Assembly: GCF_000828085.3 (NCBI RefSeq)
Contig: NZ_JXCA02000011.1
Coordinates: 1 to 34,513, forward strand
Reading direction: 5' to 3'
From: Scytonema tolypothrichoides VB-61278
Lineage (GTDB): Bacteria > Cyanobacteriota > Cyanobacteriia > Cyanobacteriales > Nostocaceae
DNA: 34,513 nt
This document shows positions 1 to 34,513 of the stretch, one piece after another. Each line of letters starts with the position of its first letter. The first letter of the stretch is position 1. Made by a program: the position numbers and the translations under genes. The notes beneath the pieces are model-generated. The model searched no databases and was not told the DNA's origin. It worked only from the letters and a program-made list of their open reading frames with translations.

Positions 1-163
1 TTACTCCCATTTTTCTGCTGGGGTAAGAGCCACAAACATTTTTCCTACCCCCTGTTACTCGACGAGATGGGTTGGTGCTACGAATCTCAGAGATTAATGC
101 TTGCGCTGCTGAACTGAGGTGTTGAGTATGACACCAGTTGTTGAACTCTTGGTTGTCAAGCAT
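1..163 (-). CDS. tnsA: TnsA-like transposase subunit, N-terminus (gene runs off the left edge)
   Basis: The minus strand reads from an ATG at 161-163 to the window edge without a stop, giving 54 residues. They end in an NPSRRV segment, a Gly/Arg turn, then NVCGSYPSRKMGV. This pattern is what I recall from the start of cyanobacterial TnsA endonucleases of Tn7-like elements, including those of CRISPR-associated transposons; TnsA cuts the 5' ends of the transposon during excision. Catalytic residues would lie beyond the window. The gene starts about 90 bp inside a transposon end with four direct repeats, the usual place of tnsA next to the right end. No clear ribosome binding site is seen. A TnsA-TnsB fusion is an alternative that the visible part cannot exclude. 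Confidence 0.62.
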   Translation of the reverse strand, partial: MLDNQEFNNWCHTQHLSSAAQALISEIRSTNPSRRVTGGRKNVCGSYPSRKMGV

Positions 164-257
164 AACCAGGGTTAATCCGGGGTCTTCCGTCCGGGTTCCT
201 TCTACTGTTTATGGAAGCACAACGTTATATATGTACGAACACTCGTGTTGAAAATGT

Positions 258-414
258 TTGCTCAACTTATACTTTCTAAATAGAACGTTTGCTCACCTTA
301 TGCTTTCAAATCTTCATATTTCTACTTTACGCTATATCGAATTTAATTAGGTTTCAAAAAATTGATTGCTCAACTTATGCCTTCAAAGTTGCTCAACTTA
401 TCCTTACAGTGACA
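258..414 (-). repeat. Four 22-bp direct repeats: putative TnsB binding sites plus terminal ACA
   Basis: The copies are TTGCTCAACTTATACTTTC at 258-280, TTGCTCACCTTATGCTTTC at 289-310, TTGCTCAACTTATGCCTTC at 366-388 and TTGCTCAACTTATCCTTAC at 389-410. The core TTGCTCAACTTAT is nearly invariant, and the last two copies abut. The last is followed by GACA, ending at 414. Plasmid iterons were considered. The neighbouring tnsA-like start and the terminal trinucleotide favour a transposon end. Confidence 0.65.
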
Positions 415-709
415 CGAAGCCCTTGCTTTGAGATTGACACAAATCGAAGGGGCAATCTCCTTGCTTGGACAGCGCTCATATACTCCCTACAAAAAGCAAT
501 CCTACCAATATCACCCACCGATGCTTGAACTCCAAGCTTACACCGGGGAGAATCTGGCCAAAAGATTGGGCGTTGATGTGGCAACTCTGGAGCGATCGCG
601 GCACTCTATGAGCCAACAAGATTTTGAAAGCTGGTGTAAATCGCGCGATCCAGGGTCTGTAAAGTGGCGATTTGGTGGTGATGGGCTTTTCCACCCTATT
701 AAAGGATGA
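413..709 (+). pseudogene. Truncated gene of unknown function interrupted by the transposon end
   Basis: A reading frame is open from the first codon after the transposon terminus to a TGA at 707-709, about 98 codons, with a TGA inside the transposon sequence just before it. There is no ATG until 521; a TTG at 428 is the only other early start. The C-terminal half (LAKRLGV, then SRDPGSVKWRF and a short aromatic end) looks like the end of cyanobacterial plasmid proteins in which a short helix-turn-helix-like segment is followed by an R-D-P-x-x-x-x-W motif. I read it as a gene whose 5' part was separated by the insertion. A 62-residue protein starting at 521 remains possible. Confidence 0.45.
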
Positions 710-820
710 GCCTTCTAACTCCAGGAGCGACTATTCATTTGTCAACGATGGCCAACACTGGGTAAATCGACGACATTCCTCGCTGGTGCCGAGTGAGCGG
801 AGGGAGCCGTAGCGCTGGCG

Positions 821-1087
821 CTAAACGAGAGTGTATATTTCATCAAAAAACATCTTTGATTGTGCGCAGTATTTTTCGGAAAGCCGTTCAATTTGTTCAA
901 GATCCTCCAGAAGATGATTGATGGCATTCTGTAATTGCGGTCTTGCTTGGTCGTATAAAGTGAAATAAGTAAGACGCTCTTGTAAATTCTTAAAAAGTGC
1001 AGCGTTGTTGTAATCCTAGAAATAAGTTGGTTGAAACTTCTGTATCTCAGCCCTAAGATTGCAACCAAAACGCAAAATTGAAAGAAT
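821..1087 (-). pseudogene. Degenerate gene with an in-frame TAG stop
   Basis: On the minus strand a frame opens at 1087 (TTG start candidate at 1073-1075), is interrupted by TAG at 1016-1018 and continues in the same frame to TAG at 821-823. The second part is 65 codons with strongly protein-like composition: LFKNLQERLTYF, then a helix INHLLEDLEQIERLSEKY and a short end. It reads as amphipathic helix or coiled coil. No methionine start exists in the frame. The family is not recognised. A longer minus-strand frame over the same bases looks like a shadow because its composition is less protein-like. No gene is seen at 710-820 or 1088-1303; the latter is AT-rich and probably holds the promoter of the next gene. 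Confidence 0.45.
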
Positions 1088-1303
1088 TTAAATAGAAATA
1101 ATAGAAATTGTTTTTATTGTTATATTGATGCACTTTGAAAGCTAAAAGTCGCGTTTGCGTCAGCCCGTTTAAACACTTTATTGTTTTTAGAACGGCGCGG
1201 GTCTTTTGCTTATCCAGCTAAAAGTCATGAAGTCAATTCATGCAATCATTTGAATCTTTCGGATTTGCAATTGAACTTTTGGTTCTTTTTAATATTTAAC
1301 ATC

Positions 1304-1807
1304 ATGAATAATTCTCGAATTGAGGAACGAATTTTCTCCGCCTGCAATTCTTCGGTCAGCGCGCGAGAGTTTACGGATGAAGAAAAGCGTTACATTCTGG
1401 AACATCAAAAGTTCCGGGAAGACATGCTACGCTGGTTTGAATCGAATAGCAGCGATGGTTGTTGGACAGAGGAAGCTGTCAATTTCATGCGTTGTTTCTA
1501 CGATTACTGGGAAGTCTTACGGTTGATAATAAACCTTTATGGGATTTCTCCAGAAGATGCCCAAATGCTGTTGGGTGAAAACGTACTAGATCCCGCCTTG
1601 AATCTTTCACTGCTTAGTCAGCGGCAGATTGCCACGATGCTTGCAGCCCTACGGCTATTTCAACAACAGTTGATCACCACCAACATGGTAGAGATGTTCC
1701 CGGAACATTTTGATTACGGCAATATCCTGCCCTTATCCCCGGTCGAAATTGACCATCTTTGCGAACAAATCAACGTTTCACAGGAGATAGAAACGGATGA
1801 ATGTTGA
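1304..1807 (+). CDS. Small plasmid protein of unknown function (167 aa)
   Basis: I chose the ATG at 1304 because the extra 41 codons before it come from AT-rich, low-quality sequence. There is no clear Shine-Dalgarno. The protein is soluble and mostly helical. Its C-terminal half, a helix with LAALRLFQQQ, then a short loop, then LSPVEIDHLCEQIN, resembles the end of widespread small plasmid and phage proteins in which an A-L-R-x-[WF]-Q helix is followed by a P-L-S-x-x-E-I-D-x-L-C-E segment. No function is established for that group as far as I know. The gene is followed by a second one that overlaps its stop codon, so the two probably formed an operon. Confidence 0.6.
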   Translation: MNNSRIEERIFSACNSSVSAREFTDEEKRYILEHQKFREDMLRWFESNSSDGCWTEEAVNFMRCFYDYWEVLRLIINLYGISPEDAQMLLGENVLDPALNLSLLSQRQIATMLAALRLFQQQLITTNMVEMFPEHFDYGNILPLSPVEIDHLCEQINVSQEIETDEC

Positions 1808-1991
1808 GTATATTGACCGCGCGTTCGTTCGGACTGCGGCATACACGGGCTAACTTCAGCGATGGGAACGGTGACACCATCATCACGGAAGTGAAAAACT
1901 GGCAGCAAAAGGGAAGTTTGCGCACACGGGCGTTTACTGGATTGCCAACTGTCTTGCGGCATCAGGGCTGATTCATCCTCAGCTGCCTTGA
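1797..1991 (+). pseudogene. Frameshifted gene downstream of, and overlapping, the 167-aa gene
   Basis: An ATG at 1797 overlaps the previous stop and has a good AGGAG at 1782-1786. It opens MNVEYIDRAFVRTAAYTG, then stops at 1851-1853. Coding sense appears to continue in a second frame (SDGNGDTIITEVKNWQQKG) and then a third, HTGVYWIANCLAASGLIHP, ending at TGA 1989-1991. This fits a former gene of about 60-65 codons broken by two small indels. The first segment alone would be an 18-residue peptide. The family is not recognised. Confidence 0.5.
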
Positions 1992-2000
1992 GTTAGCGAT

Positions 2001-2043
2001 GGAATGTTCTGAGTTTGGGATGTATCCCAATCCAGAACATTCC
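2001..2043. repeat. Large imperfect hairpin after the broken gene
   Basis: GGAATGTTCTG at 2001-2011 pairs perfectly with CAGAACATTCC at 2033-2043, and inside it TTGGGAT pairs with ATCCCAA around a 2-nt loop. The stem is therefore nearly continuous over 43 nt. It lies just after the end of the frameshifted gene. There is no run of T on either side, so it is a weak fit to a Rho-independent terminator and may be a structured 3' end or a remnant of a mobile element. Confidence 0.55.
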
Positions 2044-2604
2044 TATTCGTTTGATGAAAGGATTGCAGACAGCAGCAACAGAACAGGGGTTCTCCAAAAC
2101 CTGGACTCCTACAAAACAGTGGTTTGATAATTGACAGAACAACACAGCAGCGATCAGGAAAGGTGATTGTTGCCTGCTTCAGTCACTGCCTATTGCAACC
2201 AAGCCAGTTGAGCGAAGCGGTCTGACTGAGCGCTGCGGGGTGTTTGACAATGTTAGCCGACTCACAGGAACAGCGCTCGGTCAGCAACTGGCATATATCA
2301 AAGCAATTTAATGATAGGACATTAAATAGAGGTTTGCTTGCTTCAATGAACTAAAGTGCAATTCTTTAGATAAGCAATACTATGTTTGCAGCTTGACAAG
2401 CTTTTTCTGTAGGTTCCGCTAGGTAAAGATGACAGCGGGAGACGATATGTAGGATGTCCGGTGTTCATTGTTGCTGGCAGCAGGGTAATGCTTCTGGAAT
2501 ACCCTCACTATCGACCATAGCATATGAAATTTCCTGTAAAAAGTCAGCACTCCAGCATAAAATGTCCCCTCCGCAACTTATGATGGGACAAAGGATCAAG
2601 CGGT
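2044..2604. other. Stretch without an intact gene
   Basis: Only short or broken plus-strand frames are seen. An ATG at 2054 gives 26 codons and then continues in the same frame for about 60 further codons after a TGA. The neighbouring frame is also broken once, near 2223. Neither shows a recognisable domain. The stretch sits beyond the 3' end of the antitoxin gene at 2605 and looks like eroded coding DNA. No clear promoter or terminator was found for the minus-strand operon ending at 2605. Confidence 0.4.
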
Positions 2605-2928
2605 TTAATGCCCTGACGATGCCTGAATTGGTTGTACACTCAGGCGATAGCCAAGATTGTGCAGAATAAGGCTGATGGTTCGCAGTTCAGGATTCCCTTC
2701 CTGTGACAACGCCCGGTAAAGATTCTGGCGGTTCAAGCCTGTTTTTTCCGCGAGATGAGTCATTCCCCCCCGTGCTTCCACCAGGTTCCGCAGCGCTTCC
2801 AGAAAAAATGCCAGATCGCCATCCTGTTCGTACTCTTCAAGAGCAACGTCCAGGTAAGTCTTTGCCATTTCGGGGTTCAGCAGCTGCTCCATCACAATTT
2901 CGTCATGGTTTCTCAGTTCCTTGCTCAT
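2605..2928 (-). CDS. Type II antitoxin, HigA-like (HI1420 family)
   Basis: The product (107 aa from the ATG at 2926-2928) would neutralise the toxin encoded just upstream and repress the operon. The first third is acidic and helical (ALEEYEQDGD, FLEALRNLVEARGG). The rest is a Cro/C1-type helix-turn-helix: MTHLAEKTGLNRQNLYRALS, then NPELRTISLILHNLGYRLSV. This is the layout of the probable addiction module antidote proteins of the HI1420 type. The start codon overlaps the toxin stop as ATGA, so the two are translationally coupled with toxin first, the order usual for HigBA-type pairs. Nine extra in-frame codons upstream belong to the toxin gene. Confidence 0.85.
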   Translation of the reverse strand: MSKELRNHDEIVMEQLLNPEMAKTYLDVALEEYEQDGDLAFFLEALRNLVEARGGMTHLAEKTGLNRQNLYRALSQEGNPELRTISLILHNLGYRLSVQPIQASSGH

Positions 2929-3266
2929 CCCTGTTCCTCCTGGTAAGCCTGCCAATATTCTTTAGCCTTTTCTATGTCAGAGTCCTGGCTGTCCTTGTCG
3001 CCGCCGCACAGGAGAATCACCAGATCGTTTGCGGATTCTCCAAAGTAAACGCGGTAACCACTTCCAAAGAAAAACCGCAGTTCCCTCACGCCTGAGCCGA
3101 CCGACTTGCAATCTCCATAATTCCCCTGCTTCAGCCGCTCTATCCGGCGGATTATCTTTGAACGGGTCACATAGTCCTTCAGGTTTTCCAACCACTCGGT
3201 GTACGGCTCCCTACCGTCTTCTGTAGCATAGACTTTCAGGACTTTTGGACGAATGCTATCAGCCAT
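2925..3266 (-). CDS. Type II toxin, RelE/HigB-like (HI1419 addiction-module killer family)
   Basis: A 113-residue RelE-fold protein, expected to be a ribosome-dependent mRNA endonuclease. Family signs are the N-terminal ATEDGREPYTEWL, the helix pair with KIIRRIERLKQGNYGDCKSV, the strand GVRELRFFFGSGYRVYF and the C-terminal LVILLCGGDKDSQDSDIEKA. The length matches the family and no truncation is seen, so the toxin is probably active. It is the first gene of a two-gene operon with the antitoxin overlapping by 4 bp. A strong promoter with a palindromic operator lies immediately upstream. Confidence 0.88.
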   Translation of the reverse strand: MADSIRPKVLKVYATEDGREPYTEWLENLKDYVTRSKIIRRIERLKQGNYGDCKSVGSGVRELRFFFGSGYRVYFGESANDLVILLCGGDKDSQDSDIEKAKEYWQAYQEEQG

Positions 3267-3279
3267 AGTTTAATTATAT

Positions 3280-3308
3280 ATTGTAGCTTATAAGCGACAA
3301 AACGTCAA
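3280..3308 (-). promoter_or_regulatory. Sigma-70 promoter and palindromic operator of the HigBA-like operon
   Basis: Read on the minus strand, TTGACG (3303-3308) and TACAAT (3280-3285) are separated by exactly 17 bp. The near-perfect palindrome TTGTAGCTTATAAGCGACAA (plus-strand 3281-3300) covers the spacer and the -10 box. This is where the helix-turn-helix antitoxin would be expected to bind for autorepression. Binding is inferred from position only. Confidence 0.75.
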
Positions 3309-3321
3309 GAATTCCACAGTC

Positions 3322-3522
3322 TTAGCCGATTTTGAAAAGGTGATTCTTTGATAGCATCATGGTTAAAATACATATTGTTTCAAAGTCTACCGTCACCCCC
3401 TGTACGGCGGCAAACATCGCTGGCGTTAAACCCCAGAACAGCAGTGCTGAGAGAAACGACGTAGACTGATCGCTACTGCCTGCCTTGAAACTTCTGCGAT
3501 AATAAAGTGTTGTTATCCGCAC
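3322..3522 (-). pseudogene. Remnant of the 3' end of a DNA N6-adenine methyltransferase gene
   Basis: The frame contains SSDQSTSFLSALLFWGLTP followed by AMFAAVQG. These match the C-terminal segment SDQSAPFPSALLLWGLSP and ELLAAM of the intact Dam-type methyltransferase gene at 22906-23829. Nothing of the catalytic NPPY part is present, and the following residues diverge. This is a decayed fragment of a second copy of that gene family, ending where the integrase gene begins. It may mark an old recombination junction. Confidence 0.6.
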
Positions 3523-3530
3523 TTGCCGCA

Positions 3531-4226
3531 GTGAAAGTTGACCGTCACGGGAAAGCCAAAGTTCTCACCCAGGAGGAAATCCAGCGCCTTTTCTCAGAAG
3601 GGCTGTTGACCTTACGTGACCGAACGTTGTGCGCGGTGATGCTGTATACCGCGTGCCGGGTCAGAGAAGCCGTTACCCTGAGTCTTAGGGATGTCTATGA
3701 CAGCAAACGACGGGTCAGACCGGAGCTAATCATCCGCAAGGGCAACACGAAAGGGAAACTTGACACCCGTACCATCCCGGTGATGGACGACCTGCGGCGA
3801 TATCTAGAAGTTTACAAACCGAAACCTTCTGAGGATGGCTACCTGTTCCCTGGCAACTGGGGACGGGGGCATTTGCATGAGGAATATGCGTCTCTCATCT
3901 TTCGAGAAGGGTGCAGACGTGCGGACATTGAAGGGGCATCCACCCACAGCTGCCGCCGGACGGCCTTAACCATTATGCACCGGAACAATGTCCCCCTGCG
4001 GGTCATCCAGGAAATCAGTGGACATCGCAACTTGGAGCAGTTGCAGCGGTATTTGGAAGTGGAGCAAGAACAAGTGCGGGGAGCGATCGCCATGTTAAGC
4101 ATGATCTCGCCTGTGCCAACGGAATTGATAGCAGAAGAGACCTGGAACACCGCTCATCGCCAAAAACTACCCAAAAAGATCAGGAAAGAGCTTTATATTG
4201 ATCCAGCCCAATCCCCGCCGTTTTAG
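3531..4226 (+). CDS. Tyrosine recombinase / integrase (short, catalytic-domain only)
   Basis: The enzyme would catalyse site-specific recombination. The catalytic set is visible: Arg in YTACRVREAVTLS, H-x-x-R in THSCRRTAL, His in SGHRNLEQL and the nucleophilic Tyr in QRYLEV. I start it at the GTG of 3531 because the protein then opens MKVDRHGKAKVLTQEEIQ, which fits the start of short cyanobacterial plasmid integrases; an upstream start at 3507 is possible. At 231 residues it lacks a separate N-terminal arm-binding domain, as usual for this group. Its last 60 bp overlap the 3' end of the convergent primase gene, so the C-terminal residues after the helix following Tyr may be an extension. Possible roles are resolution of plasmid dimers or mobility of a cassette. 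Confidence 0.85.
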   Translation: MKVDRHGKAKVLTQEEIQRLFSEGLLTLRDRTLCAVMLYTACRVREAVTLSLRDVYDSKRRVRPELIIRKGNTKGKLDTRTIPVMDDLRRYLEVYKPKPSEDGYLFPGNWGRGHLHEEYASLIFREGCRRADIEGASTHSCRRTALTIMHRNNVPLRVIQEISGHRNLEQLQRYLEVEQEQVRGAIAMLSMISPVPTELIAEETWNTAHRQKLPKKIRKELYIDPAQSPPF

Positions 4227-6338
4227 AGCGTCCCAATGCACGGTAAACCACTCCCTGGCTTCCTGCCACAGGATGGGTGAGCCGGACTGGGCGATCAGTA
4301 TTCGCACGACCAGCTGCTCCATCTCCTGGCGTTGCCTTAAAATGGGATGAATCGAATGGGCAAGACAATGCCATTTCACTTTGTCTTTGGCTTTGATAAG
4401 CGCTTGTACCCTCAAGCTGGCGGCTTGCCGATGCTGTTCCGGGGTAAAGGTGCTGGCATCGACTGCTGTTTTTTGAACCTTGGGCAATCGTTTCAACGGT
4501 GAAGAATTCACAGCGGCAGAAAGCAAGTCTGAGAAAAACTCTTGATCAGCAGCGGTCGTTGACGCTGAGGAATTCTGGTCAGGAGACAATCCGTCTGGTA
4601 CAAACGTTCGTGTAGAATCGGGTACAGAAACCGGTGCAGAGGCAGGATCGGAATCAGGCTGGGGGAGACTGATAGCAGTGCTATCAACGCAGCTGTGGCT
4701 AGCACTGCTATCGTCTGAAGCAACGGGAACATCAGGCGTTTCTGTGATTAATAAGGCTGGGTTATGGTCAGTCAGCGGCTCGCGGGGGGAGGATTGGGAT
4801 AGATTATGCTTATGAATTGGAATTGGTACTTCAACCGCCTGAGGCAGTTGAAGTACCGGAAGCGGCAAACACACAACCTTCATATATGGGGGGAGCGTGT
4901 AAATCGCGTTGCTATCGGACGTGGGCGCTTGTGGTATAAGGGTTTCAGAGTTTGGTGATTCTAACCACGGGTCTGGCAATTGGGGGTATTTTTCCGGCTG
5001 CTCCGGGGCTACAACCTGTACCACCTCCGCATTTACACGCTCTTTCTCATGCAAGGGATGCCACAAGGGTAGGTAATGTGGCTTATGCAGGGTTGTTTGC
5101 GATACCCCAACCCCGTATAATGTTTTTGAAATTTCAATAATCGCTTTGGTGCGAGCACTAGTGGTTTCAGGAAACTCCCTCTGCTCTTTGAGGGCTGTCA
5201 CCGCCGCACTGACACGGGCAAACGTTTGTTCGTGGCGCTGTTGGTTGGGCGAGAAGGGAACAACATTATTCGCTTCTTGACCATCGCCAAATTGTTCGCG
5301 GTAAGTACGCTGACGATTGGGGATGGAACAATAGGGCGTGTAGTATCCTTCGCAGTTTCGGGCGCGTTCGGTTGCCCGTTTGCGGATTTCGTGCTGGTGT
5401 CTACACCATGTGTGGTAGCCGGGGGCGGCAACGGCTGTGGCGACAACGTAATCCACCAAGGCTTCCCCTCGCAGCTTGCGAAAGACAATCCCGTGGCACG
5501 CGAAGTCCTTTAACAATTCGTTGGTCTGGTGGAAGCCCGTCCATCCCTGCTGAATGCGTTCTTCCAGGTTACGCTCCCAAAGCAGCGCCCCGTTGCTGGT
5601 GTATTTCCGGGTGAACCGTTGCTGCGACTGGATTTTGGCGTTGGCGATCGCCTGGTGCAGTAATTCATCGTCTTGTCCCTGGGCTGACCACTCAGCAGTA
5701 TTGAGAAAATCTTCGAGATTGTCGCTGTAGAAATCGAAGAAGAAGTGGTTCAGGATGCAAGAACCCTCTTGCAAAGGCAGGCGATGGGCGTTGAAGTTTG
5801 TCGGCTTGTCCTTACCGTAGGATTTGGGATTGGGAAACAGTTCAAGCTGTCCGCCTTTGACTTGAATGCCAGCCTGTTGTAGCGCCAGAAAGACTGCGTA
5901 AGCCAGATAAAAAGAATCCAGTTTTTCGTTGAAGAAGTAATAAACATGGATTCCGCCGCTGGGACTGGACTGGATGAGGACATAACGGGTTAGACCAACC
6001 GTTTCCAGCGTTGCCAGAACATTATTGAAGTTTTGTAAATTATTGGCAGGGTGATTAGTACTGTCCGCATCGATGTCCGCCAGAAAGTAATTGGTGGTGC
6101 TGCCGAATCGTAGTCCCAGCAGTTCGTCGGGATTCTGGTATCGGCTCCACAGGTTGCGGGGCTGCAAGGGATAACGGGTTTCGGTATGCCAGCCAGGGCT
6201 AGATCCGGCTGATGGCACGGGTGCAAAAATAAACTCCCAAGGATGATGAAAATACTGGAGAAAACGTTGACCAATACTATCTTCCGGGGGAAGACTATTC
6301 GAGGAAAGGTATGATTTATTGTCGTCTGCTGGCGGCAT
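4167..6338 (-). CDS. Plasmid replication protein with archaeo-eukaryotic primase (PrimPol-like) domain
   Basis: A 723-residue protein that probably initiates plasmid replication. The N-terminal 200 residues carry primase-polymerase signatures: the acidic metal motif LADIDAD (about 87-92), the S-P-S-G-G-I-H-V-Y-Y motif (125-134) and QLELFPNPK (164-172). A helical region follows to about 420, then a long Pro/Ser-rich linker (about 460-640) and a compact basic C-terminal domain ending in a W-I-N-I-K-L-F segment. Similar large primase-like proteins occur on cyanobacterial plasmids. No helicase motif is visible. TGTCCCTACC repeats lie 80-140 bp upstream. The gene converges on, and overlaps by 60 bp, the integrase gene. 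Confidence 0.72.
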   Translation of the reverse strand: MPPADDNKSYLSSNSLPPEDSIGQRFLQYFHHPWEFIFAPVPSAGSSPGWHTETRYPLQPRNLWSRYQNPDELLGLRFGSTTNYFLADIDADSTNHPANNLQNFNNVLATLETVGLTRYVLIQSSPSGGIHVYYFFNEKLDSFYLAYAVFLALQQAGIQVKGGQLELFPNPKSYGKDKPTNFNAHRLPLQEGSCILNHFFFDFYSDNLEDFLNTAEWSAQGQDDELLHQAIANAKIQSQQRFTRKYTSNGALLWERNLEERIQQGWTGFHQTNELLKDFACHGIVFRKLRGEALVDYVVATAVAAPGYHTWCRHQHEIRKRATERARNCEGYYTPYCSIPNRQRTYREQFGDGQEANNVVPFSPNQQRHEQTFARVSAAVTALKEQREFPETTSARTKAIIEISKTLYGVGVSQTTLHKPHYLPLWHPLHEKERVNAEVVQVVAPEQPEKYPQLPDPWLESPNSETLIPQAPTSDSNAIYTLPPYMKVVCLPLPVLQLPQAVEVPIPIHKHNLSQSSPREPLTDHNPALLITETPDVPVASDDSSASHSCVDSTAISLPQPDSDPASAPVSVPDSTRTFVPDGLSPDQNSSASTTAADQEFFSDLLSAAVNSSPLKRLPKVQKTAVDASTFTPEQHRQAASLRVQALIKAKDKVKWHCLAHSIHPILRQRQEMEQLVVRILIAQSGSPILWQEAREWFTVHWDALKRRGLGWINIKLFPDLFG

Positions 6339-6401
6339 GATAAAAATTCAGCACGAAATTTTCCATCAGCAGCAGCAACAAAAACAGCAACGTGATACAC
6401 T

Positions 6402-6482
6402 AAGGACAGGCAAAACAAAGTGTCCCTACCGCTTGTCCCTACCGCTAAGGATGTGGAAAAGTAACGTGTCCCTACCAGGACA
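6402..6482. repeat. Iteron-like repeats upstream of the replication gene (candidate origin)
   Basis: Three direct copies of TGTCCCTACC lie at 6421-6430, 6434-6443 and 6467-6476. They are flanked by inverted half-copies, AAGGACA at 6401-6407 and AGGACA at 6477-6482. The first two copies are 13 bp apart and the third is 33 bp further on. Short direct repeats just upstream of a replication protein gene are typical of iteron origins or of autorepression sites. The set is short for an iteron array. Confidence 0.55.
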
Positions 6483-6780
6483 AAGGGTTTTTGTTCTTTT
6501 GCTGGCCTGATGCCATTAACGGCGAAATCAGGCGTTTAGGTAGAGCACCAACAGTCTAAAACTACTATTTTTGCTGTTTGTGCCTGCTGGCTGTTAACCG
6601 AGTAGCGCGGGATTGTTGGGTCGCCAAACTTTCGCAATCCTTTTGCTCTACAATTCACGACAATCAAATATCAAGAGGTGACAGTTGATTACCTTTTACC
6701 AGCATACTCCCTGATGGAGCATTTTTTTCAGGGAGTTTTGCTGTGTGCAAAAATCGTGTTTAAAAAAAAACGAATACTGA
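6483..6780. other. Intergenic region with two hairpins next to the candidate origin
   Basis: GCCTGAT at 6505-6511 pairs with ATCAGGC at 6527-6533. Further on, ACTCCCTGA (6706-6714) pairs with TCAGGGAGT (6728-6736), and a T-run in the loop and four T after the stem give a plus-strand terminator appearance. The second hairpin is beyond the 3' end of the minus-strand gene at 6781 and may end its transcript as well. No convincing gene is present. A frame starting GTG at 6678 has no domain and runs through the hairpin. Confidence 0.45.
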
Positions 6781-7134
6781 TTAAACATCATTGTCAGGCT
6801 CTCCTTTTGTTTTTGCTGTCAGTTGATCGCAGAAGGAAAAAAGCGATTCTTTCTGGATGTCGAGGGCACGCGCCACTTCCACGATTTCGGCATCGGTTGG
6901 TCTTGTGCCGTTTACCAGCTTTTTAAGAAAGATCACGGGATCGAGAATCCCGTCTGATGGGGCGGGATGTTCTTGTTTTTCCACCCAATCGACAATCAGC
7001 TGTTCAATAACACCACTCATGTCGCGTTCGGTACCGGCACACAACGCCTTGAACCGTAGGGCAAGCGCCTTTGGAATAAGGCCCGTTACCTGTTTGAAAT
7101 TGGGGTCGCCACGTTTCCCTCTTTGCGATGTCAT
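6781..7134 (-). CDS. Ribbon-helix-helix-type plasmid regulator
   Basis: A 117-residue protein. The first 50 residues begin MTSQRGKRGDPNFKQVTGLI, followed by PKALALRFKALCAGTERDMS and GVIEQLIVDWVEKQ. This is the beta strand plus two helices of a CopG/Arc-like DNA-binding dimer, found near replication genes on cyanobacterial plasmids. The C-terminal part (PTDAEIVEVARALDI) resembles a short helix-turn-helix. It is divergent from the plus-strand gene run starting at 7337, and a palindrome overlapping that run's promoter is a plausible binding site. Control of copy number or of the divergent operon is inferred. Confidence 0.65.
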   Translation of the reverse strand: MTSQRGKRGDPNFKQVTGLIPKALALRFKALCAGTERDMSGVIEQLIVDWVEKQEHPAPSDGILDPVIFLKKLVNGTRPTDAEIVEVARALDIQKESLFSFCDQLTAKTKGEPDNDV

Positions 7135-7229
7135 CCGATACCGATACCATACAACTGTTCATCCTTCATTCTCTCCTAACATTTTCAAATCTTTGTGTTT
7201 TTGTGTTTGTAAACTTATAAGAAGAATTG

Positions 7230-7267
7230 GTTTGCTTGTTTGCAAACACACAAACATTTGCTATAGT
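7230..7267 (+). promoter_or_regulatory. Promoter with overlapping palindromic operator for the 7337 gene run
   Basis: TTGCAA at 7240-7245 and TATAGT at 7262-7267 are 16 bp apart. The -35 box sits in the centre of a palindrome at 7230-7255, where GTTTG, TGTTTGCAAACA and CAAAC are symmetric. A-T rich direct repeats (TTTGTGTTTTTGTGTTTG) lie just upstream. A repressor, perhaps the divergent ribbon-helix-helix protein, would block the polymerase here; this is inference from position. Confidence 0.55.
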
Positions 7268-7282
7268 CAGAATAACACAACT

Positions 7283-7333
7283 GGCAGGGCTGACATGCCC
7301 GAAACCATTTCGCACATGGCAGGGGTGACATGA
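7283..7333 (+). promoter_or_regulatory. Leader with a 15-bp direct repeat and a 12-codon ORF
   Basis: GGCAGGGCTGACATG (7283-7297) recurs as GGCAGGGGTGACATG (7318-7332). In both, the G-rich part is placed like a Shine-Dalgarno before an ATG. The first ATG (7295) opens a peptide, MPETISHMAGVT, that stops at TGA 7331-7333, one codon before the TTG start of the next gene and in the same frame. It could be a leader peptide that couples translation, or the true start of the next gene separated by a nonsense codon. Confidence 0.4.
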
Positions 7334-7336
7334 ACT

Positions 7337-7729
7337 TTGAAAACCATCACCATCAACGTCAGCTTTGAAACGGGTGGAACCCTGTATTTCACCAAGAAAG
7401 ATGCCCAGAAATTGTTGGGTATCCATCACCACCACACCTTTAACGCACACTTGAAAGTGTTGGGGCTTTTCCAAAAACCGCTTAGTTGGGCAGAAATCAA
7501 AGAAATCCTGGCGCTGAAACTATTCCTGTATGCCCGCTTCGGGTATCACACTCGCGCCATGTATCAATCCCTCCAGCAAAGGGGAAAGCTCTCTATCATT
7601 TTTCGCTATTACAACATCAATGTCGATGCCGAATTCATGAGGATTAAAAATGACTACGAACGGCAACGGAAAACGCAAGAAAGGACAATCTCCATCAGCC
7701 AAAGACCTGGGAGCGTTGTCCTTGGCTGA
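7337..7729 (+). CDS. Unknown protein (130 aa), possible HTH-type plasmid protein
   Basis: The only in-frame start after the TGA at 7331-7333 is TTG at 7337, about 11 nt after AGGGG. The segment LYFTKKDAQKLLGI, followed by HTFNAHLKVLGLF, looks like a MerR- or Xis-like helix-turn-helix, and the next part (SWAEIKEILALKLFLYARFG) is helical. I do not recognise the family. It is the first gene of a plus-strand run of about twelve genes. Its last 80 bp overlap the start of the next gene, whose own start has an AGGA at the right distance. The N-terminus is uncertain because a 12-codon ORF precedes it in the same frame. Confidence 0.6.
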   Translation: MKTITINVSFETGGTLYFTKKDAQKLLGIHHHHTFNAHLKVLGLFQKPLSWAEIKEILALKLFLYARFGYHTRAMYQSLQQRGKLSIIFRYYNINVDAEFMRIKNDYERQRKTQERTISISQRPGSVVLG

Positions 7730-8537
7730 TATTCCGGTAGAGGAACCAGCAGCCCTCGCCGATACTAACGCTACAGAGAACGGACAGCAAAAACAACCAG
7801 ATAACAATGTCATCGCGGATACTCCCCTTGAACCTCACCAAGCTGTTTCCGACATCCAACCTAACGAGGAAACACCACTGGAAAACGTTCCTGATCCTTC
7901 CCAGCCATTAGAACAGCCCTCACAAGCAATCACCGACGAAAATCCCGAAGAGTTGCTGCGGGCGGCGCGAAACAGCGCGGGCACCTCAGAAGCATCAGAC
8001 CAAGAATCCACCACGGACACAACAAACGATAACGTCAGCACTCCCCCACAAAAAGAACAGAAAGGAGAAATCGCTCCGCGCAGCACCTCCCAAGTCGTCG
8101 GTTCAGCAACCGCAAAAGCGGCGCAAAACCTCGTTAAAGCCAACCAAAAAGCCGCACAGGAGCGCCTGCAAACAGGCTTGCGGGAAGGCTATGAAGATGC
8201 CAAGGACTTTCGTAAAGGCTATCAGCTGGGGTTACTCAAGGGCGTCACGGACGCAAAGCAGAAGGATTCCACGGAATTCTCCCAGCAACTCGAAAAGCTC
8301 CGCCAGCACACCGACATTGAGGGCGGACAGGACATTGACCAAATCCTTGGAAAGATGGGGCTTTCTCTGGAGACGGAACAAACCGGACAGGAGAACAAGG
8401 AAGAAACCCCACTCGATATATTTAGTCGCCTGGTTGATTCCAGCTTGCCCACCGATGACGAAACACTGAACATTCTGGACTTGGCGGCGCAATCCACCCC
8501 TTTAGACCCTACGCGGCGGGCTTCCTCGCCGGGTTGA
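7650..8537 (+). CDS. Unknown hydrophilic protein with a disordered N-terminal half (295 aa)
   Basis: The first 140 residues are rich in Pro, Glu, Gln, Asn, Ser and Thr, with a basic start (GNGKRKKGQS), and are surely unstructured. Residues 150-230 form a predicted helical region, ATAKAAQNLVKANQKAA, followed by LQTGLREGYEDAKDFRKGYQ with its G-Y repeats. The end is acidic. No catalytic motif or membrane segment is seen. A tethering or scaffold role beside the following membrane proteins is possible but not shown. The start ATG at 7650 follows AGGA, and the stop overlaps the next start as TTGA. Confidence 0.6.
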   Translation: MTTNGNGKRKKGQSPSAKDLGALSLADIPVEEPAALADTNATENGQQKQPDNNVIADTPLEPHQAVSDIQPNEETPLENVPDPSQPLEQPSQAITDENPEELLRAARNSAGTSEASDQESTTDTTNDNVSTPPQKEQKGEIAPRSTSQVVGSATAKAAQNLVKANQKAAQERLQTGLREGYEDAKDFRKGYQLGLLKGVTDAKQKDSTEFSQQLEKLRQHTDIEGGQDIDQILGKMGLSLETEQTGQENKEETPLDIFSRLVDSSLPTDDETLNILDLAAQSTPLDPTRRASSPG

Positions 8538-8776
8538 AACATGGTGTTTCGCTGTCCCAGCCCCCTAGCTCCCCGAAATCAAGCCCTGTACACCATCCTG
8601 TTCCAGGCGCATCACTCGTCCTTGGCATGGCTGGTATCTGCCTTGGCGTGTGCTTAATGGCACTCGGTTTTTATGGGGTGCGCGTGCATAAGCCCCTAAC
8701 TCTTTCCCTTGGCGCGGGTCTGATTCTGGCCGGTGGTCTCAGCGCCGCGCTCATCAACAACCGCCCCTCTTCATAA
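8534..8776 (+). CDS. Small membrane protein with two transmembrane helices (80 aa)
   Basis: The start is a TTG at 8534 overlapping the preceding stop. After a Pro/Ser-rich 25 residues come two hydrophobic helices, LVLGMAGICLGVCLMALGF and LSLGAGLILAGGLSAALI. They are separated by a short basic loop, GVRVHKP. No family is recognised. An ATG at 8541 in another frame gives a less convincing product. The protein belongs to the closely packed plus-strand run, and the next gene begins 14 bp later. Confidence 0.55.
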   Translation: MKHGVSLSQPPSSPKSSPVHHPVPGASLVLGMAGICLGVCLMALGFYGVRVHKPLTLSLGAGLILAGGLSAALINNRPSS

Positions 8777-8790
8777 ATCAAGGAGTTTTT

Positions 8791-8937
8791 ATGCTACAGC
8801 TTGCGAGTTTTACCGCAGCCATGTTCATCGCCGGACTGATTCTCTCCTTCTCCACCGCCACCCTAGGCATTGCGCTGGGCAGCGGACTGCTTGGCGCGGG
8901 ACTTTTCGGCTCTCTGTCTGGAGGAAACGTCTCATGA
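8791..8937 (+). CDS. Very small membrane protein (48 aa)
   Basis: An excellent AAGGAG seven bases before the ATG at 8791 supports this short gene. The product is almost entirely hydrophobic: AAMFIAGLILSFSTATLGIA, then LGSGLLGAGLFGSLSGG. It is one long or two short glycine-rich helices. The next gene overlaps it by ATGA at 8934-8937. The composition recalls small pore, holin-like or membrane-anchor peptides, but no specific family is claimed. Confidence 0.65.
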   Translation: MLQLASFTAAMFIAGLILSFSTATLGIALGSGLLGAGLFGSLSGGNVS

Positions 8938-9272
8938 CCACGTCCATTACCCAAGAAAATCTATGCCCTGCGCTGGATGCCATCATCAACCAGTTAGCGC
9001 TCATCCGGCAGTCACCCGACTGGAAGCGCCTGGTGGAGCATCGGCTCTCTCACCCTGAACTTACCACGAATCTTGCCAACTGTTTAACCTACGCCAAACA
9101 ACTCTACGCTGACCTGGAAGCCAGCCTGGAGATCATTGACGAAGTTGAATCCGTCCCTGCTGATGTGGCGGAAGGAGTTTCCTTATGGTGTACATCAAAG
9201 AAAACGGGTCGCATGGCTTTTCTTATCAACAACAATATGATTTCCTACTCGCGGAACATCCCGATTGTTTAG
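8934..9272 (+). CDS. Unknown helical protein (112 aa), 3' end overlapping the next gene
   Basis: The ATG at 8934 overlaps the previous stop and has GAGGAA at 8921-8926. The first 80 residues (LDAIINQLALIRQSPDWKRL, then a helix with LTYAKQLYADLEASLEIIDE) are helical and soluble. The last 29 codons overlap the next gene, which has a strong GGAAGGAG signal inside this frame, so the natural C-terminus may be different or frameshifted. No family is recognised. Confidence 0.55.
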   Translation: MTTSITQENLCPALDAIINQLALIRQSPDWKRLVEHRLSHPELTTNLANCLTYAKQLYADLEASLEIIDEVESVPADVAEGVSLWCTSKKTGRMAFLINNNMISYSRNIPIV

Positions 9273-9562
9273 AAGAAATCGTCCATACGAAATTCATGGT
9301 TCTCAAAGAACAAAAACCAGAAAATGCCGCCTACTACGAACAGCTTGATACTGAATTAACGGAACGTCTCGATACGGCTGACGATAGCAATCCAACCTTT
9401 GGTTACTCCGAAAGCGATGATATTGTCAAAACCTTCATTAGAGAAAAGGGATTGACGGAATTATTCCGTGATGTTCCGGCTATTACTGACCAAACCAATT
9501 CGGATGAAACACTCGCAATCTTCGATTTAGAAGACGATGATGGTACCTTGTTCCTTGTATGA
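9185..9562 (+). CDS. Unknown acidic protein (125 aa)
   Basis: The ATG at 9185 follows GGAAGGAG at the correct distance. The product is soluble and acidic, with IVHTKFMVLKEQKPENAAYY, a helix with LDTELTERLDTADDSN, and an end rich in Asp (AIFDLEDDDGTLFLV). No domain is recognised. Its stop overlaps the next start as ATGA at 9559-9562, so it is translated together with the following membrane protein. Confidence 0.6.
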   Translation: MVYIKENGSHGFSYQQQYDFLLAEHPDCLEEIVHTKFMVLKEQKPENAAYYEQLDTELTERLDTADDSNPTFGYSESDDIVKTFIREKGLTELFRDVPAITDQTNSDETLAIFDLEDDDGTLFLV

Positions 9563-9927
9563 CCATGAAACGTGTCATCAGCCGGACAGAAACAATAGAT
9601 AATTTCGAGGATGGTAAAACCTGCACCAATAAAACGGAAGTCATAGAAGAAACCCTGACCAGCGGTTTATGGGAAGCTTGGGTGGGATTGCTTCTCCTCT
9701 TAACAACCGGTGTTCTGTTTGGGTTGACTCTCAAATTACTCTATTTGATTCTTCTCCAACAACCATCGTCCTACGGACACGCCTATCCCCTTCCAGCAGT
9801 ACCGGAAACGACGGACAGTTCCGTATTGCAACGGATAAATCTCCCCGGACAAGCAGAACCACGCTGTAGAAGGCGTTGCAGCGTTGCAAAGCGATTGCAA
9901 CGGTCAAAAAACAGCGTGCAATACTAA
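9559..9927 (+). CDS. Single-pass membrane protein of unknown function (122 aa)
   Basis: The N-terminal 40 residues are polar (SRTETIDNFEDGKTCTNKTE). Then one long hydrophobic helix follows, WVGLLLLLTTGVLFGLTLKL with a further LLYLILL, and a Pro-rich, finally Arg-rich tail. The last 18 codons run through a large inverted repeat at 9875-9944, so the tail may be partly accidental. It is ATGA-coupled to the gene before it. No family is recognised. Confidence 0.55.
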   Translation: MTMKRVISRTETIDNFEDGKTCTNKTEVIEETLTSGLWEAWVGLLLLLTTGVLFGLTLKLLYLILLQQPSSYGHAYPLPAVPETTDSSVLQRINLPGQAEPRCRRRCSVAKRLQRSKNSVQY

Positions 9928-9944
9928 TCCTGCAACGCTGCAAC
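9875..9944. repeat. Perfect 14-bp inverted repeat of TTGCA-type motifs
   Basis: GTTGCAGCGTTGCA (9875-9888) is repeated in inverse at 9931-9944 as TGCAACGCTGCAAC. A further ATTGCAACGG half-site is at 9895-9904. The arms are 42 bp apart. The arrangement suits a protein-binding site or a long hairpin that ends transcription of the first half of the gene run. There is no T-run. The gene at 10019 begins 75 bp later and may have its own promoter here. Confidence 0.55.
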
Positions 9945-10018
9945 TCTTGTCTGTCATCCTATGCCTTAGTGTCTGGCATTACACACCAAATCTTACCTTT
10001 TAAACAATCACTAAACCT

Positions 10019-10738
10019 ATGAAACTCGACAAGAAAGGAACGACGAAAACAACCCCTGGTAAGACTACCAAAAACAAGTCGAACGCTGTTCCTTTAGCCA
10101 GCAATACTTCTGTTAATTTTGCCGTCGATACCACCAGCATCGGCAGTATGATTCCCGCTGAAGTGCTGCCCCTCTTCTCCTCGATCTCCCAAAATATGGG
10201 AATTGATTTGAGTAAACCGGAAGCTTGGACGCAAGAAGCGATTACTCTTGTGCAGCAGAATAAAGAGCAATGGAAACAGGCGATAGAATGGCTTCCTGTG
10301 GTGGAGGAAGCGGTCGGAACGTTCCTTAATTTGCAAGTATCCAAAGCAGAGTTTTTCGCACGAGTTTGTACTCAAATGTTTGGCGCGAAAAAGAAGATTG
10401 ACAAGGCTTCCGCACAAATGCTGGTGAGCTATTTCAGTTACCTGAAATTCGGCGAACGTCTTAATAACGGCTTGCAGAAGAAAGCCCAACTACTTGATAA
10501 GAAGAATGAGACAATCGCCAAACTTCAAGAAGATGATTTAACCGCTGGTATTGACTACCTCAACACCGTTCAGGAATTAGGCAGCGGCGAAATCAACAGA
10601 AAATACGCCATCAAAGAATCCGTCGCGCAAGCGTTGAGTGATTACCGCACCCAGAAACACGAACGCCGTGCCTACACACGGGTTGGACACCTCAACCCGC
10701 AAATCGGTCAAACCGTAACCGCCGGACGGAATAGCTGA
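10019..10738 (+). CDS. Unknown helical protein (239 aa)
   Basis: A basic, Thr/Lys-rich start (DKKGTTKTTPGKTTKNKS) is followed by a mainly helical protein. One helix pair is around AITLVQQNKEQWKQAIEWL, and a longer helix around LNNGLQKKAQLLDKKNETIA could form a coiled coil. No signal peptide, membrane segment or catalytic motif is visible. The family is not recognised. It is followed after 65 bp by two membrane protein genes in the same direction. The stop at 10736-10738 is followed by inverted CCAGGCA and TGCCTGG copies 24 bp apart, a weak hairpin. Confidence 0.6.
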   Translation: MKLDKKGTTKTTPGKTTKNKSNAVPLASNTSVNFAVDTTSIGSMIPAEVLPLFSSISQNMGIDLSKPEAWTQEAITLVQQNKEQWKQAIEWLPVVEEAVGTFLNLQVSKAEFFARVCTQMFGAKKKIDKASAQMLVSYFSYLKFGERLNNGLQKKAQLLDKKNETIAKLQEDDLTAGIDYLNTVQELGSGEINRKYAIKESVAQALSDYRTQKHERRAYTRVGHLNPQIGQTVTAGRNS

Positions 10739-10803
10739 TGTCCCTCCAGGCATAAGGACATACCCCTTCCCTTGTGCCTGGTACACTCCTGAGGCTTCGA
10801 CAC

Positions 10804-11163
10804 ATGGCAAAGGAATTCGAGCAGAAACGAAGCTGGTACTTCCAGCATCTTACCAACCTTTCGGAAATTCTCCTGTTTTTCGCCATCGGTATCGGCAGCG
10901 CCTTCATACCCTTTTACTACACGGAACTCCTCTGGATTGTCGCTGTAGGGTATCTGCTGGTCATCGCCTACTTTATCGTCACCAGCGTTCCGCTGAAAGT
11001 GTTCTGGCTGCGGGTAGGTGGCTTATTCATCGGAGCGGTACTGGGTGCAAAGGAACTCATGCTGATTTATCCGGTGCATAGCGCTCTTGCCTTGCTGCTA
11101 CTGGGTGCACTCGTTTTTGGCATTCATCTCGCTTATTGCAAAATCACTCTCCAGGAGGATTGA
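10804..11163 (+). CDS. Membrane protein with four transmembrane helices (119 aa)
   Basis: I start at the ATG of 10804 because an earlier GTG at 10774 would add ten residues unlike the rest; a TGAGG lies 10 bases upstream. Four hydrophobic helices are visible: EILLFFAIGIGSAFIPF, LLWIVAVGYLLVIAYFIV, VGGLFIGAVLGAKELML and ALALLLLGALVFGIHLAY. The first 20 residues (EFEQKRSWYFQHLTN) are polar. No family is recognised. Its end contains the AGGAGG that serves the next gene, which starts 2 bp after the stop. Confidence 0.6.
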   Translation: MAKEFEQKRSWYFQHLTNLSEILLFFAIGIGSAFIPFYYTELLWIVAVGYLLVIAYFIVTSVPLKVFWLRVGGLFIGAVLGAKELMLIYPVHSALALLLLGALVFGIHLAYCKITLQED

Positions 11164-11165
11164 CC

Positions 11166-11957
11166 ATGCGACTAAACTATGAGGTTGCCAGATTGCAGAT
11201 TAATCCAGAACTCATCGGCGTCTTACTTTTTGGGGTCACCTGCATCGGCACTGTCCTGGCGGTTGTCGGCAATCTGCAATCCTGGAGCATTTACCAGCAA
11301 TGCAAGCAGGAACAGGTGCTGGGCGTGACCACAACGACCTGTGATACGGTTGTCCTGCAAAATCAGAAAATTCTCACGCGCCCCCTGGAAGGATACCGCC
11401 TTATCCGCTCCTTGCATAGTAGCGCCGACATCAAGAACACCGGCTTGGCGATCGCTCTCATTGCAGGTTGCCTATCCCTGATTCTCAACGGGCAAATTGC
11501 AGAAACACTGCTTAAACAAGAAGAAGAGGAACATGCCCTGGCTGAACGGGAAGAAACCCTGAAAGAAAAAGAACAGCACCTGGAAGACAGCGTAGAGGAG
11601 CGGATGCTCAAACTCAACTACGCGCTCAAAGTTAAGGAATTTGAAGAATTATTACAACTTCCGCTGAAACCGGAATTTGCGGACAAGGAGAAAGAGAAGG
11701 GCTACTTCGATGACGAAGGATTTGGTGTTGACGGCGAGAACAAAGAAGCAACCCTGAACGCAGATAAACTGCTGGCGTGGCTGCTGCAAAAGAACATTAA
11801 AGAAGCCTCCGTTAGTGAACTCAGCCGTGCCAGCATCTACGGCAAGCATTGGGACGCAGGTGCATTGCGGGCGCACCTGGATCAACTGACGCAAGCGGGG
11901 GCAGTTAAATGGCTCAATGAAGAGAAAACCCGGTTCACCATGTTGTTTAGCGAATAA
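11166..11957 (+). CDS. Membrane protein with coiled coil and winged-helix-like C-terminus (263 aa)
   Basis: The ATG at 11166 follows CAGGAGG. Two transmembrane helices are seen: residues about 15-35 (LIGVLLFGVTCIGTVLAVVG) and about 92-112 (LAIALIAGCLSLILNG). A charged coiled coil of repeated E/K heptads follows (about 118-160). The last 60 residues (LLAWLLQKNIKEASVSELSR, then LRAHLDQLTQAGAVKWLNE) look like a winged helix. Two cysteines (QQC, TTTCDT) lie between the helices and may be on the outer face. A membrane-anchored regulator or scaffold is possible. Confidence 0.6.
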   Translation: MRLNYEVARLQINPELIGVLLFGVTCIGTVLAVVGNLQSWSIYQQCKQEQVLGVTTTTCDTVVLQNQKILTRPLEGYRLIRSLHSSADIKNTGLAIALIAGCLSLILNGQIAETLLKQEEEEHALAEREETLKEKEQHLEDSVEERMLKLNYALKVKEFEELLQLPLKPEFADKEKEKGYFDDEGFGVDGENKEATLNADKLLAWLLQKNIKEASVSELSRASIYGKHWDAGALRAHLDQLTQAGAVKWLNEEKTRFTMLFSE

Positions 11958-12033
11958 AAAAGCAAAATAAATCCTTGTGCGATGAGATTGAAATTTGATT
12001 CACGATTTGTGTTCATTTTTTAAGGCACTTCCT

Positions 12034-12432
12034 ATGTCAAATAATCTCTTCTTTGACCCAGAGTTCTGGGAGAATGTTGGAATTGAACCTGTTAGCATTG
12101 ATTTAGATAACCCTCAAAGTGTTGAAGATGGCATAGAGGAAATATTCCAAAGAATCGCCGGTGAAGTCAAAAATATTCAAGAAGAAAATCTCAGCATCAA
12201 AACTTTTGATGTTGTTATGACAGGCACAGAGTACGAATACTTTGACGATTTATGTAGTGACCTGGCAGGAAATCATGTTGTAGATTTCAAGGGTCTCATT
12301 CATTCCCACCTGGTGCCGCAATTAGAGCCGGAAGACGTTCCAGATGGCATCAACGCCGTTAACTTTCATATTAAAGTTGTTGACGACTTCACAGAAGAAT
12401 CATTCTTAGAATTCGATACGAATTTACCATAA
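12034..12432 (+). CDS. Unknown acidic protein (132 aa)
   Basis: The ATG at 12034 is preferred over an earlier start at 11995 that lies in poor sequence. The product begins MSNNLFFDPEFWENVGIEPV and is strongly acidic throughout, with EDGIEEIFQRIAGEVKNI as one helix and VNFHIKVVDDF as a strand. No domain is recognised. Base composition is more AT-rich than that of the genes on either side. No strong Shine-Dalgarno is seen. It is 76 bp after the previous gene and could share its transcript. Confidence 0.55.
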   Translation: MSNNLFFDPEFWENVGIEPVSIDLDNPQSVEDGIEEIFQRIAGEVKNIQEENLSIKTFDVVMTGTEYEYFDDLCSDLAGNHVVDFKGLIHSHLVPQLEPEDVPDGINAVNFHIKVVDDFTEESFLEFDTNLP

Positions 12433-12545
12433 CCGCAGCAGATGGTTGATTCTTCACTCCATCAAAACCACTCAACAGTGAACAGTAAAACCGCTGACTG
12501 ATAACTGTTTGAACACAGCATTCGTGATAATTAAAGGAGGGATTT

Positions 12546-13679
12546 ATGTATCACTCAGGAGAATATCTTGTCCTCCAAACGTATCCGATGAATCGAAAAC
12601 TCAAGGTCGTAACGAGAACCTTTAACTACCAGGAAGCAAGACGGGACTGTGAGCTAGAAAACCTCGCTCATGATTGTTCACATTACAGTCTGCGGATATA
12701 TTGTGAAGGCAAACTTTGGGATTTGAATTCTGACGGAACTCCTTCTGATTTATCAGAGGAGCAGTTTTGGGAGATACATCCCGAATACGAAGCAGTATCC
12801 GATGAAGAGAATGCAGTAGGGGGTATTGAAGTCCATCCTTGCAGCTATCCCTATTATGCGGTGCCGATGATTCGTATCAGTACCTGCGGGGAAGCGGTGG
12901 AATACACCGGGGCTATAACGTGTCTCAAAAACGACTACGGACGGGAGGTGAGAGAGTGCCCGAACTGCGCCGGTAGGTTGGTTGATTGGTATGAAGAAGA
13001 CGCGGACGAAGAAGAAACATCCTCCGTACCGGTAGCTTGCCAAGGCTGCAAGAATTACCACGGACGCTATTACGGTGGTACAATCCTGATCTGCGGAATC
13101 CATCCTTACGGCTGGAACGGCGACAACTGCCCTGATTATCAATCCTGGATCACAGAGGAATCAACGGAAAAATCATCATCAAGCACTATCGTCCCACAAC
13201 GCTGCGATTCACTAACCCAGCGATCGCCGGAACAAGCTTTGAGCACCGCAGGGAACTTAAATAAATGTTCACCCGCTGTAATAACGATAGTAAATGAACA
13301 CTCACAAAACGATACCCCAGCCAGAGACGATGAAATCCTGGAAAATTTCCAAGCCGTCCCAGAAGACCTTATCAAGGAACGCCTCCGCCATCATCACGCG
13401 CAAATGCGTCACCTGCGCTTTTTCGCCAGCATTGACAGCATCCTGAGCGCCATTGCTGGGGTATGCCTTTTCACCGCAGGTGTTTCCGCTTCGGCAACCA
13501 TAGCGGCGTACGGGATGGGCTTGATGGCTGACGGAGGGGTAAAACAGGTGCAGGGGGTAAGATGGGACAATACCGTCAAGATTACGATGGGAATGGGTCT
13601 CGTCGCAGGAGGAGGGGCGCTAGGGTGTGGTGTATTAGCCACTGCTTCTTCGGTTATTGAGGAGCGGACAAAACCGTGA
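12546..13679 (+). CDS. Zinc-ribbon-like protein with C-terminal membrane hairpin (377 aa)
   Basis: A near-perfect AAAGGAGGG precedes the ATG at 12546. Residues 1-135 form a mixed domain. Cysteine pairs follow: CPNC at 138-141, CQGC at 165-168, C183 and C195 within NYHGRYYGG and CGIHPYGWNGDNCPDY. This second set is familiar from small cyanobacterial proteins in which a C-x-x-C is followed by H-G-x-Y-Y-G-G and I-H-P-Y-G; its role is unknown to me, and metal binding is inferred. Two hydrophobic segments lie at about 293-325 and 345-370 and are rich in Gly and Ala. The stop overlaps the GTG start of the next gene. Confidence 0.65.
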   Translation: MYHSGEYLVLQTYPMNRKLKVVTRTFNYQEARRDCELENLAHDCSHYSLRIYCEGKLWDLNSDGTPSDLSEEQFWEIHPEYEAVSDEENAVGGIEVHPCSYPYYAVPMIRISTCGEAVEYTGAITCLKNDYGREVRECPNCAGRLVDWYEEDADEEETSSVPVACQGCKNYHGRYYGGTILICGIHPYGWNGDNCPDYQSWITEESTEKSSSSTIVPQRCDSLTQRSPEQALSTAGNLNKCSPAVITIVNEHSQNDTPARDDEILENFQAVPEDLIKERLRHHHAQMRHLRFFASIDSILSAIAGVCLFTAGVSASATIAAYGMGLMADGGVKQVQGVRWDNTVKITMGMGLVAGGGALGCGVLATASSVIEERTKP

Positions 13680-13822
13680 ACAAGAAATGGGCGGTCAAGC
13701 GTATTACCGTCAATCTGGCATCGGCAGAAGCCGCAACGCTTGAAAAATACTGTAACCAGACAGGAAGACCGGCAACCGATGTCATCCGCGAACTGATTCG
13801 CGGTCTGCCGGTAAAAAACTAA
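13676..13822 (+). CDS. Small ribbon-helix-helix protein (48 aa)
   Basis: A GTG at 13676 overlaps the previous stop as GTGA, with GGAG 11 bases upstream. The product KKWAVKRITVNLASAEAATL, then EKYCNQTGRPATDVIRELIR, is a complete beta-alpha-alpha ribbon-helix-helix unit of the CopG/Arc type. Such proteins act as dimers on DNA. Lying next to the convergent relaxase gene, it could be an accessory relaxosome protein or the autoregulator of the preceding run. Function is inferred from the fold only. Confidence 0.65.
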   Translation: MNKKWAVKRITVNLASAEAATLEKYCNQTGRPATDVIRELIRGLPVKN

Positions 13823-13835
13823 CCAAAAGCGATAC

Positions 13836-16646
13836 CTAACGCTCCCGCTCGGTTTCCGGCTTTCGTTCCTGCGGTTGCCGGACATTTGTTGTTTGCTGGT
13901 GATGACCATCCTTAGTAGCAATGTTCAGCTTATCAAAGCGGTACTCCTTCAAATGCGCTTCACGCTGTTCCAAAGGCAACTGCATCGCTTGCAGATGGCG
14001 CGTCTGCCGGAATTCCTCAATCTTACGATACGTATTTGGATGTTGTAGTACTGGGGCGATGCCCTTGGCAAGGTACGCTTGGCGGCTTGGCTCATCCCCA
14101 AGCGCTTTCATAAACGGGCTTTCATTCGTCAGGGTTTTGGCGATCTGGTTATTGGTGAATCCGGCGAGCTTGAGTTTCACCGCTAGTTCGGCATCGGTAT
14201 GCGGGGTCAACGCGTCGGATTTACGGCTGCCGATGATGCGTCCTAGCTCTTTGAGGTATTCGCCCTTGCACTTATCCCGCCACGTCGCCGTGTCTTCGCC
14301 TAATGCCCACAACGCTTTGTTTACCTGCTTTTCGGCGTCTTTGCTTTGTAAGGTTCGGGTGACGATGTAGCGGACGGTATCGGCGTCCATCTGCCCCAAG
14401 GCGTAAACAGGGACTTCCTCGACCGTGTAGCGATTGAGCCTGATCGTGTTGCCGCTGCCAGGGGAGGGCTTTGGCTTTGGCGTCTCCCCTGACGGCCTCA
14501 CCGTTCCACGTTCGCGGTCGGGCGAAGCGGGCTTACCTCGTTCCCGGTCTTTATACTGCCGCCACTGTTCGATAAGCTGGCGCTCGTCCTGCTGCGGCAG
14601 TTTTTCGGAGGGGGTCTGTTGCCGCTGCTGTGCCTTTTGCTGTTTGCGGTGCAAGTGCTGCAACAGATCCGGATCACGGCTGATCTTGTCGATGGTGCGG
14701 CGGATGTAATCCTCTTCGTGCCCCTTTTTGCGGGTCGCCAGGTCAGGACTGTTACGCAAGGCATGTTCCAGGGCTTCCATGCTGTAGCCGTTTTTTGCCA
14801 TACGCTTCAACACCACCCAATCACGGCGGCTGGGGTCTTTCAATCCATGCTTGCGTTCCACGGACGTGCTGATCCTGGTGAAGACCGTCACCGCTTGCCG
14901 TAGCTCGGCTTCCGTCGCCGTCTCCTTGAGCAGGTCGGCACGGTGTTTCAGGGCTTCTTCCCGCTCAGCTTTTTCCTTGGCGACCGCCTGTTTCGCCAAT
15001 GCTAAGAAATGCTCCGCCTGGGCGGCCGATTGCCGCTGTGCCTGATGCAGCAGTACCCAGGGATACTTGCCGCTGTACACATCGAGATGCGTTTCCTTAC
15101 GATTTGTAAAGCCTGCCAGCCTGCCATAGTGCTGGTAACTGGCACTGCCAGGATCGCCGCCCGCTTCCTTTGCCAGCAGCTTGGCAAGCTGGGTTGCCTC
15201 CTCGCGGTCGATGCGATCGCTGATGTTGACCCACGCCTGGCAGTTCCTATAGCTGGTTTCCACGACAACGGAAGGTTGTAGCCCCTTCGCCACCAGATCC
15301 TCCGCCATCACCGGGTCAAGGTCGTCGATGAGAATCAACCCCTGGGAGTCGCCGTTATTATGAGGCGCTGGTCGCACATAGATATGGCTTCCCCGCGCGT
15401 TTTCGCCTTTCAGATAATCAAGAATGGGTGCTTTTTGGGTCTCCGGGTCGATACGGAGAATCTGGTCTTTATGCCATGTTTTTTCCTTGAAATATCCGCG
15501 CTCGTCATTACCGATGCCGATCTCGAACCGTCCGTCACCGCCCATTGCGTCGAGTTGCCGCATGACAGCGTAATAGGTGCGGTCTCGCCGTGCCCTATCT
15601 TGCCTCAACGCTTCTTGCTGCTTGTCCACGGGTACTGCTTTGCTCTCCGAACGGCTTTTTTCCTTTGTAGCATCGGTCTGGTTCGTGTGCGTGACCGGGC
15701 TTGGAGGAGCATTTGCGACCACCCCTTGAATAACCTCTTGCGTCACCTCGGTGAAATCCCGCTGCACCTGCTGCCGTAGTTCAGCGGCGAGTTTCGCCGT
15801 TTGCTCCATTTCTTCCAACGTCGGCTTACGGTTGTCCTGCTCGGCGGCTTTCTTATGTCCTAGCGCCTGTTCCCCCGCCAACTCTTCGAGTTCCAACCGG
15901 ATCTCCTCTTTGAGAGCATTGATTTCGGCAATTTTATCGTTAAGGATGATCGTTGGTGCTTTGACTTTGGTTTCGTGCTTGTCGCGCAGCGCCGTGACAC
16001 TTCTGCCCTCGTGCAGCTGAGGAATGCGGTCGATACCCTGCGCCTCATAGCTGCGGTGATCGACACGCTGCTGGTAGCCGTTCTGTTCCAGATGGCGATT
16101 GAGATATTCCGCCCACTTCTCCCGCCACTCCTGTAGCTGCTGCTTGGCGTTCCATTTTCGCTCCTTATTCCCAAAACGATCGCCATCCAACAGGCGCGTC
16201 GTCAGCAGGACATGAGCATGGGGATTATGGGATTTCTCTCCTTCAAAATCATGGTAAGCCATATCCACAACCATGCCTTTCGCAACGCATTCCCTTTGCA
16301 GAAAGGAACGGCTGACGCTGACCTTCTCGTCATGGGACAGGAACGCGGGAAACGACAGGATCAGCTGCCGGGCGGGGCGGGCGTCCTTGGGGCGGGTACT
16401 CGTGTCCTCGGCTTTCTCGCATTCGTTCCACAAGCGGTTACGGTCGAACACCCAGGCAGGCGCATTGGCGGGCGCGAGAATCTCGTTGCCGTACACATGC
16501 TGCTTGTTCCGGTAATCGTGGGTGATGCCCGTCCGTTCGTCGTACAGTTTTTCCGCAGTGTTGTAGGCCGCCGCCGCTACCGAGGAGTGCCCCTCGCTCC
16601 GCTTGACGTTCTTGGTCTCAAGCCGATAGTACGCCGCTTGTGCCAC
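13836..16646 (-). CDS. mobA: MobA/MobL-type relaxase fused to a RepB-like primase domain
   Basis: A 936-residue MOBQ-type relaxase that would nick oriT and lead the strand into a recipient. Residues 1-230 are the relaxase: AYYRLETKNVKRSEG, the catalytic Tyr28 in AAAAYNTAEKLY, DERTGITHDY, and the metal-binding histidines in HNPHAHVLLTTR (140-151). After a coiled-coil stretch comes a primase domain like that of RSF1010 MobA-RepB', with IDDLD at 440-444, RNCQAWVNI near 467-475 and GRLAGFTNRK at 508-517. The C-terminal third is Gln/Arg-rich, then helical. The start ATG is 108 bp from the candidate oriT, with a MobC/TraD-like gene divergent beyond it. Confidence 0.9.
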   Translation of the reverse strand: MAQAAYYRLETKNVKRSEGHSSVAAAAYNTAEKLYDERTGITHDYRNKQHVYGNEILAPANAPAWVFDRNRLWNECEKAEDTSTRPKDARPARQLILSFPAFLSHDEKVSVSRSFLQRECVAKGMVVDMAYHDFEGEKSHNPHAHVLLTTRLLDGDRFGNKERKWNAKQQLQEWREKWAEYLNRHLEQNGYQQRVDHRSYEAQGIDRIPQLHEGRSVTALRDKHETKVKAPTIILNDKIAEINALKEEIRLELEELAGEQALGHKKAAEQDNRKPTLEEMEQTAKLAAELRQQVQRDFTEVTQEVIQGVVANAPPSPVTHTNQTDATKEKSRSESKAVPVDKQQEALRQDRARRDRTYYAVMRQLDAMGGDGRFEIGIGNDERGYFKEKTWHKDQILRIDPETQKAPILDYLKGENARGSHIYVRPAPHNNGDSQGLILIDDLDPVMAEDLVAKGLQPSVVVETSYRNCQAWVNISDRIDREEATQLAKLLAKEAGGDPGSASYQHYGRLAGFTNRKETHLDVYSGKYPWVLLHQAQRQSAAQAEHFLALAKQAVAKEKAEREEALKHRADLLKETATEAELRQAVTVFTRISTSVERKHGLKDPSRRDWVVLKRMAKNGYSMEALEHALRNSPDLATRKKGHEEDYIRRTIDKISRDPDLLQHLHRKQQKAQQRQQTPSEKLPQQDERQLIEQWRQYKDRERGKPASPDRERGTVRPSGETPKPKPSPGSGNTIRLNRYTVEEVPVYALGQMDADTVRYIVTRTLQSKDAEKQVNKALWALGEDTATWRDKCKGEYLKELGRIIGSRKSDALTPHTDAELAVKLKLAGFTNNQIAKTLTNESPFMKALGDEPSRQAYLAKGIAPVLQHPNTYRKIEEFRQTRHLQAMQLPLEQREAHLKEYRFDKLNIATKDGHHQQTTNVRQPQERKPETERER

Positions 16647-17151
16647 GTTGCCCTCTGATGGTGCGCTATTTTTATTGTAGTTGTTCTGCCGCGAAGCCTA
16701 CCGCATCCCCGTCGCTCTCTCCGTTATCGTCATCACCATTGTGGTTTGGGGGTCTGGGGGGTAAGCCCCCCAGCGCAGTACATTACGCACCGGAAACCCG
16801 TTCAGGGTTTTCGGCTGCCCGCAGGGCAGGTAATGTGTAACTGCGCTCTTGCCCCGACGAGCGGTGCAAGAGTGGGGGGCCGGGATGGGGGAAACCGCCG
16901 TGGGTGCAGGACGGACAGCCGGGAGTCATCAAACCGCACCACAGAAGGCGCGAAACCGAAATCCGTCTCCCGTCAGCGAAGCAGCAGCACGGCAAGAAAA
17001 CCACAATGCCGCCAGGAGCGGGAGGGGATAGGACTTACCGGAGGTAGTAAAACCGGTGAGGATACATTTAGCTTGATGAATGCTGGCAGCGTAGTAAATT
17101 GAATTAACGATAATATTGAAATAAATCAAATTGTTTTACAGGGGGCGGACA
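16647..17151. other. Mobilization intergenic region
   Basis: The 505 bp between the divergent relaxase and MobC-like genes hold no convincing gene. The first half, to about 16860, carries nested inverted repeats interpreted as oriT. The second half is G-rich to 17040 and then AT-rich (17085-17140), where promoters for the plus-strand mobilization gene are expected. Short frames here have no domain and fit leftover coding noise in GC-rich DNA. Confidence 0.5.
16754..16855. other. Candidate origin of transfer (oriT)
   Basis: Three structures are nested. CTGGGGGG (16754-16761) pairs with CCCCCCAG (16766-16773). AGCGCAGTACATTAC (16772-16786) is the inverse of the related GTAATGTGTAACTGCGCT (16830-16847). 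Between them CCGGAAACCC and GGGTTTTCGG form one stem and CTGCCCGCAGGGCAG another. The segment GTAACTGCGCTCTTGCCCC resembles the RSF1010-type nick region, where a hairpin is followed by TAA-x-TGCGC-x-CT. The place beside a MOBQ relaxase gene supports this. The nick position is not assigned. Confidence 0.62.
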
Positions 17152-17562
17152 ATGACGGAATCCCTGGAAAAAAGGCAGCAGCGCCTAGCCCAGAAGCAGG
17201 CACAGTTGCAGAAGCTGGAAGCGGAAGTCAAGACGGCGCTGCGGAAACGCGAAACCCAAAAGCTGGTGATTCTGGGGCGCTTCTTGCTGGAATTGCTGGA
17301 ACGGGGAATTTTCGACAAGCGGGTCTATGAGGAGAATTTAGATAAATTTCTCGTGCGTAACTATGACCGTGCCATATTTGGCTTACCGTTGCTGGAAGAG
17401 GAACAGCCCAAGAAAAAGAAGCAACGCGTCGTCAAGACCAAGACGGTTCAACCCGCACCCGAAAAGGTAAAACCAATTGAAATTCCCGATCCGGTCACGT
17501 CGGTGCTGACAGAGCGGAAATTGATGGAACGCACCGTAACGGAAGCGGATTTTAACGTTTAG
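17152..17562 (+). CDS. MobC/TraD-like mobilization protein (136 aa)
   Basis: The ATG at 17152 follows AGGGGG; an upstream TTG is less likely. The N-terminal half is a coiled coil, EKRQQRLAQKQAQLQKLEAE, leading into ALRKRETQKLVILGRFLLEL. This is the signature of small relaxosome proteins of MOBQ systems, often called TraD or MobC: a coiled coil, an Arg/Lys-rich stretch and a hydrophobic I-x-L-G-x-x-L-L helix. Its expected role is to bind oriT or the relaxase and assist nicking. The C-terminal half is Lys/Pro-rich and probably disordered. Position across oriT from the relaxase supports the call. Confidence 0.7.
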   Translation: MTESLEKRQQRLAQKQAQLQKLEAEVKTALRKRETQKLVILGRFLLELLERGIFDKRVYEENLDKFLVRNYDRAIFGLPLLEEEQPKKKKQRVVKTKTVQPAPEKVKPIEIPDPVTSVLTERKLMERTVTEADFNV

Positions 17563-17627
17563 GAATTCGGGAGAAAGAGGGGGAATTTTTTATGTGTACA
17601 CGTAACTATGTATAGTTTTATATTGTT

Positions 17628-17656
17628 TTGACGTGCATTGTTTTGTTACAGAGAAT
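17628..17656 (+). promoter_or_regulatory. Possible promoter of the SprT-like gene
   Basis: TTGACG (17628-17633) and GAGAAT (17651-17656) are 17 bp apart. The -10 match is only moderate. It lies about 65 bp upstream of the ATG at 17721, in an AT-rich gap after the mobilization gene. Confidence 0.4.
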
Positions 17657-17720
17657 GTGAGTATAAAGGCTTTGTACGCTGTCGCGTTGATGGAGCGCAC
17701 AACCTGGAAAGGGTCGGTTT

Positions 17721-18386
17721 ATGACGAATGCCCTCGATACGGAAACGGCAGAAGCGGAACCCGCTGGTTTACCCGAAGCCGAAAACCCCAGGGTCAGCCC
17801 GAACCTGGAATTATGGTTCAGGTACGAGGAAGCGTTTCACTACTTCAACGCCAAACTGTTCAATGGCAAGCTCCCCGACTGCATTTTGAATTTCAACGCC
17901 AAAGGGCGCTCGTGGGGGTACTTCAAACGGGGCACCTGGATACAGGAAAGCGGCAAAAATCTGCATGAAATCTGCCTCAATCCCTGGCTGCTGACCCGTG
18001 ACAATGACATGATTTTTCAAATGCTGGTACGGTGCATGGCGCATCTGTGGGAACATACCTACGGAGAGCCGTCCCGGCTGGAGCGCTATTGCAGCGTGGA
18101 ATTTACCGCGAAAATGGCGGACATCGGCTTGCCCTGTGAAGAATCCTGTGGGGTGAATCTCAAGCATACGGTGGACGTAAACGGCAAGTATGCGGCGATC
18201 CGTCCCGATGCCGTGAGCCAGTTCTTTCCTCTCAAGAACCAGGTGCAGCTTGAGAAAGCCCGGAAGACACGTATAAAATACGCGTGTCCGGCGTGCGGCT
18301 TTTCAGCAATGGCTAGCTCTGGGGGTAAGCTGTTCTGCCACACGGAAGGATGCAATGTGGAGATGGTCAAGAATCTGGAACACTAA
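17721..18386 (+). CDS. SprT-like protein with a lost catalytic HE pair and a C-terminal zinc ribbon
   Basis: The fold signature of plasmid SprT-like metalloproteases is present: the N-terminal AFHYFNAKLFNGKLPDCILN, then WGYFKRGTW and ICLNPWLL. Where the family has H-E-x-x-H in a helix of the form LVHEMVHLWQ, this protein has LVRCMAHLWEHTYG (residues 102-115), so the first His and the catalytic Glu are Arg104 and Cys105. Only the second His (108) and a later His (112) remain. The C-terminus has a zinc ribbon, CPAC at 189-192 and C206/C211. Protease activity is therefore unlikely; DNA or protein binding is the more probable role. The ATG at 17721 has AAAGG upstream. Confidence 0.7.
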   Translation: MTNALDTETAEAEPAGLPEAENPRVSPNLELWFRYEEAFHYFNAKLFNGKLPDCILNFNAKGRSWGYFKRGTWIQESGKNLHEICLNPWLLTRDNDMIFQMLVRCMAHLWEHTYGEPSRLERYCSVEFTAKMADIGLPCEESCGVNLKHTVDVNGKYAAIRPDAVSQFFPLKNQVQLEKARKTRIKYACPACGFSAMASSGGKLFCHTEGCNVEMVKNLEH

Positions 18387-18426
18387 CCCGCGATAATACG
18401 CAGGATTCTTGATGGTTTTGTCAAAA

Positions 18427-18783
18427 TCAGCATTCAATCTTCAATGTTAATATTTTAAATAAAGTCGGTGATAAAACCTCTAATTCTATTGGGTTTCCTT
18501 GATACATTACATCTGGAAAGTCTTTAGAATTGAAGACCCCGTGTGGAGCATTATCCCCTAGCCACATCTTAGCTCGATAGTCGATGCGCTCACCGGAGGG
18601 TAAATCAATCCAGAAATGAGGATAAACTTTTTGATTGTGTAAGGACACTGCTCCAAGCATTGGCTGGTGATCTATGCGATGTTTGCTAAGGAGACTGTGA
18701 CAAATTCTTGTCATCCCATCACATTCCGTTTGCGTATAATCGTAACGGTCAAGAAGGCGACGGATTATTTCCTGTTGTGTCAT
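18427..18783 (-). CDS. Unknown protein (118 aa) with a Cys-His-Asp arrangement
   Basis: A soluble protein converging on the SprT-like gene. The visible pattern is CDGMTRICHSLLSKH, then a strand around GAVSLHNQKV, then YPHFWIDLPSGERIDYRAKM. A Cys at a helix start, a His before an aromatic strand and an Asp shortly after recall the catalytic order of papain-like or transglutaminase-like folds. This is a resemblance of motif order only. No specific family is claimed. No partner gene is evident, since the next minus-strand gene ends about 50 bp upstream of its start. Confidence 0.5.
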   Translation of the reverse strand: MTQQEIIRRLLDRYDYTQTECDGMTRICHSLLSKHRIDHQPMLGAVSLHNQKVYPHFWIDLPSGERIDYRAKMWLGDNAPHGVFNSKDFPDVMYQGNPIELEVLSPTLFKILTLKIEC

Positions 18784-18831
18784 TTTATCCCTAATCCTAT
18801 TTGTAATCCTTGAGAGGTGGCAGTTTCGACG

Positions 18832-18987
18832 TTATGCTGATAAAAAGGGGATTTTCCTGGTGCTATTCAACAGGATTAGCCACAGAAAAAACAGAACACA
18901 CTGGCTGATCAGTCCGTCTTTATCTTTCACCACTGCACTATGTAGGGTATTGGCGAAGACAAGAGCGCCTAAAAGTAGATAGGGCAT
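18832..18987 (-). CDS. Very small membrane protein (51 aa)
   Basis: An ATG at 18985-18987 with AAGGA seven bases upstream, just after the end of the DUF6900 gene, gives MPYLLLGALVFANTLHSAVV, a short polar loop VKDKDGLIS, and a second hydrophobic segment QCVLFFLWLILLN. Two short membrane helices or a signal-anchor-like peptide are likely. It is the last gene of the minus-strand run starting at 20367. No family is recognised. Confidence 0.5.
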   Translation of the reverse strand: MPYLLLGALVFANTLHSAVVKDKDGLISQCVLFFLWLILLNSTRKIPFLSA

Positions 18988-18991
18988 ACCA

Positions 18992-19363
18992 TTATCCTTG
19001 TTCTTGATGAAGGGTGGTGTTTTTGGCTTTGGCGATCGCGGCTCTCGCTACCTCAAAGTATTCGCTCCAATCTTCATACGTAGCGCGGTGGCTGGGGCCG
19101 TAGACTTCGGCAAAGCCTAAAAGGTCTTCGAGGGATTCCAGCAAGTCCCCAGTAATGTTTTGTAGGATCTGCATGGAGACGATCACTTTTGGCTGACGCT
19201 GGCGAGCGGCGCGTTTACCTGCGGTAAAGGCTTCCTCCAAAGCGGCTTTGACACCCCAAACGCTAACCTCGTGGAAATCTAAGCTGTCGCTCCTGCGAGT
19301 TTCCAGGGTTTCAAGATGAAGATGCTTTTTAGCAATCTCGGCGAGAGTTTTCTTTTTCGTCAT
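18992..19363 (-). CDS. DUF6900-like protein (123 aa)
   Basis: I start it at the ATG of 19361-19363; the 66 codons before it are out-of-character sequence. The core LAEIAKKHLHLETLETRRSD, then SLDFHEVSVWGVKAALEEA and FTAGKRAA, fits what I recall of the DUF6900 domain (I-A-x-x-x-L-x-L-x-T-L-E then S-x-D-F-H-x-V then A-L-x-x-A-x-x-A-G), common on plasmids and phages with no known function. A second helical part (MQILQNITGDLLESLEDLLG) follows. It lies in a minus-strand run with a methyltransferase. Confidence 0.7.
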   Translation of the reverse strand: MTKKKTLAEIAKKHLHLETLETRRSDSLDFHEVSVWGVKAALEEAFTAGKRAARQRQPKVIVSMQILQNITGDLLESLEDLLGFAEVYGPSHRATYEDWSEYFEVARAAIAKAKNTTLHQEQG

Positions 19364-19442
19364 AGTATTGTCTTTCGTGGGGATTGTAGATTGTCCGCCT
19401 TCGGGATGCCGTCCTATAGGGCGGATCTCCTTCGGTGGTCGG

Positions 19443-19652
19443 TTATTCAATGGAAAACCAGCGCATAACAGTAGCCAGCAGGTGCTGGCAGTCGCCGCTC
19501 GTGGCCTCTTCATGGAAGGCTTGCAGCTCCTCGGCTGGCAGTCCGGCTTTTCTGGCGGCACGCTGACAAAGCCCTAAAATCATAAAAGCGTTACCGTCAT
19601 TGCCTGTAAGGTGCACGATGCTGTCCGGGTGTTTGGGAAAGGTAGTATCCAT
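19443..19652 (-). CDS. Small plasmid/phage protein of unknown function (69 aa)
   Basis: The ATG at 19650-19652 follows AAGGAG. The product IVHLTGNDGNAFMILGLCQ, then RAARKAGLPAEELQAFHEEA and TSGDCQHLLATVMRWFS, belongs to a widespread small protein type with the pattern G-x-D-G-N-A-F-x-I-L-G, E-A-T-S-G-D and L-L-x-T-V-M, found on plasmids and phages. No function is known to me. It lies between the methyltransferase and the DUF6900 gene, all in the same direction. Confidence 0.7.
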   Translation of the reverse strand: MDTTFPKHPDSIVHLTGNDGNAFMILGLCQRAARKAGLPAEELQAFHEEATSGDCQHLLATVMRWFSIE

Positions 19653-19686
19653 TGTTTTTACTCCTTTTGGGTTGGGGTTTTCTTCC

Positions 19687-20367
19687 TTAATCATTTGAAA
19701 ACAGGCGATTTTTGGCGATGTTGTAGTATTCCGCATCTTTTTCGATGGCAAAAAACGCCCGCCCCTTAGCTTTCGCCGCCACTGCCGTTGAGGCAGAGCC
19801 GGAAAAGGGATCTAAAATCAGGTCGCCAGGGGCGCTGTACGCTTCGATCAGTATCCCTAACGGTCCGGTGGGTTTTTGTGTCGGGTGCAGTTTGTTGCCG
19901 GTGTACTTCCACGGCATCACGTCGCGGGGAGCCGTAGCGGGTCTTTCCGGTTTGCCCTTGATCAGCAAGTAAGCGTTTTCGTGAGAAAACTGGGTGAAGG
20001 CCTCGCTGGAAGAGTAGTTTTTAATAAAGGTGAAATGCCCGACAGGACGAAATCCTACGCGCTTCCACGTCCGCATGAAGCGATCCACTTTATGCCAGCC
20101 GTAGAAGGAGATGCAAAAGCTGTTATTTTTCAGCACCCGGTACATTTCCTGAAAGGCAGGCAATAACCAGCGGTCGTTGTCATCGTTCATGATGCCGCGC
20201 CCGTCTCTGGACTGGTATTTCACCAGGTAAGGCGGATCGGTCAGAATAAAGTCCATGCTTGCCGTTGGCAGGAACGGCATTACCGCGATGCAATCACCGT
20301 GGATTAGGCGGTTTTGCAGTCTCCCTGGTTCACCACAAGCATTAAAAATAGTGGGGGTATTCGTCAT
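19687..20367 (-). CDS. Solitary DNA methyltransferase (amino-MTase, beta-type order)
   Basis: The ATG at 20365-20367 gives 226 residues; 25 upstream codons are poor. Motif IV is DPPY (44-47) in MDFILTDPPYLVKYQS, and the S-adenosylmethionine motif I, ILDPFSGSASTAVAA, lies at about 184-198 after HPTQKP (161-166). This order is that of beta-class N6-adenine or N4-cytosine methyltransferases. No restriction endonuclease gene is adjacent, so it is probably a solitary enzyme protecting the plasmid or marking DNA. It leads a run with the 69-aa, DUF6900 and 51-aa genes. Confidence 0.85.
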   Translation of the reverse strand: MTNTPTIFNACGEPGRLQNRLIHGDCIAVMPFLPTASMDFILTDPPYLVKYQSRDGRGIMNDDNDRWLLPAFQEMYRVLKNNSFCISFYGWHKVDRFMRTWKRVGFRPVGHFTFIKNYSSSEAFTQFSHENAYLLIKGKPERPATAPRDVMPWKYTGNKLHPTQKPTGPLGILIEAYSAPGDLILDPFSGSASTAVAAKAKGRAFFAIEKDAEYYNIAKNRLFSND

Positions 20368-20950
20368 GTTACTGTCCTTTCCTATCTCCAGGAGCCGCGC
20401 TCCTGCTTTTGTGCTTGCCGGGAGCGGAAAGGGCTTTTGCAAGGTTGAAGGGGAGGTAGGGTTCCCGTCTGCACGGAGCGTAGCGGAGGAAGATGGGATG
20501 CCTGCCCTTCACCCGAAGGGCTTGACCTTGTGAAAGTCCGCGCTTCTGGCACACACCAACACTCGCGCCGTGCCTTTGGCACGGCGCTCTGTATGACCAT
20601 CGCTACCTATCAACGAAAGCGGCACAACGGTGATGCTCACCGACTGCAAAGGGACTCATAGATTCAAACAATGCTTGAACCAGCATTCCGGTGCAGCAAA
20701 GTATTATGCAGCGTTACTAATAATTTCGAGTGTTGTTTTACTTCAGTAATAACGCTAAATTCACCGCAACTAAAATGTAGCAAGAAACTGCACTAAGGTC
20801 ACTTTGAGAACGTAAGCCACTGAAACCCCATGTTTTCCGTTGCCGCTCTCCGTGCCGGGTTTCCACCTCAGGAAATCTTATCAGTCGCAGCGCCTGAAAC
20901 GCTCATTGCGCCGTTGAAGCATAAGCAGGTTTTATATAAGACCCTTCACT
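20368..20950. other. Intergenic region with two hairpins
   Basis: No convincing gene is found in these 583 bp. GCCCTT (20504-20509) pairs with AAGGGC (20516-20521). GCGCCGTGCC (20565-20574) pairs perfectly with GGCACGGCGC (20578-20587) around TTT. The part from 20640 to 20800 is AT-richer, with an imperfect inverted pair GCGTTACT and AGTAATAACGC near 20710-20755. Promoters for the divergent methyltransferase and nuclease genes must lie here; TATATA at 20933 is a possible -10 for the nuclease. Confidence 0.5.
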
Positions 20951-21628
20951 ATGAAGTCGTCAATCCTTCGGGTCGCCGTTCTGGCTTTAGCCGCTTTCAA
21001 TACCATGCCAGCACACGCCGACATCACCGGCCAGGCTTCCGTCATCGATGGCGATACCATCGAGGTTCACGGGAAGCGCATCCGCTTTCATGGCATCGAC
21101 GCACCGGAAAACGGTCAACTGTGTCAATTAAAGGGGAAAAATTACCGATGCGGACAGAAGGCGGCGCTTGCCCTGGATGATTTGATTGCCAGAAAAACGG
21201 TCCGCTGCGTCGAGAAAGACCAAGACCGTTACCAGCGAATTGTCGGCGAGTGCTTTGCCGGTCAGGTGAATCTGAACGCTTGGATGGTCGAAAACGGCTG
21301 GGCGCTTGCCTATCGGCAGTACAGCACTGCTTATGTACCACAGGAAGACACCGCCCGTGCCCGGAAGGTCGGCATCTGGGCGGGAACATTTGACAACCCT
21401 TGGGACTACCGGCACGGCACAACTGCCGCACCAAAGGACAGTACGGTTTCGAGCGCCAATAACTGTTCAATCAAAGGCAATATCAGTACTGGCGGCGACC
21501 GCATTTACCATGTCCCTGGTAGCCGTTGGTATGGGCGCACCACAATAGATCCATTAAAAGGAGAAAAATTTTTCTGTTCGGAAGCCGAAGCGCAGAACGC
21601 TGGATGGAGAAAAGCAGGGCATCGCTGA
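20951..21628 (+). CDS. Secreted staphylococcal-nuclease-like (thermonuclease) protein
   Basis: A 225-residue protein. Residues 1-23 are a signal peptide (MKSSILRVAVLALAAFNTMP then AHA). The SNase domain shows calcium and catalytic residues: Asp33 and Asp35 in VIDGDT, Arg45, Asp50 and Glu53 in IRFHGIDAPE, and Arg93/Arg96 in DRYQR. It would degrade DNA or RNA in the periplasm or outside the cell. The C-terminal 55 residues (CSIKGN, RIYHVPGSRWYGRT, FCSEAEAQNAGWRKA) are a small Y-H-x-P-G...F-C-S-x-x-E-A-x-x-A-G-W domain often found after secreted nucleases. It converges with a small secreted protein gene. Confidence 0.88.
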   Translation: MKSSILRVAVLALAAFNTMPAHADITGQASVIDGDTIEVHGKRIRFHGIDAPENGQLCQLKGKNYRCGQKAALALDDLIARKTVRCVEKDQDRYQRIVGECFAGQVNLNAWMVENGWALAYRQYSTAYVPQEDTARARKVGIWAGTFDNPWDYRHGTTAAPKDSTVSSANNCSIKGNISTGGDRIYHVPGSRWYGRTTIDPLKGEKFFCSEAEAQNAGWRKAGHR

Positions 21629-21666
21629 CCGATGACCCTACTTGAGACTTTCATGAAAAGGGAAAA

Positions 21667-21966
21667 CTACTGACCGTATTGGCTACCGTCGTGATCATCC
21701 GCGACGCTATCGTTGTCGTCATCGGTGTCCAGGTAGTTCGCGGTGCCGTCATTGTCGTTGTCACGGGCTTGCGGGTTCATTAGTTCTGAATCCGAGCGGG
21801 ACGGACCGTAATTGTTCGAGGTCGTCCCATCAGGCGCAGAGCGCACATGCGGACGCACATAGGTGCCATCTTTGCGATAGTAACCATCGACATGAACATC
21901 CCTAGCAAAGGCGCTTAAAGGTGCAGCCAGAAAGAGCGCCACTAAAGATACGAACAGTGTTTTCAT
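21667..21966 (-). CDS. Small secreted protein with an Asp-rich calcium-binding-like tail (99 aa)
   Basis: The ATG at 21964-21966 has AAGGAA upstream. A signal peptide (MKTLFVSLVALFLAAPLSAF) is followed by DVHVDGYYRKDGTYVRPH, V-R-S-A-P-D-G and S-N-N-Y-G, a motif set known from small secreted bacterial proteins with H-V-x-G-Y-x-x-K-D-G-T-Y-V. The tail DNDNDGTANYLDTDDDNDSV has D-x-D-x-D-G spacing as in thrombospondin type 3 repeats, so calcium binding is plausible. It lies beside the secreted nuclease, tail to tail. Confidence 0.7.
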   Translation of the reverse strand: MKTLFVSLVALFLAAPLSAFARDVHVDGYYRKDGTYVRPHVRSAPDGTTSNNYGPSRSDSELMNPQARDNDNDGTANYLDTDDDNDSVADDHDGSQYGQ

Positions 21967-22183
21967 GGTAAATTTCCTTCCTAAAAATTGCATAGGCTTT
22001 GGGCGGTCGCTTAGCAACAGGGCTGGCACAAAAAAACTGATTTGTTTTTTATGAAAATTCGTATAAATAAGCACAATAAACGTATCGCAAGCTACCGCAA
22101 AGCACAGCGGGTGAAAATCAGTAGTAGGCGCAACAATGGACTTAAGCAGCGAAACCCCGGTGGGCGACATTCCTTTTTGATGA

Positions 22184-22528
22184 TCAGGGTTTCAGGCTTT
22201 TCCAGTCCGGCAACTGTTCCTGCAACGCGGCTTTGAGAAGCGGTATATCCTGCTCTAAAATAGCCTGGATCTGCGAAACATCGGGAACAGTCATATAATC
22301 GTGGGCAAGCTCGTTGCGAAAATCACGCCAGAATTGCCAGTCAACGCTGGAATGTTGCTTCTTGACATCGGACGGCAGCTTATGCGCGGATTCCGCAATA
22401 GTCTGCAACGAATACAAAACGCCTCGAAACGCCAAGACATGGGCGGTCAAATCCCTTTCACGCCAATGTTCCAGGTCCTCGATAGTGTCCAGAATATGAA
22501 GGGCATAGGAGAGCCAGTGCCGGGTCAC
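22184..22528 (-). CDS. hepT: HepT toxin (HEPN-domain RNase)
   Basis: I start it at the GTG of 22526-22528, which overlaps the MntA stop as GTGA; 14 further in-frame codons upstream belong to the other gene. The 114-residue protein is all helical and carries the HEPN catalytic signature R-x4-H-x-Y as RNELAHDY (71-78), preceded by WQFWRDF. HepT is the toxin of the MntA-HepT pair. Its RNase activity is blocked when MntA attaches AMP groups to the Tyr of this motif. All key residues are present, so it is probably active. Confidence 0.87.
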   Translation of the reverse strand: MTRHWLSYALHILDTIEDLEHWRERDLTAHVLAFRGVLYSLQTIAESAHKLPSDVKKQHSSVDWQFWRDFRNELAHDYMTVPDVSQIQAILEQDIPLLKAALQEQLPDWKSLKP

Positions 22529-22818
22529 AAAGGCTTCGCTTCCGCAAGAATGCCCTCCCGCACGTACCAAGGCAACGATCCATCGAGAACAACATCGACT
22601 TTACGATGCAAAAGCCGGGAAAGCTCGCGCTTGAACGCATAGGAGTCCTTCAAATGACGCGCCGGATCGAGTGTCACCAGAAAATCGACATCGCTGTTTG
22701 CCCGGTCGTCGCCCCGCGCCACGGAACCGAACACCCGCACGTTATGAACGCCGTGACGGGCGGCAAGGGACATAATCACCTCCCGCCGCTCCTGCAACTG
22801 TTCCATCAACCTGGGCAT
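22525..22818 (-). CDS. mntA: MntA antitoxin (minimal nucleotidyltransferase)
   Basis: A 97-residue protein from the ATG at 22816-22818. The nucleotidyltransferase signature G-S-x10-D-x-D is complete: VFGSVARGDDRANSDVDFLV (29-48). A third acidic residue lies in KVDVVLDGS. It would transfer AMP from ATP to HepT. Twenty extra in-frame codons upstream run over a good promoter, so I reject the longer start. Toxin follows antitoxin with a GTGA overlap, the usual order of this pair. Confidence 0.87.
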   Translation of the reverse strand: MPRLMEQLQERREVIMSLAARHGVHNVRVFGSVARGDDRANSDVDFLVTLDPARHLKDSYAFKRELSRLLHRKVDVVLDGSLPWYVREGILAEAKPL

Positions 22819-22842
22819 GACAAACGTATAGCATGAAACACC

Positions 22843-22871
22843 GTTATACAAAAGCAGATCACTGCGTTCAA
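22843..22871 (-). promoter_or_regulatory. Promoter of the mntA-hepT operon
   Basis: On the minus strand TTGAAC (22866-22871) and TATAAC (22843-22848) are 17 bp apart, with the mntA ATG 25 bp downstream. The promoter sits just after the 3' end of the HTH-methyltransferase gene, so the operon can be expressed independently of it. Confidence 0.6.
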
Positions 22872-22905
22872 CCGACACTAGACTTGCCGCAAGCCTGGCA
22901 GATGG

Positions 22906-23829
22906 TCATGCTTCCACGCCTTTGAAGGCGATCGCACCGGGGAAAGCCCGCCGCATTGCTGCCAACAATTCCGGCGACAAGCCCCACAACAACAGCGCCG
23001 AAGGAAACGGTGCGGACTGGTCGCTGTTTCCAAACTTGAGCCGCCCTTTCAGAAACAGCACGCTTGCTCCTGCGCTCATGGCGCGATGCCACCAATTGGT
23101 ATCGGTGCGTGCTGGCACAAGCGCCGTCAGGGTAAGCACCCTGCCCGCTTCAACTTCGGCAACCATCTTATCAACCCATAGCCCCAACTCTCTGCCGTAA
23201 GGCGGATTGACAAATGTGTTACCCATCCACGGCAAATGCAAGCCGTCATCGTCGGCAGTGAAAACAACCCTGGCTCTGGTCACGGGCTTACGCGAATCAC
23301 CGCACGGGTCGAGGTCGAATTTTCCAAGCACCGCCATCAATGCGTCGATCACCCAGGCTGGCGTTGCCCATTCGTTCTGCCCGCTGCTGTTTCCGGCGTG
23401 GGTATAGAACGATACCGCTTCGGCACGATGCACCAGGCAGGGTTTCACCCCCAGCACCAGCAGCGCCTTGTTCAGCGTCTGCAGATTGCCCTGGTTATCC
23501 CGCTCAAGAGCGATGACGGTATCCTGGCAGACATCCAGCATCGCCGCGAACGTGCGCTGGTTGATGCCTTTGCGTTTCCGCAGAAGCAAAAGCTGCTGTC
23601 CCAGATGTTCCCCCTGCGGTAAAGTGCGCCCTGTCACTTTCAGTTCGTGAACGTCCAGCACCCGCACCAGGGAACGGATCAATCCCCCTTCCCTTTCCAG
23701 CAACCGCACGGTAGGCAGCGACAACCCCGCGTTCACGGCAGTATCGGCTTGCCGTAGCTTCCGCTGTTTGCGCCACTGGCGAAACTGCTGCCCCAAACCA
23801 TAATGCAAAGAACTATCGAGCAAAGCCAC
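22906..23829 (-). CDS. HTH-HTH-DNA N6-adenine methyltransferase fusion (307 aa)
   Basis: Two Cro/C1-type helix-turn-helix units are visible. Residues 11-60 carry QFRQWRKQRKLRQADTAVNA and LSLPTVRLLEREGG, and residues 75-125 carry QQLLLLRKRKGINQRTFAAM and DVCQDTVIALER. The phage-type Dam domain follows: EWATPAWVIDAL (153-164), FDLDPCGD (171-178), the catalytic NPPY (208-211) and the C-terminal SDQSAPFPSALLLWG. Such phage N6-adenine methyltransferases methylate adenine without a partner nuclease. The regulator fusion suggests targeting or transcriptional control. A decayed copy of the C-terminus lies at 3322-3522. Confidence 0.78.
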   Translation of the reverse strand: MALLDSSLHYGLGQQFRQWRKQRKLRQADTAVNAGLSLPTVRLLEREGGLIRSLVRVLDVHELKVTGRTLPQGEHLGQQLLLLRKRKGINQRTFAAMLDVCQDTVIALERDNQGNLQTLNKALLVLGVKPCLVHRAEAVSFYTHAGNSSGQNEWATPAWVIDALMAVLGKFDLDPCGDSRKPVTRARVVFTADDDGLHLPWMGNTFVNPPYGRELGLWVDKMVAEVEAGRVLTLTALVPARTDTNWWHRAMSAGASVLFLKGRLKFGNSDQSAPFPSALLLWGLSPELLAAMRRAFPGAIAFKGVEA

Positions 23830-23891
23830 CCGGTAATCCTACGAAAAAATAAAGATTCGTCGAGCAAATTTACGGAACGTTGCAGCAAGAT

Positions 23892-23918
23892 AAAAGGCTA
23901 CCCGGTGGGTAGCCTTTT
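23892..23918. terminator. Bidirectional Rho-independent terminator
   Basis: AAAAGGCTACCC (23892-23903) pairs perfectly with GGGTAGCCTTTT (23907-23918) around a 3-nt loop. The flanking A and T runs make it work on either strand. It ends the ardA transcript, which runs on the minus strand, and separates it from the methyltransferase gene downstream. Confidence 0.8.
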
Positions 23919-23940
23919 GTTCATAGCAGGCAACATCGTC

Positions 23941-24735
23941 TTACCTGTCATCACACCGGAATACCCAGATCCCGTAAGAGTTCGGTTGATAGTCACGAAC
24001 CCGGACGGCATGATAATCCTGTAAAAACAAATCCCTGGCTACACCACTCCAATCGATATGGTGCGACCAGAAGGTGAACTGTTTCTCGAACTGTTTCCAG
24101 TTGAAAACCTCCTCGATTTCATCGGACTTCACAACGAAATCCTCTTCATCGTCCCAGTGTCCGCAAAAGTATTCATCGAACTGTTCGACGATGGCGGCAA
24201 TGTCGGGATTGCTGTAATGGTCAGACTTCCAATCCAGAAAAGCCGCCATTACCGCACCATGTTCGTCAATCGCTTGGGCGATCGCGCTGACTTTTTGCAA
24301 GTCCTCGTGTTCGGACAGGCGAATACCGCAGAAACCGCTGTAATCGTGAATGGCATACTCTTCACAGATTTCATCCTCGGCAACAGGCGACCAACTCAGC
24401 ATCCAGTCGATGTCATCCTGGATGTCGTCCGGTTCTTGGGTTGCATCGATCCATAGACCATGCAAGAACCCTGCGTTATAGCTACTAAGGCATGAACAAT
24501 ATAGCTGGGGCACGGTATCATCCCTGCATTCCCGTTCGCGCTTAGGGAACGAAAGCAGGCATTTCGCCCCTTCGATCAGAGGTAAATCCACTCCCGTAAG
24601 GGAGATAGCCAAGTCAACGGCTCTTTGGTCATGCGAGGTGAACGTAATGATATTTCCCTTCACTTCACAATCGTATAGATAGGAAGCGACGCGACGAGCA
24701 TCACTTTCCGTGTTGAACATCAAAGCTTTAGGCAT
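23941..24735 (-). CDS. ardA: ArdA antirestriction protein with N-terminal extension
   Basis: ArdA proteins mimic B-form DNA and inhibit type I restriction enzymes, protecting an incoming plasmid. The signature is clear: SSYNAGFLHGLWIDATQEPD followed by the acidic loop, YAIHDYSGFCGIRLSEHEDL, then AQAIDEHGAVMAAFLDW and FDEYFCGHWDDEEDF. The protein is very acidic. At 264 residues it is longer than the usual 160-180; the first 80 residues (ALMFNTESDARRVASYLYDC and onward) are an extra domain. I prefer the ATG at 24733-24735; a TTG two codons earlier is possible. It ends 23 bp before a strong terminator. Confidence 0.88.
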   Translation of the reverse strand: MPKALMFNTESDARRVASYLYDCEVKGNIITFTSHDQRAVDLAISLTGVDLPLIEGAKCLLSFPKRERECRDDTVPQLYCSCLSSYNAGFLHGLWIDATQEPDDIQDDIDWMLSWSPVAEDEICEEYAIHDYSGFCGIRLSEHEDLQKVSAIAQAIDEHGAVMAAFLDWKSDHYSNPDIAAIVEQFDEYFCGHWDDEEDFVVKSDEIEEVFNWKQFEKQFTFWSHHIDWSGVARDLFLQDYHAVRVRDYQPNSYGIWVFRCDDR

Positions 24736-25006
24736 ATTCAACGAATAAAAAATTCAAGGAACGCTTGAGCGTTGCAGCTTCTGAAATCAAAAGATTGAAG
24801 CACTGTTTCTATCAATAAAACAAAAAAATATATTGCATTCAATTATTAACTATCTAAAAATCACATCTAAACCATTTGTGTCATTCTGATGCAATCATTC
24901 AGGATTTTCGCACCCCTTCATCCGCTGAATCCTGACACGAAAAAGTCCTACCCGGACTGAGCCTTTTCTATGACCGCTTCATGTCATTCACTCAATCGAG
25001 GTTATT
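24736..25006. other. AT-rich intergenic region with leader hairpins
   Basis: This region separates the divergent ardA gene and the 25007 gene. CAGGATT (24900-24906) pairs with AATCCTG (24928-24934), and AGTCC (24944-24948) pairs with GGACT (24954-24958) with TTTTC shortly after. The pair of hairpins near the 25007 start could be a leader attenuator. The stretch from 24810 to 24880 is very AT-rich and probably holds both promoters. Confidence 0.4.
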
Positions 25007-25636
25007 ATGCCATCCGCATTTGCTATCGAATTGTTTATTATCTTCTTTTCTGTCCTCTGTTGTCTTTTCAGTTCTCCTGACAATCCAAAGGAGGTGAATC
25101 AGACAATTGTTACTTCTGAATTTCCAGAAATGAATAACGTTGAAATGACGCTATCAAGCATCATTTTGCAGTTACAGGAAATTGAAAATTCAAGCTTCCT
25201 TAAGCGGATTTCTGCTTTGCCGGAAGCACACCCTGAAATTGAAACGATTATGGGTGACGCGCTTCATTACACGATGGAGCTTAAACTACGCATCAATCAA
25301 TCAATTTCAAATAGTGCTGAATCTTTGCAATGTATCACAAATGAAGTTGTCAATACTCCAACAACCAAACAGGATTATTCTGTCTGGGATACTGTAACTC
25401 CTGGCCAAGTGAAGCAAGATTATTATGTGGGGATTGTTGAAGGTTTGAACGCAACACAAGCCAGAAGAGTTGCCTCCCTGCTTAAGAAGAAAAGCGTCAT
25501 CGACCAGACCAAAAAATTGAGTGGAAAAGGCATCGGTCGGGACTGGTTGATTTTCTTGATTCAAGACCACTTACCAACGCATCAGGAGGAGGTCAAACAA
25601 GCGTTGCAAGAGGTTTTGAAACGGGAGTTGCTTTAG
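25007..25636 (+). CDS. Membrane-anchored protein of unknown function (209 aa)
   Basis: An N-terminal hydrophobic segment (AIELFIIFFSVLCCLF, residues 6-21) looks like a signal anchor; two adjacent Cys make a lipoprotein imaginable, but the lipobox is poor. The rest is soluble and helical. The C-terminal part GIVEGLNATQARRVASLLKK, then GRDWLIFLIQDHLP, could be a DNA- or protein-binding helical domain. No family is recognised. A weak GAGG precedes the ATG at 25007. It leads a three-gene plus-strand run ending at a terminator at 26338. Confidence 0.6.
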   Translation: MPSAFAIELFIIFFSVLCCLFSSPDNPKEVNQTIVTSEFPEMNNVEMTLSSIILQLQEIENSSFLKRISALPEAHPEIETIMGDALHYTMELKLRINQSISNSAESLQCITNEVVNTPTTKQDYSVWDTVTPGQVKQDYYVGIVEGLNATQARRVASLLKKKSVIDQTKKLSGKGIGRDWLIFLIQDHLPTHQEEVKQALQEVLKRELL

Positions 25637-25671
25637 CGAGGTTTCAGTGAATCGCATGATCTGAAACTGTC

Positions 25672-26112
25672 ATGACCTACTACAAGGCGCAAACGACCAA
25701 CAGCATCGCCTGTTGTCTCTCCTGCGCCTTAGACAAACTGGCTTTACTGGATGATGACCATCAGGGTTTATCGTCCAGTCGAAACCATCTCTCAACCGCT
25801 GTCTGGTTGATGGATGAACACTATCGAACCTGGCACTCGATTATCTGGAAACATTCTGACCGGATAACGAAACAACGGGTTCGGGAACAACTGAAAACCC
25901 TTGCCTACGATGCGTATACGGCCTTCGTTCAGGCTATCACGTTGCTCAACGATTATGTTGAGGAACAACTTCAAAAGGAACGCAACGGTGAACCGGTGAC
26001 ACCTCCACCGCCCTGGTGGAATGAGATGTTAACCAGTTTGAGACTCGCCGAAAGCGCTTTCCTTAAAGAATACCACAACGATATTACGAACAAACAACTT
26101 CGTCTGTTTTAG
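25672..26112 (+). CDS. Unknown helical protein (146 aa)
   Basis: A soluble protein with two Cys near the start (SIACCLSCALDKLALL). Long helices follow, LSTAVWLMDEHYRTWHSII and AYDAYTAFVQAITLLNDYVE, then a proline stretch (TPPPPWWNEM) and a last helix. The layout recalls small four-helix proteins, but no family is recognised. The ATG at 25672 begins 35 bp after the previous gene, and the next gene starts 10 bp after the stop. It is probably co-transcribed with both. Confidence 0.6.
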   Translation: MTYYKAQTTNSIACCLSCALDKLALLDDDHQGLSSSRNHLSTAVWLMDEHYRTWHSIIWKHSDRITKQRVREQLKTLAYDAYTAFVQAITLLNDYVEEQLQKERNGEPVTPPPPWWNEMLTSLRLAESAFLKEYHNDITNKQLRLF

Positions 26113-26122
26113 AGGTTTATCT

Positions 26123-26305
26123 ATGCAAGAACGTGATTTGCATACATGGCTGAAGAACTGGATCTTGACAGCCCCTGAAGATGAGATCCGCTGTAAGTTT
26201 ATCGAAATCCTTCCCTACCTTACGGAAGAAGATATCGCCTACAAATTCTATCAGGAAGTGATAAAAGACTATCCGGTTGAAGAGATAGACCCCTTGATAG
26301 AATAA
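26123..26305 (+). CDS. Small acidic protein (60 aa)
   Basis: The ATG at 26123 has AGAGG 9 bases upstream. The product QERDLHTWLKNWILTAPEDE and onward ends in acidic residues (YPVEEIDPLIE), is helical, and shows no known domain. It is the last gene of the run and is followed 33 bp later by a terminator. No function is proposed. Confidence 0.55.
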   Translation: MQERDLHTWLKNWILTAPEDEIRCKFIEILPYLTEEDIAYKFYQEVIKDYPVEEIDPLIE

Positions 26306-26337
26306 GCTTTCCTTTCTCTTGAAGCTATATTCCTTTA

Positions 26338-26358
26338 CCGCCCGCCCAGGGCGGTTTT
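26338..26358 (+). terminator. Rho-independent terminator
   Basis: CCGCCC (26338-26343) pairs with GGGCGG (26349-26354) and is followed by TTTTG. It ends the three-gene run that finishes at 26305. Confidence 0.75.
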
Positions 26359-26401
26359 GTTCTTTTAAATAAGGCTTTTTCAAGCGCAGAAAGTTCAATT
26401 C

Positions 26402-26491
26402 ATGTCACATTTTACGCGCTTTATTCCGCCGCTTTTTGACACCAAAGAAGAATTCATTCGTGCGTCATTCGTCCTTGCTTTCGCAGAATAA
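26402..26491 (+). CDS. Possible 29-residue peptide
   Basis: An ATG at 26402 gives MSHFTRFIPPLFDTKEEFIR and a short hydrophobic end before TAA at 26489-26491. The composition is protein-like, and it is followed directly by a large hairpin at 26499. There is no clear ribosome binding site. It could be a small gene or the truncated start of a longer one. Confidence 0.25.
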   Translation: MSHFTRFIPPLFDTKEEFIRASFVLAFAE

Positions 26492-26498
26492 TTCTTAG

Positions 26499-26533
26499 TA
26501 GCAATATGCCTCTCTTTTTGAGGCATGTTGCTA
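26499..26533. repeat. 14-bp hairpin after the 29-codon frame
   Basis: TAGCAATATGCCTC (26499-26512) pairs with GAGGCATGTTGCTA (26520-26533) over 14 bp with one T-G wobble, around a 7-nt T-rich loop. No T-run follows the stem, so termination would be weak. It resembles a structured element such as a small RNA 3' end or a short palindromic repeat. Confidence 0.55.
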
Positions 26534-26777
26534 TAGCCGTACCACGATGGATCAGTCACCCAAGCTTTATCAAGTTCCCTTATCTCAGCAACGTATTCTC
26601 ACTATGACCAGCCGTATTTACACTTTGTAAGTTGCAGATCTAATTATTTACCACGTTCCGGTTATACTGTGTACTCAGCAAACTATATAAAAGCCTATGA
26701 AAACACCATTTTTTCAAGCTTCGATATTTATCACAGAAAACATAGTTATTAAGTGGTTTGATTGCTTGTCAATCTTT

Positions 26778-26792
26778 ATCTGCAAAGCAGAT
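26778..26792 (+). promoter_or_regulatory. Small 5' leader hairpin before the 26800 gene
   Basis: ATCTGC and GCAGAT pair around AAA and end 8 nt before the ATG at 26800, where a ribosome binding site is otherwise missing. The hairpin could affect initiation. Confidence 0.35.
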
Positions 26793-26799
26793 TTTAATC

Positions 26800-27018
26800 A
26801 TGTTGAACTTAAAAACCGGAGATTTTGTTAAGGTCACGAATAAAGACTTACTTTATTGTCTTAATGGAATCGTTGCATTGGCAGACGAATCTGAAGGAAA
26901 AGCTAGAATTTTCTGTCCAGAGTTGGAAGATGAATTTGTTGTAGGAGAAGAAGAGACCTTTTCCTTGCACCAAAGTGAAGACGGTAACTTTTTAGTTAAA
27001 AAAGTACAAAGTGAGTAA
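26800..27018 (+). CDS. Small SH3-like or beta-barrel protein of unknown function (72 aa)
   Basis: The ATG at 26800 gives LKTGDFVKVTNKDLLYCLNG, then VALADESEGKARIFCP and an acidic end. The alternation of short strands with K-x-G-D-x-V-x-V at the start recalls KOW or SH3-like barrels, but no family is recognised. An upstream TTG at 26758 is possible and less likely. It converges on the STAND gene across a very large hairpin. Confidence 0.5.
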   Translation: MLNLKTGDFVKVTNKDLLYCLNGIVALADESEGKARIFCPELEDEFVVGEEETFSLHQSEDGNFLVKKVQSE

Positions 27019-27023
27019 TGCGA

Positions 27024-27084
27024 AAGGCTAAGAATTTTAAAATGAAAATTTGGTAATAAATTTTCATTTTAATTTCTTAGCCTT
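27024..27084. terminator. Very large hairpin terminator between convergent genes
   Basis: AAGGCTAAGAA at 27024 onward pairs with TTCTTAGCCTT ending at 27084, and inside it AAAATGAAAATTT pairs with AAATTTTCATTTT around a short loop. The stem is about 27 bp with few mismatches. It lies between the 3' ends of the 26800 gene (plus) and the STAND gene (minus) and can act in both directions. Confidence 0.7.
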
Positions 27085-27120
27085 GATTATTTGTGCTTTT
27101 AAAAACTTAAAATTCTTTAA

Positions 27121-29832
27121 TTAATCAATTTTAAATAGAAGGTAATGTTCGTTGACTTTTATATTTATAAATTGATTGCGTAAACTTTTTGCTTCTGCGT
27201 CTCTTTCTAGTGCAAAATAAATTTGTACTAAAGCGTGCATGACATCAGTGATATTATATATATTTCGTTGTATGCGTATTCCTGATGTTTCCAACAAGAA
27301 TTTTAGAGTTTTATAAGCCTGCTCATAGAACGGCAATGCCGTTGTGTACATTTTTTGTAAATAGTAGATATCAGCTAAACATTTGAACCCTTCAGCAATC
27401 TGGCTGTCTTTCGTAGCAATCTCGGTGGCACTATAAATCGTTTTATCCTTTTTAGGACAAAATGATATGATCATTAAGCTTAACGCTAAATTAGTAATTG
27501 GTTCTGCTTCTGCATACTTTCCTTGCCAATAGTAGGCACAACCCAACTTATTCAGGCTATTGGCAATATTAGTAAGATTTACATCAGTATTTGGAATAGT
27601 GCTAGCCTTCGCATCTAACTCTTCTAATAAATTTGTTATTAATAATTCATTTGGTGTATTTAAATTTTCATTTTCTCTTCTATCTTCTCTTTGCAAGTAA
27701 TAAATATTACTCAACCTTTCAACGATGACAGCAATATCAGGTGATGATTCCTCCAGCAATCGTTTCCTTATGTCTAAGGATTGTTGATATAATGGTTCTG
27801 CTTCGGCATATTTTTCTTGACCATAATAGATATTCGCTAATTTAGTAAGGCAAATGGCAATATCAGGATGATGATTTCCTAAATTTTTCCGAACTATTGA
27901 AAGACATTTTTTTGCTAAGCTTTCTGATGGTTCATATAATCCTTTCTCATAATATATACGTTCTATAATACTTGAAAGCCATATTAAATCTTTAATCGGC
28001 ACAAAGGAATTTAAGTTTACTACTATATCTTCTCCATGCGGAAGAAAAATATTATTTACATCTTGTAATGTTTCATTATCGTTATTTTTGTTATAATCTA
28101 AAGAAGCCTTTTTAAGCCAATCTATCATTGATTCTACAAAAGATTCTTTGATGTTTTCTGAGTGCTCTGAACTTTTTATTTTTTCTTGTAAAAATTCTCG
28201 AATCAATGGATGAGTTTTATAGCAAAGTTTTTCTTCTGTATTTACCCATTGAATTAAATGATGTTCATAAAGTTCTTGATTTGCTTCATCTAAGATCAAA
28301 TTTGACCAGGAGAGCTTTTGGATCATAGATTCTACCCAATCATAAAAAAACGCACTAGATTGAAATAAACCTAGTAATTTAGTTACTCCCTGTGTCGCGG
28401 AACTCAGTTCTTTCCAAGTAAGTTCAAAAGCGGCTTTTACGCCTCTTTGAGCGGTATTAAGAGTTGATTGCAATTCCTTTTCTGAAGGGTTAATCGCTGC
28501 ATTTTTAATCGTTTCTTCCTTAAGGCTTTGCAACATTTTAGCAAAAGACCAGTGCGGTCTTTTTGCTAAGTATCGCCCGACCAATAACAATCCTAATGGT
28601 AAGTAACCCAACAATTTACATATCTCTTCAGCCGTCTGCTTTTCCTTTATTATTCGTATATCTTGCTTTTCTAAAGTGCTTATTAAAAGTTGCAATGATT
28701 GTTCGGGTGACAAAACATCTAACGATATCTCTTCAATGATGTTATGGTCTATGTTTCGCAACCTAGTTGTAATTAAAACGCGAAAGCGATTTGCCATCGG
28801 AATTATTTTAAGGCAGCTTTCTAGATTAACTACATCGTCTAGCACTATTAATACTAATCCTTCCGGTGGCTTCCAATGTCGCCAAATCCAATTTATTTTT
28901 TGTTCAATACTAATTTCCTGTGGTACTTCCATTTTTAATTGGGAAGTAGCAAATTCTAATAATTCTAAAGACAAATTGTTATTTCTGGCATTCAGCCAGC
29001 ATATCCCTCCAAGGTAACTGGCTTCATTATCTCTTGCATATCTGATCGCAAGCTCGGTTTTTCCAACGCCACCCATGCCACCAACTGCTGTAACAGCGAT
29101 TCGCTGATTTGAGTGGAAGGCTTGATGCAACTTTTCAAGTTCCTGCTGTCTTCCTACAAAATTATTAACTCCTTTGTACGGAATATATTGCGAAGAATTT
29201 AGGAAATGATGTTCAATAGATTCATCATTGTTCCGGGTATCCGATTGATAGTTACTCTCGCTTTCATCAATATTCTCAGTGTGAAGTGTCTCTGCTATTA
29301 CTGTCTTAGAATTTTTCCATTCTTCCTCAAACCGCTTTTTATTCTTTTCAAGATTAATGCTCCAAAGCTCTAAAGAAAATTGGCGATCTCCTGGCTTAGA
29401 TCCTGAATGAGGATTCTTTAAAGATTTATAAATTTTCAACGGATGTTTTTCTAAGTTCTGGGTTAATATCTCGCCAATTTTTTCAGGATGTAGTTTATAT
29501 TTAAAATTCTTATATTCATTAAGATTCCAGCGCTTGATTAAGGCAAATAGGGTCTCACTTGATGCATGCCTTATTTCAAGCTTAGGATTCTGTTCGCCGT
29601 TAGTTCCCCAGTTAACTCTTTCAATCTGAATACCTGCGAACTCAGCTGCCTCCCCGCTCGCTTCTGCGTCTGCCTGAAGGAATAAAGCTTTAATAAGCCA
29701 CCATGCTGGTTCTTTATATGCTGTTCCTACACCTGTGTGCTTCGACATGTCAGTTAGAGATGGAGTATTTATAAAATTTACCAAAAAATCCCCGATTCCC
29801 CAACCTCTTCCCCAACCTCCTGATCGAGACAT
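27121..29832 (-). CDS. STAND NTPase: NB-ARC core with C-terminal TPRs and unknown N-terminal domain
   Basis: A 903-residue STAND ATPase. NB-ARC motifs: Walker A GGMGGVGKTE (251-260), Walker B VLIVLDD (327-333), VLITTR (352-357) and GYLPLGLLL (409-417). A winged-helix/helical part follows to about 600, then tetratricopeptide repeats (for example LTKLANIYYGQEKYAEAEPL, LNKLGCAYYWQGKYAEAEP). STAND proteins sense a ligand, oligomerise and switch on an N-terminal effector, and many bacterial ones defend against phage. Residues 29-210 match no effector I recognise. The gene is much more AT-rich than its neighbours and contains no HIP1 site that I saw. An ATG at 29746-29748 is an alternative start, since the first 28 residues come from a G-rich repeat. 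Confidence 0.82.
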   Translation of the reverse strand: MSRSGGWGRGWGIGDFLVNFINTPSLTDMSKHTGVGTAYKEPAWWLIKALFLQADAEASGEAAEFAGIQIERVNWGTNGEQNPKLEIRHASSETLFALIKRWNLNEYKNFKYKLHPEKIGEILTQNLEKHPLKIYKSLKNPHSGSKPGDRQFSLELWSINLEKNKKRFEEEWKNSKTVIAETLHTENIDESESNYQSDTRNNDESIEHHFLNSSQYIPYKGVNNFVGRQQELEKLHQAFHSNQRIAVTAVGGMGGVGKTELAIRYARDNEASYLGGICWLNARNNNLSLELLEFATSQLKMEVPQEISIEQKINWIWRHWKPPEGLVLIVLDDVVNLESCLKIIPMANRFRVLITTRLRNIDHNIIEEISLDVLSPEQSLQLLISTLEKQDIRIIKEKQTAEEICKLLGYLPLGLLLVGRYLAKRPHWSFAKMLQSLKEETIKNAAINPSEKELQSTLNTAQRGVKAAFELTWKELSSATQGVTKLLGLFQSSAFFYDWVESMIQKLSWSNLILDEANQELYEHHLIQWVNTEEKLCYKTHPLIREFLQEKIKSSEHSENIKESFVESMIDWLKKASLDYNKNNDNETLQDVNNIFLPHGEDIVVNLNSFVPIKDLIWLSSIIERIYYEKGLYEPSESLAKKCLSIVRKNLGNHHPDIAICLTKLANIYYGQEKYAEAEPLYQQSLDIRKRLLEESSPDIAVIVERLSNIYYLQREDRRENENLNTPNELLITNLLEELDAKASTIPNTDVNLTNIANSLNKLGCAYYWQGKYAEAEPITNLALSLMIISFCPKKDKTIYSATEIATKDSQIAEGFKCLADIYYLQKMYTTALPFYEQAYKTLKFLLETSGIRIQRNIYNITDVMHALVQIYFALERDAEAKSLRNQFINIKVNEHYLLFKID

Positions 29833-29887
29833 GGCAGATATTTCAGCAATTTTCGTCCAACCTATTGAGGGAAAAAAATCCCCGATT
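29783..29887. repeat. 15-bp direct repeat and G-rich tract at the STAND gene start
   Basis: AAAAAATCCCCGATT occurs at 29783-29797 inside the first codons and again at 29873-29887 upstream, 90 bp apart. Between them, on the minus strand, the run GGTTGGGGAAGAGGTTGGGG leads into GGGG. This could fold as a G-quadruplex near the 5' end of the transcript. Such G-rich short repeats are common in cyanobacterial intergenic DNA, so the annotated N-terminus may be non-coding. Confidence 0.5.
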
Positions 29888-29940
29888 TAGGATAAGTGTA
29901 TTGCTGAATCAGGATACCTGATGAGGCGCTAAATTCTCGC

Positions 29941-29977
29941 TGTGGGCAAGTATTCATGAATATTTGCGCTGCCCACA
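29941..29977. repeat. Hairpin upstream of the divergent STAND and DUF3102 genes
   Basis: TGTGGGCA (29941-29948) pairs with TGCCCACA (29970-29977). The palindrome ATTCATGAAT lies in the middle. It is about 110 bp upstream of the STAND start and 16 bp from the next, larger palindrome. Confidence 0.5.
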
Positions 29978-29992
29978 CCATAAGCCATTCCT

Positions 29993-30038
29993 GCAATGCA
30001 AAGCGAATGCCTGCATTCAGGCATTCGCTTTGCATTGC
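29993..30038. repeat. Perfect 21-bp inverted repeat with 4-nt loop
   Basis: GCAATGCAAAGCGAATGCCTG (21 bp, 29993-30013) is followed by CATT and its exact inverse to 30038. TTGACA at 30039-30044 follows at once, a consensus -35 for the plus-strand gene at 30081, though no clear -10 is present. The repeat may be an operator, a strong terminator for upstream transcripts, or a single-strand initiation hairpin. Confidence 0.6.
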
Positions 30039-30080
30039 TTGACACCCTAAAAACCATAAAATTCACAACAAATCATTTTT

Positions 30081-30677
30081 ATGTTGCCAATCCAACCGAA
30101 CTCGGAAGATTCCGCCATCGTAGCCGTTTCCATGAACTATCCCAGTTTTGCCAGCATAGCGGAGCAGATCAGCCAAGAAATACGGGGACTTCAAGAAAGC
30201 AACAAGCTTATTAAGGAAAACATTGCAAAATCCCTCATGCACGCCAAAACTATTGGTGCTCTGTTGCTGAAGGTTAAAGCTCAACTCCCTCATGGGGCAT
30301 GGCTGCCCTGGCTGCGTAAAACGTGCCCGTTCATCTCTGAAACTTCAGCGCGAGGTTATATGCGTGTTGCAGAGAACTGGGACTTTATTCAGCAAACGGC
30401 AACGATTGCCGATTCACCCATAACGTATTCCCGTGCCCTTAAACTCATCGCTAACCGAAAAGGGATGGAAAAAGAAGAACCGTCTACCGAGAGCCTCAAA
30501 ACGCTGTTGCATGACCTTTCCCAGAAATTAGAACATTACGGACGGATATGCTGGCAATCCGCTGTCCGTCACAAAATGCCAGGGTTGCTGGCAACCCTAA
30601 AACAAACCCTAGAGCAGATGCATAACCTCAAGGCGCAGATCAGTGAGTATGTGCCGGAACAGGGCAGGGAGTCCTGA
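30081..30677 (+). CDS. DUF3102-like protein (198 aa)
   Basis: The central segment SLMHAKTIGALLLKVKAQLP, then HGAWLPWLRKTCPFISETSA and RGYMRVAENW, is the DUF3102 pattern: I-G-x-x-L-x-x-V-K-x-x-L-x-H-G-x-W-x-x-W-L, then a S-x-x-T-A-x-x-Y-M-x-V-A helix-turn-helix-like part. These proteins are common on plasmids and phages and are probably DNA-binding; the function is not established. The C-terminus is helical. The ATG at 30081 is the first in frame; 30132 is an alternative. Confidence 0.75.
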   Translation: MLPIQPNSEDSAIVAVSMNYPSFASIAEQISQEIRGLQESNKLIKENIAKSLMHAKTIGALLLKVKAQLPHGAWLPWLRKTCPFISETSARGYMRVAENWDFIQQTATIADSPITYSRALKLIANRKGMEKEEPSTESLKTLLHDLSQKLEHYGRICWQSAVRHKMPGLLATLKQTLEQMHNLKAQISEYVPEQGRES

Positions 30678-30720
30678 CTGACTTTCATTTACAGCTGTCA
30701 CTATCTACCAACAAGAAGCC

Positions 30721-30993
30721 ATGAAATATCTTCTGCAACAATCAAAGCGGTTCCGCCAGGATTTACGAAGAGCGGAGAAACGCGCTGAAAATTTACGAAA
30801 ACTCTTCCAAGTCCTGCATTACATCCAGCAGGGTATCCCTTTAGCAGCGCAATATCGTAATCATCGCTTATGGCAGTCGGAATACAAAAATGCTTTTGAA
30901 TGCCATATATGTCCTGATTTCCTCGTAATTTACCGATTTAATGGTCATTCTTTAAAGTTGATCCGTTGCGGGTCACACGCGGATTTGTTTTAA
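30721..30993 (+). CDS. YafQ-family mRNA interferase toxin, apparently without a DinJ partner
   Basis: The 90-residue protein has the YafQ layout: a helical start (QSKRFRQDLRRAEKR), LRKLFQVLHYIQQGIPLAAQ, the loop HRLWQSEYKNAFECHI and the end CPDFLVIYRF, then IRCGSHADLF, matching the family motif R-x-G-x-H-x-D-L-F. YafQ cuts mRNA at the ribosome. No DinJ-like ribbon-helix-helix antitoxin gene precedes it: the gene upstream is DUF3102 and the one downstream is a membrane protein. So the toxin is orphaned, inactive, or its antitoxin is unrecognised. Confidence 0.8.
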   Translation: MKYLLQQSKRFRQDLRRAEKRAENLRKLFQVLHYIQQGIPLAAQYRNHRLWQSEYKNAFECHICPDFLVIYRFNGHSLKLIRCGSHADLF

Positions 30994-31039
30994 AAATTTA
31001 CACACCGTCATACATTGTCTTCTCTTCCCCTTCTCTCTC

Positions 31040-31258
31040 ATGCTGAATCCGTTCAAAGTCATCACAAATGTGCTGACCACGTTGATGACTTTTCTCTTAC
31101 TCGGCTGGTACGGAATGTTTTGCTTCCGGCTTGGCTGGTCAGTCCGTGAGAATCCTTTGCTTTCGCCTGTCGCCGAATGGGTGACAGGTAACGGTCAAAA
31201 AACAGACAAGGATTGCCACGAGATGTTGGGGCATCGCTTCGGTGCCTGTGATCAATAA
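31040..31258 (+). CDS. Small single-pass membrane protein (72 aa)
   Basis: A hydrophobic helix (VLTTLMTFLLLGWYGMFCFRL, residues about 11-31) is followed by a polar C-terminus with two Cys (DKDCHEMLG, GACDQ). It is the first gene of a membrane run leading to the DUF4407 protein, whose start at 31275 is 16 bp beyond the stop. No family is recognised and the ribosome binding site is weak. Confidence 0.55.
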   Translation: MLNPFKVITNVLTTLMTFLLLGWYGMFCFRLGWSVRENPLLSPVAEWVTGNGQKTDKDCHEMLGHRFGACDQ

Positions 31259-31274
31259 AATTCAACACACCCTT

Positions 31275-32447
31275 ATGCTTAAAGATTTTCTGCTGTTTTG
31301 TTCGGGGGTTCACCGCTCCGTCCTGACGCGCATCGACCGCCCCCAGGAAGAAGAAAAATACGTTACGTATGGCACAGCGGTATTGGTGACGTCGTCCATC
31401 GCCACCTGTTCCGGCGGCTATGCTTTGTATGCCGTGTTTGGAACCGCGTTGCTTGCCGTGCCTTTCGGTCTGTTCTGGGGTGGCTGCATCCTGCTGCTGG
31501 ACAGGGTTCTGTTGATGACCATGCGGAAAAAGCGCGGCCATCCCCTGCGGCAATGGGCGATCGCCGCCCCTCGCCTGGTGCTGGCGCTGTTTATCGGCTT
31601 GACGGTCTCCAAACCACTGGAATTACGGCTGTTCAAGGAAGAAATCCAGGCGCACGTCCGTGCCAGGGACATCAGCGCTATGCGACGGGAGCTTGCCGTG
31701 CTAGCAAAAACGAAAAAAGAAGCGGAAAGCGAAGCCAAGCAAGCCCTGACTAGGGCGGGGCAGCTTGCTGCGTCGGTGATTGCGGCCAAAAAAGCGAACG
31801 TCCGCGATTATCAGCGGCAAGCCGCGAGAAAGTTCCAGGAAGTCCGTCACCTTGACCAGCAAATAGCTGATAGAACCAAGGTGTTGAACGCCAAGGAAAA
31901 ATCCCCCCAAGAAATCCGGTTGGGGCTGCTGGAGCAGATTGTGATTGTGGAGAAACTGGCGACAACGGAAGCTTCGGTTCGCTACACGGGGTGGGTTCTC
32001 TCGACGCTGTTTGTGCTGTTTGAAATCTTACCCGTGCTGACCAAGCTGATGTCGAAGTACAGTGTGTACGATGCGGCGCTGGAGAGTCAGGAAGCAATGG
32101 GCATCAAGCGGCAAGAAACAATGCAGGAGGCTGAAAGCGAGCAGATCCAGCAGGAATGGCTTGCAGCGCGCCATTACCGTCAAACCTTGAACAAGGCGGT
32201 ATTGGAAGAACTTACCCGCGCTTCCCATGCCCAGGTCATTTCCATCATCCGCCAAGCCGATGCGGCTGTCCAGATGGAAGCGCATCAGGTTGACATGGTG
32301 GAAACGGCAACGGATCGCATGACCACGGAAATCAAGAACGCGGTGAAAGCACCCATCGAATCCTATCGTCCTGCACCCTCCAAAGGTTGGGATTTCTCGG
32401 TGTTCCGCCAGACGCTGGATCGGCTGTTCTGGCATAACGCCGGTTAA
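31275..32447 (+). CDS. DUF4407 membrane protein (390 aa)
   Basis: I start it at the ATG of 31275, since DUF4407 proteins begin with the motif seen here, FLLFCSGVHRSVLTRI then KYVTYGTAVLVTSSIATCSG, also a typical first membrane helix. Two more helices lie at about 60-80 (LFWGGCILLLDRVLL) and 90-115 (PRLVLALFIGLTVSKPLELR). A long coiled coil with E/A/K repeats spans about 120-230 (SEAKQALTRAGQLAASVIAA). A last helix follows, TLFVLFEILPVLTKLMS. Length and layout match the family, whose function is unknown. The gene sits between a small membrane protein and a membrane pseudokinase. Confidence 0.78.
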   Translation: MLKDFLLFCSGVHRSVLTRIDRPQEEEKYVTYGTAVLVTSSIATCSGGYALYAVFGTALLAVPFGLFWGGCILLLDRVLLMTMRKKRGHPLRQWAIAAPRLVLALFIGLTVSKPLELRLFKEEIQAHVRARDISAMRRELAVLAKTKKEAESEAKQALTRAGQLAASVIAAKKANVRDYQRQAARKFQEVRHLDQQIADRTKVLNAKEKSPQEIRLGLLEQIVIVEKLATTEASVRYTGWVLSTLFVLFEILPVLTKLMSKYSVYDAALESQEAMGIKRQETMQEAESEQIQQEWLAARHYRQTLNKAVLEELTRASHAQVISIIRQADAAVQMEAHQVDMVETATDRMTTEIKNAVKAPIESYRPAPSKGWDFSVFRQTLDRLFWHNAG

Positions 32448-32469
32448 CGAAAGACGGTTCTTACTCCCT

Positions 32470-32490
32470 TGCCTGTGCTTGGCACAGGCA
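32470..32490 (+). repeat. Hairpin between the DUF4407 and pseudokinase genes
   Basis: TGCCTGTGC and GCACAGGCA pair perfectly around TTG. The core resembles the hairpin at 20565-20587 (GTGCC TTT GGCAC). No T-run follows, so it may be a weak terminator or processing site within the gene run. Confidence 0.5.
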
Positions 32491-32520
32491 TGACCCCTGA
32501 CACGCATGGAGGGATGATGT

Positions 32521-33963
32521 ATGAATAACATGCCCGATTTGAGCGCTTACGGTTACGTAATCAATGAGGAAGTAGGCAACTATTACTACGAAGACCGTGC
32601 CATCTATCGCGCCCGTGACCAGCGGCATGGTCGGTTGGTGGTTCTCAAGGAGCATCGGTTTTTTTTCAACGAACCCGCTGTGACGCACATCGTCCAGCAG
32701 GAACGCGATACGCTACAGACCATAGCCCATCCGGGTATTCCCCGGTGCCTTGATTGCTTTGTGGTACGGGATGCTACCAGCGCTGAGGTGGGAAGCATCA
32801 TCCTGGTGCTGGAAGATAAACCTGGTAGCAGCCTGGAGAAAGGTTTCCGTCTCAGCCTTGAGCAGTTGCACCATCTTACCCTTCAGGTGCTGGCTATCCT
32901 TGCCTATGGACAAACCCTCAACCCGCCCGTGTTCCATCACACCCTGAATTTGGGGGACATTGTGGTGGATTATCTTCCCCAGGGGCAAATAGAAGTTGCG
33001 GTGCTGAATTTTGGCAAGGTGCGGGAAACCCCTGTCATTCCCAATCCCGACGAAAAATGGCAGTATGACTTGCAAAAACTGGGAGGGATGCTGGTGCGCT
33101 TGCTGACGGGTCAAGCAACGGCTGAAGGTGGTTTTTCTCAACAACATTTCTCGCCGGTCAGCCAGTTGGTCGGTTCCTGCTTCCAGGAGGGTGTTCAGCG
33201 GTTGTTGGGGGATGGGGAGATAAGACGTTTTCAGGATGCAACCCAGGCGTATCAATACTTTGCCACAATACCCGTGATGACTCCCCCGCATCTGCGGCGT
33301 ATTCCCTTCCCTACCCTGCTGGGATGCTTCGCTATCACTATGCTGCTGTGTGCAGTGTGGTATGGCTGGGCGCAAGTGTCGTCTTTGATCCACGGGTTTG
33401 GCAAAGCGATCGCTCAGTTCCCGGTGACAGTCACGCTAGGATTCGCCCCTGGACAACAAACCGAAGTGAATGCCGTGTATGTGCTGGCAGGAGTATTGTT
33501 TGCCACCGGTGTGCTGCTAGGGGTTGTCTGCGCCTGCCTGGTGGTGCTGGAAGGCGTGCTTGTTGGGATTGTCCTGATCCTTCTGGCCGCGCTGGTGCTT
33601 GGGATGTACTGGCTGGCAAGCGCGATGCTGTATTGGCTAATCCTCCTGGCACCGATTACGGTTACGGCCATCCTCCTGTTGAGTTTCTATCGTTTTCTAG
33701 TGCGTTGCTGGCGACAGATGCGGCAGGAGAATTTTACCGTTTTCTACACGGTGCTTACGATGCTGTTGGGAATACTGGCGGCTGTCGCCTTGATCAGCAG
33801 TGCGGTATCGGTTCTGTTTTGGCATCGGCATCTCGTCTTTTTCGCATTGTTCACTCTTACAACGTTTTTTCTGTGGTTGTCGCTGCTGGCCTACCCTGGC
33901 CGCCGCTATCAGGCGGACCTGGTGCGCCAGAGAAAAGCGCAGGCTTTGGTATTGAAAGGATAA
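32521..33963 (+). CDS. Membrane-bound Ser/Thr pseudokinase (480 aa)
   Basis: GGAGGG seven bases before the ATG at 32521 supports the start. Residues 1-245 have the kinase fold: Lys43 in VVLKEHR, Glu61 in QQERDTLQ, then HPGIPRCLD. The catalytic loop, normally H-R-D-x-K-P-x-N, is HHTLNLGD (139-146), so the Asp and Lys are Thr and Asn; D-F-G is NFG (163-165). Key catalytic residues are thus replaced. From 265 there are six or seven transmembrane helices, such as LLGCFAITMLLCAVWYGWA, VYVLAGVLFATGVLLGVVCA and TVFYTVLTMLLGILAAVAL. It likely binds a partner or ligand at the membrane rather than phosphorylating. It lies downstream of DUF4407. Confidence 0.75.
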   Translation: MNNMPDLSAYGYVINEEVGNYYYEDRAIYRARDQRHGRLVVLKEHRFFFNEPAVTHIVQQERDTLQTIAHPGIPRCLDCFVVRDATSAEVGSIILVLEDKPGSSLEKGFRLSLEQLHHLTLQVLAILAYGQTLNPPVFHHTLNLGDIVVDYLPQGQIEVAVLNFGKVRETPVIPNPDEKWQYDLQKLGGMLVRLLTGQATAEGGFSQQHFSPVSQLVGSCFQEGVQRLLGDGEIRRFQDATQAYQYFATIPVMTPPHLRRIPFPTLLGCFAITMLLCAVWYGWAQVSSLIHGFGKAIAQFPVTVTLGFAPGQQTEVNAVYVLAGVLFATGVLLGVVCACLVVLEGVLVGIVLILLAALVLGMYWLASAMLYWLILLAPITVTAILLLSFYRFLVRCWRQMRQENFTVFYTVLTMLLGILAAVALISSAVSVLFWHRHLVFFALFTLTTFFLWLSLLAYPGRRYQADLVRQRKAQALVLKG

Positions 33964-33985
33964 GGTTGTTGTTTCAGAAGCTATC

Positions 33986-34513
33986 ATGAAAATTCCAACG
34001 TTCTCCGACTGGGAAAAATTCAGTGAGCGGTGGATTGCCACGTCCGCCGAGTTCGAGCATCGTCTTGAAAACTATTGGTTCAACGGAGCGCTTTCGGTTG
34101 CCGTCATTGCCGTCTGGTGCCTGCTTGCCACACCGATTGCCCTTGCGGCCGACCCTTTCACTTTTTTGACCTGGATACAAACGAATAGCGCCTTGTTCGG
34201 CGCTGCCTGTATCGTTGCCTTGATCGTTTTTATTCTGTTCTGGATCGCTAAACCGGGCGATACACGCGGCAAAACCGTTCTGTTGTTTCTGGGCTGGGGA
34301 GTGTGGATGGGAGCCGTGTACTACGGCATCCACCCCGACGAACTGGGCGAGGTGAACGGCTTTGTGACGTTTTGTTACCGTTTTTATCGGGGGCATCCTC
34401 CCTTTCTGGCCGGGTGGTATGTCCTGCTGGCGCTCCATACCTTGGTATTCATCCATCGTAACCAGCGCGTGAAGTTGCCCTACTACTACTGTTGCCTGCT
34501 GGGAGGCTTCATC
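33986..34513 (+). CDS. Multi-pass membrane protein, N-terminal part (gene runs off the right edge)
   Basis: An ATG at 33986 opens a frame with no stop to the window end, 176 codons. It begins MKIPTFSDWEKFSERWIATS and has about four membrane helices, including LSVAVIAVWCLLATPIALA, LFGAACIVALIVFILFW, TVLLFLGWGVWMGAVYYGI and LAGWYVLLALHTLVFI. It follows the pseudokinase gene after 22 bp and belongs to the same run. A coupling-protein-like (VirD4/TraG) membrane N-terminus with an ATPase beyond the edge is conceivable, but no ATPase motif is in the window. Confidence 0.65.
   Translation, partial: MKIPTFSDWEKFSERWIATSAEFEHRLENYWFNGALSVAVIAVWCLLATPIALAADPFTFLTWIQTNSALFGAACIVALIVFILFWIAKPGDTRGKTVLLFLGWGVWMGAVYYGIHPDELGEVNGFVTFCYRFYRGHPPFLAGWYVLLALHTLVFIHRNQRVKLPYYYCCLLGGFI

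Follow-up and report, generated by a model that had tools for sequence, protein, structure and literature searches.

Tn7 has arrays of end repeats, makes 5-bp target duplications and carries TnsA, TnsB, TnsC and TniQ/TnsD-type genes. Tn5469 of Fremyella diplosiphon is said to be 4.9 kb long, with three ORFs, about five copies and a 5-bp duplication. Passages of PMC11406308 describe Tn5469 as a Tn7-like element that lacks cargo, has a single TniQ and apparently transposes only in an untargeted way, and report that it was discovered through spontaneous gene inactivation. The same passages state that the I-B2 and I-D CRISPR-associated transposons (CASTs) arose within the fused-TnsAB subfamily of Tn7-like elements, which also includes unstudied non-CRISPR members.

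The stretch analysed here (the window; 34,513 nucleotides of Scytonema tolypothrichoides VB-61278) is the start of contig C15 in a genome of 31 contigs and 7.89 Mb (G000). It opens with the end of a Tn7-like transposon that very probably is multicopy and CRISPR-free, belongs to the cyanobacterial fused-TnsAB subfamily and acts as a large insertion sequence. With Tn7 it shares end-repeat arrays, 5-bp duplications, a TnsA-type domain, TnsB, TnsC and a TniQ/TnsD-type gene, whereas TnsA and TnsB are fused, the one TniQ is short and several copies are present per genome; no TnsE was seen by eye among the element's ORFs. As described for Tn5469, it has a single TniQ and scattered sites, the scatter being judged from few sites. 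It is however longer than Tn5469, has an extra gene of 194 codons placed after tniQ and before the right end, and contains another right end that has decayed. Its short three-gene relatives do have a single TniQ and no cargo, and are likened to Tn5469 by description alone. Compared with PmcCAST/Tn7744 (type I-B2), TnsAB and TnsC are homologous near full length and TniQ over most of its length, but the window's element lacks Cascade, a second TniQ/TnsD and a junction tRNA gene, and its TnsAB lies on a separate branch. It fits the picture of non-CRISPR fused-TnsAB members drawn in those passages of PMC11406308. Literature searched by title or abstract gave nothing closer; Hsieh and Peters 2023 and Kahn and Schaefer 1995 lay outside this comparison, and we do not claim that the relatives are undescribed.

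The end in the window and the rebuilt element

The tnsAB-proximal (A) end occupies window positions 1-414 on the minus strand, window position p being element position 415-p and window base 1 element base 414. The last element base is 414, where the sequence ends in ...CTTACAGTGACA and identity with the other copies stops; the match to contig C10 extends to 417, yet base 415 already differs. Four repeats of the form TTGCTCA(A/C)CTTAT start at 258, 289, 366 and 389. End repeats 4 (258-277), 3 (289-308) and 2 (366-385), all on the plus strand, are putative TnsB binding sites; repeat 1 (389-408) lies, together with the tip ACA at 412-414, within a 29-bp terminal inverted repeat (386-414, plus strand) identical to the opposite tip of the element. 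Shuffled sequences gave a mean of 0.09, and none of 100 held four repeats. Both the repeats and the terminal ACA, which a sequence-only reading had taken as marks of a Tn7-like transposon end, are present, the repeats far beyond chance, and that assignment was confirmed. Six occurrences of this transposase-gene end were found in the genome, each at the start of a contig or close to its end. The opposite (B) end, which the same reading had expected elsewhere, was recovered through its last 29 bases at six further places.

The divergent tnsA-like start proposed at the left edge proved to be the first 54 codons (2-163, minus strand) of a 919-aa TnsA-TnsB fusion seen on contig C1. Searched with these 54 residues, the check that the same reading had proposed, Pfam returned no match at E 1, because the TnsA-domain match begins at residue 74; the N-terminus of a type I-B2 CAST TnsAB (PDB chain 9bw1_M) was matched at E 1.4e-11.

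The longest A-side piece measures 4,253 bp, at the end of C1, and the long A side of the rebuilt element rests on this one contig and copy; the other A ends are covered over only 239 to 414 bp. B-side pieces of 3,962 bp each were found on C2, C4 and C7, with a mutual identity of 99.975-100%. They share 2,163 identical overlapping bases with the C1 piece, which gave an element of 6,052 bp that still contains three N. The shorter pieces are 99.955-100% identical over the element sequence each contains, and the tips of the element are 29-bp perfect inverted repeats. Four genes were found, tnsAB (919 aa, element 252-3011), tnsC (369 aa, 3011-4120), tniQ (296 aa, 4110-5000) and the 194-aa gene (5239-5823), the remaining ORFs being short and overlapping. 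The genes expected to the left of the window, tnsB, tnsC and tniQ, thus stand in this order in the rebuilt element, with tnsB fused to tnsA; in the window's own copy their order is unreadable because the contig ends.

The reading frame of tnsAB is open on C1 and that of tniQ on C2, C3, C4 and C7. In the copy on C22 the likeness ends at element base 414 or 415, which interrupts tnsAB after codon 54 or 55 by 310 bases (C22:11315-11624), the start of which resembles, by eye, an IS630-type transposase or insertion. C10 and the window's contig both start exactly at element base 414. Since the C22 interruption sits at the base where the window's contig begins, the window's tnsAB may be whole or broken beyond codon 54. 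This cyanobacterium holds about six copies of the element.

Proteins and the CRISPR question

The 919-aa protein combines PF08722, rve and Mu-transpos_C domains, TnsC gave a TniB/AAA match and TniQ a PF06527 match (all Pfam); the element therefore has the TnsA-type nuclease with DDE transposase, the TnsC AAA+ ATPase and the TniQ-family protein of the fused-TnsAB Tn7-like subfamily. The closest solved proteins by sequence were those of type I-B2 CAST: TnsAB matched chain 9bw1_M at E 3.8e-266 over residues 5-870, TnsC matched 8fcu_Q at E 2.1e-95, and TniQ matched both 8fcu_P (E 6.9e-37) and the TnsD chain 8v32_J (E 2.8e-36). We take the entries 9bw1, 8fcu and 8v32 to be PmcCAST proteins. Against the CAST TniQ, the alignment covered 6-220 of 329 residues. 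Against TnsD (462 aa), the 296-aa TniQ aligned significantly only over TnsD residues 5-68 and 96-257, and a third piece, reaching TnsD residue 314, was by itself below significance. Passages of Faure et al. (PMC10293859) connect recognition of the attachment site with the C-terminal part of TnsD, and they mention loci with a TniQ too short for target selection; from its alignment, the TniQ of this element would have lost target specificity. One further TniQ match in the genome (C8:5382-5819) contains an internal stop.

The sequence-only reading had also raised the possibility that the element is RNA-guided. This idea found no support: the ORFs of the rebuilt sequence include no cas gene. The genome gave no match to the Cas7 family PF01905, and no spacer-like match to the 12 junction flanks was detected (35 matches for the 12 flanks; 40 of 48 candidates scored). 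Flank matches of at least 30 bases at an identity of at least 90% were the flanks themselves or near-whole-flank copies, as of repeats; weaker matches of 38-75 bases at 77-84% were present. On ORF content, the PF01905 result and the flank search we therefore ruled out a CAST for the element itself. Type I-B2 CASTs carry Cascade genes and a CRISPR array, whereas the ORFs of this element are tnsAB, tnsC, tniQ, the 194-aa gene and short overlapping ones; they also have a second, long TnsD with a tRNA-gene attachment site, in place of which a single TniQ of 296 aa was found. PF09707, presumably type I-E Cas2, says little about type I-B.

Insertion sites, the copy in a probable plasmid and the 194-aa gene

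At three of the six A ends in this genome the adjoining 5-bp word recurs at a B end (TCATT, GTTAT and GCAAC, with GTTAT at two B ends). The other A-end words, CTTCG, CGCGC and AGTCA, had a partner at none of the six B ends, and TTAAT, TCAGT and one of the two GTTAT at B ends were left without an A-end partner. Joining the C4 and C1 flanks with one copy of the duplication restored a single open frame of 430 residues from stop to stop in a TnpB-like gene, and the C3 and C2 flanks gave one of 513 residues in a sugar-kinase-like gene (both named by eye). The B flanks of C3 and C7 are repeated DNA. The sites outside the probable plasmid described below lie in unrelated genes or repeats and seem scattered and untargeted, as judged on few sites. 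A tRNA attachment site was ruled out for these sites: among 22 loci scanned, no tRNA gene lay near the junctions in this genome, and tRNAs occurred in only two loci, L010 (two, more than 9 kb from the junction) and L040 (a tRNA-Lys 88 bp before the left end, a point against untargeted insertion in the family).

The window's own insertion did not yield the 5-bp duplication predicted for it, CGAAG (415-419, plus strand) being found at none of the six opposite ends. The element adjoins here the 3' half (416-709, plus strand) of a gene whose product resembles the element's own 194-aa protein, at 37% over residues 91-192. At the far end of the contig lies the 5' half of this gene (C15:68935-69105), which likewise adjoins an A end. 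Both halves of one plasmid gene thus touch A ends (window 415; C15:69105), which a single insertion does not explain. Compared by eye with the homologue in the relative L126, the two halves seem to lack about 100 bp of intervening gene sequence; a pair of insertions in opposite orientation, with loss of the short piece separating them, would fit as a candidate history. The unpartnered A and B ends, together with a plasmid gene whose two halves each meet an A end, mean that rearrangement, deletion or double insertion has occurred. The contig encodes a MobA/MobL-RepB-primase protein (13836-16646), and the simplest reading is therefore that it is probably a mobilizable plasmid closed through the split gene. 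Elsewhere in the window, an NB-ARC/TPR protein with the effector-associated domain EAD4 is encoded at 27121-29832, and the ORFs at 2605-2955 and 2925-3266 lie in DNA similar to plasmid genes that carry the annotation of a RelE/ParE-family toxin-antitoxin pair.

The 194-aa protein has a weak ribbon-helix-helix likeness, with a CopG-like N-terminus at E 0.01, below the Pfam cut-off. PHROGs and PADLOC gave no match at E 0.01, and Pfam, NCBIfam and PDB only weak CopG/coiled-coil or chance-like ones. At E 1e-10, homologues occupied 92 places in 88 plasmid records, of which the 60 listed are all cyanobacterial and mostly have one place each; at E 0.001, a homologue was present in 58 of the 388 genomes of the order. 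The gene is absent inside the near relatives whose right end was readable. About 80 bp before it, element positions 5115-5158 show the family's right end in degraded form, with a score of 59 that none of 1000 shuffles reached (their maximum was 40), so that a decayed inner right end, the 194-aa gene and the outer right end follow one another. The simplest history is therefore that, as the inner right end decayed, its role passed to one on the far side of the gene, and that the 194-aa gene was probably gained as cargo in this way. Such a double-right-end layout does occur: at L094 a second right end (L094:10898-11093) lies 195 bp beyond the element's own, with the flank GTATAC as at L095.

Relatives and competing explanations

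TnsAB proteins about 77% identical were found in Calothrix brevissima NIES-22 (four copies, two chromosomal and one on each of two plasmids), Nostoc sp. C052 (two plasmids), Nostoc sp. 106C, Desmonostoc muscorum, Nostocales LEGE 12452 and an uncultured bin, in Nostoc sp. ATCC 53789, where an annotated IS630 gene splits it, and in Aulosira laxa NIES-50, where the protein is internally altered. Five of these loci (L036, L041, L042, L094, L095) measure 5,123-5,151 bp tip to tip; they share tips, end layout and the three genes with the window's element but, where the right end is readable, lack the internal 194-aa gene. Two others, L097 (6,278 bp) and L039 (5,639 bp), contain extra DNA, and the sequence of L037 stops before its right tip. 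In relatives without extra DNA there, the right end follows tniQ by 115-152 bp. Matching duplications were seen in four of the eight relatives with both ends readable (L036, L094, L095 and L097, with the words ACAAC, TCTGT, GTATA and ATAAT) and not in L039, L040, L041 and L049. In a quick, midpoint-rooted tree of 45 TnsAB proteins (SH-aLRT support only), the window's element falls into a nine-row clade with seven near relatives and L046 (support 100), apart from PmcCAST.

A second, TniQ-less Tn7-like type of about 4.75 kb, limited to TnsAB and a long TnsC of about 485-488 aa, has TGTG...CACA tips. It was seen at L096, L150, L151 and L152 (Nostoc sp. ATCC 53789 plasmids), at L092 and L153 (NIES-3275 plasmids) and, in the present genome, at C11:11059-13641 and C2:1-3235. 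Nostoc sp. ATCC 53789 holds four full, equal-score copies on plasmids (its contigs C2, C4, C8 and C10, none with a PF06527 match), the three with both flanks visible showing the duplications GCTCC, ACAAG and ACATT; its contig C1 carries a differing TnsAB. The right region after tniQ in L039 and L040 (13750-14386) contains about 490 bp with tips, by eye, like those of this type, between TGGAC repeats. The insert looks like a small non-autonomous derivative of the TniQ-less element, and end capture was rejected for the long right region of the NIES-22 copies. In L126 (2901-5648) and L098 (255-3302), single frames join a TnsAB front to TnsC-like sequence, as after a deletion, each followed by tniQ; the junction frame was shown by tblastn for L126 and is presumed for L098. 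The intermediate relatives L046 (16123-17297), L047 (14475-16166) and L048 (16091-17334) have in common a gene pair, one of them cysteine-rich, which by eye lies 0.7-2.3 kb after tniQ.

Three other explanations were weighed against a mobile, CRISPR-free element. Its TniQ matches the PADLOC TniQ_IB model (E 5.9e-33), its TnsAB and TnsC match I-B2 CAST proteins, and passages of Faure et al. (PMC10293859) propose that short-TniQ loci might recruit selectors in trans, all of which would suit a reduced I-B2-type CAST in which TniQ brings in a Cascade from another locus in the cell. With no PF01905 Cas7 in the genome, strong flank matches confined to the flanks and their near-whole copies, and TnsAB on a different branch from PmcCAST, we regard this as very improbable. 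That the copies are relics of a dying element which no longer moves is unlikely: copies without matching duplications, the interrupted tnsAB on C22 and relatives with damaged genes (L098 with its altered, joined tnsAB-tnsC, L097 with an IS630 gene inside tnsAB) point that way, but the near-identity of the pieces, the open frames of tnsAB and tniQ and the three clean duplications argue against it.

The plasmid site also raises the question of targeting. Plasmid genes of the 194-aa family could be the targets on which the lineage homes, with TniQ or the cargo protein recognising them: a gene of this kind is disrupted by the window's insertion, the cargo gene is preceded by the decayed inner right end, and in the diverged L126 (TnsAB 43%) a homologue begins 197 bp after tniQ with right-end-like repeats, by eye, between the two. 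Yet when loci of near relatives were searched with the cargo protein, L038 alone gave a homologue, at a distance of about 7 kb, the other sites in this genome lie in unrelated genes or in repeats, and at the plasmid it is A ends, not right ends, that touch the gene; we therefore hold such homing to be quite unlikely. We give similarly little credence to a related history, in which a CAST-related TnsAB-TnsC-TniQ branch lands just upstream of 194-aa-family plasmid genes with its right end facing the gene, and the window's element later swallowed its landing gene as its inner right end was lost and a right end past the gene came into use; the element would then carry a spare gene of the same type as the plasmid gene it breaks.

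In the preferred reading of a multicopy, CRISPR-free element, TnsAB would bind the end repeats, cut both strands (the TnsA part 5', the TnsB part 3') in a cut-and-paste reaction and join the element ends to target DNA, duplicating 5 bp of it. The short TniQ, together with TnsC, would license targets with little sequence specificity, since this TniQ is without most of what forms the C-terminal part in the related TnsD. Decay of the inner right end, with the end beyond the 194-aa gene taking over, would have turned that gene into cargo, and the window's copy would sit in a probable mobilizable plasmid, inside the plasmid's own homologue of the cargo gene. Multicopy, free of CRISPR and equipped with a naturally short TniQ, this relative of the I-B2/I-D CAST machinery is a compact system for probing what TniQ needs for targeting and how TnsAB and TnsC behave with a weak selector; the decayed right end nested inside it points to one way in which Tn7-like elements acquire cargo.
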